Below are positions 1 to 64,000 of a stretch of 64,000 nucleotides of DNA, in pieces. The DNA comes from Pseudomonadota bacterium (GTDB lineage Bacteria; Pseudomonadota; Alphaproteobacteria; Micropepsales; Micropepsaceae): contig JACQDN010000079.1 in assembly GCA_016201105.1 (NCBI GenBank), positions 1 through 64,000 on the forward strand, given 5' to 3'. Made by a program: the position numbers and the translations under genes. Position 1 is the first letter of the stretch. Each line of letters begins with the position of its first letter. Below the pieces are notes generated by a model that was not told the DNA's origin, searched no databases, and was given only the letters and a program-made list of their open reading frames with translations.

Positions 1-31
1 AAATCTTGGCGCCCTCAAATATCGCTTGCAC
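1..31 (-). CDS. Possible N-terminus of addB (truncated by window edge)
   Basis: A GTG at 31 on the minus strand opens a frame reading M-Q-A-I-F-E-G-A-K-I before the window ends. AddB, a helicase-nuclease subunit for double-strand break repair, commonly follows murU in alphaproteobacteria. The position fits, but ten codons cannot establish identity. An in-frame TTG further upstream is also possible. Confidence 0.25.
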   Translation of the reverse strand, partial: MQAIFEGAKI

Positions 32-87
32 GAGTCCTCGCGTCGGCGAACGCCCCAATCCCTACAAATCCTATGTTAGCGCCTATG

Positions 88-260
88 CCCTTGAGGGAGG
101 GTCGAAATTTGCGAAGCAAATTTCGGGGAGGGGTCATGCCGAGGCCTTTCAATAGGCGCGCGATCGCTGAGCTACAAACTCAGCAAGCGCGGGGCGACCC
201 CCTCCCGAAAAATTCTCGCGCTACGCGCACGAATTTTTCGACCCTCAAAGGGAGGGTGGA
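88..260. repeat. Long imperfect palindrome, family A, copy 1
   Basis: Left arm CCCTTGAGGGAGGGTCG pairs with right arm CGACCCTCAAAGGGAGGG. Inside the left arm is a small hairpin, GAAATTTGC-GAA-GCAAATTTC, with a GCGAAGC core. The right arm holds GAATTTTT paired with AAAAATTC. It lies just downstream of the murU stop codon. Confidence 0.8.
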
Positions 261-269
261 GGAATGTTC

Positions 270-995
270 CTACGCCGGCGCCAGATCGGCGATATACGCC
301 TCGGCTTCCTTCACCGCTTCGGGCGTTCCCACATGCATCCACACGCCGTCGAGGCGGATGCCGTAGAGCCGTCCCTGCGCGATCGCCTGCTCCCATAGCA
401 CCATCATGGGAAACGTGCCCTTCGGCGCTCCGTCGAACAGGCGCGGATGCACGATATAGACGCCGGGATAGGCGAAGGGCGAAAGCCGTCCTTCCGGGAC
501 GCGCGCGAGCTTTCCATCCGGGCTCATCATGAAATCGCCGCGGCCCTCGTAGCCCATCGCCGTCACTAGCGAGGCCATCAACAGCAGCACATCCATCTCG
601 TCGGGATTCCAGCGCGCTTTGATGCGCTCCAGCGCGTGGCCGAAGCCTTCCGTCCAGATCGTGTCGGAGTTGTGCACGAAGAAGGGTTCGCCTTCGAAAT
701 GCGGCAGCGCGCGAACGATGCCGCCGCCGGTACCGAGAATGGCATCGCTTTCGTCCGAAATGCGGATCTCGACGTCTTTGCGCTTGGCGAGGTGCGCTTT
801 GATCTGGTCGGCGTGATAGTGCACGTTGACGACGATCGTCGTGACGCCGGCCGCGACCAGCCGATCGATGGCGTGGTCGATGAGCGCCTTTCCCGCCACT
901 TGCACCAGCGGTTTCGGCCGATCGTTGGTCAACGGGCGCATGCGCGTGCCCAGGCCCGCCGCCAGGATGATCGCGCGCGTCACGGGTTTGCTCAT
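270..995 (-). CDS. murU: N-acetylmuramate-1-phosphate uridylyltransferase-like nucleotidyltransferase (MurU)
   Basis: Sugar-1-phosphate nucleotidyltransferase of 241 residues, the usual MurU length. The signature LAAGLGTRMRP is at about residues 11-21, followed by RPKPL and the acidic strand VHNSDTIW that binds the metal-nucleotide. MurU makes UDP-MurNAc from MurNAc-1-phosphate in the cytoplasmic peptidoglycan recycling route that bypasses MurA and confers intrinsic fosfomycin tolerance. Its start overlaps the end of amgK by 4 bp, so the two consecutive pathway enzymes are translationally coupled. The alternative call is a generic NTP-transferase, but the amgK partner favours MurU. Confidence 0.88.
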   Translation of the reverse strand: MSKPVTRAIILAAGLGTRMRPLTNDRPKPLVQVAGKALIDHAIDRLVAAGVTTIVVNVHYHADQIKAHLAKRKDVEIRISDESDAILGTGGGIVRALPHFEGEPFFVHNSDTIWTEGFGHALERIKARWNPDEMDVLLLMASLVTAMGYEGRGDFMMSPDGKLARVPEGRLSPFAYPGVYIVHPRLFDGAPKGTFPMMVLWEQAIAQGRLYGIRLDGVWMHVGTPEAVKEAEAYIADLAPA

Positions 996-2104
996 GCGGT
1001 CACGCCTTCAGGTTTGCCGCGCACATCCATGGGAATGGTCTTGCCGTACCAGTATTTCAGCGGTGCGAGCGAAGGATGGTCCAGATCGCGGTTCAGATAG
1101 CCCCAAACGCGCGGCAGATAGTCGAGGTAACGCGGTTTGCCGTCACGCTTGTAGAGCCGGGCAAAGATACCCACGATGCGCGCGTTACGCTGCGCTGCCG
1201 TCAGCGCCGCTTCGGCGCGAAAGCTGTCTTGATCGAGAGGCGTGCCCTGATCGCGCATGGCAGCGAGATAGCGCTTTGTCATTGCTTCGCCAAGCTCCGG
1301 AGAAATATCGCGCCGCGCATCTTCGGTGAGTGAAACCAGATCGAGACTGCGGGGGGCGGCCACCGCGTCCTGGAAATCCAGCAGGCCCACTCGGGCGGCG
1401 CCTTGGCGCTCGGGAAGCCAAATCAGATTCTGGGCGTGATAATCGCGCAGTGCGAACACGCGCGGGCCGCCGAACGACGCTTTTAGCGCCTCGCGCCACA
1501 GCGTGCGGTGCTCCTCGATTTCATCGCAGCGCGCCTCGCGGCCCAGCGCCACCGGGATGAACCAGTTCGTCATGAGATCGACTTCCGCGATTTGCGCGGT
1601 CTCGTCGTGATCGAGCAGCGGCTTGTCCGGCGGGAGAAGGGCTGGTGCAATCGTCGCATGCAGCTTCGTCAGCGCGTCGATGGCGGCGCCGTAGAGACGG
1701 TGTTCGTCTGCGCGCCCTTGGGCGAGAATGTCGAAATAGAGATCGTCGCCAAGGTCTTCGAGCAGGATGAAACCGCGCACTGGATCTGCGGTGTAAATTT
1801 CCGGCGCGGAAAGCCCATGCGATCGCAGATAATTCGCAGCCGCGACGAAGCGGCTACAGTCCCCGCCGGCCAATCGGGCGACGGCGTTGTAGCCGAGCGC
1901 GCGGCGCTCTTCCGGCGTGGCGCCCGGAGAGGCTTGCGGAGTTTCCGCATCTTGCGGTTGATCCATCAACATGGCTTTGCGCACGCCGTCGCCGACGCGA
2001 AAGTAACGCCGGGTCGACGCATCGCCGGGTAGGGCGGTGACCCGCGCATTGCCCCAACCGGAACGCGCGAGAAATTCGAGCATGGCGTCCTGGCGGTCAG
2101 ACAT
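992..2104 (-). CDS. amgK: N-acetylmuramate/N-acetylglucosamine anomeric kinase (AmgK), APH fold
   Basis: Aminoglycoside-phosphotransferase fold protein of 370 residues. The catalytic loop RDYHAQN puts the catalytic Asp at 221 and the metal-binding Asn at 226. LLDFQD supplies the second metal Asp (243). AmgK phosphorylates MurNAc at C1 to give the substrate of MurU. The 5' end overlaps tsaE by 8 bp and the 3' end overlaps murU by 4 bp, so the three genes form one operon. The family is often annotated only as phosphotransferase, but the murU neighbour makes the recycling role likely. Confidence 0.87.
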   Translation of the reverse strand: MSDRQDAMLEFLARSGWGNARVTALPGDASTRRYFRVGDGVRKAMLMDQPQDAETPQASPGATPEERRALGYNAVARLAGGDCSRFVAAANYLRSHGLSAPEIYTADPVRGFILLEDLGDDLYFDILAQGRADEHRLYGAAIDALTKLHATIAPALLPPDKPLLDHDETAQIAEVDLMTNWFIPVALGREARCDEIEEHRTLWREALKASFGGPRVFALRDYHAQNLIWLPERQGAARVGLLDFQDAVAAPRSLDLVSLTEDARRDISPELGEAMTKRYLAAMRDQGTPLDQDSFRAEAALTAAQRNARIVGIFARLYKRDGKPRYLDYLPRVWGYLNRDLDHPSLAPLKYWYGKTIPMDVRGKPEGVTA

Positions 2105-2585
2105 ACGGGCCCGCCAGCAAATTCTTCCAGCGCGATACGCCGCTCAAGATCGCAGTTCGCGCGGTCTCGTTCGTCATTTCCAAAACCACATGCAATGTGC
2201 CGTCCGGCAAGCGCGATCCCGCGCGCTCGGGCCATTCGATCAAGGCCGCGCCCTCATCCAACGCCTCTTCGACACCCAACTCGTCGATCTCCCGGGGGTT
2301 TTCGATGCGATAAAGATCGTAGTGGCGCACAGCCAAGCGTCCCGTTTCATAATGCTGGACCAAGGTGAACGTGGGGCTCGGCACCGCCTCGCTCACGCCC
2401 AGTCCCTTCAAGATGGCGCGGGCGAGTGTTGTTTTTCCCGCACCCAGATCGCCTTCCAGCAAAACCAGATCGCCGCGCTCCAATCCGCCGGCGATCTTGG
2501 CCCCGAGCGCCTCGGTCGCGGCCAAGCTGCCCAGCGCAAGGACGCCGCAGAACGGCTGAGAGAATCGGGCGCAAGAGCTTACCAT
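2097..2585 (-). CDS. tsaE: tRNA threonylcarbamoyladenosine biosynthesis ATPase TsaE
   Basis: Small P-loop ATPase of 162 residues that works with TsaB, TsaC and TsaD to make t6A at position 37 of ANN-decoding tRNAs. The Walker A motif GDLGAGKT is at residues 45-52, followed by the family motifs SPTFTLVQ, HYDLYR and LIEWPE. It is the first gene of the tsaE-amgK-murU operon. In many alphaproteobacteria a PAS kinase and ahcY lie directly upstream; here the kinase is about 2.8 kb away, beyond an inserted ferredoxin block. Confidence 0.93.
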   Translation of the reverse strand: MVSSCARFSQPFCGVLALGSLAATEALGAKIAGGLERGDLVLLEGDLGAGKTTLARAILKGLGVSEAVPSPTFTLVQHYETGRLAVRHYDLYRIENPREIDELGVEEALDEGAALIEWPERAGSRLPDGTLHVVLEMTNETARTAILSGVSRWKNLLAGPYV

Positions 2586-2695
2586 TGCTCGCTTTTAGCC
2601 CGCCCACTCCTGGGCGTCCAAGTCTGTTTGCCCGCCATCCACCAACCGTGTAAGCCACGGTCTGGATAGGAAATTCGGGCATCCCGGGCGAAGAA

Positions 2696-3904
2696 ATGCC
2701 GGAAAAGATCGTCATCATCGGGGCAGGGCAGGCCGCCGCGCAGGCCATCGCCACGCTGCGCGCCGAGGGCTTCGACGGCTCGCTCACGCTGGTGGGCGAC
2801 GAGCCGTTTGCGCCCTATCAGCGCCCGCCTCTGTCCAAGACCTATCTCGCAGGAACGTTTGAACGCGACCGCCTCTTCCTGAAGCCGGACGCGTTTTATA
2901 CCGAAGCCAAATGCACGACGATTTTCGGCGTGGCCGCGCAGTCGATCGACCGCTCGACGAAAAAGGTAACGCTCGTCGACGGCCGCACGCTTTCCTACGA
3001 CAAACTTTTGCTCGCCACCGGTTCGCGCGTGCGTCTCATCCGTGTGCCCGGCGCCGATCTCCCGGGCATTCACTATTTGCGTTCGATCGCCGACGTCGAC
3101 GGACTGCGTCCTACGTTCAAGACGTCCAAGCATCTCGCGGTGATCGGCGGCGGTTATATCGGATTGGAAGTCGCGGCCGTCGCGCGCAAATACGGCTTGG
3201 CGGTGACGGTGTTCGAGGCACTGGATCGCGTGATGGCGCGTGCCGTGTCCAAGCCGATTTCGGATTTCTACGAGAAAGTGCACCGCGACGCCGGTGTCGT
3301 CTTCCATCTCAATACCGGCGTGGAAGGCTTCGAGGGCAAAGGCAAACTCGAAGCCATTCGCGCCGGCGGCAAGAGTTGGCCGTCCGATGTGGCGCTGGTC
3401 GGCATCGGCATCATGCCGAACTGCGAACTCGCCAAGGCGTCGGGACTCACCTTCGGCGACGGCATTCATGTGAACGAATTCTGCCAGACCTCGGATCCGG
3501 ATATTTTCGCGGCCGGCGATTGCACGCGCCATCATGGGCGCGACGGGGCGCACATCCGTTTGGAGTGCGTGCAGAACGCGATCGACCAGGCCAAGCACGC
3601 CGCGCTTGCCATGGCCGGCAAGCCCTCGACCTATCGCGAGGTGCCGTGGTTCTGGTCCGACCAGTACGACCTTAAGCTCCAGATCGCAGGCCTCATCCGC
3701 GAGGGCGATCAGACGGTAGCCCGCGGCGACCCGGCGTCCCGCAAATTCGCGGTCTTTCACCTGAGAAACGGCGCGGTCGCCGCAGTCGAGGCGGTTAATG
3801 CCGCCCCGGAATATCTGGTCGGCCGCAAACTGATCGGCGAAGGCGCTCATGTCGCGCCCGAGCGGCTTGCGGACACCGCCATTCCTATGAAAAACATTGC
3901 CTGA
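2696..3904 (+). CDS. FAD-dependent NAD(P)H-ferredoxin reductase
   Basis: Pyridine nucleotide-disulfide-type flavoprotein of 402 residues. The FAD-binding motif [11 protein letters not shown] is near the N-terminus, the NAD(P)H motif [12 protein letters not shown] at about 149-160, and the second FAD contact AAGDCTRH near 272. It resembles the putidaredoxin/rhodocoxin reductases that pass electrons from NADH to a [2Fe-2S] ferredoxin and then to a cytochrome P450 or oxygenase. The ferredoxin follows 38 bp downstream. No P450 is present in the window, so the terminal acceptor is unknown; the Rieske oxygenase at 37785 is one candidate. Confidence 0.9.
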
Positions 3905-3942
3905 CGGCAGCGTCACGAACGCCGAGGGAGAGGCCCGCGTCC

Positions 3943-4263
3943 ATGCCCAAGATCAAATACATCGAGCACACCGGCAAAGAGCACGAAGTCGAAGTGCCCA
4001 ACGGCTGGTCGGTCATGGAAGGCGCGGTGAAGAACCTCATTCCCGGCATCGACGCCGATTGCGGCGGAGCGTGTGCCTGCGCGACCTGTCACGTCTATGT
4101 CGATCCGGCATGGCTCGAGAAGATGCCGCCCAAAGCCGACATGGAAGAGACCATGCTCGATTTTGCGCAGGACCTGGAATCGAACTCGCGCCTCTCCTGC
4201 CAAATCAAAGTCAGCCCCGAACTCGACGGCCTCGTCGTCAAGATGCCCAAGAGCCAGCACTGA
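3943..4263 (+). CDS. [2Fe-2S] ferredoxin, adrenodoxin/putidaredoxin type
   Basis: Ferredoxin of 106 residues. Cluster ligands fit the adrenodoxin-type pattern C-x5-C-x2-C-x36-C at Cys40, Cys46, Cys49 and Cys86; the extra Cys44 is not a ligand in the family. This type serves P450s or Fe-S cluster assembly. Its place directly after the FAD reductase, on the same strand, argues for a dedicated electron-transfer pair rather than the isc ferredoxin. The start ATG is preceded by the purine-rich stretch GAGGGAGAGG. Confidence 0.92.
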
Positions 4264-4284
4264 CGACGGTTCTCACGTAAGAAA

Positions 4285-4612
4285 GTTTTTCGCGCGGAGA
4301 CGCGGAGCCGCGGAGAAAACGAGTCTCCAGCGCTCATCCTTTCGGAATATTCACTTTAGAGCGAGTTTGTTTTGAAATTGCCCATCCCACTTTCGTCATT
4401 GCCCGGCTCGTCCGGGCAACCCATCTTCCTTCCGCAAGAAACAAAATGGGTCGCCCGCACGAAGCGGGCGATGACGGATTTGGGGTGATTCAACCCATAC
4501 CGAAACGACTCTAGATTTCTTTTGGCGCGCGAAGCGCGCCGGCCAACCTTCGACTTCTGCGAAGTGCTTCAAGATCGAAAAGAACTCCGCGTCTCCGCGC
4601 CTCCGCGCGAAC
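4285..4612. repeat. Long-range inverted repeat (family F) enclosing family E; no gene in this gap
   Basis: The stretch CGCGGAGACGCGGAGCCGCG near 4293-4312 reappears inverted as CTCCGCGTCTCCGCGCCTCC near 4585-4604, about 270 bp apart. Between them lie a family E palindrome and the short hairpin GGCGCGC-GAA-GCGCGCC near 4524-4540. I see no coding sequence in the 394 bp between the ferredoxin and the oxygenase. Confidence 0.6.
4394..4476. repeat. Palindromic repeat, family E
   Basis: The ends CGTCATTGCCCG and CGGGCGATGACG are inverted. Each arm folds on itself: GCCCGG-CTCGT-CCGGGC on the left and GCCCGC-ACGAA-GCGGGC on the right. Confidence 0.65.
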
Positions 4613-4657
4613 CATTCTTTTGGATGAGACGAGCGGTGCTGCTGAACCCGCGGGCGC

Positions 4658-5299
4658 TTAGTACGCTTCCGCTCTTTCGCGGCTGAACAGTTTCTTGAAG
4701 AAACTCGACATGCCATGCCGTTTCTTCTTGCGGTCGATGTCGGCCTGGCTGCGCACCCAGGCGATCTGGACCACGCGGCGTTCGCCCACGAACGGCGTGT
4801 GGCCGTGCCAGGAATGGTCCGCGCGTTTGAAGGCGACGATGGCGCCGGTTTCCGGACTCGCCTCGGCGACATAGTCCTTGAAGTCGCGATCGTTGTTCAG
4901 CACGCGGAAACGCCCTTCGGGTGAATCCCAGGTGTCGTTCATATAAATCAGGCAGGTCGCGATCTTGCTTTCGGAGTCGCAGTGGATGCGCCCTTCATGC
5001 GCCGCCGAGACGCGGCGGATGGTGATGAGCTGCGGATAGGGGCGCAGATCGACGCCCAGCGTATCGGACACCGCCGCAGTGAAATCCAGCGACTGAATTT
5101 CGCCGATGAGATCGGCGAACTTGCCCTCGATGGTCATCTGCTCCAGCGGATGAAAGCCGGTCGCCTTGATGTCGGGGAAGCTGTCCTGCAGCGCCGCAAT
5201 TGAATCGGGATTGAGCGATCCCTTGCCCATGAAAAAGTCATAGGGCGAGTGATGCACTTGCGAGGCGCGGACGGCGTCGAGGTTCAAAATCGAAGTCAT
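4658..5299 (-). CDS. 2-oxoglutarate/Fe(II)-dependent oxygenase family protein
   Basis: Protein of 213 residues with a double-stranded beta-helix oxygenase signature. The iron facial triad is probably His106 and Asp108 (RIHCDSE) with a His in the SWHGH stretch (165 or 167). An Arg in GERRVVQ (174-175) would hold 2-oxoglutarate. The substrate is not predictable. It is monocistronic, transcribed toward the repeat-filled gap, and ends in a basic tail, FFKKLFSRERAEAY. It sits in one of the blocks that split the tsaE-kinase neighbourhood. Confidence 0.75.
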   Translation of the reverse strand: MTSILNLDAVRASQVHHSPYDFFMGKGSLNPDSIAALQDSFPDIKATGFHPLEQMTIEGKFADLIGEIQSLDFTAAVSDTLGVDLRPYPQLITIRRVSAAHEGRIHCDSESKIATCLIYMNDTWDSPEGRFRVLNNDRDFKDYVAEASPETGAIVAFKRADHSWHGHTPFVGERRVVQIAWVRSQADIDRKKKRHGMSSFFKKLFSRERAEAY

Positions 5300-5388
5300 G
5301 CTGCAGGTGCGATAAAATCACGGCACTTATACCGCTGCGCGTGCGCGCTCAGAAGGACGCTAACGCCGCAGGGTAAACTTTGCGGCTG

Positions 5389-7920
5389 TTACGCGGCTGT
5401 CATGGACTTGGATTCGCCCTTGGAATCACCAGCTCCGCGCGGCTCGCCGTCAGGCATGCGGCGCGGCAAATGGCAGCGCACCAGCGTGCCGCCGTCGGTT
5501 CCGCTTTCGATTTCCACCCAGCCGTCGTGCAGCTCCACGAAGCGGTTGACGAGCGCAAGACCCAATCCCGCGCCCGCGCGCTGGCCGGCGCGGCTCTTTG
5601 CGGAGAAGCGATCGAACACACTGGCTTTCACGTCCGGCGCGATGCCGGGCCCGGTGTCGGCGACCCAGATCTGCGCGTCGTCGCCCACGATTTCGCCGCC
5701 CAGCGTGATGGCGCCCCCGCGCGGGGTGTACTTGAACGCGTTGGACAGCAGATTGAACACCACTTGGCGGATGCGGCGCTGGTCCACCACGATGATGCCG
5801 ATATCCTCGTCGCAATCGACAACGAATTTGATGTCGAGACTTTCGGCATGCTGGCGCAAAGGTTCTGCCACGCGCAAGAGCAGGTCGTAGAGATCGACGC
5901 GGCCGAGTTCCAGGCGCATCGCGCCCGAATCGATCATGGCGAGATCGAGAATATCGCTCGTGACTTCCGCGAGCTTGTTCGAGGCCGCCAGAATGTCCTG
6001 CACATATTCGCCCTGTTTCGGACTGAGCGAACCGGCTGCGCCCGATGCCAGCAAATCGGCAAAGCCGTGCACCGCGTTCAGCGGATCGCGGAACAGGAAC
6101 GAGGCATGGTGCACGAAATCGGATTTGAGGCGATCGGCGGCTTCCAGCGCTTCGTTGCGCTCGCGCAGCGCGCTCTCGATGCGGTGGCGGTCGGTGACGT
6201 CGGCGAACGTCACCAGCGTTGCGCCGTCCGGCAGCGGCGCCGTGGAGAGCGCCAGAATGGTTTTGTCGGGCCGTTCGATTTCCGGCCAGTCGCGCCGCCG
6301 TTCCGCGCCCGAAGAAATGCTCGCCACCAATTTGCGCCACACCGCGTCGTCGCCAAAGCGGACGACACTGGCATCGGCGATCTTCTGCGCATGCGGTTCC
6401 CCGATCAGGACGCTATCGTCGAGCTGCCAGATGCGGGCGAAGGAGGCATTGTGCAGCTTCAGCCGCCCGTCGGGCCCGAACACCGCGACGCCTTCCTGCA
6501 GCGTGTCGAGTGTGGCCGACTGGGCCTTGATGAGCGTGTTGTAGGAGCTTTCCAGAGCCAGTTTTTCAGTGACGTCTTCGTAGAGGAAGGTCAGCCCGCC
6601 GAACGGATGGGGCTGCGGCACGACGCGCAAGGTTTTGCCGCCAGGCACATGCCAAAGCTCCTCCGGCAAGTATTCGCCCGGCTGATCGTAAAGTGCGAGA
6701 CGCTGGCGTTTCCAAAGCTGAAAGTCGCGCTGTTCTGGCAGCTTGCGCGCCTCGCGCAAGCGATCGAGCATTTCGCCGTCGCTCGGGTTGCGGTCCAGCC
6801 ATTTCTCCGGCAGGCCCCACAGATTGACGAAGGCGCGATTGTAGAAAGTGAGTTTCTGGTCGCGCCCGAATACGGCAACGGCGGTGGCGAGTTTGTCCAG
6901 CGTGTCGGAATGGGCGTCGAGATGCTGCTGCAGCTTCGCTTCCGCGTTGGAGACGTCGGTGACGTCGATGGCGGAGCCGACGATACGTCCGTCGTCCAAT
7001 GGCACGTGCGTGAAGGCAAGCGCGCGGCGCTGTCCGCCGACGACGGCAAAACGTTTGGCTTCGAGCGCATGACCTTCCGCCCGCGCGGCGCTGGCAAGAT
7101 CGCGTTCGGACTTGTCGAGCGGCACTTGGGCGGTGAGCACCGCGCCGGTATCGGCTATGCCCGTCGCCGAGGCGTAGGCGCTATTGGCCCAGAGCAACGA
7201 CAACGTCTTGTCGCGCAGCCACACCGGAATGGGCAGCGCGTCGAGCACCGATTGAAAATCTGGCGCCAGCGATTTGGCTTCCTCGATTTCTTCCAGCCAT
7301 ACGGCCGCCATGCCGCCCACGGCGCGTCCGCGCATCGCGATGCTGCGGGCGTTTTTGTCGAGGACGTCGAGCGTGAAAGGCGCGCCGCGATCGCCGAGCG
7401 CATCGAGGGCTTCGGAGATCGCCGTCGCGTCGGGGCCGGCAAGGCACGCATCGAGCAACACCTCGCCGCCGCCATAGGAAAGGGGCGCCTGTTCGCCGCG
7501 TCCCCACACCACGACCGACTCGCGCCCCGCGGAAATCAATGCGTCGCGCGCGCCGGACGAGGCGCGCGCTCGCGCGCTCAATGTCCGCAAGGACCGGCGC
7601 AAGCGGCCGGCGGCAAATTGCTCCGAGAGCGCCCACAACCCAGCCGCGATCGCGAGCGCAATCCCTCCCGCCGCCACGGCGCTGGTGATCAGCGTCACGT
7701 CGTCAATGGCTGCGCGAATTTCTGTGACAGGCGCTGCAAGAGCCTGACTCGACAGGAAAATGCCTGCGCACATGGCGCAGACCAGCAGCCCCCTCTTGGA
7801 GCGGAGCCTCCCGCCTACGCCAAGGCTTCGGCGGGCCAGGTACGAGTCGAACGCCTGCCGTAGCTTCAGCGTAGGCAGGTCCCCCTCCCGGCGCCTGTTA
7901 TGTCCCGACTGGGGACTCAT
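5389..7920 (-). CDS. Multi-PAS histidine-kinase-like protein with Phe at the phosphoacceptor site (DivL-like)
   Basis: Membrane protein of 843 residues: two hydrophobic segments near 43-63 and 75-98, several PAS-like regions between about 215 and 600, a HisKA-like dimerisation helix, and a HATPase domain. In the HisKA motif, FVHHASFLFRDPLNAV aligns with the usual FLANMSHELRTPLNAI, so the phosphorylated His is Phe608. The ATP-binding domain looks intact (N box LLSNAFKYT, G1 DTGPGI, F box FDRF, G2 GAGLGLALV). Caulobacter DivL carries Tyr at this site and acts through CckA, hence the DivL-like call. Residues 14-37 come from a repeat element (7811-7880), so translation may start further downstream. 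Confidence 0.8.
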   Translation of the reverse strand: MSPQSGHNRRREGDLPTLKLRQAFDSYLARRSLGVGGRLRSKRGLLVCAMCAGIFLSSQALAAPVTEIRAAIDDVTLITSAVAAGGIALAIAAGLWALSEQFAAGRLRRSLRTLSARARASSGARDALISAGRESVVVWGRGEQAPLSYGGGEVLLDACLAGPDATAISEALDALGDRGAPFTLDVLDKNARSIAMRGRAVGGMAAVWLEEIEEAKSLAPDFQSVLDALPIPVWLRDKTLSLLWANSAYASATGIADTGAVLTAQVPLDKSERDLASAARAEGHALEAKRFAVVGGQRRALAFTHVPLDDGRIVGSAIDVTDVSNAEAKLQQHLDAHSDTLDKLATAVAVFGRDQKLTFYNRAFVNLWGLPEKWLDRNPSDGEMLDRLREARKLPEQRDFQLWKRQRLALYDQPGEYLPEELWHVPGGKTLRVVPQPHPFGGLTFLYEDVTEKLALESSYNTLIKAQSATLDTLQEGVAVFGPDGRLKLHNASFARIWQLDDSVLIGEPHAQKIADASVVRFGDDAVWRKLVASISSGAERRRDWPEIERPDKTILALSTAPLPDGATLVTFADVTDRHRIESALRERNEALEAADRLKSDFVHHASFLFRDPLNAVHGFADLLASGAAGSLSPKQGEYVQDILAASNKLAEVTSDILDLAMIDSGAMRLELGRVDLYDLLLRVAEPLRQHAESLDIKFVVDCDEDIGIIVVDQRRIRQVVFNLLSNAFKYTPRGGAITLGGEIVGDDAQIWVADTGPGIAPDVKASVFDRFSAKSRAGQRAGAGLGLALVNRFVELHDGWVEIESGTDGGTLVRCHLPRRMPDGEPRGAGDSKGESKSMTAA
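7811..7880. repeat. Family G repeat inside the kinase 5' end
   Basis: GCCTACGCCAAGGC at the left end is matched by the inverted GCTTCAGCGTAGGC at the right. A related copy lies at 18153-18222. It is in frame with the kinase gene and encodes about 24 residues before the first membrane segment. Confidence 0.6.
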
Positions 7921-8081
7921 GTTTGGGCCGCCCTCGATCCTCGCCGCTCGCGACGAATCACTGTGGAATCAAGATGATATGGAGATGGCCTGAGTCCGCC
8001 TAGGTATTGTGGTTAAGAAATTGTAAATATCCCAAAACTTGGAAGTGCATCCAGCCCTAGGGTCTGTGGACGACTCGCACC

Positions 8082-8210
8082 TCCACCCTCCCTTGGGAGG
8101 GTCGAAGCGCGAAGCGCTTCGGGGAGGATGTGGAAAGCGTGTTTCCTTCCACATCCTCCCCGAAAATCCTCGCTTCGCTCGAATTTTCGACCCTCCCAAG
8201 GGAGGGTGGA
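8082..8210. repeat. Long imperfect palindrome, family A, copy 2
   Basis: Ends TCCACCCTCCC and GGGAGGGTGGA. The left arm holds the hairpin GAAGCGC-GAA-GCGCTTC. It occupies most of the 342 bp between the divergent kinase and tyrosinase genes. The remainder (7921-8081) shows no coding sequence. Confidence 0.85.
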
Positions 8211-8262
8211 ATCCCACGACGGGGACGCGATGCACTAGAATTGCTCTCGAAGGGGATTTCAC

Positions 8263-9927
8263 ATGCAACAAACGCGGCGGGAATTTGTCGGTACGGCCGT
8301 CGGACTGGCGGCGCTGTCGAGCTTCGCGGGCATGGCACCCGCGTTCGCGGCAACCGGCCCCGTGCGCGTGCCGCTGTCCGAGTTCGTGATGGATCAGCGC
8401 CGTTTGGATTCCCTGCGCCGGGGTATCGCGGCGATGAAAGCACTGCCCGCTTCCGATCATCGCAGCTGGTTCTTCCAGGCCTCCGTCCACGCCAACAACA
8501 AGGCGCTCTATGACGATGCGGTCGCAAAGAATTCCAAAGTCGCCAACGTGGATAAGGCGCGCTACTGGAACAAGTGCCCGCATTTCGGCGCCTGTTCGGC
8601 CGACTTTCTCCTCTGGCACCGCGCGTATATCTTCTATTTCGAACGCCATCTGCGCGACGCGGCGCAGGACGCCGACCTTGCGATTCCCTACTGGGACTAC
8701 TCGAAAGAGGATGCGCGCAGCTTCCCGGAGGACTTCGCGCCGCAGTTTCTGGACGGCGACAAGAAGATCGCCAATTCGCTCTATCACAAGAACCGCGAAT
8801 TCGCTTTCGTCTCCGGCCGTTTCGATCTCAGCGCCAAGATCTGCCAAGCGTTCAATGCGGTGAACAGCGCCAATTTCTTCCACGAAACCAATTCGCGCGG
8901 CTTCGGCGGCGACACGCTGGATTCCGATCGCACCGAGCTCGGTCTGCTGGAGCAGCGCCCCCACAACGATATCCACGTCGCCGTCGGCGGCATCGTCGGC
9001 TCGGTGAACGGCGCAATGTCGGATATTCCCACGGCCGCTTTCGATCCGATCTTCTGGGTGCATCACGCCAACATCGATCGCATGTGGGCCGAGTGGTCGG
9101 TGCAGCCGGGCAAGCGCTGGGGCCCGCTGCCGGGAGCCGAATGGTTCGACGAGAAACCATGGGTGTTCCTCGATGTCGACGGCAGCGAAAAGCGCGAGAG
9201 CCGCCGCTTCTACGTCGAACGCAACAATCTCGCGGTCCGCTATGACATCGACGATCCGTCGAAGATGGCGCTCACGCTGCCTTCGATACCGCGCACAGTT
9301 GCCGCCGCCGCGCCGCCGCCGCCTGGATCCGCGGCGCCGATCGCGAAGTCGACGGCGTCGATGCTGGGCGGCGAGATGCTCGCCGCCTCGATGCTTCTCG
9401 ATGAGACCGGGCCGCTGACGGTCTCGCCGCGCGCGGCGGCTTCTCGCATCCTTGATGAGAACAAGAATTTTACGAAGTCGGAATCCGCAAAGCCCGGCAA
9501 CGCCGCGACCGGCCCGCTGCCCAAAGATCTTGGTACCGGTGTTTCGAGCGAAAAAGCACCAGGGGGACCGCGTCTTTCGTCACCGGTTCTCGAAGGCCAG
9601 CACGTCTATCTCGAGCTTGCCGACATAAGCTTCGACCGCGTGCCGTCCTCCGGTTTCGCAGTCTATCTCGCCAAAGGCGGGCAGGGCGAAGGCGCCTTCG
9701 TGGGCTTGATCGATCTCTTCGGCGCCACGCATCCGCGAATGCCGGGGATGAGCGCGATGAAGCCGGTGCAGCGTTTCGATGTGACGCGGATCGTCGGCAA
9801 ATCCAAGGGCCCTTTCACGGTCCGCGTGGAGCCTTACGACCTACTGGTCTCGAAATCCGGCGCCGCCAACACACGCGCCGATGCCATCCACATCGGCTCG
9901 ATCAAGTTCACGGTGGCGTCGGAGTAG
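8263..9927 (+). CDS. Tat-exported tyrosinase / polyphenol oxidase family protein
   Basis: Type-3 copper protein of 554 residues. The N-terminus TRREFVG plus a hydrophobic stretch ending APAFAA (to residue 30) is a Tat signal, consistent with export of a folded copper enzyme. Likely CuA ligands are His76, His107 and His119 (FLLWHRAYIFYFERHL). CuB ligands are His234 and His238 (HNDIH) and His268 (FWVHHANIDRMW). The C-terminal region from about 440 resembles the beta-rich domain of plant-type polyphenol oxidases. Expected activity is oxidation of mono- or diphenols in the periplasm. The linker at 340-440 is Ala/Pro/Ser-rich. It appears to be transcribed alone, with repeats on both sides. Confidence 0.9.
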   Translation: MQQTRREFVGTAVGLAALSSFAGMAPAFAATGPVRVPLSEFVMDQRRLDSLRRGIAAMKALPASDHRSWFFQASVHANNKALYDDAVAKNSKVANVDKARYWNKCPHFGACSADFLLWHRAYIFYFERHLRDAAQDADLAIPYWDYSKEDARSFPEDFAPQFLDGDKKIANSLYHKNREFAFVSGRFDLSAKICQAFNAVNSANFFHETNSRGFGGDTLDSDRTELGLLEQRPHNDIHVAVGGIVGSVNGAMSDIPTAAFDPIFWVHHANIDRMWAEWSVQPGKRWGPLPGAEWFDEKPWVFLDVDGSEKRESRRFYVERNNLAVRYDIDDPSKMALTLPSIPRTVAAAAPPPPGSAAPIAKSTASMLGGEMLAASMLLDETGPLTVSPRAAASRILDENKNFTKSESAKPGNAATGPLPKDLGTGVSSEKAPGGPRLSSPVLEGQHVYLELADISFDRVPSSGFAVYLAKGGQGEGAFVGLIDLFGATHPRMPGMSAMKPVQRFDVTRIVGKSKGPFTVRVEPYDLLVSKSGAANTRADAIHIGSIKFTVASE

Positions 9928-9937
9928 TGGCTGGGTC

Positions 9938-10096
9938 TAATCACCTCCCCCTCGTGGGGAGGTCGAAATTTGCGAAGCAAATTTCGGGTGAGGGGAAGCG
10001 TCGAAGAATAGAATGCGGTCTGGCACTTCCCCTCACCCGAAAAATCCTTCGCTGCGCTCCGGATTTTTCGACCTCTCCACAAGGGAGAGGTGATTA
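9938..10096. repeat. Long imperfect palindrome, family B, copy 1
   Basis: Ends TAATCACCTCCCC and GGGAGAGGTGATTA. The left arm carries the same GAAATTTGC-GAA-GCAAATTTC hairpin as family A, but the outer stem differs (GGGTGAGGGG paired with CCCCTCACCC). It fills half of the gap between the tyrosinase and the sugar operon. Confidence 0.85.
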
Positions 10097-10226
10097 TCAA
10101 TCGACAATGCTCAGGCTTGAACGGTACCACCTGCCAGCATCTCGCCACCGGCTCCGCGCATGCTAGGCTTGGGCCATCATAGTCTGGCGGATCCGCCACG
10201 CCGTCGTTTCAGGGATCGGAGAGTGC

Positions 10227-11276
10227 ATGAAAGGACCGGCCATCTTCCTCGCGCAGTTCGCTGCGGACGAGGCGCCCTTCAACAGCCTGCCTACGATCGC
10301 CCGCTGGGCCGCAGGACTGGGTTTCAAGGGCGTTCAGATTCCAACTTGGGACCGGCGGCTGTTCGACCTGAAGCTCGCCGCGGAGAGCGACGCCTATTGC
10401 GACGAGGTGCGCGGCATGCTCGCCGACACCGGCATCGAGATTTCCGAACTCTCGACCCACATGCAGGGGCAGCTGGTCGCCGTGCATCCCGCCTATGACG
10501 AGATGTTCGACGGTGCCGTGCCGAGCGCCGTGCGCGGCAATCCGAAGGCGCGCCAAGCCTGGGCCGTCGACCAGGTCCTCATGGGGGCCAAGGCGTCGAA
10601 GCGCCTCGGCCTTCCGGCGCATGTGACATTCTCGGGATCGTTGGCTTGGCCCTATTTCTATCCCTACCCGCAGCGCCCGGCCGGTCTGGTCGAGGAAGCG
10701 TTCGACGAGCTGGCGCGGCGCTGGCGGCCGATCCTCGATGCGTTCGACGAGGCAGGAGTCGATCTTTGCTACGAAGTGCATCCCAGCGAGGATCTCTTCG
10801 ACGGCGCGACGGTGGAGATGTTCTGGGAGCGCGTCGATCATCATCCGCGCGCCTGCCTGCTCTACGATCCCAGCCACTTCATGCTGCAGCAGCTCGACTA
10901 TCTGGAATACATCGATCTCTATCACGACCGCATCAAGATGTTTCACGTCAAGGATGCGGAATTCCGTCCCACCGGACGGCAGGGCGTCTATAGCGGCTAT
11001 CAGTCGTGGAAGGATCGCGCAGGGCGTTTCCGCTCGCTCGGCGACGGGCAGATCGACTTCAAGGCGATCTTCTCCAAGTTCGCGCAGTACGGGTACAAGG
11101 GCTGGGCGGTGCTGGAATGGGAATGCGCGCTCAAGAATTCCGCCGACGGCGCGCGCGAAGGTGCGCCCTTCATCCGCGATCACATCATCGCGGTGACGGG
11201 CAAGAGCTTCGACGATTTCGTGGCGAGCGGCACGGACGCGGCCGCCAATCGCAGGATGCTGGGCCTTGATCGCTGA
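10227..11276 (+). CDS. Sugar phosphate isomerase/epimerase family TIM barrel
   Basis: AP-endonuclease-2-like TIM barrel of 349 residues with the classic divalent-metal quartet Glu183 (EVHPSE), Asp214 (DPSHF), His240 (FHVKD) and Glu297 (EWEC). Long members of this family include keto-sugar isomerases and, from memory, the large C-glycoside deglycosidase subunits (CarB/DgpC type). First gene of a five-gene sugar cluster; its end overlaps the next gene by 11 bp. The cluster has no transporter or regulator. The substrate is unknown; action on an oxidised (3-keto) sugar or glycoside is an inference from the two dehydrogenases downstream. Confidence 0.85.
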   Translation: MKGPAIFLAQFAADEAPFNSLPTIARWAAGLGFKGVQIPTWDRRLFDLKLAAESDAYCDEVRGMLADTGIEISELSTHMQGQLVAVHPAYDEMFDGAVPSAVRGNPKARQAWAVDQVLMGAKASKRLGLPAHVTFSGSLAWPYFYPYPQRPAGLVEEAFDELARRWRPILDAFDEAGVDLCYEVHPSEDLFDGATVEMFWERVDHHPRACLLYDPSHFMLQQLDYLEYIDLYHDRIKMFHVKDAEFRPTGRQGVYSGYQSWKDRAGRFRSLGDGQIDFKAIFSKFAQYGYKGWAVLEWECALKNSADGAREGAPFIRDHIIAVTGKSFDDFVASGTDAAANRRMLGLDR

Positions 11277-12423
11277 GAGCCGTCTCAAGCTTGGCATGGT
11301 CGGCGGCGGCGACGGCGCCTTCATCGGCGGCGTCCATCGCATGGCGGCGCGGCTGGACGATCGCTGGACGCTTGTCGCCGGCGCCTTCAGCGCCGATGCC
11401 GAACGTTCGCGCGCGTTCGGCCGCACGCTTGGTCTCGCGGAGGATCGCTGTTACGGCGACTGGCAGCGCATGGCGCCCGCCGAAGCCTCGCGGTCCGATC
11501 GCATCGATGCCGTCGCCATCGTTACGCCCAATTATTTGCATCACGGACCGGCGCACGCCTTTCTCGACGCCGGCATCGCCGTCATCTGCGACAAGCCGCT
11601 GACGACGAACCTTGCCGACGCGCTCGATCTTGCCGAAGCGGTGAAGCGAAGCGGTGTGCCGTTCGTGCTGACGCACAATTACAGCGGCTATGCGATGATG
11701 CGTCAGGCGCGCGCGATGATCGCCGCCGGTGCGCTGGGCGCCATCCGCGTGATCCAGGCGGAATATGCGCAAGACTGGCTGGCGCGCGATCTTCCCGGTC
11801 AGAAACAAGCGGAGTGGCGCGGCGATCCCGCGCGTGCCGGCGCGGGCGGCGCGCTCGGCGACATTGCCACGCATGCTTATCATCTCAGTACGTTTGTAAC
11901 GGGCGCGCGCGCGGACGCCGTGAGCGCCGAAACCTCGCGTTTCGTGCCGGGACGCAAGCTCGACGACGATGTGCAGATCCGTTTGCGCTGGGCGAACGGC
12001 GCGCGCGGCCAGTTGTGGGCGAGCCAGGTGGCGATCGGCGCCGCGAATGGGTTGCGCCTGCGCATTTACGGCGAGAATGCCGCGCTGGAATGGTCGCAGG
12101 AGGATCCCGATCTGCTGCGTTTCACGCGACTTGGAGAAGCGCCGCGGATTTTGCGCCGCGGCGGCCCCGGCCTTGCGCCGGCCGCGCTTGCCGCGACGCG
12201 TATTCCGGCTGGACATCCGGAAGGCTATCTCGAAGGCTTCGCGCAGGTTTATGCCGACGCCGCCGAGCTGGTGCGTGCGCACAAGGAAAAGCGCACGCCG
12301 AACGCGAACGTAGCAAACCTTCCCGGCATCGCCGACGGTGTCGATGGCATGCGCTTCATCGCCGCCGCTGTGAAGAGCGCGGCTGAAGACGGGCGCTGGA
12401 TTTCCATGCGCGAGGTCACGTGA
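11266..12423 (+). CDS. Gfo/Idh/MocA family NAD(P)-dependent sugar dehydrogenase
   Basis: Oxidoreductase of 385 residues. The N-terminal Rossmann motif GMVGGGDGAFIGG is followed by CDKPLT, the variant of the usual EKP motif carrying the catalytic Lys, and by GGALGDIATHAYH, which carries the conserved substrate-binding His. A TTG start at 11266 overlaps the previous gene. I prefer it to the ATG at 11296, which would remove the first beta strand of the Rossmann fold. Expected to oxidise or reduce a sugar or cyclitol hydroxyl. The stop TGA overlaps the start of the next gene. Confidence 0.88.
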   Translation: MIAESRLKLGMVGGGDGAFIGGVHRMAARLDDRWTLVAGAFSADAERSRAFGRTLGLAEDRCYGDWQRMAPAEASRSDRIDAVAIVTPNYLHHGPAHAFLDAGIAVICDKPLTTNLADALDLAEAVKRSGVPFVLTHNYSGYAMMRQARAMIAAGALGAIRVIQAEYAQDWLARDLPGQKQAEWRGDPARAGAGGALGDIATHAYHLSTFVTGARADAVSAETSRFVPGRKLDDDVQIRLRWANGARGQLWASQVAIGAANGLRLRIYGENAALEWSQEDPDLLRFTRLGEAPRILRRGGPGLAPAALAATRIPAGHPEGYLEGFAQVYADAAELVRAHKEKRTPNANVANLPGIADGVDGMRFIAAAVKSAAEDGRWISMREVT

Positions 12424-13193
12424 TGCGGCAGAGCTTTGCCTGGTGGTCCTTTACGCACGGCCGCGACGTCGAGCCCGAACCATTCCTGCGCGCGGCGAAG
12501 GACTCCGGCGCTGGCGGTGTGGAAATGCTTCCTGAAACTCTGTGGCCGTTGGCGCGCGATCTGGGCCTTGAGCTCGTCACCATCAGCGGTCACGCGCTCG
12601 AACAGGGCTTCAACGATCCCGCACGCCACACGGCACTGAAAGAAGAAGTGCGCCGCAAGATCGATGCCGCCGCCGCAGGCGGAGTCGACGCCGTGATCGT
12701 GTTCGCCGGCTCGCGGTTCGGAGACGGCGTCGACGCGCCTGCCATTGCCGCCTGCGTGGAGGGACTTGGTCCTGTCGTCGCGCATGCCGGCAAGGCCGGT
12801 GTGCGCTTGTTGCTGGAGTTGCTCAACAGCAAGGTCGATCATCCCGGCCACCAGTGCGACCGCACATCGTTCGGCGCCGAGATCGTGCGCCAGTTGAACT
12901 CGCCCACGTTGCGGCTGCTCTACGACGGCTATCACATGCAGCTGATGGAGGGCGACCTCAGCCGCACGATCAAGGCGCATGCCGATCTGATCGGACATAT
13001 TCATACGGCCGGCGCGCCGGGCCGCCGCGACCTCGACGACCGCCAGGAAATCAACTGGCGCGGCATTGCGGGCTTGCTCCACCATATGGGCTACGATCAC
13101 TGGGTCGGCCACGAATTCGTGCCGCGCGGCGATCCGATTGCGGCGCTGAAGCAAGCGGTCGATTTGTTTGCAGGAAGCGCGCGCGTATCTTGA
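12423..13193 (+). CDS. Hydroxypyruvate isomerase-like TIM barrel
   Basis: TIM-barrel isomerase of 256 residues in the Hyi-like branch of the xylose-isomerase superfamily. Metal-site motifs are LLLELLNSKVDHPG (Glu), LYDGYHMQ (Asp), IGHIHTAGAPGR (His) and VGHEF (Glu). The ATG at 12423 overlaps the preceding TGA, giving TGATG coupling; a GTG one codon earlier is also possible. Hyi proteins convert hydroxypyruvate to tartronate semialdehyde, but many homologues isomerise other keto-acids or sugars. In this cluster a keto-sugar step is more likely than glyoxylate metabolism. Confidence 0.82.
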   Translation: MRQSFAWWSFTHGRDVEPEPFLRAAKDSGAGGVEMLPETLWPLARDLGLELVTISGHALEQGFNDPARHTALKEEVRRKIDAAAAGGVDAVIVFAGSRFGDGVDAPAIAACVEGLGPVVAHAGKAGVRLLLELLNSKVDHPGHQCDRTSFGAEIVRQLNSPTLRLLYDGYHMQLMEGDLSRTIKAHADLIGHIHTAGAPGRRDLDDRQEINWRGIAGLLHHMGYDHWVGHEFVPRGDPIAALKQAVDLFAGSARVS

Positions 13194-13230
13194 TCCAGAA
13201 TGGAGCGCTTGAATTTGATTACCCTTGAAT

Positions 13231-13392
13231 CCGTCATGGCCGACCGGCCGGACCCCGGACTTGATCCGGGGGTAGGCGTGTCGGCCATCCATGATCTCGA
13301 TGCGAACACGTTTGCACCAAGACACCTCCCATGGGTGTTCATGGATGGCCGGGACGCGCTCCACTGCGTTACGCGCCGCCCGGCCATGACGA
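13231..13392. repeat. Palindromic repeat, family D
   Basis: Ends CGTCATGGCCG and CGGCCATGACG are inverted. Internal stems include GACCCCGGACTTGATCCGGG and CCATCCATGA against TCATGGATGG. It separates the Hyi-like gene from the GMC gene, so the second half of the cluster may be expressed through or from this element. Confidence 0.75.
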
Positions 13393-13441
13393 GTTCTTTT
13401 TATTCAATCAAAATCGAAGCAGGTCTGGAAAAGGCGCACTA

Positions 13442-15139
13442 ATGCAGTTCGACGCGATCGTGGTGGGTTCTGGCATCAGCGGCGGCTGGGCCGCCAAGGA
13501 ATTGTGCGAGCGCGGGCTCAAGGTGCTCATGCTAGAGCGCGGCCCGAATATCGAGCACGGCGCCGATTATAGCCACGATCTCGCGGCGCAACTGCGGCGG
13601 CGCGACGACCAGGTGCCGCTGGAAGAGCGCCAGCTGCACTATCCTTATTACGACGGCGTCGCCTACGCGCTGTTCGAATCCAACCGCAAATTCTGGGCGA
13701 GCGATCACGACTACCCCTACGAGACCGTGCCCGGAAAACCCTATCGCTGGATCCGCGGCTATCAACTCGGCGGCCGCTCGCTCACCTGGTGGCGCCAGTC
13801 CTATCGCTGGGCGCCCGCCGATTTCGAATCCAACCTGAAAGACGGCCACGGCGTCGACTGGCCCATCCGCTACGACGATCTCGCTCCCTGGTACGACCAC
13901 GCCGAGGCCTTTGCCGGGATCAGCGGCAACTACGACGAGATTCCGCATCTGCCCGACGGCGATTTCCTGCCGCCTTACGAACTCAACTGCGTTGAGGAAG
14001 CGATCAGGGAAAAGATCGAAGCCGCGTTTCCCACAAGGCGCATGATCATCGGCCGCGCCGCGCAGCTGAGCCGCGTGACCAAGGTACACCAGGACCTCGG
14101 ACGCAAGCGCTGCGAACAGCGCATGCGTTGCGTGCACGGTTGTCCGCTCGGCAGCTATTTCTCCTCCCAGGCGGCGACGCTGCCGGCGGCGAAGAACACC
14201 GGCAATCTCACGATCCTGACCGACATGATCGTGCAGTCGGTGGAAGTCGATGCGAAGAGCGGCCGCGCCTCGGGCGTGCGCGCGGTCAACCGGTTGACGA
14301 AACAAGCGCAAACCTATGAAGCACAGCTGGTCTTTCTCAATGCCTCGGCAATCAACACCGCCGTCATTCTTTTGAATTCGGTGTCGGATGCGTTCCCGCG
14401 CGGTCTCGCGAACGGCAGCGACCAGGTCGGCCGCAACCTGATGGATCATGTCAGCTGCAAGGCGATCGTCGGACGTTATCCGGGCTTCGATGACGTTCAC
14501 GATCCCGCCGACAGGCCGACCGGCATCTACATTCCGCGCTATGCCCACACGACCGAGGGCGACAAGCCCTATTTGCGCGGCTTCGGCATGCAGGGTGGCG
14601 CTGGACGCACGCGCAGGATCGAAGCGCGGGTGCTGGGCGGCGCCGAGCGCGAGGACGACGAGATCGGGCGGAAGCCCTGGAGCTTTTCGCTCGTGCCGTT
14701 CGGCGAAGTGCTGCCCGATCCGAACAATCGCGTGACGCTATCGCGCACGCGCGTCGATCAATGGGACATGCCTGTTCCCGTCATCGATTGCGCGCACGGC
14801 AAGAACGAATACGCGATGATGCGCGAGGCGGCGCGCGACGCCGCCGAGATGCTGCGCGCGGCCGGCTGCGTCGACATCAATGCCTGGGAGGAAGCCGGAG
14901 AGCAGCTGACGCCGCCGGGCGATCGCATCCACGAGATGGGCACGGCGCGCATGGGCCGCGATCCCAAGACCTCGGTGCTGAACGGCTGGGGCCAGGCGCA
15001 TGAAGCGCCCAACGTGTTCGTCAGCGACGGTGCTGCGATGACGTCGAGCGCCAACATGAACCCGTCGCTCACCTACATGGCGCTGGCCGCGCGCGCCGCC
15101 AACCGCGCCGCCGACCTGCTGCAAGAGGGAGCTTTGTGA
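13442..15139 (+). CDS. GMC family FAD-dependent oxidoreductase (sugar/glycoside dehydrogenase type)
   Basis: Flavoprotein of 565 residues. The FAD motif VVGSGISGGWAAKE is at the N-terminus. The conserved catalytic pair of the GMC C-terminal domain is His497 (IHEMGTARMG) and Asn540 (MNPSLTYMA). This subfamily contains pyranose/glucoside 3-dehydrogenases and FAD C-glycoside 3-oxidases of the CarA type. No small Tat-carrying subunit (gluconate 2-dehydrogenase subunit 3 type) and no cytochrome c is nearby, so a soluble cytoplasmic oxidase or dehydrogenase is plausible. Start chosen at the ATG directly before the FAD fold; an upstream in-frame extension is repeat sequence. Confidence 0.88.
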   Translation: MQFDAIVVGSGISGGWAAKELCERGLKVLMLERGPNIEHGADYSHDLAAQLRRRDDQVPLEERQLHYPYYDGVAYALFESNRKFWASDHDYPYETVPGKPYRWIRGYQLGGRSLTWWRQSYRWAPADFESNLKDGHGVDWPIRYDDLAPWYDHAEAFAGISGNYDEIPHLPDGDFLPPYELNCVEEAIREKIEAAFPTRRMIIGRAAQLSRVTKVHQDLGRKRCEQRMRCVHGCPLGSYFSSQAATLPAAKNTGNLTILTDMIVQSVEVDAKSGRASGVRAVNRLTKQAQTYEAQLVFLNASAINTAVILLNSVSDAFPRGLANGSDQVGRNLMDHVSCKAIVGRYPGFDDVHDPADRPTGIYIPRYAHTTEGDKPYLRGFGMQGGAGRTRRIEARVLGGAEREDDEIGRKPWSFSLVPFGEVLPDPNNRVTLSRTRVDQWDMPVPVIDCAHGKNEYAMMREAARDAAEMLRAAGCVDINAWEEAGEQLTPPGDRIHEMGTARMGRDPKTSVLNGWGQAHEAPNVFVSDGAAMTSSANMNPSLTYMALAARAANRAADLLQEGAL

Positions 15140-15870
15140 CCCACATGAAGATCGGCATCCAACTCTATACGCTGCGCAAACCGTTTAAGGACAATCCGGT
15201 CGGCACTCTCGAGCAGATCCGCAACACCGGCTACGACTCGGTTGAGTTCGCCGCGCCGCTCGGCATGGATTTCGCAGGCCTCGCCAAGCGTATGCAGGAG
15301 ATCGGGCTCGATTGTCCTTCGTGCCATGTGGGCCTCGGCGACATGGCCCAACGCCCGGCCGACGTGCTGGCGATGGCAAAGACGCTCGGCTGCCGCTTCA
15401 TCGTGATGCCTTTTGTCATGCCGGACGAGCGCGACTGGAATGTCGTGATCTCCAAGCTGTCGGCGTTTGCAAAGCGCGCGAAGGAAGAAGGCTTCCGCGT
15501 CGCCTACCACCATCACGATTTTGAGTTCGACGCGTCCGGTGGAAAGCGCCCGTTCGACATTCTCGTTGGCGAGACGGATCCGGCGCTGGTGAATTTCGAG
15601 CTCGACGTCTATTGGCTGAAGAAAGGCGGCGAAGATCCGCTGGCGGTGATCAAGAAGCTCGACGGCCGTGTGAAGCTGGTGCATCTGAAAGACTACAAAG
15701 CAGACGGCAACATGACGGACGTTGGTTCCGGCACGCTGGACTTCCCAGCGCTGATTGCAGCCGCGAAGAAGTCAGGCGCCGAACACTTCTTCGTCGAACA
15801 CGATTTCCCGCCCGCGCCATATTGGCCGAGTGTTGAAGCGAGCTTGCGCTATTTGCGAGCGCTGGGGTGA
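15136..15870 (+). CDS. Sugar phosphate isomerase/epimerase family TIM barrel
   Basis: TIM barrel of 244 residues opening with KIGIQLYTLR, typical of a branch close to keto-sugar isomerases and 3-ketoglucoside-processing proteins. Metal-site motifs include AYHHHDFEF, NFELDVYW (Asp), LVHLKDYK (His) and FVEHDF (Glu). The GTG start at 15136 overlaps the GMC stop codon (GTGA); an ATG at 15145 is the alternative. Last gene of the sugar cluster and coupled to the GMC oxidoreductase, which suggests it acts directly on the oxidised product. Confidence 0.85.
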   Translation: MTHMKIGIQLYTLRKPFKDNPVGTLEQIRNTGYDSVEFAAPLGMDFAGLAKRMQEIGLDCPSCHVGLGDMAQRPADVLAMAKTLGCRFIVMPFVMPDERDWNVVISKLSAFAKRAKEEGFRVAYHHHDFEFDASGGKRPFDILVGETDPALVNFELDVYWLKKGGEDPLAVIKKLDGRVKLVHLKDYKADGNMTDVGSGTLDFPALIAAAKKSGAEHFFVEHDFPPAPYWPSVEASLRYLRALG

Positions 15871-15881
15871 AGCGCAGAAAT

Positions 15882-16055
15882 CTTCCTCCCCCGCCGTTGC
15901 GGGGGAGGTGGCTCGCGCGCAGCGCGAGACGGAAGGGGTGGCGGTAGATGCAAAGATTAATCGCGATCGTCCTTCGAATTTCCCGCCACCCCCTCCGTCA
16001 TCCGCGCGCTATCGCGCGCGTCTGACACCTCCCCCGCGACGGCGGGGGAGGAAGC
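15882..16055. repeat. Long palindrome, family C, copy 1
   Basis: Ends CTTCCTCCCCCGCCGTTGC and CGACGGCGGGGGAGGAAG. The inner stem GGGGTGGCGG pairs with CCGCCACCCC. The left arm includes the hairpin CTCGCGC-GCA-GCGCGAG. Its right part encodes the last residues of the DUF559 protein. Confidence 0.8.
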
Positions 16056-16411
16056 TCGAGGTGGCTGAAGATCATTGAGTGCACCATGTCCAAATGACGA
16101 TAGATCTCATCGTTTGTGACGCGGATTACGCGCCAACCGCGTCGCATCATGAAGGCGTCGCGGCGGCGATCGTAAGCTACTTCCTCATCCGTCGAATGCG
16201 TCGCGCCGTCGACTTCCACGACCAGCCGCGCGGAGACGCAAGCAAAGTCCGCGATGTAGGGGCCGATCGGATGTTGGCGTCGGAAATGGACGCCGTGGTG
16301 CTTCTTCTGCCGCAAGGATGGCCACAGCATCACCTCGGCTTCCGTCATGTTTCGCCGGAGGGTTTTGACGTGCGGTCGTGAGAGGCGTTCGGCTTTTCTC
16401 ATTTCCCTCAC
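15998..16411 (-). CDS. DUF559 domain endonuclease-like protein
   Basis: Protein of 137 residues in the DUF559 family, related to very-short-patch-repair (Vsr) nucleases with a PD-(D/E)xK-like core. The N-terminal helix MTEAEVMLWPSLR, the acidic residue in YIADFAC and the ExD motif VVEVDGATH are conserved, followed by RRDAFMMRRGWRVIRVTNDEI. The last 18 or so residues (PPPPSRGRCQTRAIARG) are encoded by palindrome C1, so the original stop was probably earlier. It lies between two family C palindromes. The cellular role of DUF559 proteins is not established. Confidence 0.85.
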   Translation of the reverse strand: MREMRKAERLSRPHVKTLRRNMTEAEVMLWPSLRQKKHHGVHFRRQHPIGPYIADFACVSARLVVEVDGATHSTDEEVAYDRRRDAFMMRRGWRVIRVTNDEIYRHLDMVHSMIFSHLELPPPPSRGRCQTRAIARG

Positions 16412-16518
16412 ACCGTCAGTTCACGGAAGAGGGAAGCTAAATCATCGACGCCGGATGCTCGTGGGAGCAATTGTATTGAGGTGTCGCGTTCGATCTCTTT
16501 GAGACCACTTCATACAAT

Positions 16519-16682
16519 GCTTCCTCCCCCGCCATTGTGTTGCGGGGGGAGGTGGCTCGCGCACAGCGCGAGACGGAAGGGGTGGCGGGAAATTCGACAG
16601 ACAATCGCGATTATTCTTTGCCGCTACCGCCACCCCCTCCGTCATCCGCGCGCTGTCGCAACGCAACGGCGGGGGAGGAAGC
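16519..16682. repeat. Long palindrome, family C, copy 2
   Basis: Same architecture as the copy at 15882-16055, with ends CTTCCTCCCCCGCC and GGCGGGGGAGGAAGC and the inner GGGGTGGCGG / CCGCCACCCC stem. The middle sequences differ. The gap 16412-16843 holds only this element and the operators listed below. Confidence 0.8.
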
Positions 16683-16760
16683 CGTAGCGAGAGTGTTTCG
16701 GCTGTTCGTGCGCGCCCTGACTGGCCAACCAAGCGCGAAAGTCCAACAGACTCTGTGACT

Positions 16761-16822
16761 TATTGTTTTTCGATAAATCTCTTTACTGTTTATCGGTAAT
16801 GGTATATCGTTTTTCGATAAAT
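16761..16822 (+). promoter_or_regulatory. Repeated palindromic operator TATCG-N5-CGATA upstream of DUF2975/XRE genes
   Basis: A perfect inverted repeat TATCG-TTTTT-CGATA lies at 16805-16819, inside TATCGTTTTTCGATAAAT. A near copy, TATTGTTTTTCGATAAAT, begins at 16761, 44 bp upstream on the same face of the helix. A half site TTTATCG is at 16789-16795. They directly precede the RBS (GGAG near 16832) of the DUF2975 gene. The likely binder is the co-transcribed XRE protein. Confidence 0.65.
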
Positions 16823-16843
16823 ACCGCTTTCCGGAGAAATGTC

Positions 16844-17521
16844 ATGGCCCCCGTCAGCTTCCTCCCCAAGCTCTTCCGCTGGGTCTTCAGCGTCCTCATG
16901 GTGATACTTGTCCTCAGCTCGGTCGCGATCGTGGCCGCGATTCTGATCGACCCCAAGCTTCCGCCGGGGACTCACTTCGGGCCTGTGACGCGCGACGTCG
17001 GGGGCCAGCCCGCCAGTTTCGTGCTGCAAGCGAACGGCGGCGACTCCGATTTCACGGCCCACCTTTTCAATGGCACCATCAACATCTTCGTCAAGCAAGC
17101 TGGCGGCCTGGTCGAAGTCGTGAAGCATCACGGCTTGCCCGTGATGCTCATCGACACGATCTTCCTTGCCGTACTTTTCGAACTCCTGCGCCGCCTCTTT
17201 CGCAATGTCGGCCGCGGCGAGAGTTTCACCCGGCAAACTGTGCAGCTCGTCCAGCTCGTAGGCGGAGCCCTCATCGCCTTTTCGCTGGTCTCGGCCTTCG
17301 TCGAACACTGGTTCGTCCAGTCGGTCTATCTCTATCTCGCCGACCACGCGACGGCGACAATTTCCGGGTCCCCAATTCAACTGCCGCGCATCAAGGACTT
17401 TGGCTGGCCGCACGGCGACGGCGGTAGCCCCGTGTTCTTCTCCGGCCTGCTCGTGCTGGCGCTTTCGGAAGTCTTCCGCCAGGGCCTCGCGCTCAAAACC
17501 GAAAACGAACTGACGGTCTGA
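16844..17521 (+). CDS. DUF2975 domain membrane protein
   Basis: Membrane protein of about 225 residues with four predicted helices: one near the N-terminus (FSVLMVILVLSSVAIVAAIL), one near HGLPVMLIDTIFLAVLF, one near LVGGALIAFSLVSAFV, and one C-terminal (FFSGLLVLALSEVF). Start set at the ATG with RBS CCGGAGAA, not at the upstream TTG that would run through the operators. DUF2975 genes are very often followed by a small XRE repressor, as here 8 bp downstream. The function of the pair is unknown; they behave like a small autoregulated membrane/regulator module. Confidence 0.85.
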   Translation: MAPVSFLPKLFRWVFSVLMVILVLSSVAIVAAILIDPKLPPGTHFGPVTRDVGGQPASFVLQANGGDSDFTAHLFNGTINIFVKQAGGLVEVVKHHGLPVMLIDTIFLAVLFELLRRLFRNVGRGESFTRQTVQLVQLVGGALIAFSLVSAFVEHWFVQSVYLYLADHATATISGSPIQLPRIKDFGWPHGDGGSPVFFSGLLVLALSEVFRQGLALKTENELTV

Positions 17522-17529
17522 GGCGCGTC

Positions 17530-17772
17530 ATGGCCATCAAACTTAACCTCGACCGCGTCATGCTCGAGAAGCGCATGTCGCTGACGGAGCTCGCCGACAA
17601 AATCGGCATCACGCTCGCCAATCTCTCGATCCTCAAGACCAACAAGGCGCGCGCGATTCGCTTCACGACGCTCGACGCCCTCTGCGGCGCGCTGGAGTGC
17701 CAGCCCGGCGAACTGCTCGAATACGTGGCCGATGGCGTCGAAGGTGCCGGCCAAAGTGAAATCGCGGTCTAG
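17530..17772 (+). CDS. XRE family helix-turn-helix transcriptional regulator
   Basis: Compact regulator of 80 residues made almost wholly of an XRE HTH: KRMSLTELADKIGITLANLSILKTNKARAIRFTTLDALCGALECQPGELLEY. This is the YozG-like type usually encoded with DUF2975. It lies 8 bp after the DUF2975 gene on the same transcript and probably binds the TATCG-N5-CGATA sites at 16761-16822. Confidence 0.92.
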   Translation: MAIKLNLDRVMLEKRMSLTELADKIGITLANLSILKTNKARAIRFTTLDALCGALECQPGELLEYVADGVEGAGQSEIAV

Positions 17773-17791
17773 GCTTTGCGAAAGGTGACTC

Positions 17792-18019
17792 ATGACACTG
17801 CAATGGACAGATCCCACCTTCCTTCATGCCGCGGCGATGCTCGTACAATTCGTGCAGGTGGGGGTGGGATATCTGGGTGAGACATCAGGCTTGATCGGCG
17901 GTCTTGCGCCCAGGCGCATGGAATTCACCGCCCTTCAACCCGTGCTTGGCTTCGCGGCGCTTTTGATCAGCGCCGCAGTGCGATGGTGGCTGATGGACAC
18001 GCGAACGCGCGTGGTGTGA
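17792..18019 (+). CDS. Small hypothetical membrane protein
   Basis: A frame of 75 codons, 19 bp after the XRE gene, with an RBS-like AAAGGTG six bases before its ATG. It has a moderately hydrophobic N-terminal stretch and a clear C-terminal membrane segment (LQPVLGFAALLISAAVRWWLM). No family recognised. Spacing and RBS suggest it is the third gene of the DUF2975-XRE unit, but a chance frame is not excluded. Confidence 0.45.
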   Translation: MTLQWTDPTFLHAAAMLVQFVQVGVGYLGETSGLIGGLAPRRMEFTALQPVLGFAALLISAAVRWWLMDTRTRVV

Positions 18020-18030
18020 TGCATGTCGCC

Positions 18031-18238
18031 TAATTACCTCTCCCTTGTGGAGAGGTCGACGCGCGAAGCGTGTCGGGTGAGGGGTAAGAATAGAGCGCGG
18101 TGGTGAGGCTTCCCCTCACCCGAAATTTGCTTCGCAAATTTCGACCTCTCCACCCGCCTACGCTTCGCTTCGGCGTGGCAGGCACGAACTCAAGGCACGC
18201 CGTAGCTTTGGCGAAGGCGGCGAGGGAGAGGTGATTAG
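18031..18238. repeat. Long imperfect palindrome, family B, copy 2, with an inserted family G repeat
   Basis: Ends TAATTACCTCTCCCTTGTGG and GGGAGAGGTGATTA. The right arm carries GAAATTTGC-TTC-GCAAATTTC. The right stem is interrupted at 18153-18222 by a family G sequence (GCCTACGCTTCGC ... CGTAGCTTTGGCGAAGGC), so one repeat has inserted into another. Confidence 0.8.
18153..18222. repeat. Family G repeat nested in palindrome B copy 2
   Basis: GCCTACGCTTCGCTTCGGCG on the left and CGTAGCTTTGGCGAAGGC on the right, inverted, as in the copy within the kinase gene at 7811-7880. It interrupts the right outer stem of the family B element. Confidence 0.6.
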
Positions 18239-18306
18239 TTCACCGAGCGATCTCCTCACTCCTGAAATTCGGCGTCGCGTGTTCTTCCACGAGGCGCCCT
18301 GGCTCC

Positions 18307-18846
18307 TCAAGCAGCGCCTTCTTCGCTCGGATCGCGGCGCATCTTGCCGATGTCCCGGATCATCCGCTTCAGCGAGAGCCGGTCGAGGCTTGTGAGCGGC
18401 AGCGCGCAGAACATCCCGATGCGGTTCTGCAGTAGGCGGTAGGCGTCAAACAGGGCTCGCGAAATGATGGCTTGCGAGCCCCCGGCCGCGGCCGGATCGG
18501 GTACGCCCCAATGGGCGCTCATCGGCTGGCCTGGCCAGACCGGACAGACTTCGTTCGCGGCGTTGTCGCAAACGGTGAACACGAAATCGAGCTTCGGCGC
18601 GCCCGGCGCGGCGAACTCCTCCCAGCTCTTCGAGCACAATCCATCGGTCTTGAACCTGAAGCTCCTCAGCAGCGCAATGGTTTGCGGACTGACTTCGCCC
18701 TTCGGCCGCGAGCCGGCACTGTATGCCCTGAATCTCGGCGCGCCGACGCGGTTCAGAATCGCTTCGGCCATGATCGAGCGCACCGAATTGCCGGTACAGA
18801 GAAACAGCACGTTGTACGGATGGCCCGCACTTTCCTTGTCGCTCAT
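18307..18846 (-). CDS. Arsenate reductase ArsC, low-molecular-weight phosphatase fold (thioredoxin-coupled type)
   Basis: Protein of 179 residues. The P-loop C-T-G-N-S-V-R (Cys17 to Arg23) is the LMW protein tyrosine phosphatase signature. The second cysteine pair, Cys93 and Cys101 (TVCDNAANEVCPVWPG), matches the redox cysteines of thioredoxin-dependent ArsC, and HWGVPDPA is the conserved Asp loop. The longer upstream frame is an artefact; the ATG at 18846 overlaps the stop of the membrane-protein gene (ATGA). No arsB/acr3 or ArsR is adjacent, so arsenate may not be the physiological substrate. Likely last gene of an ECF41-driven operon. Confidence 0.87.
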   Translation of the reverse strand: MSDKESAGHPYNVLFLCTGNSVRSIMAEAILNRVGAPRFRAYSAGSRPKGEVSPQTIALLRSFRFKTDGLCSKSWEEFAAPGAPKLDFVFTVCDNAANEVCPVWPGQPMSAHWGVPDPAAAGGSQAIISRALFDAYRLLQNRIGMFCALPLTSLDRLSLKRMIRDIGKMRRDPSEEGAA

Positions 18847-19295
18847 TTTTCCCCGCCTGATTTTCGGGCACTCAATTTTCGGGCATGGGCCACGGCTTGC
18901 GCCGCGAAGCCCACCAAGGCGACGCCAAGCGGAACGTGGACCCACATGAGGTTGGCGCCGTTTGCGGACATTTTGCCGACGGCAGTCTGAAGCAAGACCA
19001 CTACCGCCAGCGACAACAGAGTCAAACCCAGTTTCCATCCTTGCTGGATACGGCGGAGCGTGATGACGCAGACGAGACCCGCTGTGAAAGTGAAGGCGAT
19101 CAGTAGTGCTGCATTCAGCGAATGTGCCGAGCGTGCCCAATCGACTCCTGACAACATCAGGCCGGCGAAGACCGCTTGGGCGAAAATAGCAACGACGAGC
19201 AAGACAGAGACGATGGTCCACCAGCGCCGCAAGGTGCGACTGGGATCATCCGCAACAGTTGGTCGGCCCAATTGGACAGCCGCGTCGGTATTCAT
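18843..19295 (-). CDS. Four-helix integral membrane protein (DUF6220-like)
   Basis: Protein of 150 residues with four hydrophobic helices: WTIVSVLLVVAIFAQAVF, LNAALLIAFTFTAGLVCVI, LGLTLLSLAVVVLLQTAVG and VHVPLGVALVGFAAQAVA. Conserved-looking His residues in helices 2 and 4 (SAHSLN, WVHVPLG) recall small haem-binding four-helix proteins. The DUF6220 assignment is from memory of the pattern. Translationally coupled to arsC downstream and 27 bp after the VOC gene. Confidence 0.75.
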   Translation of the reverse strand: MNTDAAVQLGRPTVADDPSRTLRRWWTIVSVLLVVAIFAQAVFAGLMLSGVDWARSAHSLNAALLIAFTFTAGLVCVITLRRIQQGWKLGLTLLSLAVVVLLQTAVGKMSANGANLMWVHVPLGVALVGFAAQAVAHARKLSARKSGGEK

Positions 19296-19322
19296 CTCTG
19301 TTTCCCTTCTCCGCGCGATTGC

Positions 19323-19721
19323 TCATCGTGTCGGGTTGAAAGCGGCGGGTTGAAAGAGTTCGACGACATTGCCGGAGGGATCCTGGAGCAGGACCTGCTT
19401 GCCGCCCGGTCCTGAGAGGATGTCGTTGCGAAACGGCGCACCCGCATTGCGCAGGCGCGCGACTTCGGCATCGATGTCGTCGACGATGAGGTGAATGCGG
19501 TTCCAGCCGCCGGGGCCCGGCTTGGCGCCATCCGGCATGGGCCGCCCTGCGGAGCTGCTTGGTCCACTGAGCAGCAATCGCAGTTTGCCGCGGGCAACGT
19601 CGGCGAAAGCGGGAAACTTGTTCAGGACTTCGAAGTCGAGGAACGTCGTGTAGAAGGCGACCGCCTTCTCAACGTCGTCCACCATGTAGCGGACGCTTAC
19701 CATGTCACTGGGATCGGTCAT
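19323..19721 (-). CDS. VOC superfamily (glyoxalase/bleomycin-resistance-like) protein
   Basis: Dioxygenase-fold protein of 132 residues from the ATG at 19721 (RBS AGGAG). It has two beta-alpha-beta-beta-beta modules: VSVRYMVDDVEKAVAFYTT and WNRIHLIVDDIDAEVARL, ending LQDPSGNVVELFQP. An upstream in-frame ATG at 19877, also with an AGGAG, would add 52 low-complexity residues. The ECF41-type promoter at 19941-19967 would give a leader that includes it, so an N-terminal extension or leader peptide is possible. First gene of the VOC-membrane protein-arsC unit. Confidence 0.85.
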   Translation of the reverse strand: MTDPSDMVSVRYMVDDVEKAVAFYTTFLDFEVLNKFPAFADVARGKLRLLLSGPSSSAGRPMPDGAKPGPGGWNRIHLIVDDIDAEVARLRNAGAPFRNDILSGPGGKQVLLQDPSGNVVELFQPAAFNPTR

Positions 19722-19887
19722 GTGGCTTCTCCTGTGCTGCCGCGGGGTGGCGCTCGGCTCGGCCGCCGGCAACCCTTGGGCGTTGTTTGGGACGTTCCCG
19801 GTTGCAGGCAGCACGGCCTGAATGGCTGCTACGACGCTGGGTGACAGGGCCGCCGGATGCTTCCTGCGGGATTCCATTCTCTTCTCC

Positions 19888-19914
19888 TGTCACATTGTCC
19901 TGACGTGGCCCGTC
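19888..19914 (+). promoter_or_regulatory. ECF41-type promoter for the sigma factor gene
   Basis: TGTCACA at 19888-19894, 16 bp spacer, CGTC at 19911-19914. This matches the published ECF41 consensus as I remember it (TGTCACA and CGTC). It points at the sigma gene 54 bp downstream, indicating autoregulation. Confidence 0.75.
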
Positions 19915-19940
19915 ATACTCATGACGCCCGTTATACTCAT

Positions 19941-19967
19941 GACGAATGGCGCCACCGGAAAGTGACA
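19941..19967 (-). promoter_or_regulatory. Divergent ECF41-type promoter for the VOC operon
   Basis: On the minus strand TGTCACT (plus 19961-19967) is followed after 16 bp by CGTC (plus 19941-19944), the same spacing as the plus-strand site. Between the two promoters lies a tandem repeat of TATACTCATGACG with the inverted repeat CGTCAT-ACTC-ATGACG. Confidence 0.65.
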
Positions 19968-20852
19968 ATGACCGAGAAAGAAATTCTGGCGGAGCGGTTC
20001 GAAGCCAGCCGGGCCCATCTCAGATCCGTCGCTTACCGGATGCTGGGCTCCGGGGCCGAGGCCGACGATGCGGTGCAGGAGACCTTTCTCCGGTTCATGC
20101 GTGCCGGGTCGAGTGGCATCGACAATTTTTCCGGCTGGCTCACGACCATCGTGGCCCGCGTCTGCCTCGATATGCTTCGCGAACGAAAGTCGCGGCACGA
20201 AGTTCCGGTCGATGCCGGCGTCGAAACCCTCCCGGCGGCGAACAATCCGGAGCGCGAGACGCTGATCGCGGACTCCGTCGGCGTTGCGATGCTGGTGGTG
20301 CTCGAGACCCTGACGCCGGCGGAGCGGGTCGCGTTCGTGTTGCACGATATGTTCAATTTCTCGTTCGATGAGATTGCGCCGGTCGTCGGCCGCTCGCCGG
20401 CGGCGGTGCGACAGCTCGCGAGCCGAGGGCGACGGCGAGTGCAGGGCGCACCCGCTCAGCCGGAGGCTGACCGGACGCGGCAACGCGAGGTCATCGACGC
20501 GTTTCTTGCCGCATCGCGCAGCGGTGACTTCGCAGCCCTTCTCGCCATCCTCGATCCCGGTGTCGTGCTGCGGGCGGACGCAGCGGCGGTGCAGGCAAGT
20601 TTGGCGCTTGCAAGCCAGGATGTACCGATCCTCGCCCCGGAGATCCGCGGTCGCGACGCCGTTGCGAACATCTTCCGGGGCCGCGCGAAGGCGGCGCAGC
20701 TCGCTTTGCTTGACGGCGACTATGGCTTTGTGTTTGCGCCCGGAGGAAGCCCGCGCGTGGCGGCCGACTTCGTCCTGGAGAACGGCCGGATCGTCGAGAT
20801 CAGCCTCATCGCGGACCCAGAGCGTATCGCTGCACGCGACATAGAGTTCTGA
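19968..20852 (+). CDS. ECF RNA polymerase sigma factor, ECF41 (SigJ-like) with SnoaL-like C-terminal domain
   Basis: Sigma factor of 294 residues. Region 2 spans about residues 10-75 (VAYRMLGSGAEADDAVQETFLRF) and region 4 about 105-158 (TPAERVAFVLHDMFNFSFDEIAPVVGRS split between helices). A C-terminal domain of about 130 residues (165-290) has the SnoaL-like fold and replaces an anti-sigma factor in ECF41 proteins. It ends VENGRIVEI-like, with ADPERI at the place of the family NPDKL motif. ECF41 genes normally sit beside their single target. Here the target would be the divergent VOC-membrane protein-arsC operon, and both promoters match. Confidence 0.88.
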   Translation: MTEKEILAERFEASRAHLRSVAYRMLGSGAEADDAVQETFLRFMRAGSSGIDNFSGWLTTIVARVCLDMLRERKSRHEVPVDAGVETLPAANNPERETLIADSVGVAMLVVLETLTPAERVAFVLHDMFNFSFDEIAPVVGRSPAAVRQLASRGRRRVQGAPAQPEADRTRQREVIDAFLAASRSGDFAALLAILDPGVVLRADAAAVQASLALASQDVPILAPEIRGRDAVANIFRGRAKAAQLALLDGDYGFVFAPGGSPRVAADFVLENGRIVEISLIADPERIAARDIEF

Positions 20853-20883
20853 CGCAACTTCACCCAGCCGGAGCCCTCACAAC

Positions 20884-21279
20884 CTAGTCGTAGTGCTCGG
20901 CGTCCTCAGGCACGCTCACCCAGGCGTGCTTGCGCAATTCATAGACGGAGACTTTCGGCGCCGGAAACGACGGATCGGCAAACGCCCCGATCGGCACGGC
21001 GATCGCGTCGGGCATGTCTTCATTGACGTAATAGACGGTCGCGCCGCAGGTCGGACAGAAATGAAAGCGGGCGCGGCCGCCTTCATCGCCGGTGAGCACG
21101 TACTCGCTGGAGTGTCCCTCGATGTTCGCCGATGCACGCGGCCAGCGCGCTTGCGCGCTGTACGTGCTGCCGGTGCGCCTCTGGCAGGCGAGGCAATGGC
21201 ATATGGAAATGCGTACGGGCTCGCCTTCGCAGGTGATGGAAAGCTTGCCGCAGGAGCAGGTGGCGGTGCGTGTGGTCAT
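20884..21279 (-). CDS. GFA family (glutathione-dependent formaldehyde-activating-like) zinc protein
   Basis: Protein of 131 residues. Zinc-binding cysteines are in CSCGKL near the N-terminus, ICHCLACQ in the first third, and FCPTCGA in the middle, the spacing of the Gfa/CENP-V fold. The proposed enzyme joins glutathione and formaldehyde, but most family members have no proven activity. Start chosen at MTTRTATCSC; the longer frame runs into a family A repeat. Convergent with the sigma factor gene. Confidence 0.88.
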   Translation of the reverse strand: MTTRTATCSCGKLSITCEGEPVRISICHCLACQRRTGSTYSAQARWPRASANIEGHSSEYVLTGDEGGRARFHFCPTCGATVYYVNEDMPDAIAVPIGAFADPSFPAPKVSVYELRKHAWVSVPEDAEHYD

Positions 21280-21296
21280 GAACAAATCTAACACGG

Positions 21297-21431
21297 CTCG
21301 ACCCTCCCTTGGGAGGGTCGAAGCGCGAAGCGCTTCGGGGAGGATGCCGACGGAGAATCTGCCTTGCACATCCTCCCCGAAAAATTCTGCGCTTCGCTCC
21401 GAATTTTTCGACCCTCCCAAGGGAGGGTCGA
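21297..21431. repeat. Long imperfect palindrome, family A, copy 3
   Basis: Ends CTCGACCCTCCCTTGGGAGG and CCCTCCCAAGGGAGGGTCGA. Left hairpin GAAGCGC-GAA-GCGCTTC. Located between gfa and ahcY, ending 3 bp before the ahcY stop codon. Confidence 0.85.
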
Positions 21432-21433
21432 TC

Positions 21434-22837
21434 TCAATACCGATAATGCTCCGGCTTGAACGGGCCCTGCTGCGGCACGCCGATATATTCGGACTGCTTG
21501 TCCGTCATCTTCGTCAGCTTCACGCCGATCTTTTCCAGATGCAGCCGTGCCACTTTCTCGTCGAGCTCCTTGGGCAGGGTGTAGACCTTCTTCTCGTACT
21601 GGCCCTGTTTCGTATAGAGCTCGATCTGCGCCAGCGTCTGGTTGGTGAAGCTTGCGCTCATCACGAAGCTGGGATGCCCCATGGCATTGCCGAGATTCAC
21701 CAAGCGCCCCTCGGAGAGCAGGATGATGCGCTTGTTGTCGGGGAATTCGATCTCGTCCACCTGCGGCTTCACATTGTGCCATTTGTAATTGCGCAGCGCC
21801 GCGACCTGGATCTCGGAATCGAAGTGACCGATGTTGCAGACGATGGCGCGGTCTTTCATCGCCCGCATGTGTTCGATGGTGATGACGTCGAGATTGCCGG
21901 TGGCCGTCACGAAGATGTCGGCACGGGGCGCGGCGTCTTCCATCGTAATCACTTCATAGCCTTCCATCGCGGCCTGCAGCGCGCAGATAGGATCGACTTC
22001 GCTCACCATCACGCGGCAACCGGCCTGACGCAGCGATGCTGCCGAGCCTTTGCCCACGTCGCCGAAGCCGGCGACCATCGCGACTTTGCCCGCCATCATC
22101 ACATCGGTGCCGCGGCGGATGCCGTCGACCAGGGATTCGCGGCAGCCATAGAGATTGTCGAATTTCGATTTCGTCACGCTGTCGTTCACGTTGATGGCGG
22201 GGAACAGCAGCTTGCCTTCGCGCGCCATGATGTAGAGGCGGTGAACGCCGGTGGTGGTTTCTTCCGTCACGCCTTTGATGCTTTCGGCGAGCTTCGTATA
22301 CCAGCCGTGCTTGTGCTTCAGGCGGCGCTTGATGGCGGCGAAGAGGACTTCCTCTTCCTCGTTGCCGGGCTTTTCGAGAAAAGCGACGTCGCCCTTTTCG
22401 GCCCGCAGTCCCAGATGCACGAGCAGCGTCGCGTCGCCGCCGTCGTCGAGGATCATGTTCGGCACGCCGCCGTCGGCCCATTCGAAGATGCGGTGGGTAT
22501 ATTCCCAATAGTCTTCCAGGCTTTCGCCCTTCACAGCGAACACCGGCGTGCCCCCGGCCGCGATCGCGGCGGCCGCGTGATCCTGCGTCGAATAGATGTT
22601 GCAGGAAGCCCAGCGCACATCGGCGCCCAGCGCCTTCAGTGTCTCGATCAGCACCGCCGTCTGAATGGTCATATGCAGCGAGCCGGCGACGCGTGCGCCT
22701 TTGAGCGGCTGCGTGGGGCCGTATTCGGCGCGGGTGGCCATCAGGCCCGGCATTTCGACTTCGGCGATGTCGATTTCCTTGCGCCCCCAATCGGCGAGGT
22801 TGATGTCCTTGACGATGTAGTCGTGGGGGGCGGCCAT
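21434..22837 (-). CDS. ahcY: S-adenosylhomocysteine hydrolase
   Basis: SAH hydrolase (adenosylhomocysteinase) of 467 residues, full length for the bacterial type with the 40-residue insertion. NAD-binding motif [12 protein letters not shown]; substrate-domain motifs [16 protein letters not shown] and [13 protein letters not shown]-terminal KPEHYRY, where the Lys-x4-Tyr contacts the NAD of the neighbouring subunit. It removes the methylation by-product SAH, giving adenosine and homocysteine. In many relatives it sits between the hpr gene and the PAS kinase; here it stands alone between inserted blocks. A palindrome upstream (22900-22923) may control it. Confidence 0.98.
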
Positions 22838-22899
22838 GGAGTGCTCCTGCGCTTGGCGGGCGGGGTATAGCAGCGGGCCTATGGGGTTTCAAGGAACAT

Positions 22900-22923
22900 A
22901 TAAAGAAATATGCATGTCTTTAT
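22900..22923. promoter_or_regulatory. Inverted repeat ATAAAGA-N10-TCTTTAT between ahcY and the AraC gene
   Basis: A perfect 7-bp inverted repeat in an unusually AT-rich patch between two divergent genes, about 65 bp upstream of the ahcY start. Some alphaproteobacteria control ahcY and met genes with ArsR-type SAH-responsive regulators that bind AT-rich palindromes; whether this is such a site is inference. I found no SAH-riboswitch-like fold. Confidence 0.4.
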
Positions 22924-22999
22924 TTGTCTGCCTATATTCCTATTCCTCAAACTTGTGCACGGATTTTGAAAACCTCGCAACGGGAGCAAGATTGCGACG

Positions 23000-23881
23000 A
23001 TGACGAGCCTGATCCTCGACCAGCCGGATGTCGCCGCGCCCGAGCGTTCGCGGCGTCTGCAATTCGACGGCAGCGGCGCCGAGCGCATTTGGATCTTGAA
23101 CGGGCGCAGCGGCCGTGGCTTTGAAGGTGGCGGTGACGAGCCCGAGTTGTCGCTCAAATGGGTGCCGAAGGGCAGCGCCGAATACAAAAGCGCAAACGCC
23201 CGCTTTCGTGTCTCCGACCGCGCGCAGCTCCTGCTCAATCGCGGGCAGCCCTATCGGCTGCGCACCGCGCCCGGCAGCGAAACCTTCGTGATGTTCTTTT
23301 CGCGCGGTCTTGCCGACGCGGCATGGCAGTCGCTGAAAGGAGAACTGCAGGCCTTTCCGGAAGTACCTTCGGTGGCGGGCCGCTCGCAAACGGCTTTGCA
23401 GCATTCGCTGGAAACACTGCGCCAGGAAGCGCGCAGCGATGCACCTGACGGCGATCGTTTGAACGAACGCTCACTTGCCGTGTTGTCGGAGATTGCGGCT
23501 TTGGCGGCTGAGCGGCGAGGGCAGGCCGATCGCATTCCCGCCTTGCGCAACACCACGCGCCAAGAGTTGCTGCGCCGTCTTGCCCGCGCGCAGTCCTACC
23601 TTCTGGAGAGCGGCGCCGCGGCGACGTTGGAGGGCGCCGCTGACGCCGCGGCCCTCTCACCCTTCCATCTCATTCGGGTATTTCGCGCGGCCTTTGGCGA
23701 AACGCCGCTGGCTTACGGCGCGGGCAAGCGGCTCGATTTCGCTCGCGACGCGCTGGTCATGACGGAAGACTCCATCGACGAGATTTCGCGCCGCTCGGGC
23801 TATGACAGCCGCACCGCCTTCGACCGCGCTTTTCGGCGCCGCTTCAAATCCACACCTGGGGCGCTCAGGTCCAAGCTTTGA
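23000..23881 (+). CDS. AraC family transcriptional regulator
   Basis: Regulator of 293 residues. The N-terminal half (about 1-130) is cupin-like, with NRGQPYRLRTAPGSETFVMFF fitting a small beta barrel. The C-terminal AraC HTH pair covers about 185-290: ATLEGAADAAALSPFHLIRVF, then SIDEISRRSGYDSRTAFDRAF and RRRFKSTPGALR. Divergent from ahcY. The target is not evident; the downstream ankyrin and sulfotransferase genes are co-directional but separated by repeats. Confidence 0.88.
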   Translation: MTSLILDQPDVAAPERSRRLQFDGSGAERIWILNGRSGRGFEGGGDEPELSLKWVPKGSAEYKSANARFRVSDRAQLLLNRGQPYRLRTAPGSETFVMFFSRGLADAAWQSLKGELQAFPEVPSVAGRSQTALQHSLETLRQEARSDAPDGDRLNERSLAVLSEIAALAAERRGQADRIPALRNTTRQELLRRLARAQSYLLESGAAATLEGAADAAALSPFHLIRVFRAAFGETPLAYGAGKRLDFARDALVMTEDSIDEISRRSGYDSRTAFDRAFRRRFKSTPGALRSKL

Positions 23882-23988
23882 AATTCGCAATTCCGGCGGA
23901 TGCGTCCCGCAGATTTAACCCCTACCTTTGATCATGCCCTGTCCCCCTCCGGGGAGAGGGCAAGGTGAGGGGGTTGGAGAAGCATCCA

Positions 23989-24636
23989 ATGAACTCAAAA
24001 GAATTATTCGCTCTTGCCGAAGCCGATGACGCTGCGGCTCTCGATGCCGCGCTCCACGGCGCGCCCGAAACGTTCCGTATACGGAATGAATCCGGAGAGT
24101 CGCTTTATCTCTTCTGCGTTTTCCGCGGGCGGATGAAATGCGCCGAACTGCTGAAGACGCGCGGCGATTTTGGACTGCACGAAGCGGCTTTGGCAGGCGA
24201 TACGGCGCGCGTCGAAGCGTTGCTGAAATCCGCGCCATCGGTGATCGACATGCTGTCGCCCGATGGTTGGACGGCGCTGCACATGGCGGCCTTTCCGGGA
24301 AACGATGCCACGGTCGTCAAGCTGCTGGATCTGGGCGCGGATGCGCGGGTGTTCAGCCGCGCCTTCGAGCAGAACATGGCGATGCATGCCGCCGCCGCCG
24401 GCCGCCGCATCGGCAAACAGGCCTACGCCAAACTGATCGCGGCCTCCGGTGTCGATGCCTTGCAGAAACAGGGCTACACCGCGCTGATGATCGCGGCGTC
24501 GAACGGGTTCGCCGACGGGATCGACGCGCTCTTGGCAGCCGGCGCGAACCGGACCCTGAAGACGCCGGATGGAAAGACCGCCGCGGACATCGCCGTGGAT
24601 CGCGGCCACATGGACCTCGTGCAACGATTGCGCTAA
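23989..24636 (+). CDS. Ankyrin repeat protein
   Basis: Protein of 215 residues with about five ankyrin repeats from residue 5 on. Recognisable units include GLHEAALAGDTARVEALLKS, DGWTALHMAAFPGNDATVV and GYTALMIAASNGFADGIDAL. No signal peptide. The ATG at 23989 has RBS GGAGA eight bases upstream; an upstream in-frame start would read through a short GC-rich hairpin at about 23937-23965. A protein-interaction scaffold with no known partner. Confidence 0.85.
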   Translation: MNSKELFALAEADDAAALDAALHGAPETFRIRNESGESLYLFCVFRGRMKCAELLKTRGDFGLHEAALAGDTARVEALLKSAPSVIDMLSPDGWTALHMAAFPGNDATVVKLLDLGADARVFSRAFEQNMAMHAAAAGRRIGKQAYAKLIAASGVDALQKQGYTALMIAASNGFADGIDALLAAGANRTLKTPDGKTAADIAVDRGHMDLVQRLR

Positions 24637-24675
24637 GCCCTCACACCGTTCGCAGCCATTGGCCGTTCGCTTTCG

Positions 24676-25446
24676 ATGTCCGATTTCCTTTGCGTCTCCA
24701 TCCGCATTCCAAAGAGCGGAAGTTCGAGCCTTGCGCGCGTGCTGGAACAGGCGTTCGCGGATCGCCGCATTTTCTTTTTGCCGCACACCCTTGATCGCGA
24801 CGGCGAACTCTCCGCGCTGCAGCGCGCGCGCTTCCTGCGTTCCCGCGTCCAGAACCTGTTCCGCCACTATCGCGCTATTACGATTGCGACCGCATTCGAC
24901 CGGATCGAGAAAGAGGCGCGCGGCGGCGATCTGATCAGCGGCGGCCACGTCGACTTTCTGACCTTGCGCGCGAATATCGCGCGCCCGCTCAAGATCATCA
25001 CCCTGTTTCGCGAACCGGTGGCGCGCGCATTGTCGGAGTACAATTATTCGCGCGAGAGCTATCAGAAGAAGCACTTCCTGGGCCGCATCGACGCGGCGAT
25101 CCTGCCCAAGGCCGCCGGGCGGTATTCGTTCGAAGGGTATCTCGATTATCTGCTCGAGCACCGCCACATCTATGGCGATGTCGCCAGCCGCTATGTCGGA
25201 TGGAACGGCACGGAGCCGATTGGCGATTTCTTCGCCAACCACGTCTTTCATGCGGGCATCCTGGAGGATGCAAATTCGTTCGTACACGGACTATCTGAGA
25301 AGATGGGACGCGCGGTATCGTTCCCGCACGAAAACCGGACCGAGCAAGTCAGCGCGGAATCCGTCAGCAGAGCGGAGCGGTCCCGAATCGAGAAATTGTT
25401 CGCCCGCGACTTTGAGATCTACGCCTGGCAAAAGGCCCGGGTATAG
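24676..25446 (+). CDS. Sulfotransferase family protein
   Basis: Protein of 256 residues. The N-terminal RIPKSGSSSLARVL fits the 5'-phosphosulfate loop that binds PAPS. The Arg and Ser in FREPVARALSEYNY form the 3'-phosphate motif. The pattern is closest to the heparan-sulfate 2-O-sulfotransferase-like branch (Sulfotransfer_2) also found in bacterial polysaccharide or nodulation-factor modification. No signal peptide or glycosyltransferase neighbour, so the acceptor is unknown. It follows the ankyrin gene by 39 bp and could share its transcript. Confidence 0.85.
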   Translation: MSDFLCVSIRIPKSGSSSLARVLEQAFADRRIFFLPHTLDRDGELSALQRARFLRSRVQNLFRHYRAITIATAFDRIEKEARGGDLISGGHVDFLTLRANIARPLKIITLFREPVARALSEYNYSRESYQKKHFLGRIDAAILPKAAGRYSFEGYLDYLLEHRHIYGDVASRYVGWNGTEPIGDFFANHVFHAGILEDANSFVHGLSEKMGRAVSFPHENRTEQVSAESVSRAERSRIEKLFARDFEIYAWQKARV

Positions 25447-25488
25447 CTCCTACCGCCTTCTACACGTTGGATTTTTCGCTATCGCCGT

Positions 25489-26400
25489 TCAAGGCCCATC
25501 GACGCGATAACCCTTCGCGCGCAGCAGCGCGGGCACCCCGTGCGGACCGGCGAGATGACCGGCGCCGACCGTCACGAAATACGTCTTTGGCTGGCGCAAC
25601 ATCGACTGAAGCTGCGCGACCCATTTTGTATTGCGATCGATGAACAGAACTTTCTCCGCGCCCGGAGACTTCACCAAATCGGCGTGCGTCGATCGGTAGA
25701 GTTCCGCGGCATCGCCACGCGACCAGGCATCGACCAGTTGCCCGATATCGTTTTTTGCTTTCAGCACATCCTTTAACGTCAGACCGAATTCCTCCAATTC
25801 AAGCTTGGGATCGGTCGGCAGCATCATTTCCGCCTGCTGCTCCAATGTCTCGAAAAATTGCAGCGGCTTCTTGTCGGCCCGCGCGATCGCCATGACCCGT
25901 TGATCGACGCCTGAATCCGGCGAGTAATTCTCCCGCTTCATCGAGGCCACAGATAGAACAAGACCGGCGAGCCAGGGTCGCTTGTTGACCAGAATTTCCG
26001 GCGCAACACCGGTGAGATCGAGTGCCTTGCGGTAGTCGGTGCGCATGTCCGCGTCGAGAAGCGACGGCAGAGATTGGCCCTGGGGCAACAGTCCGTTCTT
26101 CTGGATGAAGTCCTGAATGCTCGCTTTGGCGCTGTCATCGGTTGGCGCTTCGAAGACAAAGACGTCGGCTTTTTCAATCGCCGCGTCGATCTGGGGCGTA
26201 TGCCATACGATGTTTGGCGGCAGCAGATGAATGGAGCCGAACAAATACGCAGTGCCTTTCTCGCCATGCACCATCCACAACGCCGGATGGGCCTTGATCT
26301 GGGCGAGGACGGGCTGTTCGGCGAACGCCGGCGCGGACAGCAGCGCCAGCGCAAGAAAAGCCTGCGCGACAACACCAAACGCGCGACGCAACATCGTCAT
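25489..26400 (-). CDS. TraB/GumN family protein, exported
   Basis: Protein of 303 residues with a Sec signal peptide (hydrophobic core AFLALALLSAPAFA, cleavage near 27). The TraB/GumN signature GSIHLLP is at 55-61, with His58 as the conserved putative metal ligand. The second family motif, VGAGHLAGPHGVPALLRAKGY, is split across the C-terminus. The family has been proposed to be metalloproteases (Tiki-like). The start overlaps the stop of the second amidohydrolase (ATGA), placing it third in a tightly coupled operon. Confidence 0.88.
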   Translation of the reverse strand: MTMLRRAFGVVAQAFLALALLSAPAFAEQPVLAQIKAHPALWMVHGEKGTAYLFGSIHLLPPNIVWHTPQIDAAIEKADVFVFEAPTDDSAKASIQDFIQKNGLLPQGQSLPSLLDADMRTDYRKALDLTGVAPEILVNKRPWLAGLVLSVASMKRENYSPDSGVDQRVMAIARADKKPLQFFETLEQQAEMMLPTDPKLELEEFGLTLKDVLKAKNDIGQLVDAWSRGDAAELYRSTHADLVKSPGAEKVLFIDRNTKWVAQLQSMLRQPKTYFVTVGAGHLAGPHGVPALLRAKGYRVDGP

Positions 26401-27800
26401 CTATACGCGAACGGTTTGCTCTTATCGTTGAGGTTCTTGTAGCGATCGCGCAGCATGGTCTGACGCGAGACCAGCGGCATGGCGACGCCTTTGATGAATA
26501 CCGCTTTGGGCGCGCTCGTCACCTCCAGCGGATCGCCGTCCCACACCACCACGTCGGCATCTTTGCCCACTTCCAGCGTGCCGTAGCGGTCGGCGATTCC
26601 CCACACTTCCGCAGGCTTGCGCGTGATGGCGGCAAGAGCGTGATCCCAAGGCATGCCGTTAGCGACTGCATTGCCCGCGATCTGCGCCAGGGTGCGTGCA
26701 TAGTGCGCGGGCTCGTCGCTCTGAGGCTGGAAGATCACGGTCACTCCCGCCGCATCGAGCCGGGCGGCGTTCGCAAGCGTCGCACCGATCGTCGAGAACG
26801 AGCCGGGAAGGTTTTGCTCGGCGTCCACAATCACTGGCACCTGGGCGGCAGCAAGATCGCTGGCAACCTTCCAGGCTTCCTCTCCGCCCAGGATGATGAT
26901 GCGGATGTTATTGGCGCGGCCGTACTGCACCACTTGGCGGATATCGGAGGCGCGATCGACGTGAACGATGAGCGGCTCGCGCCCGTGAATGACGGGTTCG
27001 AGCGCGTCGAGATCGATGCTGGCGGGGCGCTGGTCGCGCGCGCCGCCCGGTCTGTGATAGCCCGCGCGCTGCGCCAGATATTCGCGCGCATCGTCCATCA
27101 TCTCGCGAAACTTTGCCCACAGCAGCGGCCGGCTCGGCTGGCCGCGATTGTCGCCTGGCGGCGAGAGGCTAACGACCATGCCCGCTTTGGTCTTCTCCAC
27201 TAGGTCGGGTCCCTTGCCCAGATCGATGATGGCGCCATGGCCGTAGAACACGCCTCTGCCGACGGCAGGCGCCGTCAGCGCCCGCGTCACTCCACCCAGG
27301 CGCGCGATGGGAATGAGTGTTGATGTGGGATTAATCGCATCGACAACGTCAAAAGCCGAAGACGCAATCTTTTCCTCCGCCGCGCCGCTCGCGGTGTCGT
27401 CATCGGAATCGAAGGCGGAGAGATCCTGTCCGGGACCGTTGTCGTTTGTCTCGCTGACGAGCTCCACTTCCACGATGCCGAGCTGGGTGTAGGAGGCCAT
27501 CAAGCCGGGTGTCACGGGTTTGCCGCCCGCGTCGATCACGCGCGCGGTCGGCGGCGTGACGAGGTTGGGGCCGACGGCGGTGATTTTTCCGTTCTCGATG
27601 AGAACGTCGCCGTCCGACAGGGTGCCCGCCGCGCCGACCGTGTAGATGTGACCGTGGCGGATCAGGATCGGCGTCGGGCCGGGAGGCAGCGGTGCTGCTG
27701 TGACGGAGGCGGGCTTAGCAGGGGTGTTGACCGGCTGCGCCAAAGCCGCCGCGGAAAGCGCCAGCGCCGAGATCGTCGCGAGGAGTGTGATCCTGTTCAT
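26397..27800 (-). CDS. Amidohydrolase family protein lacking metal ligands (probable pseudoenzyme)
   Basis: Exported protein of 467 residues with a signal peptide (LLATISALALSAAALAQP). It has the composite beta-sandwich/TIM-barrel layout of imidazolonepropionase-like amidohydrolases, including GKPVTPGLM at the start of the barrel and GTLEVGKDADVVVWDGDPL near the C-terminus. The expected HxH after PGL(I/M) is replaced by ASYTQLG. The paired-His region of its neighbour (AAFHHATEAYKVA) reads IILGGEEAWKVA here. It overlaps the intact paralogue upstream by 4 bp and probably pairs with it. Confidence 0.88.
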   Translation of the reverse strand: MNRITLLATISALALSAAALAQPVNTPAKPASVTAAPLPPGPTPILIRHGHIYTVGAAGTLSDGDVLIENGKITAVGPNLVTPPTARVIDAGGKPVTPGLMASYTQLGIVEVELVSETNDNGPGQDLSAFDSDDDTASGAAEEKIASSAFDVVDAINPTSTLIPIARLGGVTRALTAPAVGRGVFYGHGAIIDLGKGPDLVEKTKAGMVVSLSPPGDNRGQPSRPLLWAKFREMMDDAREYLAQRAGYHRPGGARDQRPASIDLDALEPVIHGREPLIVHVDRASDIRQVVQYGRANNIRIIILGGEEAWKVASDLAAAQVPVIVDAEQNLPGSFSTIGATLANAARLDAAGVTVIFQPQSDEPAHYARTLAQIAGNAVANGMPWDHALAAITRKPAEVWGIADRYGTLEVGKDADVVVWDGDPLEVTSAPKAVFIKGVAMPLVSRQTMLRDRYKNLNDKSKPFAYR

Positions 27801-29242
27801 TGTCCTGCGCCTCCGGTGTGGTCGTTTTCTTCCTGTCCGAGCTCGAAATCGGATCGCGGGCTGAGCCGCGGATCCTTGCGGTCATAGAGCAGCGCGCCGT
27901 CGATGAAGACTTTCTCCGCATGCGTGTAGACGCTGAACGGATCTCCGTCCCACAGCACGACATCGGCCATCTTGCCTTTTTCCAGCGTGCCGACCTTGTC
28001 GAGAATGCCAAGCGCCTTGGCAGGATTGCGCGTCATCCACTCCACGGCATGGGCGCGCGTGATGGGATAGCCCATGCGCCTTCCGGCCGCCATCGCAATG
28101 GCGACTTCTTGATTGAGCCGCTGAACGCCCAGCGGATCGTCGGAGTGGATCATCGCACAGGCCCCGGCGTGATCGACCATGGCGATACCTTCCGGGATGG
28201 CGTCATAGGCCTCCATCTTGAAGCCCCACCAGTCGGCCCACATGACGGCGCAGGTGTCGTTCTTCTTTAAGAGATCGGCGACCTTGTAGGCTTCGGTGGC
28301 GTGATGGAACGCGGCGATACGAAAACCGAATTCCTTGGAAACGTCGATCATGGTCGCCATCTGATCGCCGCGATAGCAGTGCATCTGCACGGGGATCACC
28401 TTGTCGAGAACAAGCGCCAAGGTTTCGAGACCGATATCGCGGTCCGGCTCGTCGCCCGGTTTGCCGGCCTTCTTTGCCTTCCAGTATTTGCGCCATTTCT
28501 CGCGATATTCGCGCGCTTTCTGGAAAGCCGCGCGGTAACCCGCGATGTTGCCCATCTGAGTTTGTGGGCCGCCTTTTTCGCCGTAGACGCGTTTGGGATT
28601 TTCGCCGCAAGCCATTTTCAAATCGTACGGCGCGCCGGGAAATTTCATGCCTTGCGTCGTGACGGAAGGCACGTTCTTCAGCACGACGGAACGCCCGCCG
28701 ATCAAATTGGCCGAACCCGGCAAGATCTCGAGCGCGGTCACGCCGCCGGCGAGCGCGCGGGAGAATCCGGGGTCCTGCGGCCACACGGAATTTTCGGAGC
28801 GCACTTCCGGCGTGGCCGGTTTGGTCGCTTCATTGCCGTCCTGCGTCGCTTCGTTGGACGGCGAGGGATAGACGCCCAGATGCGAATGGATGTCGATGAT
28901 CCCCGGCGTGACGAATTTTCCGCTGCCGTCGATCACGCGCACGTCGGCCGGCGGTTGCAAATCGGTTCCGACCGCCGTGATCTTCCCGTTCTCGATGAGA
29001 ATGGAGCCGTGCGCGATTTCCTGATCGGTGCCGGTAAGGATCGTCGCGTTCTTGATCAGCGTGGGTTTGGAGGCAAGCGGCTTATAGGTCGAAGGAAACT
29101 CGTCGTTCGGAAACTGATCGGCGACTTTGGCACCGTCGCCGGAAGTGTCGTGGCCGCCCGGCAACAACAGCCAGGACAGCAAGAGCGTGACGGCTACAAT
29201 GGCCGCAGCCCCCCAAGCGGGAAGTCCGCCTCTCGGTTCCAT
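27797..29242 (-). CDS. Amidohydrolase family protein, membrane-anchored, intact metal site
   Basis: Protein of 481 residues with one N-terminal membrane segment (AIVAVTLLLSWLLL, about 14-28) and no clear cleavage site, so a periplasmic enzyme tethered to the inner membrane is likely. Metal ligands are visible: HxH in GIIDIHSHLG, His in VQMHCYRGDQ, His in IAAFHHATE and Asp in MIHSDDPLG. The C-terminal GTLEKGKMADVVLWDGDP is typical. It may hydrolyse a cyclic amide, peptide or lactone. First gene of the three-gene unit with the metal-deficient paralogue and the TraB protein. Confidence 0.9.
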   Translation of the reverse strand: MEPRGGLPAWGAAAIVAVTLLLSWLLLPGGHDTSGDGAKVADQFPNDEFPSTYKPLASKPTLIKNATILTGTDQEIAHGSILIENGKITAVGTDLQPPADVRVIDGSGKFVTPGIIDIHSHLGVYPSPSNEATQDGNEATKPATPEVRSENSVWPQDPGFSRALAGGVTALEILPGSANLIGGRSVVLKNVPSVTTQGMKFPGAPYDLKMACGENPKRVYGEKGGPQTQMGNIAGYRAAFQKAREYREKWRKYWKAKKAGKPGDEPDRDIGLETLALVLDKVIPVQMHCYRGDQMATMIDVSKEFGFRIAAFHHATEAYKVADLLKKNDTCAVMWADWWGFKMEAYDAIPEGIAMVDHAGACAMIHSDDPLGVQRLNQEVAIAMAAGRRMGYPITRAHAVEWMTRNPAKALGILDKVGTLEKGKMADVVLWDGDPFSVYTHAEKVFIDGALLYDRKDPRLSPRSDFELGQEENDHTGGAGQ

Positions 29243-29321
29243 GTCTATTCCCCCAAACGGCGCGCAAGACTTGCCTTAGCTAGGCCCCCGCGCAACCCTC
29301 CCTGACATCGAATTCTCGTGA

Positions 29322-29603
29322 TTATTCCTCGCCGAACTTGGCTTCGATGAGGGCCAGCATCGCCCTCATCGCCGCATCGGCGTCCGGACCGACGGCCTCG
29401 AGCTCAATTTCGCAGCCCACATTGGCGGCCAGCATCATCAAACCCATGATGGAGCGCGCATCGACGGTGTGGCCGTCCTTGGTGACGGTGATCTTGGATT
29501 GGAACCGGGCCGCACTCTCCACAAGCTTTGCCGAAGCGCGTGCATGAAGGCCGAGTTTGTTTCGGATCGTGACGGTCGATTGCCGCCGGTCCGGCTCGCT
29601 CAT
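29322..29603 (-). CDS. HPr-like phosphocarrier protein (PTS-Ntr / NPr)
   Basis: HPr fold protein of 93 residues. His20 in NKLGLHARAS is the phosphoacceptor from enzyme I. Ser51 in DARSIMGLMML is the site that HprK would phosphorylate. The Gly-rich loop and acidic C-terminus are normal. Its start overlaps the EIIA gene by 4 bp. In alphaproteobacteria this branch regulates nitrogen, potassium and carbon status rather than importing sugar; no permease gene is in the window. Confidence 0.93.
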   Translation of the reverse strand: MSEPDRRQSTVTIRNKLGLHARASAKLVESAARFQSKITVTKDGHTVDARSIMGLMMLAANVGCEIELEAVGPDADAAMRAMLALIEAKFGEE

Positions 29604-30040
29604 CCGCCGGATGCTCCGGCTCTGGGTGCTCCGGCTCCCGGTGCTCCGGCAAGGTCGGCAGAGCCAGCGCGCATATATTTGCGGCCCGCTTCGATCGCCT
29701 CTTTCACGGCTTGCTCAAGCGGCACCTTGGTGCGGATATCGATGAGCTTGATGAGGCTGGGAAGGCTGGCGCCGGCGAGCACTTCGATCTTGCCCTTTTC
29801 CAAAAGCGTAAGGGCAAGATTGCAAGGTGTACCGCCATACATGTCGGTAACGATGACGACGCCGTTGCCGACATCGACCGATTTGGCGGCCGCTGCGATC
29901 TCGCGTTGGCGGCGCTCGATGTCGTCTTCGGGACCAATACACACAGCGCGCAGGTGGGTTTGGGGACCCACGACATGCTCCATCGCCGCGATGAATTCTT
30001 GGGCCAGGCGGCCATGGGTGACGAGAACGATACCGATCAT
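29600..30040 (-). CDS. PTS EIIA component of the mannose family (regulatory, ManX-type)
   Basis: Protein of 146 residues opening MIGIVLVTHGRLAQEF; His9 is the phosphorylated residue of EIIA-Man. The longer upstream frame has no family match, so the start is placed at 30040. There is no EIIB, EIIC or EIID. With HPr and HprK it forms the truncated alphaproteobacterial phosphorelay. The C-terminal 20 residues are Ala/Gly/Pro-rich (LAGAPGAGAPRAGASGG), which is not part of the fold. Confidence 0.92.
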   Translation of the reverse strand: MIGIVLVTHGRLAQEFIAAMEHVVGPQTHLRAVCIGPEDDIERRQREIAAAAKSVDVGNGVVIVTDMYGGTPCNLALTLLEKGKIEVLAGASLPSLIKLIDIRTKVPLEQAVKEAIEAGRKYMRAGSADLAGAPGAGAPRAGASGG

Positions 30041-30101
30041 GGGTACATATATAGGGTGGAAGGCGGCGAACGATAACAACCTTCGCGCGCGATGGAAGCC
30101 C

Positions 30102-30596
30102 TCATAACTTGTTGACTTCCATTGCAAATCGGTTTTTCGCGAACGCCGCGGCGGCCAGCGCGATCTTTGCCGGGGCGGATTCTTCGAACGGCGCGAGCCT
30201 CAACAGCGGCGGCCAATTTTCCGGTGTCAGCGAAAGCGGGGAAGGTGGCGAGAAACGCTCGAACTCCGGCATCCGCGGGACGTCTGCTGGGGGAACCAAC
30301 AGGATGGCAAGCGTGATCCGCGCGCGCGCTTCATGGGGCATGCGCACAATGCCGGCGCCGCGGACTTCCAGGAGTCCGGCGATCGTGCCCGGCACCGCCG
30401 CGAACAGTTTTTGCTCGAAGACGCTTAAGTCCACCCGATCGTCGGCGACGAGAATTGCGCCGCGCTCGATCATGCGCAAAGCGAGATCGGATTTGCCCGA
30501 ACCGCTGTCGCCCAGGAGCAGAATGCCGGCATCCGCCGGGGCGTCGAAACTCGCACTCAGTTGGCGGAGAACGACGCATGTGGCGTGGATGTTCAT
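30102..30596 (-). CDS. hprK: HPr kinase/phosphorylase, short alphaproteobacterial form
   Basis: Protein of 164 residues, only the C-terminal kinase domain of the Gram-positive enzyme, as usual in alphaproteobacteria. Walker A GDSGSGKS at 29-36, catalytic Asp pair in VADDRVDL at 51-55, and the HprK signature EVRGAGIVRM. It phosphorylates the regulatory Ser of HPr. Start chosen at MNIHATCVVL; the longer frame reads into a family A repeat that separates it from chvG. Confidence 0.92.
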   Translation of the reverse strand: MNIHATCVVLRQLSASFDAPADAGILLLGDSGSGKSDLALRMIERGAILVADDRVDLSVFEQKLFAAVPGTIAGLLEVRGAGIVRMPHEARARITLAILLVPPADVPRMPEFERFSPPSPLSLTPENWPPLLRLAPFEESAPAKIALAAAAFAKNRFAMEVNKL

Positions 30597-30603
30597 ACGA
30601 GCC

Positions 30604-30730
30604 TCCACCCTCCCTCGGGAGGGTCGAAATTTGCGAAGCAAATTTCGGGGAGGATCAGGACAGCTTCGGCATCCTCCCCGAAAAATTCTCGCTGCGCTCG
30701 AATTTTTCGACCCTCCCTCGGGAGGGTCGA
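30604..30730. repeat. Long imperfect palindrome, family A, copy 4
   Basis: Ends TCCACCCTCCCTCGGGAGGG and CCCTCCCTCGGGAGGGTCGA. Left hairpin GAAATTTGC-GAA-GCAAATTTC. It sits between chvG and hprK, inside what is usually one operon, and could act as an intra-operon terminator or processing site. Confidence 0.85.
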
Positions 30731-30744
30731 ATCGTTTTGAATCA

Positions 30745-32391
30745 TCACCGTTGACCTAAAGGAAGTTCGACGATAAAGCGCGCCCCGGATTTCTCGGTAG
30801 GACCGACGTGGTTTTCCGCCCAGATGCGGCCGCCGGCGTCTTCCACGATCTGCCGGGCGATGGAAAGACCAAGGCCGGAATTCTTGCCGAAACCGTGCTC
30901 CGGCGGACGTTCGGTGTAGAAGCGTTGAAAGACGCTTTCGAGGTTCTCCGAGGGAATCCCCGGGCCCTCGTCGTCCACCGTCACGCGCACGCTGTGATCG
31001 CCGAGCGTGGCGCCGATTGTGACGGTGCCGCCAGCCGGACTGAAGGAAATCGCGTTGTCGATGAGGTTGCGGAAGATCTGGCCCAAACGCTCGTCACGGC
31101 CCATGACGGTCGTGCCCGGAGGAATGTTGAGGGCGGTGGCCAGCGAAATGCCGCGCGGCATCTCCATATACGTGTAAATCTCGACAATGGTTTCCAGCAA
31201 GCGCGCGATGTCGATGGGCTCGCTGGTTTCGCGGCTCAGTTCGGCATCGAGGCGCGACGCATCGGAAATGTCGGTAATGAGGCGGTCGATGCGTTTGACG
31301 TCGTTGCGGATGACGTGCATCAGCCGCTCACGCGAGGCATCGTCCTTGGCGCGGCTGAACATTTCCACCGCGCTCTTGAGCGAGGTCAGCGGGTTCTTCA
31401 ATTCGTGCGCCACATCGGCGGCGAAACTTTCGATGGCATCGATGCGATCGTAGAGCGCTTGCGTCATGCTGGAGAGGCTGGAGGAAAGATCGCCGATTTC
31501 GTCACGCCGCTCTGACATGTCGGGAATGGTCTCGCGTCCGAGCCGTCCGCGCCGCACGCGGTCCGCGGCTTCCGCGAGCCTTTTGACCGGCTCGGCCACA
31601 GCGCCCGCCAGATAGAATGACGAAACCACCATCACGATCAGCGCGACCACGAAGACTTCCAGAAGCGTGGCGCGTTCCTGGCGCAGGATGCTGTCAATAT
31701 CGCCGCCTTCGGTCGAGACCAGCAGAACTCCATAGATCGCCTTGAATCGCTGAACCGGCACGGCGACGGACAGCACGAGCTTGTTGCGCTCGTTCACGCG
31801 CTCGGCCGCGCCGATTTCGCCGCCCAAGGCGCGCATCACTTCGCGATAGACACGCCCGTTGATGCCCGCTTCGAAGTAAGGCTCCAGCCGGGTAAAGGGA
31901 CGCACGCCCATCACGCCGTCGTAAAACCGGGAGATTGCTTCCTTGGTACGGCTCCACAAATCGAGCGGCGGAAGATCGAAGGTCTGCACGATATTGCGCG
32001 AAAGCAGGTTGCGGGTGTCGACTTGCAGATTGCCCTGGCGATCGTAGAGCTGCGCGCGCAATTTTGTCGGCTCGATGAGCTGGCGCAGCAGAGGCCTTGC
32101 CTGTGCCGAATTGATCGAACGTGTATTTACGTCGGTGGTATATTCCGCGAGCGTGTTGGCGACGATGAGCGCCTGGTCCTGGATGCCGGCGATGCGTTCT
32201 TCGATGAGGCCGACGCTGCTCGTTTGCACGGTAATGACACCGCCGATCAGAACGAGAAGCGCGAAGGCATTGAAAAGTATGATTCGCCGCGTGAGTGCCG
32301 AGAAGCGGGCCGGCGGCGGCATCCGCGCGCGAAAGTTCAGGGCCTGAAGAGGTTGGCGCTCTTCTGCGCGCGCTTCGCGAAGCGTGCTCAT
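30745..32391 (-). CDS. chvG: Sensor histidine kinase ChvG (ExoS family)
   Basis: Kinase of 548 residues: TM1 near 35-55 (LFNAFALLVLIGGVITV), a periplasmic sensor domain to about 245, TM2 near 250-270 (VFVVALIVMVVSSFYLAG), HAMP, HisKA with phosphoacceptor His329 in FAADVAHELKNPL, and a HATPase with NLIDNAISFS, DDEGPGIP and GLGLSIA. ChvG senses acidic or envelope stress and phosphorylates ChvI; in rhizobia and Brucella the pair controls exopolysaccharide, motility and host adaptation. 15 bp downstream of chvI. Confidence 0.93.
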   Translation of the reverse strand: MSTLREARAEERQPLQALNFRARMPPPARFSALTRRIILFNAFALLVLIGGVITVQTSSVGLIEERIAGIQDQALIVANTLAEYTTDVNTRSINSAQARPLLRQLIEPTKLRAQLYDRQGNLQVDTRNLLSRNIVQTFDLPPLDLWSRTKEAISRFYDGVMGVRPFTRLEPYFEAGINGRVYREVMRALGGEIGAAERVNERNKLVLSVAVPVQRFKAIYGVLLVSTEGGDIDSILRQERATLLEVFVVALIVMVVSSFYLAGAVAEPVKRLAEAADRVRRGRLGRETIPDMSERRDEIGDLSSSLSSMTQALYDRIDAIESFAADVAHELKNPLTSLKSAVEMFSRAKDDASRERLMHVIRNDVKRIDRLITDISDASRLDAELSRETSEPIDIARLLETIVEIYTYMEMPRGISLATALNIPPGTTVMGRDERLGQIFRNLIDNAISFSPAGGTVTIGATLGDHSVRVTVDDEGPGIPSENLESVFQRFYTERPPEHGFGKNSGLGLSIARQIVEDAGGRIWAENHVGPTEKSGARFIVELPLGQR

Positions 32392-32406
32392 GCAGACATA
32401 TACAGG

Positions 32407-33105
32407 CTACTCGCGATAGCGATAGCCCACGCCGTAGAGAGTCTCGATGGCATCGAAATCGTCATCGACCACTTTGAACTTCTTGCGCAGCCGCTTGATG
32501 TGGCTGTCGATGGTGCGGTCGTCGACATAGACCTGATCGTCATAGGCCGCATCCATGAGGTTGTCGCGGCTCTTCACGAAGCCCGGCCGCTGGGCCAGGC
32601 ATTGAAGGATGAGGAATTCGGTCACAGTAAGGCGGACCGGTTTTCCGTCCCAGGTGCATTCGTGGCGCTGGGGATCGAGCGCGAGCTTGCCGCGCACCAG
32701 CGCTTCCTTTTTTGCTTCGGGTGTGCCGGCGGGCGTCTTGCGGGCTTCGCCGCGCCTGAGCACCGCCTTCACGCGCTCCAGCAGAAGGCGCTGCGAAAAC
32801 GGTTTGCGGATGTAGTCGTCGGCGCCGGCATTGAGGCCCATCAACTCGTCGATCTCTTCGTCTTTCGAGGTGAGAAAGATGACCGGCAGTTCGCTGTTGC
32901 CGCGCAGACGGCGCAGCAATTCCAATCCGTCCATCCGTGGCATCTTGATATCGAGAATAGCAAGATCGGGCGGCGTCGCCGAAAGCGCGGTCAGCGCGGA
33001 GGCGCCGTCCGAGAATGTGCGGACGTGATAACCCTCCTGCTCCAGCAGCATCGTGACGGACGTCAGGATGTTCTTGTCGTCATCGACCAGCGCGATTGTC
33101 GCCAT
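32407..33105 (-). CDS. chvI: Response regulator ChvI (OmpR family)
   Basis: Regulator of 232 residues. Receiver domain 1-120 with phosphoacceptor Asp52 in [10 protein letters not shown] and acidic pocket VDDDKN. OmpR-type winged helix 140-232 ([37 protein letters not shown]). First gene of the chvI-chvG-hprK-EIIA-hpr unit. The divergent pckA gene that commonly faces chvI in rhizobia is absent; a decayed methyltransferase and greA are there instead. Confidence 0.95.
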
Positions 33106-33230
33106 GCCTGTGTCCAGCCCGAAATATCGACATATCTAGTATAGTGCCGGGCCGGCACAAGCAAAGCCGGGCATTTCCCCGATGACGGAGCTATCCGCCA
33201 GAATCCAGTGGAGAGTTACCCCGCGGAACG

Positions 33231-33572
33231 GTCGATCCGCGCAGGTTCCGCACGACGGTTCCGTACTATGCGCGCTAGCGGCCGTCCTATCCGGACCGGC
33301 TGATCGCGCGGGTCGTTGCGCTCGCCGGGCTCCAGCGCGGCGATTCGATGGACCCGGGTTGCGGTCCGGGATTGCTAGCGGTTCCTTTCGCCCGGGCCGG
33401 CATGCGCGTCACGGCCGTCGATCGGGAGCCCGACAGGCCAGCGCAAGCGGGCGCCGCCTCTGCGGACGCGAACAGGGCGATCGACTTGGGCGGCAGCAGA
33501 GAGACCTGCGGACAGGATCGCCGCGGAACAAAATCGGAAAAAAGCGAGATTCAGGCGCGAATGTTGTTCTGA
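33231..33572 (+). pseudogene. Decayed class I SAM-dependent methyltransferase
   Basis: In one frame the DNA reads VDPRRFRTTVPYYAR, a TAG stop (33276-33278), then RPSYPDRLIARVVALAGL followed by DPGCGPGLLAVPFARAGMRV and TAVDREP. This is the N-terminal third of a methyltransferase with its SAM motif I (D-x-G-C-G-P-G). The stop replaces what is normally a Tyr (YARYRPSYPD). After VDREPD the similarity fades and the frame closes at 33572. No start codon or C-terminal half remains. Flanked by chvI and greA, a spot where insertions and losses have occurred. Confidence 0.7.
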
Positions 33573-33580
33573 CGCACGAC

Positions 33581-34054
33581 TTACAGCCATTCCACCTTCA
33601 AAATCTCATAAGAGCGTGCGCCGCCAGGCGCCGCCACTTCCACGGTGTCGCCTTTCGCCTTGCCGATGAGCGCGCGCGAGATCGGCGAAGAAATCGAAAT
33701 GCGGCCCTTCTTTGCGTCGGCTTCCAGATCGCCCACGATCTGAAACTTGCGTTTCTCATCGCTGTCTTCGTCCACGATGGTGACGGTGGCGCCGAACGTA
33801 ACCGTGTGACCCGACAGTTTGGAAACATCGATCACGTCGGCGCGGCCGATCTTGTCTTCAAGCTCGATTAGGCGGCCTTCGATGAATGCCTGACGTTCTT
33901 TGGCGGCGTGATATTCGGCGTTCTCCGAAAGGTCGCCATGCGCGCGCGCTTCCGCAATCAGTTTGATGATGGCGTGACGCTCGGTGTTCTTGAGATGATT
34001 GACCTCGTCCTCGAGAGCCTTGAAGCCCGCGGCGGTCATGGGAATGCGTTCCAT
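33581..34054 (-). CDS. greA: Transcription elongation factor GreA
   Basis: GreA of 157 residues with the expected two domains: an N-terminal coiled coil ([23 protein letters not shown] and onward to about 75), whose acidic tip enters the RNA polymerase secondary channel, and a C-terminal FKBP-like domain ([14 protein letters not shown] ... [14 protein letters not shown]). It lies 96 bp downstream of carB on the same strand, a common alphaproteobacterial pairing. Confidence 0.97.
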
Positions 34055-34150
34055 CGGTCCAAAATCCTAAAAGCGGCAAAACCGCCCCCTCCGGCCGGAC
34101 CTTCACGGTCACGGGCCGAACCTGGAAGCTGGTGTTGCCTTAAGTACCTG

Positions 34151-37100
34151 TTACGCCTGAACTATTCGTCCGTTCAGTGGCGATCGCTTGGCGAAAGAGT
34201 AAGACTGGAGTGGGGCAACTTCAAGGGAGCCAGCCCTCAACGCGGCGATAGCCTGGGTTGCCGCCGCCGCGCCGGCCATCGTCGTGTAGTAGGGAACTTT
34301 CTGCTGAAGCGCGGTGCGCCGGATCGAGAAGGAGTCGGTCAAGGACTGCGTGCCCTCCGTCGTGTTGAAGACAAGCTGCACTTCACCGTTCTTGATGGCG
34401 TCGACGATATGCGGACGGCCCTCCAGCACCTTGTTGACGTTCTTCACGGCAAGACCGGCTTCGCGCAACAACTTCGCCGTGCCGCGTGTGGCGATGATTT
34501 CGAAACCCATGTCGAGCAGTTGCCGTGCCGGTTCGACGGCGAAGGATTTGTCAGTCTCCTTGACGGAAATGAACACTGTTCCGGCAAGCGGGAGTTTGAG
34601 GCCCGCGCCCACCTGGCTCTTGGCAAAGGCGCGACCGAAATTCTCATCGAGTCCCATGACTTCACCGGTCGAGCGCATTTCCGGGCCGAGGATCGTGTCC
34701 ACGCCGGGAAAGCGATTGAACGGCATCACCGCTTCTTTCACCGCGATATGACTCACACTCGGCGGTTTCAGATTGAAGGACGCCAGTGTCTCTCCCGCCA
34801 TGACGCGCGCGGCGATAGCGGCCACGGGTAGGCCGATGGCCTTGGCGACGAACGGCACCGTGCGGCTGGCGCGGGGATTCACTTCCAGTACGTAGATGTC
34901 ACCGTTCTGCACGGCATATTGCACGTTCATCAGCCCGCGTACTTTCAGCGCGCGCGCCAGCGCCATGGTTTGGCGCTCGATTTCCCCGATCGTGGCCGCG
35001 CTGAGCGAATGCGGTGGGATCGCGCACGCCGAGTCGCCGGAATGCACGCCAGCCTCCTCGATGTGCTCCATGATGCCGGCGATGAACACGTCGCCGGCAT
35101 GATCGCAGATCGCGTCGACGTCCACTTCGATGGCGTGGTGGAGAAAGGCGTCGATCAGCACTGGATTGTCGCCGGAGATGCGAAACACGTCGCCGGATTG
35201 CACGGCGGTTTTGAGCTGCGCCTCGTCCGATATGACGACCATGCCGCGCCCGCCAAGAACGTAAGAGGGCCGCAGAATGATGGGAAAGCCGATCGCGTTG
35301 GCCGCGGCGACGGTTTCTTCCGCCGTCATCGCGGTCGCATTGCGCGGTTGCTTGAGATTCAGTTCGTTGAGCAAGACCTGGAAGCGCTTGCGGTCCTCGG
35401 CGAGATCGATGGCGTCCGCCGAAGTGCCCAGCAGCGGTATGCCGGCCTCGACCAGCATGTTCGCGAGTTTCAGCGGTGTCTGGCCGCCGAACTGCACCAG
35501 GACGCCTGCGAGCGAACCGTTCGATTGCTCGACCCGCACGATTTCCAGAACGTCTTCGGCCGTAAGCGGCTCGAAATAGAGCCGATCCGATGTGTCGTAA
35601 TCGGTGGACACGGTCTCTGGGTTGCAGTTGACCATGATGGTCTCGAAGCCGCGCTCGGAGAGAGAAAACGCGGCGTGGCAGCAGCAATAGTCGAATTCGA
35701 TGCCCTGACCGATGCGGTTGGGTCAACCGCCGAGAATGATGATCTTGCGCTTGTCCGTCGGCTGGCTTTCGCACTCGACTTTGCCGCCGACGGGCATTTC
35801 GTAGGTGGAGTACATATACGGCGTGATCGCCGCGAATTCGGCGGCGCAACTGTCGATGCGTTTGAAGACAGGCCGCACCCCGAGTTTTTCACGCGCCGCC
35901 CGTACGTCCTTTTCTTTGCGGCTGGTCAACGTCGCCAGACGCGCGTCGGAGAACCCCATCGCCTTGATGCGCCGCAAGCGTTCTGCGTCAGCGGGCAGTC
36001 CGTTTTTTCGGATCTCGTCCTCGCAGGACAGGATGTGCTGGATCTCTTCCAGGAACCACGGATCGTATTTGGTGATGGCGGCGATTTCTTCGAGTGGAAA
36101 CCCGTTGCGCATGGCTTGCGCGGCAATGCGCAGGCGGTCGGGTGAAGTTTTCGCCAGCGCCGCGCGCATGGAATTCGAGTCGGTTGGCAGTTCAATTTCA
36201 TCGAGGCCGGTCAGCCCCGTTTCCAGCGACCGCAACGCTTTCTGCAGCGATTCGGCGAAGGTGCGTCCGATGGACATCGCTTCTCCCACCGATTTCATCG
36301 ATGTGGTCAGCACGGGCTCGGCGCCGGGGAATTTCTCGAAGGCAAAGCGGGGAATTTTCGTCACGACATAGTCGATGGTCGGCTCGAAAGAGGCGGGCGT
36401 GACTTTGGTGATGTCGTTCTGCAATTCATCCAGCGTGAAACCGATCGCGAGCTTCGCCGCGACCTTGGCGATGGGAAAGCCGGTGGCCTTCGATGCCAGC
36501 GCGGAGGATCGCGACACGCGCGGGTTCATCTCGATGATGACCATGCGGCCGTTTTCCGGGTTCACCGCGAATTGGACGTTCGATCCGCCGGTTTCCACAC
36601 CGATCTCGCGCAGCACGGCGATCGAGGCCGAGCGCATGCGCTGATATTCCTTGTCGGTCAGGGTGAGGGCAGGGGCGACGGTGATGGAATCGCCCGTGTG
36701 GATGCCCATCGGGTCCACATTCTCGATGGAGCAGATGATGATGGCGTTGTCGGCGCGGTCGCGCACGACTTCCATCTCGTATTCCTTCCAGCCGAGCACC
36801 GATTGCTCGATCAGCACTTCATTGGTGGGCGAGGCATCGAGGCCCGTTTCCACGATTTCGAAATATTCCTCGCGATTGTAGGCAATGCCGCCGCCCGTGC
36901 CGCCGAGCGTGAACGACGGGCGGATGACGGCAGGCAGGCCCACTTCGTCCAGTGCCTGCAGCGCGTGCGCGAAGGCTTCCGGCGAAAGCTCCATGATCGG
37001 ATTGTTTTGGCCGTCATAGAGGAAGTTGCCGGCTTCGTCTTTTTTGTGACGCAGATAGCCTTTGAGCGTGACGCCGCGCGGCACATCGAGGCCGATCTTC

Positions 37101-37531
37101 ACCATCGCCTGGCGGAACAGTTCGCGGTCTTCGGCCTTGTCGATGGCTTCTGCGCTCGCGCCGATCAGCTCGACGTCATATTTCTCGAGCACGCCGCGCT
37201 TGCGCAGCGAGAGAGCGGTGTTGAGGGCGGTCTGTCCGCCCATCGTCGGCAACAGCGCGAAGATGCGCCCCTCGGGCACATTGGGCTTCTCGCGCGCGAT
37301 GATCTTCTCGACGAATTCCGGCGTGATGGGTTCGATATAGGTGGCATCGGCGAGCTGCGGATCGGTCATGATGGTGGCGGGATTGGAATTGACCAGAACG
37401 ACGCGGTAGCCCTCGGCCCGCAGCGCCTTGCACGCCTGGGCGCCCGAATAATCGAATTCGCAGGCCTGGCCGATGACGATCGGGCCGGCACCGATGATGA
37501 GGATGGTGTGGATGTCGGTCCGTTTTGGCAT
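34151..37531 (-). pseudogene. carB: Carbamoyl-phosphate synthase large subunit with an in-frame TGA stop
   Basis: Full-length CarB (about 1,126 codons from the ATG at 37531) except for one TGA at plus 35723-35725. Upstream the frame ends KRKIIILGG-stop; downstream the same frame continues [19 protein letters not shown], so the stop replaces the third Gly of the invariant GGGPNRIGQG (GGA to TGA, a single G-to-T change). Both ATP-grasp halves and the C-terminal allosteric domain are otherwise intact. The first methionine after the stop (35635) would leave out the N-terminal strand of the second half. Possible explanations are sequencing error, recent inactivation, or readthrough. carA is not in the window. 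Confidence 0.92.
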
Positions 37532-37641
37532 CACTTCTCGCGCGCAGGCGGACACACGCTTTTGGCGTGCTTTGTCCGGCCGGATTGCAGGTTAAGGGGA
37601 TCGTTTAGCGGCGAGTCGGCTCGGGGGCAACCCCTGCAGCA

Positions 37642-37773
37642 TTCGACCCTCCCTTGGGAGGGTCGAAGCGCAAAGCGCTTCGGGGAGGATGCGGAAGGAG
37701 ATTCTCATTCCTGATCCTCCCCGAAAAATTCATTCGCTTTGCCCCTGAATTTTTCGACCCTCCCGGGGAGGAT
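37642..37773. repeat. Long imperfect palindrome, family A, copy 5
   Basis: Ends TTCGACCCTCCCTTGGGAGG and CGACCCTCCCGGGGAGGATA. Left hairpin GAAGCGC-AAA-GCGCTTC. It fills the space between carB and the Rieske gene. The remainder (37532-37641) shows no gene; carA is not here. Confidence 0.85.
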
Positions 37774-37784
37774 AGAAGCTCGCC

Positions 37785-38858
37785 CTAGCTCCGCCAGCGA
37801 AGCGTGCGTTCTGTGATCGGGTTTACGAATGGTTTGCCGCTCGCGACCGCATCCGCCCACGCCTTCTTGAGGCGGTGGTACCACATCGCCGGCACGTCGG
37901 AGTCCTGGATAAGCATCAGGTTGGGGTTGAACTTAAGACCCTCGCGCTGAAGCTCCACCATCTTGCGATCGTCGCTCAGGAATATCGGTCCGAGCAGCAT
38001 GAAGAACGGTTTCAGGAAGCTCATCCAGCCGGGCCAATAGAAGATCTGCGTCACTTGCGTGGTTTCCGCGTCGATCGGGGTGCAAGTCGTCAGTCCCACG
38101 ACATCGATGCGGCGTCCCATGACCGTGCCGGCAATGTTCTCGAAACGGATGCTGGGAAGCTCGAAGGTGATTTCCGTGCTGACATCGCCGCCGAACATTT
38201 TATAAGCGGGTTTCGAGGGCTGGTGACGGGTCATGACAAAGCCGGTGGGCAGCGGCGCATAGTGTTTTTCCTTGAGCCGCGGGCTCACTTTCCACCACCA
38301 GCGGCCATGCACATAAGGTGCGTGCGCCGGATCCATCAAGCCGATCACGGCGTGATCGATGTTGCAGCGGAAGGTTTGACTTTCCACCCAGCGCACTTTG
38401 GCGTTCGGCACGCCGACTTTTGGTGGTTCGCTCTTGGGCGTGTCGCTGGAACGGTCATTGGCCGCCATGTAAATCCAAATCAGGCCATCCTGTTCGCGGG
38501 CAGGATAGGCGCGCACGCGAATGCGCGCGGGATCCATGTCCTGACCATCGACCAGCGAAGGGATCGCCGAGCACACACCGTCGCCGCGGAATCGCCAGCC
38601 GTGATAAGGGCACTCGACCGTGTTCTCCGTCATCACCCTTCCGGCTGAGAGCGGCACGCCGCGGTGCGGGCAGATGTCGCGCAGCGCGAAAACGCGGTCA
38701 TCGCGCATCCGGCCGATCACAACCGGTTCACCCAACAGAATCACGCGGCGCATCGCTCCGCGTGCGAAATCACTCGCCAGCGCCGCCATGTACCAGACGT
38801 CACGCAAAAACATGGGCACCGCATCGGCGCCCTGGTTCACGTTGGCTTCGATACTCAT
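37785..38858 (-). CDS. Rieske non-heme iron oxygenase, alpha-subunit type
   Basis: Protein of 357 residues. The Rieske [2Fe-2S] domain spans about 15-125 with ligands Cys63/His65 (CPHRG) and Cys83/His86 (CPYHGW). A VanA-like catalytic domain follows, with CNIDHAVIGLMDPAHAPYVH split across its mononuclear iron site. No beta subunit or reductase is adjacent, so electrons must come from elsewhere, possibly the orphan reductase/ferredoxin at 2696-4263. Its ATG overlaps the stop of the DUF4340 gene (ATGA), an unusual coupling to an ABC-transporter operon. Confidence 0.9.
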   Translation of the reverse strand: MSIEANVNQGADAVPMFLRDVWYMAALASDFARGAMRRVILLGEPVVIGRMRDDRVFALRDICPHRGVPLSAGRVMTENTVECPYHGWRFRGDGVCSAIPSLVDGQDMDPARIRVRAYPAREQDGLIWIYMAANDRSSDTPKSEPPKVGVPNAKVRWVESQTFRCNIDHAVIGLMDPAHAPYVHGRWWWKVSPRLKEKHYAPLPTGFVMTRHQPSKPAYKMFGGDVSTEITFELPSIRFENIAGTVMGRRIDVVGLTTCTPIDAETTQVTQIFYWPGWMSFLKPFFMLLGPIFLSDDRKMVELQREGLKFNPNLMLIQDSDVPAMWYHRLKKAWADAVASGKPFVNPITERTLRWRS

Positions 38859-39928
38859 TTCTTCGGCGCGGCGATTGGCTTCAGCAGGCTTTCCAGCGGT
38901 GTCATGAACAACTGCCCCTTGTCCGCAGGCAGTTTATACGCCCAGCCGCCGGCGCGTGTGTTGATTTCCTTGGCCTCTTTTGCCGCATCGGGCTTGCCGG
39001 GCGCGGCTTCGGCGGAAATTTGCGCCCAATTGTCCTGACCTTGTTGAATCACCGAGGTGGTGATTGTGAGGCCGTCGAATGTCTTGGTTACCAGGCGAGT
39101 TGGCTTGGAGAAATCGAAACTGCTCGCTGTTTTGACGTCGTCGAACGTGAAGTTGACGATAGCCGCGGCGACGCCGGAAGCAGCGCTCGGATCCGCCACT
39201 TCACGCCCTTTGGGAAGGGTTGCGAGGGTGAACTCCGCGTCGCTGGGCTTGTCGCGCCGGGCGACATAGGCAGGCCCGCTTGCCGGCGTCACGTCGGTTT
39301 CCTGAATCTGCGAGCGGTCGATGTTCAGCACATTCTTGTCCACCCACACCGACGGATCGCCGCTCAACTCGACAACGCTGCGTGCCAGCCAGGCCTGGTT
39401 GGAATCGGGTTCGCGCGCAAACAATCCAATGGCGCCGGTGGGATCTCCGATGTCTTCGCTCTTGCCGGCGATAAGCGAGGCGATCGTCTTTCCCTTGCCG
39501 TCCAGCAGCGCAACCAGAACGCCGCTACCGCCTTTTGCAGGATCGCTGAGGCCGACGCGATCGAGCCAGCTCGAACGCGACGTTTTCGGTTCGAGCCTCT
39601 CCAGATTCAGGAGAGCAATGATCGTCGTCTCCGCCTGATGGGCGGAAGCGGGATAGTTGTTGCGTTCGGGCATCACCCAAACCTTGTCTCGCACCTTGAC
39701 GATATCGAGTATGCCGTTCTTTTTCGTCACAACGCGGATGCGCGCGATCTCGTTCTGCTTTTCCTCGAGCTGTGGAAAGAAGAGCTCTGGGGTGTATTTG
39801 GGAGCGAGACGCTCGGCCTGCAGCCACAACGCGACGACAGCGAAAAGGACACAGCCCAGCGCAATGACGGCAAGCGCTATCAGACTGCGCTTGCGTGGAT
39901 CGTTCAGAAAGGTTGCGATTTCGGCCAT
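38855..39928 (-). CDS. DUF4340 domain protein, single-pass membrane
   Basis: Protein of 357 residues. One N-terminal membrane helix (SLIALAVIALGCVLFAVVAL, about 14-33) is followed by a periplasmic repeat domain of the DUF4340 family. DUF4340 genes typically follow gldG-like genes in operons for Gld-type ABC systems; here the gap to the GldG-like gene is 8 bp. Probably a periplasmic partner of the transporter. The function is not known in any organism that I can recall. Confidence 0.88.
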   Translation of the reverse strand: MAEIATFLNDPRKRSLIALAVIALGCVLFAVVALWLQAERLAPKYTPELFFPQLEEKQNEIARIRVVTKKNGILDIVKVRDKVWVMPERNNYPASAHQAETTIIALLNLERLEPKTSRSSWLDRVGLSDPAKGGSGVLVALLDGKGKTIASLIAGKSEDIGDPTGAIGLFAREPDSNQAWLARSVVELSGDPSVWVDKNVLNIDRSQIQETDVTPASGPAYVARRDKPSDAEFTLATLPKGREVADPSAASGVAAAIVNFTFDDVKTASSFDFSKPTRLVTKTFDGLTITTSVIQQGQDNWAQISAEAAPGKPDAAKEAKEINTRAGGWAYKLPADKGQLFMTPLESLLKPIAAPKK

Positions 39929-39936
39929 ACCTATCC

Positions 39937-41802
39937 CTACAGCGAAATCGCACGCGCGCGCCGCCGCCGACGCAGCACGGCAAGCACTATAGCGAAACCG
40001 GCGACCAGCAACGGTACAAGTACGATGTTGAACAGGGCGAGCACGCTGCCCAGCGCGTCGACTTCCCTGCGCAGATTGTGTTGCACATCGCGCAGTGCGA
40101 TGCGCGTTTCCAGAAGTTCGCGCTTGAAGCGATCGACTTCCGTCTTCTGCTGGTCCGGAGAGAGCTGGCCGCCGCCCTGCTCAAGCGCCTGGAGCCGTGT
40201 CTGCGTATCGGTCAGCCGCTGCTGCAATTCGTCGGCTTCCTGCTGGAACTTCGCCTGTGCGTCCGCTTGGATTTTTTGCACCTTGGTGAAGGGGCGATTG
40301 CTTGTCGCCCGCGTCCGCAGCGAGATCAGGTCGTTGGAGCCGCTCAAGTTCTCAACACCGTTCAAGACGAAGGCGGCGTTGTCGGCGAACGGCGTCGCGA
40401 CGCGCTTGCCATAAACGTTTTCCACGCGCACCCAGAAGCGGTCGTCGAAAATGTCAGCATCGGCCATGACGACGACATTGATCGGCCCAGTGGAGGCTTT
40501 GATCTGGGGTGCTTTTGCGCCCGGCAACCCGTTTGGAAACGCCGTCTTCGCCGGACCGGAGACGCGCGCGGCGATGGCGAAGATCGCCCCCGTCGGTTCC
40601 ACCTGCATCATCAGATCCTGCGGGCGCTGATTGAGCCGTACCTGCATCGCATCGAGCAGCGAGGATTCATCGGAGGAGGTGATGAGCGGCGTGAAGTCGG
40701 TCGTCGCGCCCTTGGCCTGACTGAGCGCGCCGGCGCTGGCAAGGTTCAGCGATTGCAGGCTTGCGGTGATCTGATCGCCGCTGTCGAATTGTTCGGCGCC
40801 CAGATGCAGCCAGGCCGGATAAATCGCAACCGGATTGCGCGGATCGCCCGACTGCACGCGCTGCGCCAACTTGCGATCGGCCAGAATCTTCTGGGGATTG
40901 TAGACAACGCCCCAGGCGGCAAAGAGCTTCGGCAGATCGGATGATACGGGGCCGGCGCCTTGCTGATCGAACCCGCCACCGGGATTGGCGAGTTCGGCGT
41001 AAGGATCGACGAACACCAGCGCCCGCCCGCCGCCCAGCACGAACTGGTCGATCGCATAGAGCTGCTGATCGTTCAGCGCGCCTGGATGGGCGATCATCAG
41101 AATGTCGATGTTCTTCGCAATCGCGTCGAAGTTCTGATCGATCATCTTGGTATCGTAGGTGGCAGCCAGCTCCTGATAGATCGCGAAGGGCTGCGCTTGT
41201 CCCTGCAGCATCGCTTGCATGCCGCCGGCGCCGGTATCGAGCGGCAGGCTCGAGATGATGCCCAGCATGGGCTTCTTGGGCTCGGAAAGCTTGTAGATCA
41301 GCGCCGTCAGATCGTATTCCAGATAAGGTTCGCGGTTCTGCTGAAAGAACGCGACCGTTTCCTTGCCGTCGACCGTATTGGTGCCGACGAGCCCGAAATA
41401 GACATTGTCGCCGGAATCGGTAGGCGCACCGGAAAGGCCGGCTGAGCTCGCTTCATCCTCTTCCGGCGTGAACGGCTCGGCATCGATTTCCTGCAGGACG
41501 ATCTTGCCATGGCCGCGCGCAACATATTGCTGCAGGAGATCGCGCACCCGTCCGGCATAGGCATCGATCTGCGCGTAGTCCGCGCCGAGCTTTTTCGAAT
41601 AATAGAATTTGAGCGTGATGGGTTCTTCAAGCTTGTCGAGCGTGTTCTTGGTGCCGTCGGCCAGCGTGTAGAGCCCGTTCTCGGTAAGATCGATCTTGGT
41701 GGACGTGAACGTCGCATCCACTGCGATGTTCAGCGCCACGAAAATCACCGCGGCAAGCGCGATGGCGGCGACGGCGTAGAGGCGGCGGGATATCGGCGTC
41801 AT
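39937..41802 (-). CDS. GldG-family ABC transporter auxiliary subunit
   Basis: Membrane protein of 621 residues. One N-terminal helix (LYAVAAIALAAVIFVALNIAV), a large periplasmic domain of the Gld-family type (ITLKFYYSKKLGADYAQIDAYAGR, PMLGIISSLPL, LMIAHPGALNDQQLYAIDQFVL as separate family motifs), a coiled-coil stretch near 510-570, and a C-terminal helix (SVLALFNIVLVPLLVAGFAIVLAVL) with a basic tail. In Bacteroidetes GldG with GldA and GldF supports gliding; in proteobacteria the role is unknown. Overlaps the permease gene by 4 bp. Confidence 0.9.
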   Translation of the reverse strand: MTPISRRLYAVAAIALAAVIFVALNIAVDATFTSTKIDLTENGLYTLADGTKNTLDKLEEPITLKFYYSKKLGADYAQIDAYAGRVRDLLQQYVARGHGKIVLQEIDAEPFTPEEDEASSAGLSGAPTDSGDNVYFGLVGTNTVDGKETVAFFQQNREPYLEYDLTALIYKLSEPKKPMLGIISSLPLDTGAGGMQAMLQGQAQPFAIYQELAATYDTKMIDQNFDAIAKNIDILMIAHPGALNDQQLYAIDQFVLGGGRALVFVDPYAELANPGGGFDQQGAGPVSSDLPKLFAAWGVVYNPQKILADRKLAQRVQSGDPRNPVAIYPAWLHLGAEQFDSGDQITASLQSLNLASAGALSQAKGATTDFTPLITSSDESSLLDAMQVRLNQRPQDLMMQVEPTGAIFAIAARVSGPAKTAFPNGLPGAKAPQIKASTGPINVVVMADADIFDDRFWVRVENVYGKRVATPFADNAAFVLNGVENLSGSNDLISLRTRATSNRPFTKVQKIQADAQAKFQQEADELQQRLTDTQTRLQALEQGGGQLSPDQQKTEVDRFKRELLETRIALRDVQHNLRREVDALGSVLALFNIVLVPLLVAGFAIVLAVLRRRRRARAISL

Positions 41803-42533
41803 CCCACTCTCTTGAGGTCGACGAGGACGACGTTGCCCGCGAGAAATAGCGCGATCAGCGAAAAGAAGAACACGATATCGCGCAGGTCAATCACGCCCGT
41901 CGAGATCGCCGCGAAGTGGGTGAGAAAGCTGAAAGAGGACACCGCGTTGATCAGCACCAGCGGCGCCCAGGCGCGGAAGAAGTCCAGGACCAGCGGCGCA
42001 CCGGAAATCGTGAACAGAAAGCACACCACGACGCTGACGACGAAGGCGATGACTTGATTGTTGGTGGACGCGGAGATGCATGCCCCGATGGCGAGATAGC
42101 CGCCGGCCATCAGGAAGCTGCCGATGTAGCTTGCCAGGATCACGCCGTTGTCGGGGCTGCCGAGATAGTTGACGGTGATCCAGATCGGAAAGGTGAGGGC
42201 GAGCGCGATACCGGTGAACGCCCAGGCCGCGAGAAACTTGCCTACCACCGTGGCCCATAGCGGCACCGGCAAGGTCAAAAGCAGTTCCATCGTGCCCGAG
42301 CGGCGCTCTTCGGCCCAAAGCCGCATAGAGATCGCCGGCACCAGAAAGAGATAAAGCCAGGGATGATAGGTGAAGAAGCTGGATAGATCGGCGATGCCAT
42401 TGTCGTAGAAGCGGCCGATATAGAACGTGAACGCGCCCATCGTGAACAGGAAAATCACGATGAAGACATAAGCCAGCGGCGTCGCAAAATAGGCGCCGAA
42501 TTCACGCCGGAAGATCGGCCACATATATTTCAT
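41799..42533 (-). CDS. ABC-2 type permease, GldF-like
   Basis: Permease of 244 residues with six hydrophobic helices. It opens MKYMWPIFRREFGAYFATPLAYVFIV, read as a short cytoplasmic N-terminus plus helix 1. The family motif RLWAEERRSGTMELLLTLP follows helix 2. The length and this motif match GldF/NosY-type permeases. Overlaps the ATPase gene by 4 bp and the GldG gene by 4 bp. Confidence 0.92.
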   Translation of the reverse strand: MKYMWPIFRREFGAYFATPLAYVFIVIFLFTMGAFTFYIGRFYDNGIADLSSFFTYHPWLYLFLVPAISMRLWAEERRSGTMELLLTLPVPLWATVVGKFLAAWAFTGIALALTFPIWITVNYLGSPDNGVILASYIGSFLMAGGYLAIGACISASTNNQVIAFVVSVVVCFLFTISGAPLVLDFFRAWAPLVLINAVSSFSFLTHFAAISTGVIDLRDIVFFFSLIALFLAGNVVLVDLKRVG

Positions 42534-43492
42534 GCGCGACTCTCCCGCGCGCGCGTGGTGTCATCGGTGGTGATGGCGCGGAAAACTTCGTCCAGCCGCC
42601 CCGCTTCGGCGTAGAGCTCTTTCACATCCCATTTTTCGGATACCGCAAGTTTGCTGATTTCTTCGATCAGCAAAGCGCCGCTTTTGGGAAACGCGGTCAA
42701 TTGAGCCGTATCGCCGCTTTGGAGTGATTGTTCAACGCTAGCCACGGCGCCCAACGCTTTCAGCTTGGCCTTTGCGGCGCCGGCCTGGGCAACGGGAATA
42801 GTCAGCGTGACCGCATTGTGGTGACGCGATCGCGCCAGCAATTGCGCAGGTGTTCCGTCCGCCACGACGCGCCCACGGTCGATGATCACGGCGCGGGTGC
42901 AGATCGCTTCCACTTCTTCCAGCAAATGGGTGGACACGATGATCGCTTTCTGAGGCGCCATGGCGCGGATCAAGGAACGCACGGCATGTTTCTGATTGGG
43001 ATCGAGGCCGTCGGTGGGTTCGTCCATGATGAGCACGGCCGGATCGTGCAGGATGGCTTGCGCCAGTCCCACGCGCCGCTTGAAGCCCTTGGATAAAGTA
43101 TCGATCGGCTGATCGAGAACGGGATCGAGTTCGGTTTTCTCGACGGCATCCTGCACGCGAGTCTTTGCGTCGTTGCCGGAGAACCCGCGCACCCGCGCGA
43201 TGAACTGCAGAAACTGGCGCGGGGTCATGTCGCCGTAAGCGGGTGCGCCTTCCGGCAGGTAACCGATGACGGATTGTGCGGCGAGCGTGTCATTCTCGAT
43301 ATCGTGGCTGCAGATGCGCGCGCGGCCCGAGGTGGGTGCGAGAAAGCCGGTCACCATTTTCATCGTGGTGGATTTGCCCGCGCCGTTGGGGCCGAGAAAG
43401 CCCAAGACTTCGCCTTTGCCGACCTTCAGATTGATGCCCGCGACGGCCGTGACCGGTCCGAACCGCTTGGTCAGTCCTTCGATTTCGATCAT
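42530..43492 (-). CDS. ABC transporter ATP-binding protein, GldA/NatA-like
   Basis: ATPase of 320 residues. Walker A GPNGAGKST at 34-42, signature sequence in the LSKGFKRRVGLAQAI region, Walker B LIMDEPTDGLD and switch His in VSTHLLEE. The C-terminal extension (from about 225) is normal for GldA-type exporters. First gene of the five-gene operon ending with the Rieske oxygenase. Confidence 0.93.
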   Translation of the reverse strand: MIEIEGLTKRFGPVTAVAGINLKVGKGEVLGFLGPNGAGKSTTMKMVTGFLAPTSGRARICSHDIENDTLAAQSVIGYLPEGAPAYGDMTPRQFLQFIARVRGFSGNDAKTRVQDAVEKTELDPVLDQPIDTLSKGFKRRVGLAQAILHDPAVLIMDEPTDGLDPNQKHAVRSLIRAMAPQKAIIVSTHLLEEVEAICTRAVIIDRGRVVADGTPAQLLARSRHHNAVTLTIPVAQAGAAKAKLKALGAVASVEQSLQSGDTAQLTAFPKSGALLIEEISKLAVSEKWDVKELYAEAGRLDEVFRAITTDDTTRARESRA

Positions 43493-43678
43493 GGAGGGGC
43501 GGGGGGAGTCTGGAATGCGAACGCCCCCATAGAGAAAAGGGGCAACAATCGCAAGGTCCCGGCCGTTACCGATCGGTTAGCGGCAAATGGATCGGATGCC
43601 GAATCCGGCCGTTCGAACAATTGCCTAGAGGCGGCCACAATAAACCGGTCATGATGGGTGCGAATTCGAGGTGACCCG

Positions 43679-44050
43679 ATGAACGGCAGAGTGCTTGTCC
43701 GCGCGACATTCGTTGGCGTTGTTCTGCAGCTGGCCCTGTTCAGCATTGGGCATTTCAGTCCCTGGGTTCGCGTCCATGCCTACGAATTCACAACCATGAT
43801 GATCTCGGCAACCGCGGCCTATCTCTATGCGATGGATTCACGCAGGAGTTTTTTCACCAGCGCGACCGGCGGCGCGATCGTGGGCGGGTTGTGCGGCTTT
43901 GCCGGATTGTTCTACTGCTTGGCGATCGGCGATGTCCCGCCGTTCGGCGTTGCGCTTGGCACAGCCATTGACGTCTTCACCGGCGCGGTGGGCGGACTGT
44001 TCGGACAGATCGCGGCGCGCTGGCGCGCCTGGGAGATGCGGCGGCGCTAG
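43679..44050 (+). CDS. Hypothetical membrane protein
   Basis: Protein of 123 residues with three to four hydrophobic segments: LVRATFVGVVLQLALFSIG, FTTMMISATAAYLYAM, GGAIVGGLCGFAGLFYCLAI and GTAIDVFTGAVGGLFGQI. RBS GAGGTG lies five bases before the ATG at 43679. No family recognised. Its stop overlaps the end of the convergent SDR gene by 4 bp. Confidence 0.72.
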   Translation: MNGRVLVRATFVGVVLQLALFSIGHFSPWVRVHAYEFTTMMISATAAYLYAMDSRRSFFTSATGGAIVGGLCGFAGLFYCLAIGDVPPFGVALGTAIDVFTGAVGGLFGQIAARWRAWEMRRR

Positions 44051-44790
44051 ACGCGCAGCATCAAGCCACCATCGACCACCAATCCATGGCCCGTGACGAA
44101 GCCGCCGTCATCCGACGCGAGGAACAGCGCCCCGCGCGCAAGATCGATCGGTTGGCCGAGACGCCTGAGAGCTGATTTCTTCGCCCAGATATCCGCAACA
44201 TCGGGGCGTGCGTCCCACAAGCCGCTCGTCATGCCGGTTCGAATGGCGCCGGGTTCGAGATAGTTGGCCGTGATGCCGAACTTGCCCAATTCCAGCGCCA
44301 GGGTGCGGGTCAGCCCCGCCACGCCGGCCTTGGAGGCGCAATAGGCGGCCAGACCGTAGTCGGTTCCTTCGGCCATCACCGAGGCCACGTTGATGATGCG
44401 TCCGGCCTTGCTTTTCTTCAGGTGCGCAATGGCGCGCTGACAAAGCCGGAATTGCGCCGTGAGATTCACGTTCATCGTGCGATCCCAGACCTCCTGGCTC
44501 ATCTCCTCCACCAGAGCATTGGCGGCGACGCCGGCGTTGTTCATCACGATGTCGAGCTGACCGAAGTGCTTGATCGCCTCATCGACGATCATCTGCGCCG
44601 CATCGGCGTCGCCGACGCTCTTTTCCAGACAAGTGATGGTGCTGTGGTTTTCGTGGACTTGTGCGAGTTTTTTGCCGGGTAGATCGACCGCCAGCACACG
44701 CGCGCCTTCTTCGGCAAAAAGCTGTGCGGAGGCTCTGCCGATGCCGGACGCCGCGCCCGTGACGATGGCTACGCGATCTTGAAGCCGCAT
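44047..44790 (-). CDS. Short-chain dehydrogenase/reductase
   Basis: Classical SDR of 247 residues. Cofactor motif TGAASGIG at 11-18 with an Asp at the end of strand 2 (VLAVDLPG), suggesting NAD(H) rather than NADP(H). NNAG, the catalytic Ser in NVASVMAEG and YCASK are present, and GLVVDGGLMLRV is the usual C-terminus. The substrate is unknown. No operon partner; the divergent O-methyltransferase starts 254 bp away in a gap with no recognisable feature. Confidence 0.92.
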   Translation of the reverse strand: MRLQDRVAIVTGAASGIGRASAQLFAEEGARVLAVDLPGKKLAQVHENHSTITCLEKSVGDADAAQMIVDEAIKHFGQLDIVMNNAGVAANALVEEMSQEVWDRTMNVNLTAQFRLCQRAIAHLKKSKAGRIINVASVMAEGTDYGLAAYCASKAGVAGLTRTLALELGKFGITANYLEPGAIRTGMTSGLWDARPDVADIWAKKSALRRLGQPIDLARGALFLASDDGGFVTGHGLVVDGGLMLRV

Positions 44791-45044
44791 GGTCCTGCTC
44801 CGAATTTTGCCGCAACAAGCCTGACGCGCTCTCGCGCGGGCGGCAACTCGGAAAAGGGGAGGAAAAATGTCGGCTGGCCTCTCGCAAGAACCCGGACGGG
44901 GCTGGGGGGCTTGATTCGTCTCCGCGCCCTCGCGTCAACTTGGCCAGCCGACAGTTGTACTATCGTGCCTGAAAACGGCCGCCGCATGATCCCTTCATGG
45001 CCTTTTCGTGGCTGTATTAATCGTAATTCCTGGAGGAGTGCCTG

Positions 45045-45701
45045 ATGAGCCGCATGATGACGGTAACCGAGGACCTGATGAACTATATCGCGCGCGTGGG
45101 AACGCGCGAAGTGCCGGCGCAGACGGCATGCCGCGCCGAGACTGCGAAGCTTCCCATGGCAATGATGCAGATCGGTCCCGATCAAGGCGCAGTGATGGGT
45201 CTGCTTGCGAAACTGATCGGCGCCAAGCGCTACCTCGAAGTCGGCACCTTTACCGGGTACAGCGCGCTGAGCGTCGCGCTGGCGCTTCCCGCCGACGGAA
45301 AAGTCGTGGCGCTCGATATCAGCACGGATTTTACCGACAAGGGGCGGCCGTTCTGGAAGCAGGCGGACGTGGATTCCAAAATCGATCTGCGCATCGGACC
45401 GGCGCTCGAGGCCTTGGACAAGATGATTGCCGCCAAGGAAGCGCCGTTCGATTTCGCTTTCATCGACGCGGACAAATCGAACTACGACGGCTACTACGAG
45501 CGCGCGCTCAAACTCTTGCGGCCGGGCGGTCTGATCGCGCTCGACAACATGCTGTGGAGTGGCGCCGTCGCCGATCCCAACAACACCGACAAGGACACGG
45601 TTGCGCTGAGAACCCTCAACCAGAAAATCCACGATGACGCCCGCGTTGATATGGCGCTCGCCACCATCGGCGACGGCGTGATGCTGGCGCGCAAGAAATG
45701 A
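45045..45701 (+). CDS. Class I SAM O-methyltransferase (caffeoyl-CoA OMT family)
   Basis: Methyltransferase of 218 residues. Motif I LEVGTFTGYSAL, the acidic strand end VVALDIS, metal-binding FAFIDADKSNY and GGLIALDNMLWSG mark the Mg-dependent catechol/caffeoyl-CoA O-methyltransferase family (Methyltransf_3). RBS GGAGG lies upstream. The substrate is probably a catechol-like compound. A family A palindrome follows immediately and may terminate it. Confidence 0.93.
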   Translation: MSRMMTVTEDLMNYIARVGTREVPAQTACRAETAKLPMAMMQIGPDQGAVMGLLAKLIGAKRYLEVGTFTGYSALSVALALPADGKVVALDISTDFTDKGRPFWKQADVDSKIDLRIGPALEALDKMIAAKEAPFDFAFIDADKSNYDGYYERALKLLRPGGLIALDNMLWSGAVADPNNTDKDTVALRTLNQKIHDDARVDMALATIGDGVMLARKK

Positions 45702-45703
45702 CC

Positions 45704-45835
45704 TACCCTCCCTTGGGAGGGTCGAAATCGCGAAGCGATTTCGGGGAGGATGTGCAAGGAGATTCTTCTTCCTGATCCTCCCCGAAAAATCCACTCGCTG
45801 ACGCTTGTGAATTTTTCGACCCTCCCAAGGGAGGG
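45704..45835. repeat. Long imperfect palindrome, family A, copy 6
   Basis: Ends ACCCTCCCTTGGGAGGGTCG and CGACCCTCCCAAGGGAGGGG. Left hairpin GAAATCGC-GAA-GCGATTTC, a third sequence version of the same stem. Lies between the methyltransferase and the DUF2794 gene. Confidence 0.85.
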
Positions 45836-45877
45836 GTCGTATTGCGCAAACCCCTCGACAGGCTCACACTCTCGCCA

Positions 45878-46279
45878 ATGGCCGAGGAACCCATAGCGTT
45901 CCTCCGCGCGGGGTCCCGCTCACCCGCACGGACTGCATCCTGGAGCGGATATGCCGGAACGGCTTACGCGGCGGCTGCCGTGCGGTTCGACCGGCTGGAA
46001 CTCAACCGGATTCTCACGATCTATGGCCGCATGGTCGCCGCCGGCGAATGGCGCGACTACGCGCTCGATTTTCTCGAGGAACGCGCGGCGTTTTCGATCT
46101 TCCGCCGCACCAGCGAAGTGCCGCTCTACACGGTGGAGAAACGACCCAAGCTGAAGACCAAGCAGGGACAGTATGCGGTGATCGACGCCAGCGGCCACGT
46201 CTTGAAACGCGGACACGAGTTGGAAAACGTGCTGCGCATCTTCGAGCGCAAGCTGATCAAGGCGCTCGCGGCGGAATAG
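45878..46279 (+). CDS. DUF2794 domain protein
   Basis: Protein of 133 residues. The conserved DUF2794 body runs from VRFDRLELNRILTIYGRMV through GEWRDYALDF and SEVPLYTVEKRPKLK to RGHELENVLRIFERKL. The family is nearly confined to Alphaproteobacteria and has no known function. The first 30 residues are variable. The start at 45878 is preferred to 45842, which begins inside the repeat. Confidence 0.9.
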   Translation: MAEEPIAFLRAGSRSPARTASWSGYAGTAYAAAAVRFDRLELNRILTIYGRMVAAGEWRDYALDFLEERAAFSIFRRTSEVPLYTVEKRPKLKTKQGQYAVIDASGHVLKRGHELENVLRIFERKLIKALAAE

Positions 46280-46819
46280 TCAGCGTTTCGCGACCCAGGC
46301 GATCGCGTCTTTTTCCGCCTGCTTAATCCAATCGTTCTTTTCGCCGTTGTAAGCCTCGACATCGTTGGGCTGCAGCTTGGCGGCGCGGATTTTCACCGCT
46401 TCGTAGTCCTTGGCGAGCTTTGGATGCGCGCGCAGATAGTCTCGAAACGCGATGTGGCGTGCCATGTCGGGATGATCGAGCGTGTAGCAGTGGACGTTGA
46501 AGAGCCGCTTGTGGTTTTGGGTAAGAGTGAAGAAGCGCCGCCCGTCGAGACCGTAGTCGCCGTGATATTCGTAGCCCATCGCGCGCACGGCATCGACTCG
46601 CGCTTCCAGCAGCGCCAGATCCGTCACCAGCGGCATGAGATCGATCGTCGGCTTGGCGAGGATGTTGGGAATGGAGGTCGAGCCGATGTGTTCGACACGG
46701 ACGAGGCATTCCCCGATCGCGCCGCGCAGGCGGTGCCCCTCGGCTTCGGCGCGCGCCGGCCAATCCGCTTCCGGCGGCACAAGCTTGACGGGGATGCTTT
46801 CGGGTTTGCCGTCTGCCAT
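46280..46819 (-). CDS. GrpB family protein (nucleotidyltransferase fold)
   Basis: Protein of 179 residues. The GrpB/UPF0157 signature VEHIGSTSIPNILAKPTIDL lies at about 46-65 and HYTLDHP-like FNVHCYTLDHPDMARHIAF in the C-terminal half; PTIDL carries the nucleotidyltransferase-like acidic residue. Family function is unproven. The start is the ATG at 46819; a TTG five codons upstream lies in the terminator of the neighbouring gene. Convergent and adjacent (no gap) with DUF2794. Confidence 0.9.
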   Translation of the reverse strand: MADGKPESIPVKLVPPEADWPARAEAEGHRLRGAIGECLVRVEHIGSTSIPNILAKPTIDLMPLVTDLALLEARVDAVRAMGYEYHGDYGLDGRRFFTLTQNHKRLFNVHCYTLDHPDMARHIAFRDYLRAHPKLAKDYEAVKIRAAKLQPNDVEAYNGEKNDWIKQAEKDAIAWVAKR

Positions 46820-46834
46820 GGAAGTGCGACTCAA

Positions 46835-46866
46835 GAAAAAGGCCCCGATGTTTCCATCGGGGCCTT
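46835..46866 (-). terminator. Rho-independent terminator of the Bax-inhibitor gene
   Basis: Perfect 12-bp stem AAGGCCCCGATG / CATCGGGGCCTT with a 4-nt loop, followed on the minus strand by TTTTTC. It lies 13 bp after the Bax-inhibitor stop codon and just before the GrpB start. Confidence 0.9.
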
Positions 46867-46879
46867 GCGTTTGCGCGTT

Positions 46880-47650
46880 CTAACGCCGATTGCCCATCAG
46901 GCGCAGCAGCGAGAGGAACAGGTTGATGAAGGTGATGTAGAGGCTCAGCGCCCCGAACACCGCCTTGCGGCCCGTCACGGTGCCGTCGTCATTGGCGGAA
47001 TACATCACCTTGAGTTGTTGGGTGTGATAGGCGGTGATGCCGGTGAAGACGATCACGCCGACAATGGAGTAGACGAAGGACAGCATTTGAGACTGCAGGA
47101 AGACGTTCACTACCGACGCGATCACCACGCCCCACAGGCCCATGATGAGGAAGGAGCCGAAGCCGGTGAGATCCGACTTCGTCGTGTAACCCCACAGGCT
47201 CATCGCGCCGAACATGGCGGCGGTGATGAAGAACACCTGCGCGATGCTGCTGGCGAGATACATGATGAAAATCGATGAGAGCGACACGCCCATGACGCCA
47301 GCGAACGCCCAGAACGCAAGCTGCGCTGCGCCCACGCTCATCTTCGGAATGCGTGCTTGCAGTAGGAAGACCAAAATCAGCGGTGAGAAAATGACCACCC
47401 ACTGCAACGGGCTTCCGTAAAGCGTGAGACCGAAACTCGTCAGCAACACGCCGTTTTTCATTTGGGCGGCCGCGAGAGCGGGGTCGGTCGTGGTCGCCAG
47501 CATGTATGTGCCGTAGGCCACGGCGCCGGTGATCATCAAGCCGATGAACATGTAGTTGTAGATGCGGATCATGTACGCCCGCAGGCCGGCGTCGATGACG
47601 TCCGTTACCGTTGCCTGGCCGGTCGTGACCCGGTTGTCGAAGTCAGCCAT
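46880..47650 (-). CDS. Bax inhibitor-1/YccA family membrane protein
   Basis: Protein of 256 residues with seven hydrophobic helices, typical of the BI-1/TMBIM family. Characteristic pieces are YMFIGLMITGAVAYGTYML, FWAFAGVMGVSLSSIF, FGAMSLWGYTTKSDLTGFGS and LSLYITFINLFLSLLRLMGNR. Bacterial members are pH-sensitive calcium-leak channels (BsYetJ) or FtsH substrates (YccA). Monocistronic, with its own terminator. Confidence 0.94.
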   Translation of the reverse strand: MADFDNRVTTGQATVTDVIDAGLRAYMIRIYNYMFIGLMITGAVAYGTYMLATTTDPALAAAQMKNGVLLTSFGLTLYGSPLQWVVIFSPLILVFLLQARIPKMSVGAAQLAFWAFAGVMGVSLSSIFIMYLASSIAQVFFITAAMFGAMSLWGYTTKSDLTGFGSFLIMGLWGVVIASVVNVFLQSQMLSFVYSIVGVIVFTGITAYHTQQLKVMYSANDDGTVTGRKAVFGALSLYITFINLFLSLLRLMGNRR

Positions 47651-47772
47651 TTGGAAGAATCTCCTTTGCCCGGATCTCGTCCGGGGTTGCTCTTATATCG
47701 GATTTCGCGGGCTCCAGATCAAGATTCGGCTGAAATACTGCGGAAAAGGCGGCAAATCAGGATGAAGTATCC

Positions 47773-48300
47773 GTGACCAAGGTTCCGGCAGGTAGACTCA
47801 GTCTGGTTTGCGATTGCGCCGGCTTGGCGGATGAAATCGCCGCCATGGTCGAAGCGGCCTTCAAACTGCAGTTCGGAAGCGGCGCGGGCGAAGCCCGACT
47901 GATCGCCGATTTGCGCGCGGACGGCGACGTCGCCGTCGAGCTTGCGGCGCTGTTGGACCGCGAAGTTGTCGGCTACGCGATGTTCAGCCGGTTGCGCTCA
48001 GAACCCGCAAACCGGACCATTGCCGCGCTCGCTCCGGTCGCGGCAAAAATCGGGCGACAGAAAAGCGGTATCGGTTCGGTGCTCATCGCGGAAGGCCACC
48101 GGCGATTGCGCGCGGTGGGTTATCAGGCCGTCGCCGTTTTGGGCGATCCAGATTACTACCGCCGTTTCGGCTACTCGCTCGAACTGGGGCGCAAACTGAA
48201 GAGCGCTTATACCGGTGAACACTTCCAGGCGGTCGAACTGGAACCGCAAGCGCTGGATGGCGGGCCGTGGTGCCTGAGCTATCCGCCCGCCTTCGGTTAG
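47773..48300 (+). CDS. GNAT family N-acetyltransferase (YhbS-like)
   Basis: Acetyltransferase of 175 residues. The acetyl-CoA loop is degenerate: AKIGRQKSGIGSVLIAEG, where the Q/R-x-x-G-x-G/A pattern fits QKSGIG. GDPDYYRRFGYS is the typical C-terminal YhbS motif. GTG start. The substrate is unknown. Its stop overlaps the end of the convergent ABC permease gene by 4 bp. Confidence 0.88.
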   Translation: MTKVPAGRLSLVCDCAGLADEIAAMVEAAFKLQFGSGAGEARLIADLRADGDVAVELAALLDREVVGYAMFSRLRSEPANRTIAALAPVAAKIGRQKSGIGSVLIAEGHRRLRAVGYQAVAVLGDPDYYRRFGYSLELGRKLKSAYTGEHFQAVELEPQALDGGPWCLSYPPAFG

Positions 48301-50828
48301 GGATTGCGCAGTTGTGCCGCCGGTTTGGCGGAGAGCGCCGACCAGGCGCCGATCAGTCCGAATGCCAGTGTCGCGCCGCCACCGGCCAGAACCGTCAGCA
48401 GCGCCGCGCCGGTATCGAAAACGAATTTCACTTCAAGCACTTGCTGGCTAATCTCATAGGCTGCGAGCGCGCCGGCCCCGAGCGCAATCGTGCCGGTCAG
48501 CACGCCGATGAACCCGTATTCGAGCGCATAGACGAGCGCGATGCGCGCCCGCGTTGCGCCCAGTACTTTCAAGACCATGGAGTCGTAGAGCCGCGCGCGC
48601 TGGCCTGCCGCTATCGCTCCGGCCAGCACCAGCAATCCGGCCAGGATGGTGAGCAGACTTGCCGCGCGCACGCCATCGCCCAACTGCTGAAGCAATCCGT
48701 TCACTTCCGCGATGGCGTCTTTCACGCGCACGGTCGAGATATTGGGAAACTTGTCGGTGATGGTGCGATAGAGCGTTTCTTCGTCTTTGCCGGAAACACG
48801 TACGGTGGCGAGAAAGCTGTGGGGCGCCTTGTCGATCAGACCGGGCGAAAGCACGAGAATGAAATTCTGCCCGCCGGTGGTGAAATCGACTTTGCGCAAA
48901 TTGGCGATGCGCACGGGAATTTCGCGCCCCAGCACATTGAGCACCATGGCGTCACCGATCTTGAGATGCATGCCCTCGGCGAGCGTGGAATCGAAGGAGA
49001 CGAGTGTCTCGCCGGTATAGTTTGCCGGCCACCATTGGCCGTCGACGATGACGGTGCCTTGCGGCGGCGTGGCGGCATAGGTGATGCCGCGGTCGCCGTT
49101 CACCGCCCAGCGCGCTTCCGGCTCGATCTTGGCGTCCTTGGCGGGCACGCCTTTGAGCGAAATGATCCGTCCACGGATCATCGGTGTACGGCGGTAATCG
49201 TCTGCGGATTTGACGGTGTGGATTGCCTTGTCGAAGGCGGCTGTTTCGCCCGGCTGGATATCGACAAAGAAAAAACTCGGCGCGCGATCGGGCAGACGAT
49301 CGGCGATCTGTGCGGAGATCGTGCGGTCAAGCAGCGACACCGTCGTAAGCAATGTGAGGCCGAGACCCAATGCCGTGACGACGCCGGTTGTTGCCGCTCC
49401 GGGCCGCGTGAGATTGGCCAGCGCGAGCCGCAATCCCGGCCGGCGCGGACGCGGTAGCTTGCGCAACAGCCAGCGCATCGCCTCCGCGAGCAAGCGCAAC
49501 AGCAGCAATCCGCCGGCCGTGCCGCCGAGAAAATAGGCCGCGAAGAGCGGCGAGGGGGCCACAAGCAGCGAAAGTCCGATGATTGCCGCTGCGGCAAGGG
49601 CCGATGCCATCAGATAGGGCCACCGCCCGCGGCCTCGCGCGCGCGAAACCAGGTCGCGAAACAGGTTGGCCGGTGCGATCTCGCGCGCCCGCGCCAAGGG
49701 CGGAATGGCAAAGGTCGCCGCCGACAGCAGCCCAAATACGAAAGCCAGAGCGAGCGGCGCGAGATAGACGCCGAACTGGGCAGGAGCGGGAATCTGCGTG
49801 CCGTAGAGCGCGCCGACGGCATACGGAATGACCGCGCCAACAGCCAAGCCGACTATGACGGCAACGCTGGCGATCGCCATCACTTGCAGGAAGAAGACGA
49901 GAAAGATGAAGCTGCCGTCCGCGCCCAGCGATTTTAGCACCGCAATTTCGGAGCGCTTGCGGTCGAGAAAGGCGGTGATCGCCTGGCCCGCGCCCACACC
50001 GCCCACGGCGAGCGCCGTCAGTCCGACCAGGGTGAGGAACATGGTGACCTGCTCGACGAAGCGGCGAATGCCGGGTGCGGCCTGGGTGTGATCGCGGATT
50101 TCCCAACCGCCCTCCGGAAAAGCGGTGGTTGCGGCCGTCTTGAAGCGATCGCTTGAAAATCCGCTGCCCGCCGCGACGCGATAGGAATAATTGATGAGAC
50201 TTCCCAGCGTCACCAACCCGGTGCGCGCCAGGCCGGCATCGGAAATCATCACGTGCGGGCCGAGACTGAAGCCGCCGGAGATTCTGTCCGGCTCTTTGTT
50301 CAGCACCGCGCCGACGCGAAAATCCTGGGTGCCGATGCGTATGATGCCGCCAATGCCAAGATGCAGGCGGTCGAGCAAGGTCTGCTCCGCTAACGCGCCG
50401 CAAAGCTTGCCATCGCACTTCAAAAGCTCGCCGAGCGCATGGCGCGACGACAACGAGACGTTGCCGTAAAGGGGATAGAGCCGATCAACCGACTTCAACT
50501 CCACCAGCTGGCGCTCGTCTTCCACTCCGTTCTTGATCGCATAGGCCATGCCGCGTAGGGAGATGGTTTGCGACACACGCCCATAGCGCGCGAGAAATTC
50601 GCGCTCGACGGAGGTGGCAGGCCGGTGCACTAGCCCCACCGAGACGTCGCCACCCAGTAAGACGCGGCCCTGTTCGGAAAGGCCTGTGAGAAAGGCTTGT
50701 GCGAGAGAGCCCACGCCGGCGATCGCGGCGACGCCCAAAACGAGACAGGCGAAAAAGATGCGGAAGCCGGATAGTCCGCTGCGCAGCTCGCGCCGCGCCC
50801 AGCTTGCCGCAAGTGCGAATCTCTTCAC
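48297..50828 (-). CDS. FtsX-like ABC transporter permease (YbbP family)
   Basis: Permease of 843 residues: an N-terminal helix, a large periplasmic MacB-like domain, three helices near 255-390, a central cytoplasmic/periplasmic stretch and a second FtsX helix bundle near 720-835. N-terminal SWARRELRSGLSGFRIFFACL is typical of YbbP. It works with a YbbA-type ATPase, encoded directly upstream with a 4-bp overlap. The family is linked to lysophospholipase/arylesterase genes, and here an arylesterase is divergently encoded next door, as with E. coli tesA-ybbAP. Confidence 0.93.
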   Translation of the reverse strand: MKRFALAASWARRELRSGLSGFRIFFACLVLGVAAIAGVGSLAQAFLTGLSEQGRVLLGGDVSVGLVHRPATSVEREFLARYGRVSQTISLRGMAYAIKNGVEDERQLVELKSVDRLYPLYGNVSLSSRHALGELLKCDGKLCGALAEQTLLDRLHLGIGGIIRIGTQDFRVGAVLNKEPDRISGGFSLGPHVMISDAGLARTGLVTLGSLINYSYRVAAGSGFSSDRFKTAATTAFPEGGWEIRDHTQAAPGIRRFVEQVTMFLTLVGLTALAVGGVGAGQAITAFLDRKRSEIAVLKSLGADGSFIFLVFFLQVMAIASVAVIVGLAVGAVIPYAVGALYGTQIPAPAQFGVYLAPLALAFVFGLLSAATFAIPPLARAREIAPANLFRDLVSRARGRGRWPYLMASALAAAAIIGLSLLVAPSPLFAAYFLGGTAGGLLLLRLLAEAMRWLLRKLPRPRRPGLRLALANLTRPGAATTGVVTALGLGLTLLTTVSLLDRTISAQIADRLPDRAPSFFFVDIQPGETAAFDKAIHTVKSADDYRRTPMIRGRIISLKGVPAKDAKIEPEARWAVNGDRGITYAATPPQGTVIVDGQWWPANYTGETLVSFDSTLAEGMHLKIGDAMVLNVLGREIPVRIANLRKVDFTTGGQNFILVLSPGLIDKAPHSFLATVRVSGKDEETLYRTITDKFPNISTVRVKDAIAEVNGLLQQLGDGVRAASLLTILAGLLVLAGAIAAGQRARLYDSMVLKVLGATRARIALVYALEYGFIGVLTGTIALGAGALAAYEISQQVLEVKFVFDTGAALLTVLAGGGATLAFGLIGAWSALSAKPAAQLRNP

Positions 50829-51523
50829 GCCGCTTTGACCCGCTCGTCAGCCACGATCCGGCCATCCTTCAGCCGCACGATGCGAGCGCATCGCCGCGCC
50901 AGCACTTCTTCATGCGTCACCAGAAACAAGGTCGCCTTTGTGCGCGCGTGAAGCGCGAAGAGAAGGTTGGAGATTTCCGCGCCGGTGACGCCATCGAGGT
51001 TTCCCGTGGGCTCGTCCGCGAAAAGCACTTTGGGATTGGGCGCCATGGCGCGCGCCAGCGCCACGCGCTGCTGTTCGCCACCCGACAACTGTCCGGGATA
51101 GTGCTCGAGCCGATGCGCCAGGCCGACGGCTTCCAACTCTTTCCGGGCGCGCTCGAAGGCGTCGCCGAGGCCCAGCAGCTCGAGCGGCACGGCGACGTTT
51201 TCCAGTGCGGTCATCGTCGGGATGAGATGAAACGACTGAAACACGATGCCGACATTGCCGCGCCTGAAGCGTGCCAACGCGTCTTCGCGCAGCTTGGTGA
51301 GCTCCGTGCCGGCGACGGTCACGCGTCCCGAGGTCGGTGCTTCAAGCCCGGCCGCCACCATCAGCAGGGAGGATTTCCCCGAGCCGGAAGGGCCGAGCAG
51401 GGCGATGGTCTCGCCGGCTTCGGCCCGCAACGACACGCCGCTCAGGATGTTGACGGGGCCCGCCGCGCTCGCCAGCGTCAGGCGAACATCTTCCAAAACA
51501 ATGGCGGGTGCGGGAGGTTGCAT
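50825..51523 (-). CDS. ABC transporter ATP-binding protein (YbbA family)
   Basis: ATPase of 232 residues in the LolD/MacB branch. Walker [11 protein letters not shown] loop [16 protein letters not shown], signature [14 protein letters not shown], Walker [13 protein letters not shown], switch THEE. The start at 51523 ([13 protein letters not shown]) is chosen because the longer frame reads through a family B repeat. Pairs with the YbbP permease, possibly for lipoprotein or lipid export. Confidence 0.93.
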
Positions 51524-51624
51524 GGGCGACTTTGGGGGCGACTCGAAAGCGCGCCGCGCATGCGGCTGGGAAAGACCACTTAGGCGATATGGCATGAACA
51601 GTGTGGGTTTCAAGCGCCTCGCCT

Positions 51625-51757
51625 TCACCTCCCCCTCGTGGGGAGGTCGAAATTTGCGAAGAAAATTTCGTGTGAGGGGCGGACGCCACCACTTCCCCTC
51701 ACCCGAAAAATCTTCGCTGCGCTCAGATTTTTCGACCTCCCCACGAGGGGGAGGTGA
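51625..51757. repeat. Long imperfect palindrome, family B, copy 3
   Basis: Ends TCACCTCCCCCTCGTGGGGA and TCCCCACGAGGGGGAGGTGA. The left hairpin is damaged (GCGAAGAAAATTTC). Its right end supplies a GAGGTG that resembles an RBS for the arylesterase gene. Confidence 0.85.
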
Positions 51758-51779
51758 CAAGAATGTCATTGCCGCTCTT

Positions 51780-52403
51780 TTGATTTTGCTGACGAGCCTC
51801 CTCTCATTCCCCGCCGCAGCCGCGCCGGTGAAGATCCTCATGCTCGGCACCAGCTTGACCCAGGGCTACGGCCTGCCGCCGGGCACCGAGATTCCCGCCG
51901 TGCTCGCGGCGGGCCTGAAGGCGAAAGGGATCGACGCGAAGATCATCAATGCGGGCGTGTCGGGCGACACCTCGGCCGGTGGCCTGGCCCGGCTCGACTG
52001 GTCTCTGGCCGACCATCCTGACGCGGCCATCATCGAGCTCGGTTCCAACGACGCGCTGCGCGGTATTGCCCCGGAAGTCACGGCGAAAAATCTCGGAGCG
52101 ATTCTCGCCAAGCTCAAGGCACAAAAAATTCCCACACTGCTCTTGGGTATGATGGCGCCGCGCAATCTCGGGCCCGAATATATCAAAGCCTTCGATCCGA
52201 TCTATCCCAAGCTTGCCAAGAAGTATGGCGCGCTGCTCTATCCCTTCGTGCTCGACGGCGTGGCGATGAACGCCAAACTCAATCAGGCGGACGACATGCA
52301 TCCCAATCCGCAAGGTGTGAAGATCATCGTGGCGCGATTGCTGCCCGATGTGATGAAGCTTGTCGCGCAAACGGGCAAAGTTAAGCCCAAAGCCAGATCA
52401 TGA
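51780..52403 (+). CDS. Arylesterase / lysophospholipase, SGNH hydrolase (TesA-like)
   Basis: Exported SGNH hydrolase of about 207 residues. Block I LMLGTSLTQGYG carries the nucleophile Ser, block II NAGVSGDTS, block III LGSNDALRG and block V ADDMHPNPQG the catalytic Asp/His. A signal peptide core LILLTSLLSFPAAAA precedes it. The start is uncertain. In frame there is only TTG (51780) or ATT (51768), whereas the ATG with a good RBS at 51763 is one frame off and stops after six codons. Either a rare start is used or a one-base indel has hit the signal sequence. Divergent from ybbAP. Confidence 0.85.
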   Translation: MILLTSLLSFPAAAAPVKILMLGTSLTQGYGLPPGTEIPAVLAAGLKAKGIDAKIINAGVSGDTSAGGLARLDWSLADHPDAAIIELGSNDALRGIAPEVTAKNLGAILAKLKAQKIPTLLLGMMAPRNLGPEYIKAFDPIYPKLAKKYGALLYPFVLDGVAMNAKLNQADDMHPNPQGVKIIVARLLPDVMKLVAQTGKVKPKARS

Positions 52404-52415
52404 GGCGCTGACGCG

Positions 52416-53975
52416 ATGTTTCGGCGCCTTCTGTCCGTCGGTGGGTTTACGCTGCTTTCGCGCATCACCGGATTCGTGCGCGATATCCTGATGGCGTGGA
52501 TTCTCGGCAGAGGAATCTTGTCGGATGCCTTTATCGTCGCCTTCCTTTTCCCGAACTATTTTCGCCTCATTTTTGGGGAAGGCACCATCAATCCCGCGTT
52601 CCTGCCGCGCTATGCGGCCTTGCGGGCGAAAGGTGAGCACGAAGCGGCGGCACTCTTCGCGGACCGCGTGTTCTCCTGGCAGATGGCGGCGCAGCTGGTG
52701 ATCCTTGTGGCGGGATTGGTTGCCATGCCGCTGATCGTGCGCGTGCTGGCCCCGGGCTTTGCCAGTAATGCAGGTCAGTTCGACCTCACCGTGCATCTCG
52801 CGCGCATCACTTTTCCGTATCTCATTCTTACGCTGGTGGCCGTGCAGATCTCCGCCATGCTGAACGCCATGGAGAAATTCTGGGCGGCGGCGGCATGGTC
52901 GAATTTCCAGAACCTTGCCATGATCGCCACGCTTCTTGCGTCGCAATGGTTTCCCAATGCCGCGTATGCGGCGGCCTGGGGCGTGTTGCTCGGCGGCTTG
53001 GCTCAGCTGCTCTTCATTTTGTGGGCCGGCAAGCGCGAAGGAATTTCCCTGCGCGTCACCTGGCCCAAATGGACGCCCGAAATCAAGGAGTTCTTCCTCG
53101 CTTTCGGCGCGGTGACGTTCGGCGCGGCCAGCGTCGTCATTGCGCCTTTCATCGATACCGTGATTGCGAGCTACTTGCCGACCGGCAGCCGGACCGCGCT
53201 CTACTACGCCGACCGCATCAACCAGCTTCCGCTCGGCGTTCTGGGCATCGCGCTCGGTACGGTGATCCTGCCCGAAATGTCGGCACGCCTGGCCAAGAAC
53301 GACCGCGCAGGATCGGATTCCGCGCAAAACCGCGCCGCAGCCTTGTCGCTCCTGCTGACGCTGCCGTTCGCGGTGGTGTTCGTCATCGTGCCGGACGTCG
53401 TCATGCGCGCGATCTTTGCGCATGGCGCGTTCGATCGCGACGCCGCCAATCTTTCCGCCGTCGCGCTCGCGGCTTACGGCGTGGGTCTGCCGGCCTTCGC
53501 GCTGGTGCGCATCGTCGCCTCCACCTTCTATGCGCGGCACGACACCTTCACGCCGGCGCGCGCCACCTTCACCGCCATCGTCGTCAACGTTGCGCTCAAG
53601 ATCGTGTTGGTGTGGGGATTTCACTTCGGTATCGCCGGCGTCGCGCTCGGCACGGCGATCGGTGCGTGGCTGAACGTCGCCATTCTCACTTGGACCGGCC
53701 GCAGGCGAGGCCTGCTCCGCGTGGACGAGACCTTTCGGCGCGCGCTTCTTCCCATCCTTTTGGCAGCCGGCGCGGGCGGTCTGGGCGCCTATGGCGGCGC
53801 GCGGCTCGCGAGCCTGCTCGACGTCAGGAATCTTTCCGGCATCCACCTGGCTCCCGGCACCTTGCAAGACGTGCTCATGCTCGCATTGGCCGTTCTGTTT
53901 TCGGTGGCGGCCTATGGTTTTGTGGTCTTGATGTTCCGCCGCACATTGCCACTCGGTCGTTTGGCGGCACGATAG
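52416..53975 (+). CDS. murJ: Lipid II flippase MurJ
   Basis: MOP-superfamily flippase of 519 residues with about 14 helices. Family hallmarks: LLSRITGFVRDILMAWILG, the NYFRLIFGEGTINPAFLPRY region split over loop 1-2, and IATLLPTGSRTALYYADR-like SYLPTGSRTALYYADRINQLPLG. It flips lipid II across the inner membrane for peptidoglycan synthesis. It starts 12 bp after the arylesterase stop and ends 4 bp before thpR. Confidence 0.96.
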   Translation: MFRRLLSVGGFTLLSRITGFVRDILMAWILGRGILSDAFIVAFLFPNYFRLIFGEGTINPAFLPRYAALRAKGEHEAAALFADRVFSWQMAAQLVILVAGLVAMPLIVRVLAPGFASNAGQFDLTVHLARITFPYLILTLVAVQISAMLNAMEKFWAAAAWSNFQNLAMIATLLASQWFPNAAYAAAWGVLLGGLAQLLFILWAGKREGISLRVTWPKWTPEIKEFFLAFGAVTFGAASVVIAPFIDTVIASYLPTGSRTALYYADRINQLPLGVLGIALGTVILPEMSARLAKNDRAGSDSAQNRAAALSLLLTLPFAVVFVIVPDVVMRAIFAHGAFDRDAANLSAVALAAYGVGLPAFALVRIVASTFYARHDTFTPARATFTAIVVNVALKIVLVWGFHFGIAGVALGTAIGAWLNVAILTWTGRRRGLLRVDETFRRALLPILLAAGAGGLGAYGGARLASLLDVRNLSGIHLAPGTLQDVLMLALAVLFSVAAYGFVVLMFRRTLPLGRLAAR

Positions 53976-53979
53976 CCAG

Positions 53980-54516
53980 ATGATCCGGCTCTTCGTCGCC
54001 CTGTCGCTTCCCGATCGCGTGGCCCAGCCGCTCGCGGCGCTGCAAACCGGCGTGCCTGGCGCGCGCTGGACGACGCGCGAGCAAATGCACCTCACGTTGA
54101 GGTTTATCGGCGAGGTGGACGGCCGCGTCGCGGCCGATATCGACGATGTGCCGTCGCTGATTTCCGCGCCGCGATTCATGTTGGAGCTGAAGGGCGTCGG
54201 AGAATTCGGCGGCAAGCATCCGCACGCGCTGTGGGCGGGCGTGTGCGCCAACGACGCGCTCAACCATCTTCAGCGCAAGATCGAAACCGCTCTGCAGCGC
54301 ATCGATCTTCCCGCGGAAGAGCGCAAGTTCACCCCGCACATCACCCTCTCGCGCCTGCGCGCCACCGCCCAGGGCCACGTGATGGACTTCCTCACCGATC
54401 ACGCGCTTTATGCCAGCGGACCGTTCGCGGTGGACTCGTTCGGGCTCTATTCCAGCGTGCTTTCCGCGAACGGCAGTATCTACACACTGGAACGGGAATA
54501 TCCCCTCAGAGCTTAA
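53980..54516 (+). CDS. thpR: RNA 2',3'-cyclic phosphodiesterase ThpR
   Basis: 2H phosphoesterase of 178 residues. The two catalytic H-x-T-x motifs are visible: HLTL in EQMHLTLRFIG near residue 32-40 and HITL in FTPHITLSRL near 110-120. It opens 2',3'-cyclic phosphates or ligates tRNA halves in vitro. Co-directional with murJ (4 bp gap). Its 3' end overlaps the convergent OmpW gene by 11 bp. Confidence 0.94.
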   Translation: MIRLFVALSLPDRVAQPLAALQTGVPGARWTTREQMHLTLRFIGEVDGRVAADIDDVPSLISAPRFMLELKGVGEFGGKHPHALWAGVCANDALNHLQRKIETALQRIDLPAEERKFTPHITLSRLRATAQGHVMDFLTDHALYASGPFAVDSFGLYSSVLSANGSIYTLEREYPLRA

Positions 54517-55117
54517 GCCCGACGCCGGCGCCGATGATCCAGGGATCGATGTCGACTTTCGCTTTGATGAATCCGGAGTTGATGTTCACGTTGGTCGACA
54601 GGAACAGTTTCTTCACGTCGAGATTGAAGAAATAACCGTCGTGGCCGAATGGAATATCGACGCCCGCCTGCAACGCCCATCCGAAATTGTTCGAATAGTG
54701 CACGTTCAGACCCGCGGGATCGTTCACGTTGTAGAAGATCGTGTAGTTGATGCCGGCGCCGATATAAGGACGGATTTCGCCATCCTGGTTGAAGTGGTAT
54801 TGCGCAGTTAGCGTCGGGGGCAGAAGCCAGACGCTGCCGATGTCGAGGCCGGTGGGCGTGTGCCTCACGGAATGTTCGGTGGTGGCCGCGATCAGCTCGA
54901 ATGCCCAATGATCGCCGGTGAAGTAGGTCGCATCGACCTCCGGCACGAAGGAATTGTCGATGTTTACGCTGCCTCCGACCGGCGTGATCTTGGCGCTTTC
55001 CTGCGGCACGACGGCGATACCGCGCGCGCGCAACAGCCAGTCGCCTTCCGCGGCTTGAACAGGCGCACAAAAAGCGCTCGCAGCGATGGCGGCGAGCAGA
55101 ACAGATGTAAGACGCAT
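54506..55117 (-). CDS. OmpW family outer membrane protein
   Basis: Precursor of 203 residues with a Sec signal peptide (LTSVLLAAIAASAFCAPVQA). Eight-strand barrel pattern of OmpW: GDWLLRARGIAVVPQES, ATYFTGDHWAFELIAA, LLPPTLTAQYHF, GEIRPYIGAGINYT and the terminal DIDPWIIGAGVGLKL. It probably lets small hydrophobic compounds enter. The start at 55117 is set by the signal peptide. Confidence 0.93.
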   Translation of the reverse strand: MRLTSVLLAAIAASAFCAPVQAAEGDWLLRARGIAVVPQESAKITPVGGSVNIDNSFVPEVDATYFTGDHWAFELIAATTEHSVRHTPTGLDIGSVWLLPPTLTAQYHFNQDGEIRPYIGAGINYTIFYNVNDPAGLNVHYSNNFGWALQAGVDIPFGHDGYFFNLDVKKLFLSTNVNINSGFIKAKVDIDPWIIGAGVGLKL

Positions 55118-55245
55118 GAATACCCCTCGAATGGTTTTGCCATTCGATAGGGCTCGGCCATCTGCCAAACTCTGATTTCAATCAAGATATGACGCGCGGA
55201 GACTCGGTGTGGCCCAGAGGAGACGCGGCGAGCCGCCGCAGCACA

Positions 55246-55650
55246 TCAGCCCGCCGCGTGCTCGATGGCATGCATCGCTTCGTCGCTCAGTCCGAAGTGA
55301 TGTCCGATTTCATGGATGAGCACATGGCGCACGATATGGCCGAGCGTCTCGTCGTGTTCGGCCCAGTAATCGAGGATCGGGCGGCGGTAGAGAAAGATCA
55401 TGGTCTGCAAGCCATGGGCGCCGCTTCCTTCCTGGACCGAGAGGCCGGGCCCCTGGAACAGCCCCAGGATATCGAACTTGCTCTCGAGTTCCATTTCGCG
55501 GACTACGTCTTCATCGGGAAAATCCTGCACCATGAAGACGATGCCTTCAGCCAGCGCGCGGAATTCTTGCGGCAGGCCCGCGAACGCTTCGCGCGCGAGC
55601 GCTTCGAGATCGTCCAAGCCGGGGGCGGCACGCGAATTCCAGTCGGGCAT
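55246..55650 (-). CDS. Zincin-like metallopeptidase family protein
   Basis: Protein of 134 residues with the extended zinc motif HEIGHHFGLSD (HExxHxxGxxD) near the C-terminus, preceded by FLYRRPILDYW. This is the small DUF/MMP_TTHA0227-like family often annotated as acetylglutamate kinase-linked or neutral zinc metallopeptidase. No signal peptide, so cytoplasmic. The start at MPDWNS is chosen because the longer frame has no conservation and runs through the pterin dehydratase promoter region. Confidence 0.88.
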   Translation of the reverse strand: MPDWNSRAAPGLDDLEALAREAFAGLPQEFRALAEGIVFMVQDFPDEDVVREMELESKFDILGLFQGPGLSVQEGSGAHGLQTMIFLYRRPILDYWAEHDETLGHIVRHVLIHEIGHHFGLSDEAMHAIEHAAG

Positions 55651-55763
55651 GGGCTGATATAAGGACTCTTGAGGACGGCATCCATCCGGCGCATGGATAC
55701 ACTCCAGACTCTTGTCCGAAATCGGCCGGGTCAAGTCGGCCGTAAATCCTGCCGGAGACGACC

Positions 55764-56054
55764 ATGAAGAAACTCGACTCGCACACCCGCAAAACCGCAC
55801 TTGCCCAGCTTGCCGGTTGGCAAGACGTAAAGGGGCGCGACGCCATCACCCGCAAATTCGAGTTCAGGGATTTCAACGAGGCGTTCGGCTTCATGTCTCG
55901 CGTGGCGCTGCTCGCCGAAAAGATGGATCACCATCCGGAGTGGTTCAATGTCTACAACAAGGTGGAGGTTACGCTTTCAACCCACGATGCGGGCGGCGTC
56001 ACGGACAATGACGTGCAAATGGCGAAAGCCATGAACGCCTATGCCGGACTCTGA
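55764..56054 (+). CDS. 4a-hydroxytetrahydrobiopterin dehydratase (PCD/DCoH)
   Basis: Protein of 96 residues. The PCD signature [E/D]KMDHHPEW with the catalytic His pair is present at about 54-61, along with [19 protein letters not shown] and [12 protein letters not shown]. It regenerates tetrahydropterin for aromatic amino acid hydroxylases. No phenylalanine hydroxylase is in the window; in some bacteria PCD instead supports molybdopterin or folate chemistry. Confidence 0.95.
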
Positions 56055-56061
56055 GGATGCT

Positions 56062-56811
56062 ATGGAACTGATCGCCTTCGATCTCAGCGGCAATACGACC
56101 GAGATTCGTCCCGCTCCGGTAGAGCGCGACTGGATGAATGCCTCGCGGGAGCGCTTTGCCTATCGCTGCCTGCCGCTCAACATCGCAAATTCCTACGGCT
56201 GGGAAATTCTTTCGCCCGGAGGCTTCAAAGCGGTGTGGAACGGCCGCGACGAAACCGAAGCGATCAAGATCTATCCCAAGCCGGGTGAGCTTCTGAGCGC
56301 GATGAGCCATTTTGGCCACGGTGTGCTGACCTTCTCCGCGACCTGCCTGTTTCGAACCCCGCCCGGTTTCGATCTGTGGGTGCAGGGCCCCGTCAACAGT
56401 GTGAAGGATGGGATCGCGCCGCTGACGGGTGTCATCGAAACCGATTGGGCGCCTTACACCTTCACGATGAACTGGAAGTTCACCCGTCCCGGCGCGGTGG
56501 TGAGCTTCGAGAAGGGCGAGCCGTTCTGCCACTTCTTCCCCATCCGGCGCGGCGAGATCGAAGCGTTCGACCCGAGAGTAGCGTCGCTTTCGGAAAATCC
56601 CGAGCTGCTGCAGCAGCACGAACGATGGGAGGAGTCGCGCAAGGCCTTCATCGAAGATTTGAAGACGATGGGATCGGTGGCGCAGGAGGAACGCTGGCAG
56701 AAGCTCTATTACCAGGGGCGCGACGCCGACGGCAAAGAAGTCAAAACCGCCGATCACCGCACGCGCGTGCGGCTGAGGTCGTTTGCGCGAGCGTCTGTTA
56801 CCAACCTCTAA
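56062..56811 (+). CDS. DUF6065 family protein
   Basis: Protein of 249 residues. Opens MELIAFDLSGNTTEIRPAPVERDW; other conserved-looking blocks are CLPLNIANSYGWEI, TGVIETDWAPYTFTMNWKFT and KGEPFCHFFPI. I recall this pattern as DUF6065, of unknown function. The ATG at 56062 follows GAGGATGCT and sits 7 bp after the PCD stop, so the two may be co-transcribed. Confidence 0.8.
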   Translation: MELIAFDLSGNTTEIRPAPVERDWMNASRERFAYRCLPLNIANSYGWEILSPGGFKAVWNGRDETEAIKIYPKPGELLSAMSHFGHGVLTFSATCLFRTPPGFDLWVQGPVNSVKDGIAPLTGVIETDWAPYTFTMNWKFTRPGAVVSFEKGEPFCHFFPIRRGEIEAFDPRVASLSENPELLQQHERWEESRKAFIEDLKTMGSVAQEERWQKLYYQGRDADGKEVKTADHRTRVRLRSFARASVTNL

Positions 56812-57353
56812 CGACAGGCGGCGTTTTCGCCTTGTGTTAAATCGGCGAGTTCGGGCCACAGGTGGCCATGCAATTCTTGCGATTGACGCTTGCTGAATTC
56901 GACGACGAAGTTGCATAACCGCGTATTGCGGGCATTTTCCTGTCTAAGGTCCATCTCGTCTTTCGCCAAGCGCAATTTTATGTCGTCGGGAATCGCCTGC
57001 GGCTGCGGCGACGGAATCTGCTGCGGCGTTTGGAGCTGTTCGAGCTTTTGTTCGAGGGCGCCGATCTGCGTTTGAAGCTGGATGCGATGCGCTTCCAGCG
57101 CATTGGTGTCCGTCGTTATCCGGGCACGTGTTTCGTCGAACTGCGCAAGTTCGTTTTTCTGTACCCCCAGAAGTTTCGCGTTTGTCATAACTTCGTGCTT
57201 GGTCGATTGCAGCGTCCATGCAAGCTCGCCAACACGCGTGGCTGTCAATACGGTGAGGGCGACAAACACGATGATCGCTCCCCAGAAAATCCAATCGACG
57301 ATACGCGACGATTCACGCGCAGACTGCGGAGCAGTAAGGGTGTCGCTCATCAT
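56808..57353 (-). CDS. Hypothetical membrane-anchored coiled-coil protein
   Basis: Protein of 181 residues. One membrane helix (IFWGAIIVFVALTVLTATRV, about 22-41), a long coiled coil (about 45-110, rich in Gln/Leu/Glu), a Pro/Gln hinge (TPQQIPSPQPQAIP) and a second helical tail. No family recognised. Its start overlaps the stop of the small upstream gene (ATGA), so the pair is translationally coupled. Convergent with DUF6065, overlapping by 4 bp. Confidence 0.75.
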   Translation of the reverse strand: MMSDTLTAPQSARESSRIVDWIFWGAIIVFVALTVLTATRVGELAWTLQSTKHEVMTNAKLLGVQKNELAQFDETRARITTDTNALEAHRIQLQTQIGALEQKLEQLQTPQQIPSPQPQAIPDDIKLRLAKDEMDLRQENARNTRLCNFVVEFSKRQSQELHGHLWPELADLTQGENAACR

Positions 57354-57658
57354 GAACCTCCGAGCAATGACTTGATGACTTCGAGAGGAGCACCCCTCAC
57401 ACCACCTCCGGCAAGTGCAAACGCTGCGCCGACATAAAGCAGTGAGCTGACGCTGTTGCCGTCGCCCGGAGGTTCGCGCAATGCGAGATGCACAACCAAC
57501 GACAGGCCAATGGCCACCAATGCGAGGCCGATCGCAAAGAGCGTCCTTGAATAGCTGCGCCGTATGCTACGCGCAGTCCTTGTCGTCTTGCTTTTCGGCA
57601 CTGTCGCCCCAGCGGCGAATTCCCGGAGAGACTGTACCTCTTCCACGCAGACACGCAA
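57350..57658 (-). CDS. Small hypothetical two-helix membrane protein
   Basis: Protein of 102 residues with two hydrophobic segments (TLFAIGLALVAIGLSLVVHLAL and VSSLLYVGAAFALAGGGV) after a basic N-terminal region (TTRTARSIRRSYSR) and ending VIKSLLGGS. No family recognised. First gene of a two-gene unit with the coiled-coil protein. The start is uncertain; a shorter form from a later codon is possible. Confidence 0.65.
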   Translation of the reverse strand: MRVCVEEVQSLREFAAGATVPKSKTTRTARSIRRSYSRTLFAIGLALVAIGLSLVVHLALREPPGDGNSVSSLLYVGAAFALAGGGVRGAPLEVIKSLLGGS

Positions 57659-57685
57659 AGGTTGTTATGCGTGACGGTCCCGAAT

Positions 57686-58549
57686 TCAAACCTCAAACCG
57701 GTAGTGTGGCCCGTCCTTCTTCACATGCCCCGCCGTTGGCGCCGCGAAGTGCGTGCCGATGATAAGAACGGGCTGGTCCGCCCAGTCCTTCAGCATGGCG
57801 TGCCGCGTGACGGCGGAGGCCTGTTTGTCGCTGTCGAATTCCGGCGACCAATCGGGGCGTCCGATCTGACAGGGATGATGCATCATGTCGCCGGTGATGA
57901 TCGCGGACTGGCCGCGCGATTCGATCACGACACTGACGTGACCCGGCGTATGGCCGGTGGTCGGCATCAGCCGCAGCTCCGGCGAGATGCGATGGTTCAT
58001 CTCGACAGTCTCAGCGAGTCCCGCGTCGAAGATCGGCTTCACGGAATCGTCGAGAATCTCCTGCTGCTCCTTATCTTCGACCGCGCTCCAGTGTTCGTAC
58101 TCTTTCTTGCCGATGAGATACTTCGCATTGGGAAACGTCGGCACCCACTTGTCGCCAGATTTCATCGTGTTCCAGCCGACGTGATCGACATGCAGATGGG
58201 TGCACACGACGGCATCCACTTTCTCGCGCGCAAAACCCGCATCGGCGATCTGCTGCAGGAAATTCGTCTGCAAGGTTTGGCCGCGCAGCATGTTGCGGTG
58301 CTTGTCGTTGCCGATGCAGGTATCGACCACGAGTTTCATGCCGGGCGCCTCCACCAGCAGCGCGTGAATGGAGAGGATCAGCGCGCCCTCCGGCGTCACG
58401 AAATGCGGATAGAGCCACGGCATTTCCTTCAGAACATCGGGCTTGGCCTGTTTCAAAAAGGAATAGTCGGGGTGGTAGGGAACCGGAACTTCCATTTCCA
58501 CCACGCGCGTCACCGTCACATCGCCGATTTTCCAGCTGAGCATGCCCAT
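57686..58549 (-). CDS. Metallo-beta-lactamase fold hydrolase (AHL-lactonase-like)
   Basis: MBL-fold enzyme of 287 residues. Zinc motif THLHVDHVGWN (HxHxDH), then PTTGHTPGHVSVVIES with the next His, ITGDMMHHP with the bridging Asp, and a C-terminal GTHFAAPTAGH with the last His. The overall pattern is closest to N-acyl-homoserine lactonase/methyl parathion hydrolase-like proteins. No signal peptide. A quorum-quenching role is a family possibility only. Confidence 0.9.
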   Translation of the reverse strand: MGMLSWKIGDVTVTRVVEMEVPVPYHPDYSFLKQAKPDVLKEMPWLYPHFVTPEGALILSIHALLVEAPGMKLVVDTCIGNDKHRNMLRGQTLQTNFLQQIADAGFAREKVDAVVCTHLHVDHVGWNTMKSGDKWVPTFPNAKYLIGKKEYEHWSAVEDKEQQEILDDSVKPIFDAGLAETVEMNHRISPELRLMPTTGHTPGHVSVVIESRGQSAIITGDMMHHPCQIGRPDWSPEFDSDKQASAVTRHAMLKDWADQPVLIIGTHFAAPTAGHVKKDGPHYRFEV

Positions 58550-58610
58550 CTTCCGTCCATCGCCTCCCGTTTCATTCCTTCAACTTATCGCGCCCGCAAG
58601 TTCCCGCGAA

Positions 58611-58627
58611 GAAGTTTCAGGAACTTC
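58611..58627. promoter_or_regulatory. Inverted repeat GAAGTT-TCAGG-AACTTC between divergent genes
   Basis: Perfect 6-bp inverted repeat about 60 bp upstream of the MBL hydrolase start and 50 bp upstream of the small membrane protein. AAGTTCC near 58599 and TTCC near 58631 extend the symmetry. Could be an operator or hairpin; the binder is unknown. Confidence 0.3.
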
Positions 58628-58675
58628 ATGTTCCATCGCCCGTTTCCTCACCGAGGTCTGCGTGTGGAGCACAAA

Positions 58676-58852
58676 ATGGCAGACAACAACGGTGGCAGCG
58701 CAACCCCATTTTTGGCCTTTCTCGTGGGCGGCTTGATCGCTGCCGTAGCGGTGCTTGGCGTTTTCGTCGCGAACGGTAGCCATCCCTGGGGTCCGGCCAA
58801 CCCGACCAAAGTCGCCATCAACGTCAAACCGCTGGTGCCGAAACATCCCTAG
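58676..58852 (+). CDS. Small single-helix membrane protein
   Basis: Protein of 58 residues. A short Asn/Gly-rich N-terminus (MADNNGGSATP), one strong membrane helix (FLAFLVGGLIAAVAVLGVFVA) and a Pro/Lys-rich tail ending KPLVPKHP. RBS GGAG lies six bases before the ATG. No family recognised. It converges with the TetR gene, overlapping by 4 bp. Confidence 0.7.
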   Translation: MADNNGGSATPFLAFLVGGLIAAVAVLGVFVANGSHPWGPANPTKVAINVKPLVPKHP

Positions 58853-59439
58853 GACTTCGTCTTGAAGCCCTGGAGCATGACGCGCAGCGTGGCCGAAAGT
58901 TCGCGGGCGCTTTTCCTGGGGTTTGCCGCAGTCGAACAGACGAGTGCCGCTTCCATGATCGCTCCCATCAGCAGGTGGGCGACGGTTTCGATGTCCTTGG
59001 CGGCCGGCTCCTGCGCAAGAGCATTGGCCAGCGCGGCCTTGGTGAGCGCCCCGAAATAGTGCATGTCGATCGCCCGCCATTTTTCCCAACCGAGCACGAC
59101 GGGTCCGTCGATCAGCAGAATCTGCTTGATGCCGGGCTCGCTGATGGCGAGCAGATAACGCAGTACGCCCGCAGCAATCAGATCAAGCGGATCGCGCGCG
59201 GTCTTTTCCGGTGTCGCGAGCTGAGCGGTTGCCAACTCCTCCTGAACTTTTTCCAGAACGCGGGTGAAGATCTCTTCCTTGGAGGAGAAGTGATGATAGA
59301 CCGCGCCTTTCGCGACGCCGGCTTTCGCGCCGATATCGTCGATCGTCGTTGCCGTGAACCCCCGGGTTTCGAACAGCCGGCGCGCGGACGTTTCGATCGC
59401 ATGAACGGTCGCGGCGCGCCGTTCGCCCTGACTCACCAC
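58849..59439 (-). CDS. TetR/AcrR family transcriptional regulator
   Basis: Repressor of 196 residues. N-terminal HTH about 10-58: AIETSARRLFETRGFTATTI and DDIGAKAGVAKGAVYHHFSSKEEI. The C-terminal ligand domain is all-helical. GTG start with RBS AGGAGG. The palindromes at 59463-59499, between it and the divergent SnoaL-like gene, are likely its operators, giving auto-repression and control of the neighbour. Confidence 0.92.
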   Translation of the reverse strand: MVSQGERRAATVHAIETSARRLFETRGFTATTIDDIGAKAGVAKGAVYHHFSSKEEIFTRVLEKVQEELATAQLATPEKTARDPLDLIAAGVLRYLLAISEPGIKQILLIDGPVVLGWEKWRAIDMHYFGALTKAALANALAQEPAAKDIETVAHLLMGAIMEAALVCSTAANPRKSARELSATLRVMLQGFKTKS

Positions 59440-59462
59440 GAAAATCGCCTCCTGCTTGACTT

Positions 59463-59499
59463 ACAGACTATTAGTCTGTAATTAAAGACTCGTAGTCTG
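59463..59499. promoter_or_regulatory. Probable TetR operators (two palindromes)
   Basis: ACAGACTA-T-TAGTCTGT (59463-59479) is a perfect 8-bp inverted repeat. A second, partial copy AGACT-CGT-AGTCT lies at 59486-59498. Both are between the divergent tetR and SnoaL-like genes. Confidence 0.8.
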
Positions 59500-59514
59500 T
59501 TTATGGAGAGGCTC

Positions 59515-59976
59515 GTGACGCGCAACGAAATCATGCGAATCTACCGCGACCATGTGGCGGCCGAATTGGCCCATGACTCGGCGAAAGCCGCAAGCACTTA
59601 TCTTGCCGACGGCTATTACCGGCACATGCCGACGGGCCTGCACTTCAAGGGGCGCGACCAGGTCGCCCTGCAATACGCGGCGTCTTACGTGAATTTTCCC
59701 GATCAGACTTTCGACATCGAAGACGAAATCGTGGAAGGCCACATGCTCGTGCACTGGGCGGTGTTGCACGGCACCGTCAAGGGACCCTTCCTCGGATTGC
59801 CGCCGACAGGCAAACGGATCGCGCTGCCGTTCGTCGCCCGCATCGAATTTCGCGACGGAGCCATGCTGGGCGAGACGCTGTGGTACGACATGCTCACGCT
59901 CTGCGAGCAGGCGGGCTACGCGCCGGATGCCGTTCGTGCGGCGAGCCTTGCGGCCCGCGAGCGATTCGCTGCGTAG
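59515..59976 (+). CDS. SnoaL-like / ester cyclase family protein
   Basis: Protein of about 153 residues with the NTF2-like alpha+beta barrel of SnoaL: MTRNEIMRIYRDHVAAEL, then FKGRDQVALQYAASYVNFPD, GHMLVHWAVLHGTVKG, GKRIALPFVARIEFRDG. No catalytic Asp/His assignment is made. GTG 59515 has the RBS GGAGAGG; the ATG at 59503 has none and would abut the operator. Regulated by the divergent TetR protein. Confidence 0.85.
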   Translation: MTRNEIMRIYRDHVAAELAHDSAKAASTYLADGYYRHMPTGLHFKGRDQVALQYAASYVNFPDQTFDIEDEIVEGHMLVHWAVLHGTVKGPFLGLPPTGKRIALPFVARIEFRDGAMLGETLWYDMLTLCEQAGYAPDAVRAASLAARERFAA

Positions 59977-59979
59977 CGC

Positions 59980-61914
59980 CTATTTCTTCGCGTTCTTCAC
60001 CAGATCGGTGACGACGCCCGGATCGGCGAGCGTCGTCGTGTCGCCGAGATTGGACGTGTCGCCTTCCGCGATCTTGCGCAGGATGCGCCGCATGATTTTG
60101 CCGGAGCGCGTCTTGGGCAGGCCCGGTGCGAACTGGATGTGTTCGGGCCGCGCAATTGCGCCCACATGCGTTGCCACCCATTGGCGCAAGTCCTGCGCCA
60201 GCTTCTCCGTCGGCATCACGCCGAGTTTCAGCGTCACATAAGCGTAGATGGCTTCGCCTTTGATGTCGTGCGGAATGCCGACGACGGCGGCCTCCGCTAC
60301 CTGATGATTGCCCACCAGCGCGGATTCGATTTCCGCGGTGCCGATGCGGTGCCCGGACACTTTGATCACGTCGTCGACGCGGCCCGTGATCCAGTAATAG
60401 CCGTCTTCGTCGCGGCGGCAGCCGTCGCCGGTGAAATATTTGCCGCGATAGGTTTTGAAATAAGTGTCGACGAAACGCTGGTGATCGCCGTAAACGCTGC
60501 GCATCTGCCCAGGCCAGGAATCCAGCAGCACGAGGTTGCCGCTGGTGGCGCCGTCCAGAACATTTCCGCTCGCATCCACCACCTGCGGCCGGATGCCGAA
60601 CAAAGGCTTCGTCGCGGAGCCGGGTTTCATGTCGGTGGCGCCGGGCAGGGGGGAAATCAGAATGCCGCCTGTTTCAGTCTGCCACCAGGTGTCCACGATC
60701 GGGCAGCGACTGTCGCCCACCGTGCGGTAGTACCAAAGCCAGGCTTCGGGATTGATCGGCTCGCCCACGCTGCCGAGCAGGCGCAGCGATTTGCGCGATG
60801 TCTTCGTCACCGGCGCTTCGCCTTCGCGCATCAGCGCGCGGATGGCCGTCGGCGCGGTGTAGAAGATACTGACCTTGTGCTTGTCGATGACTTCCCAGAA
60901 GCGCGAGGAGGTCGGATAGTTCGGCACACCCTCGAACATCAGCGTCGTGGCGCCATTGGCGAGCGGGCCGTAGACGATGTAGCTGTGGCCCGTCACCCAG
61001 CCGACGTCGGCGGTGCACCAGAAGATGTCGCCGTCGTGATAGTCGAACACGTATTGATGCGTGAAGGCGGCATACAGCAAATAGCCGCCGCTGGTATGCA
61101 GCACGCCTTTGGGTTTTCCGGTCGAACCCGAGGTATAGAGGATGTACAGCGGATCTTCGGCGTTCATCGCCTCGGCCGGGCAATCTGCGGAAACCTTCGC
61201 CGCCGCTTCGTGATACCAGACGTCGCGTCCCGCCTTCATCTCGATCTTGCCGCCGGTGCGTTTCACCACGATCACCGTCTTCACACCGGGAAGATTGGCG
61301 ATGGCCGCGTCGGTGTTGCTCTTCAGCGGGATGGGCTTGCCACCGCGGGTGCCTTCATCGGCGGTCAGCACGATGGTGCTGTCGCAATCCTGAATACGCC
61401 CGGCGATGGAATCCGGCGAGAAGCCCGCGAAGATCACCGAATGCACCGCCCCGATGCGCGCGCAGGCGAGCATGGCGTAGGCCGCTTCCGGGATCATCGG
61501 CAGATAGATGGTGACGCGGTCGCCCTTCTTGACGTTGTGCGCCTTGAGTACATTGGCGAAGCGGCAGACTTCGCGATGCAGCTCTTCATAGGTGATGTGG
61601 CGCGATTGGGTGGGGTCGTCGCCTTCCCAGACGATCGCCGTCTGCTTGGCGCGTTTGGCAAGATGGCGGTCGATGCAGTTGGCACACACGTTCAGCGCAC
61701 CGTCCTCGAACCATTTAATGAAGAGACTGTCCGGATCCCAGGAAACGTTTTTCACTTTGGTGAAGGGCTTCATCCAATCGAGCCGCTTGGCCTGCTCGCC
61801 CCAGAAGCCGTCGGGATCCTTCACCGAGCGCGCATACATCTCTTCGTAGTGGGCGCGGTTGACAAAGGCGCGGCGTTTCCATTCATCGGGAACGGGCAGA
61901 AGCGTGTCGGACAT
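59980..61914 (-). CDS. acs: Acetate-CoA ligase (acetyl-CoA synthetase)
   Basis: Acs of 644 residues, normal length. AMP-binding motif [24 protein letters not shown] in the middle, [20 protein letters not shown] and the C-terminal [13 protein letters not shown], whose Lys is the usual regulatory acetylation site. It activates acetate through acetyl-AMP. Convergent with the SnoaL-like gene, 3 bp apart. Confidence 0.97.
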
Positions 61915-61968
61915 CGTGTTTCCTGGGAGTTATCGTTTGGCCGATATTGGCGGGGGAAGAAAGCCGTA

Positions 61969-62253
61969 TCAACCTTCAGGCGGCCAATGCTGCTTTCCGT
62001 GAACAACGCGTGCGATCTCAATCTTACCTGGTAATACACGATAGATCAGCAAATACGGTGTTCCTGCCACGACCAGCTCTCGGGTATCGATCGCGCGGCC
62101 CGCGCGTCCGATAAGTGGGGTGGTCATCAATCCGTTCGCAGCCGAGCGCAGGCGTTCGGCAATACGATCGGCTGCCTCATGATCGTCCTGGGCAATGTAT
62201 TCCCAGATCGCGTCCAGATTGCGCTCGGCGGTTGGCGACCAGATAACCTTCAT
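61969..62253 (-). CDS. RelE/ParE family toxin
   Basis: Protein of 94 residues with the ParE fold pattern: KVIWSPTAERNLDAIWEYIA at the N-terminus, then AADRIAERL, GRAGRAIDTRELVVAGTPYLLIY and IEIARVVHGKQHWP. Second gene of a toxin-antitoxin pair, overlapping the antitoxin by 4 bp. Confidence 0.93.
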   Translation of the reverse strand: MKVIWSPTAERNLDAIWEYIAQDDHEAADRIAERLRSAANGLMTTPLIGRAGRAIDTRELVVAGTPYLLIYRVLPGKIEIARVVHGKQHWPPEG

Positions 62254-62534
62254 GCCGCCCGCTTACGCAGCTCTTTTCGGCGTTGGGCGGACTTCTCTCG
62301 CAACTTTCTGAAGACTTCGTCCTGGGGAATGCCCAATCCAGCATCGAGTTCGCGCAGCCCTTCGTTCACGGCTTCGACGAAAGCCATTTCAGCGTCCACG
62401 TGGCGGTCCAAGATGTCCTCGACCACCCAAGATCGTGTCCGCTTGGTGGCTTTTGCGTAGTTCTCAAGCCGTTTGGCCAAGGATGCCGGAATTCTGGCCG
62501 TGATTGTTACGGATTTTGTCGCGCGTTTGACCAT
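62250..62534 (-). CDS. Ribbon-helix-helix (CopG-like) antitoxin
   Basis: Protein of 94 residues. N-terminal RHH motif KSVTITARIPASLAKRLENY followed by KRTRSWVVEDIL; the C-terminal 45 residues (basic, helical) would wrap the ParE toxin. It precedes the toxin, the usual order for autoregulated parDE-type modules. TGTACACAT-like sequences just upstream (62555-62572) may be its operator. Confidence 0.9.
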   Translation of the reverse strand: MVKRATKSVTITARIPASLAKRLENYAKATKRTRSWVVEDILDRHVDAEMAFVEAVNEGLRELDAGLGIPQDEVFRKLREKSAQRRKELRKRAA

Positions 62535-62590
62535 ATGTGCACCTCGTAGTCAGTTGTCCACATTGTACACATTCATAACGGAACCGGCAA

Positions 62591-63739
62591 TCAGCTGAAA
62601 TCGCCATCATCCTGACCCGTCCGCGGAGGGTCGCGGCGGATGGTGGCCGGCGTCTTGGAGAATTTGACCGGCGGTTTCATCGCGCGCCATGTGCCTTCCG
62701 TGGGATGCTGGCGCAGCTGGAAGAAATTCACCGCCTTCAGATGCGGATCGTCGAGCACGCCGTCCAGCGTATTGGCACGCATGATGGGGATGCGGTTTTC
62801 CTCGCCCAGCTTCAGCCACTCCTCGACGGTATGGGCGAGCGCCGCTTCGCGCTGCATTTCGTAGTAGACGCCGACGCGGCTTCCCTTCGGCGCGCTCAGG
62901 AAGCGATCGCTTTCATAGGCGTTGGCGATGCCGCCCAGCTCCATGAACTTCGCGCTCGCGGCCCGGCTGACCGGCTGGATACAGATGTAACCGTCTTTGC
63001 ACTTGAGCGGCCTGCGGTCGTTCGCCAAGGCCGGCGTATGGCCAACATGAGAGACCGGCGGCTCGAAGGTTTCGCCATAGAGATGCTCGGCCATCATGAA
63101 ACTGGTGAAGCTCTCGAACATCGGCACTTCCACGAACTGACCTTCGCCCGTCGCCTTCTGGTGATAGAGCGCGGCCAGCGTGCCCCACAGCGCGTGCATG
63201 CTCGAGACCTTGTCGGCTATGAAACTGGGCAGCAGTCGCATCTCGCCGCTCCCATCCACCCGCGGCAGGAGATCGGCCGCGCCGGAAGCCGCTTGCACCA
63301 GATCATCGAACGCCTGGCGTCCGGCATACGGCCCATCCGAGCCGTAGCCCACGCAATGCACGTAAACGATATGGGGGTTCAGCTTGGCCACTTCCTCGTA
63401 GGAAAAGCCCAGACGCGCCATCGCGTCCGCGCGCACATTGTGGATCAGCACATTCGCCGTCGGGATCAGCGCACGCAGTTTGGCGCCGCCTTCGTCGGTC
63501 TTGAGGTCCAGAATGATGCTGCGCTTGTTGCGGTTGAGCGACATGAAGAGCGCGCCCATGTCGTCGTGCTTGGCGTGCTTGGAGCCGTGGCGCTGGCGGT
63601 CGCCGCCCGGATTTTCCACCTTGATGACGTCGGCCCCCAGATCGCCCATCGCTTGGGTGGCGTAAGGCCCGAAGATGAACTCGGTCAGGTCGAGCACGCG
63701 GACGCCGTCGAGGGGCCCCTTTTTTTCAGGCATGAACAA
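62591..63739 (-). CDS. CaiB/BaiF family CoA transferase
   Basis: Class III CoA transferase of 382 residues. GVRVLDLTEFIFGPYATQAMGDLGADVIKVE is the N-terminal family block (shown as two joined motifs); SLNRNKRSIILDLKT and FDDLVQAASGAADL are also conserved. The substrate is unknown. Monocistronic; upstream is the toxin-antitoxin module in the same orientation, downstream (divergent) DUF4287. Confidence 0.93.
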   Translation of the reverse strand: MFMPEKKGPLDGVRVLDLTEFIFGPYATQAMGDLGADVIKVENPGGDRQRHGSKHAKHDDMGALFMSLNRNKRSIILDLKTDEGGAKLRALIPTANVLIHNVRADAMARLGFSYEEVAKLNPHIVYVHCVGYGSDGPYAGRQAFDDLVQAASGAADLLPRVDGSGEMRLLPSFIADKVSSMHALWGTLAALYHQKATGEGQFVEVPMFESFTSFMMAEHLYGETFEPPVSHVGHTPALANDRRPLKCKDGYICIQPVSRAASAKFMELGGIANAYESDRFLSAPKGSRVGVYYEMQREAALAHTVEEWLKLGEENRIPIMRANTLDGVLDDPHLKAVNFFQLRQHPTEGTWRAMKPPVKFSKTPATIRRDPPRTGQDDGDFS

Positions 63740-63787
63740 ACTCCGATTTCACAGTTAGAATGGCGAGGTCGGGCGGGAGATTACGGC

Positions 63788-64000
63788 ATGGCGAGTAAGG
63801 CACAAGCGGGCGCCAAGCCCATCATGACGGACGTGGCGATCCAGGATCGCACGGGCAAGGGATGGGATGCCTGGTTCGCGGCACTCGACAAGGCCGGCGC
63901 GGCCAAACTGGACCACAAAGGCATCACCGCCCTCCTGGATGCCAAATTCAAGCCGGGGCCGTGGTGGGGACAGATGATCGCGGTCAGCTACGAGCGCGCC
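63788..64000 (+). CDS. DUF4287 family protein, truncated by the window end
   Basis: The first 71 codons are in the window. After a basic 20-residue lead, the DUF4287 pattern TGKGWDAWFAALDKAGAAKL, DHKGITALLDAKF and GPWWGQMIAVSYERA is clear. Family function is unknown; some members carry an additional SRPBCC-like domain beyond the window. Divergent from the CoA transferase. Confidence 0.85.
   Translation, partial: MASKAQAGAKPIMTDVAIQDRTGKGWDAWFAALDKAGAAKLDHKGITALLDAKFKPGPWWGQMIAVSYERA

Follow-up and report, generated by a model that had tools for sequence, protein, structure and literature searches.

A mirror-image promoter pair probably shared by an ECF41-like sigma factor gene and a divergent VOC-membrane protein-ArsC-like operon

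Main finding

We propose that positions 19888-19967 of the window (the whole 64,000-nucleotide stretch of DNA that was analysed) form a bidirectional promoter of the neighbouring ECF-type sigma factor, common to the sigma gene and to a target operon. Judged from the sequence, we put the probability of this reading at about two in three. The mirror layout was found in many relatives; it is the operon attached to it in the window that is unusual.

Two facing promoters upstream of the sigma gene

The original prediction held that two ECF41-type motifs of equal spacing lie on opposite strands here, and both were found:

19888..19914, plus strand: ECF41-type promoter TGTCACA-N16-CGTC, directed at the sigma gene (motif search; like units in relatives)
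19941..19967, minus strand: ECF41-type promoter TGTCACT-N16-CGTC, directed at the VOC operon (motif search; like units in relatives)
19911-19928 and 19929-19946: -10 core in two imperfect tandem copies, 18-bp period, 15 of 18 bases equal

The sigma-ward promoter is on the left and points right, and the VOC-ward promoter is on the right and points left. The -35 boxes are outermost and the -10 boxes innermost, so that the two promoters overlap and point towards each other; the description of the pair as back-to-back was wrong. The -35 box of the VOC promoter starts at 19967, one base ahead of the sigma start codon at 19968.

The motif TGTCACW-N16-CGTC matched twice in the window against 0.05 expected, and none of 100 shuffles reached two matches. 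The original prediction also suggested a genome-wide search for such sites. With the looser TGTCAC-N17-CGTC, seven sites were found in the 3.85-Mb genome against one for the backwards control pattern, but no regulon emerged: the five sites beyond the locus lie inside or overlap ORFs of at least 60 codons, and tblastn (1e-4) found no homologue of the sigma factor, VOC, membrane protein, ArsC or carboxymuconolactone decarboxylase (CMD) within 1.5 kb of them. The evidence is therefore the adjacent pair, and a wider regulon is not claimed. No housekeeping promoter was found in 17900-21450; with 0.6 in shuffles, this absence carries no information.

In the window 26 bp separate the -10 boxes, versus 8 bp in most interlocked relatives. 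The gap is widened by the imperfect 18-bp tandem repeat of the core, in which 15 of the first 16 bases are identical between the copies; the automated repeat search did not report a tandem repeat at 19911-19946. The earlier reader had overlooked this repeat, as well as a CMD-like leader ORF between the promoter and the VOC gene.

An ECF41-like sigma factor outside canonical ECF41

The gene on the right encodes the putative regulator:

19968..20852, plus strand: ECF-type sigma factor with a C-terminal SnoaL/NTF2-like domain (sequence and predicted model)

The protein matched M. tuberculosis SigJ (PDB 5xe7) over its full length (E 1.1e-35). Its predicted model (mean pLDDT 87.9, pTM 0.59) returned SigJ and SigG1 as the top Foldseek matches, with NTF2-like chains among the remaining ones. 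The C-terminal SnoaL/NTF2-like domain that had been predicted is supported by the model and by the best PDB match, SigJ, with Pfam SnoaL_2 staying sub-threshold (20.5 of 27 bits). That this domain defines ECF41 is too strong a claim, as ECF56, ECF205, ECF294 and ECF295 carry it too (PMC8999054, PMC7730460). ECF56 was set aside, since its solved member SigG1 matches far more weakly than SigJ (1.8e-13 versus 1.1e-35).

Within the SnoaL-like domain, ECF41 proteins carry the motif DGGGK. DGGG was absent from all 87 rows of the window clade versus present at 29 of 30 canonical ECF41 loci (the thirtieth, L117, was covered to 68 residues). Two further ECF41 signatures are YVGPWLPEP in the sigma2-sigma4 linker and NPDKL near the C-terminus (PMC7730460). 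WLPEP occurred in 0/87 clade rows versus 27/30 canonical loci, the relaxed W.PEP in 0/87 versus 28/30, and exact NPDKL in 0/87 versus 20/30; the window sigma has ADPERI at the place corresponding to NPDKL. Under the NCBIfam SigJ and SigX4 models it scored below the cut-offs (222.4 of 271 and 195.3 of 323.25 bits). The interlocked unit was found at none of the 30 canonical loci, which were the best-scoring from a 385-genome search (L136 came without upstream sequence). The assignment to ECF41 is thus supported for the promoter type and not for strict membership, and because of the missing motifs and the lack of the unit at the 30 canonical loci the protein is filed as ECF41-like. By sequence it appears to belong to an ECF41-like sister group, which might coincide with a numbered group such as ECF205, ECF294 or ECF295.

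At E 1e-50, homologues of the sigma factor were found in 4 of 100 relatives, its own genome included. The same genome (G000) encodes a second, canonical ECF41 on contig C46 at 24462-25337 (L133), with YVGPWLPEP, DGGGR and NPDKL and 345 bits, above the family cut-off. Seven neighbouring proteins scanned against Pfam gave no match to an anti-sigma family. A gene of the GFA family (glutathione-dependent formaldehyde-activating; 20887-21279, minus strand) is convergent with the sigma gene.

The divergent operon and a likely CMD relic

On the left of the promoter pair lie:

19722..19877, minus strand: leader ORF, 52 codons, in frame with VOC, first ~32 residues like a CMD N-terminus (profile match)
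19323..19721, minus strand: VOC protein (glyoxalase/bleomycin-resistance superfamily), 132 aa, no cysteine (sequence)
18843..19295, minus strand: small membrane protein, 150 aa (no Pfam family at 1e-3)
18307..18846, minus strand: LMWPc/ArsC-like protein with a CTGNSVRS loop and a CDNAANEVC cysteine pair (profile and alignment, cysteines by eye)

The predicted gene spacings were exact, with 27 bp between the VOC and membrane-protein genes (19296-19322) and a 4-bp overlap of the membrane-protein gene with arsC (18843-18846). By eye, AGGAG precedes the VOC start at 19721, where translation probably begins. The third protein of the operon matched LMWPc and solved arsenate reductases and has both the CX5R loop (CTGNSVRS) and a redox cysteine pair (CDNAANEVC), at a score well under the curated NCBIfam cut-off (55.7 of 174.3 bits). 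ArsI lyase binds arsenicals through a cysteine pair; an ArsI-type C-As lyase was rejected for the VOC protein, as it contains no cysteine. Cysteine was likewise absent from the VOC proteins of G022, G379, G100 and L015.

The leader ORF starts with MESRRKHPAALSPSVVAAIQAVLPAT, similar to CMD N-termini. Among 1091 frames of the window it gave the best match to CMD, yet fell short of the HMMER inclusion threshold (E 0.014; next frame 0.93). As an isolated peptide it scored 14.6 bits, compared with at most 4.8 in 1000 shuffles (924 gave a score), and tblastn against G038 gave 1e-5 in one 3.9-kb locus. The leader is thus likely to be the remnant of a CMD start, matching over ~32 residues. The ancestral output gene was probably CMD, replaced here by the VOC, membrane-protein and LMWPc/ArsC-like genes.

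A sister locus and the VOC-membrane module elsewhere

One genome of the same genus, G022, retains the VOC-membrane-ArsC cluster together with the promoter pair, its promoters reading CGTCACA instead of TGTCACA. In the sigma tree it is the sister of the window (support 100/90; the bootstrap had not settled). By tblastn the two share ~70% identity in the sigma factor, ~48% in the membrane protein and ~40% in the ArsC-like protein; over aligned residues the ArsC-like proteins are 53% identical (110 residues) and the VOC proteins 84% (120 residues). His 58 and His 120 of the membrane protein also occur in the G022 homologue. The retention of cluster and promoter pair supports the predicted shared control of the sigma factor with VOC, membrane protein and ArsC. 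At the position of the VOC start ATG, G022 has ACG with GGGAG still upstream (L092 2484-2508), either an alternative start or a sequencing error.

Homologues of the membrane protein were found in 2 of 100 relatives (the window's own genome and G022) and, with a two-row profile, in 3 of 385 genomes of the class (its own, G100 and G379); none was found in the plasmid collection. In G100 and G379 the VOC and membrane-protein genes come after a fusion protein:

L105 2198-3025, minus strand: ArsR-type HTH fused to LMWPc, ahead of the VOC-membrane pair
L106 3828-4649, plus strand: ArsR-type HTH fused to LMWPc, ahead of the VOC-membrane pair

No homologue of the window sigma was found near the G100 and G379 modules, within the 10 and 8 kb examined. 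Each of these two genomes has a canonical-model ECF41 elsewhere. The VOC-membrane pair, divergent from a sigma gene here and preceded by an ArsR-LMWPc fusion in G100 and G379, is thus associated with two kinds of regulator. L106 carries another VOC gene, at 5044-5400.

The original prediction also took ArsC to be a novel ECF41 target. Wecke et al. 2012 (PMC3426412) name carboxymuconolactone decarboxylases, oxidoreductases or epimerases as ECF41 targets, and neither 'arsenate' nor 'glyoxalase' appears in their main text; the claim of novelty fits this, and the operon is better described as a swapped-in target of a sister clade. In a literature search that sought neither Wu et al. 2019 nor the 2021 ECF reclassification by name, no title or abstract among the matches listed was recognised as dealing with a face-to-face ECF41 promoter pair or an ArsC target.

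Recurrence of the mirror-image unit

We collected 84 loci, made up of 80 relatives (the best 80 of 549 from genome contigs, a sample that leans to close relatives), three same-genus loci and the window. Each was scanned from 160 bp upstream to 20 bp inside the sigma gene, with 100 dinucleotide shuffles as control. The sigma-ward motif NGTCAC-N17-YGTC was present in 55 loci (shuffle mean 0.23) and the target-ward motif in 45 (mean 0.51). In 35 loci the two were interlocked, an arrangement that never arose in the shuffles (mean 0); the other 49 had no mirror unit directly upstream of the sigma gene. The 35 loci, several of them from metagenome assemblies, carry the phylum labels Pseudomonadota (12), Actinomycetota (11), Chloroflexota (4), Thermomicrobiota (2), Myxococcota (1) and Bacillota (1), with four unlabelled including the window. 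Five loci outside the 35 (L032, L046, L050, L065, L081) have a unit farther upstream, over 100 bp away from the sigma gene, by a pattern allowing gaps of 6-12 bp.

The gap between the -10 boxes was 8 bp in 29 of the 35 units and 9 bp in three, with 11, 26 (the window) and 44 bp once each. Five of the six -35 letters and the -10 letters were fixed by the search pattern, so their conservation is by construction and is not evidence. In the 29 units with an 8-bp gap, positions outside the pattern were conserved in mirror pairs as well: A followed the left -35 box in 93% (86% at its mirror position) and the left -10 box in 97% (97% at its mirror).

Across the genus, 6 of 69 genomes contained the mirror unit, and none of the 69 matched the backwards control; with its 26-bp gap, the window's own copy escaped this search. 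All six adjoin a sigma factor of this clade. The divergent gene is CMD in G441, G057, G442, G038 and G446, and in G022 it is VOC, followed by the membrane-protein and ArsC-like genes. Among 385 genomes sampled across the class the strict unit pattern was not found. A genuine back-to-back pair would be that of the canonical ECF41 locus L125, whose sigma-ward motif lies at -64 and whose minus-strand motif lies at -96.

Association of the target-ward motif with the divergent gene

Divergent genes were classified by tblastn with queries drawn from five of these loci and the window, giving 28 CMD and 5 VOC among the 84 loci; other divergent enzymes escape such queries. A crude coding score gave neighbour classes that differed from those of tblastn at 9 of 33 loci, and the tblastn classes were used. 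CMD is the commonest recognised divergent partner. The target-ward motif was present in 30 of the 33 loci with a divergent CMD or VOC gene versus 15 of the 51 without (Fisher p 2e-8). The sigma-ward motif was more evenly distributed (27/33 versus 28/51, p 0.018), and interlocked motifs were found in 26/33 versus 9/51. In a phylogenetically controlled test on seven independent pairs on supported branches, the median p was 0.0625 for the target-ward motif, 0.125 for the interlock and 0.5 for the sigma-ward motif. Relatedness weakens the association of motif and divergent gene, and this controlled test is itself weak.

We looked individually at the nine interlocked loci with no CMD or VOC match. 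By eye, L072 and L083 show VOC-like ORFs, and L038, L039 and L085 have different divergent ORFs. L012 keeps a truncated CMD start (55-codon ORF at 3927, minus strand) behind an intact mirror promoter, likely a second case of CMD loss. L021 lies at the end of a contig. In L044 and L045 neither a divergent gene nor a CMD start was recognised; given these three loci, the mirror half need not always accompany a divergent gene. In other organisms (L013, L015, L033, L072 and L083), VOC-like ORFs were seen by eye divergent to this sigma clade. VOC enzymes may be a recurring partner of the clade.

Proposed mechanism and alternative explanations

The element matches the logic of bidirectional promoters, and by this analogy polymerase carrying the sigma factor may choose between its own gene and the target. 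Holoenzyme with this sigma would bind the element in either of two orientations, one leading to the sigma gene and the other to the VOC, membrane-protein and ArsC-like operon. Given the size of a polymerase footprint, the two footprints would overlap, so that only one polymerase would be bound at a time. Every activation event would then be split between feedback (more sigma) and output, which should couple both products and hold runaway autoactivation in check. The SnoaL-like domain would be the likely signal input. In the window, the CMD output would have been replaced by VOC-membrane-ArsC, with about the first 32 CMD codons remaining as the leader, and the tandem repeat would separate both start regions, leaving each half-promoter intact. 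Wecke et al. mapped starts with 22/23-bp leaders, and their Table 5 gives 31 and 32 nt for the same genes (PMC3426412); we take these figures to mean a distance of ~8-10 nt from the -10 box to the start.

The canonical ECF41 encoded on contig C46 of the same genome (24462-25337, 345 bits) may recognise the same promoters, since canonical ECF41 promoters have the same consensus (PMC3426412). One or both promoters might then be driven by that protein and not by the neighbouring sigma, making a two-sigma circuit. We regard this as improbable: in all six genus matches the mirror unit adjoins a sigma of the window type, and it was found at none of the 30 canonical loci (one without upstream sequence). 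It is also unlikely, to a slightly lesser degree, that a single half-promoter works and that the mirror half is a remnant or has another role, such as ribosome-binding-site context or a repressor site. In its favour are the position of GTGAC between the ribosome-binding site and the start codon of the sigma gene, and the mirror half kept in L044 and L045, where no divergent gene was recognised. Against it, the target-ward half tends to be found where there is a divergent CMD or VOC gene, and both halves have -35 and -10 boxes at the correct spacing, with the 8-bp gap in 29 of 35 units.

As a third alternative to the shared bidirectional promoter, which we prefer, the VOC-membrane-ArsC genes could form an arsenic detoxification operon with a sigma factor that responds to arsenic. 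The likeness of the third protein to LMWPc and solved arsenate reductases speaks for this, as does the finding that in two genomes a fusion of an ArsR-type HTH with LMWPc precedes the VOC-membrane pair. We nevertheless find it doubtful. The ArsC score is far under the curated cut-off (55.7 of 174.3 bits), the cysteine-free VOC is unlike ArsI lyase, and Pfam gave no match to an arsenite-pump family among eight proteins of the locus scanned. Inspected by eye for the metal-binding cysteine motif of ArsR proteins, the ArsR half of the fusion shows no obvious counterpart. Arsenic is at most a candidate substrate or signal.

Extended to relatives, the bidirectional-promoter reading would mean that throughout an ECF sigma clade spanning several phyla, one mirror-image promoter serves both the sigma gene, for self-control, and its target. 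Activation would be a choice of feedback or output, a self-limiting, low-noise switch in ~62 bp with a swappable output slot (CMD, several VOC enzymes, the VOC-membrane-ArsC module). For this wider proposal we see the case for and against as evenly balanced. The exchange of the target suggests that a promoter unit of this kind can persist after the gene it formerly controlled is gone.

Comparison with known systems

Bidirectional promoters, reportedly a subject of Warman et al. in 2021, have been described in E. coli and Salmonella, where work on how they are controlled has only recently begun. If our reading is true, the window clade would offer a conserved case with an alternative sigma, whose own gene and neighbouring target compete for the same DNA. 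It would be a very simple system for testing how polymerase competition shapes feedback and noise, and the window would supply a natural variant whose core is longer.

In the window unit the promoter elements of the two strands are mirror-symmetric, and mirror-symmetric DNA serving two polymerase orientations also characterises the E. coli and Salmonella promoters (PMC12825309, PMC10268837), defined by divergent starts 7-25 bp apart (PMC10268837). There, the symmetry is that of a shared -10 element, whereas in the window -35 and -10 boxes each occur twice, mirrored, and unlike those cases the unit involves an alternative sigma beside its own gene. Neither 'ECF' nor 'alternative sigma' occurs in the main text of PMC12825309. 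In that study of E. coli, competition between orientations was measured once one direction was strongly activated, and at none of the five promoters tested was basal activity high enough for competition.

With ECF41 as described by Wecke et al. 2012 (PMC3426412) the locus shares the promoter TGTCACA-n16-CGTC, the SnoaL-like C-terminal extension, promoters before both sigma and target genes and, in the window's relatives, CMD-type partners. That paper reports divergent loci with both motifs, and its available text does not describe their geometry. The window clade differs in its missing WLPEP, DGGG and exact NPDKL (87 rows), in its interlocked promoters and in the VOC-membrane-ArsC target.

The ArsC-like protein resembles thioredoxin-type ArsC of the pI258 family in its LMWPc family, CX5R loop and second cysteine pair; unlike these enzymes, it has a different cysteine spacing in the alignment and a score far under the curated cut-off. 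Among solved ECF proteins, SigJ (5xe7) is the best relative of the window sigma and its top Foldseek match, with 33% identity in that alignment and a low whole-chain TM-score (0.32-0.34), probably from differing domain placement. ECF56 SigG1 (PDB 7qh5) is likewise an ECF sigma with a C-terminal SnoaL_2 domain and has a cognate sigma antagonist, RsfG (PMC7730460). Around the locus, at 18030-18240 and 21298-21430 of the window, inverted-repeat blocks resembling dispersed repeats were seen by eye, with similar translated strings in L001 and L004.
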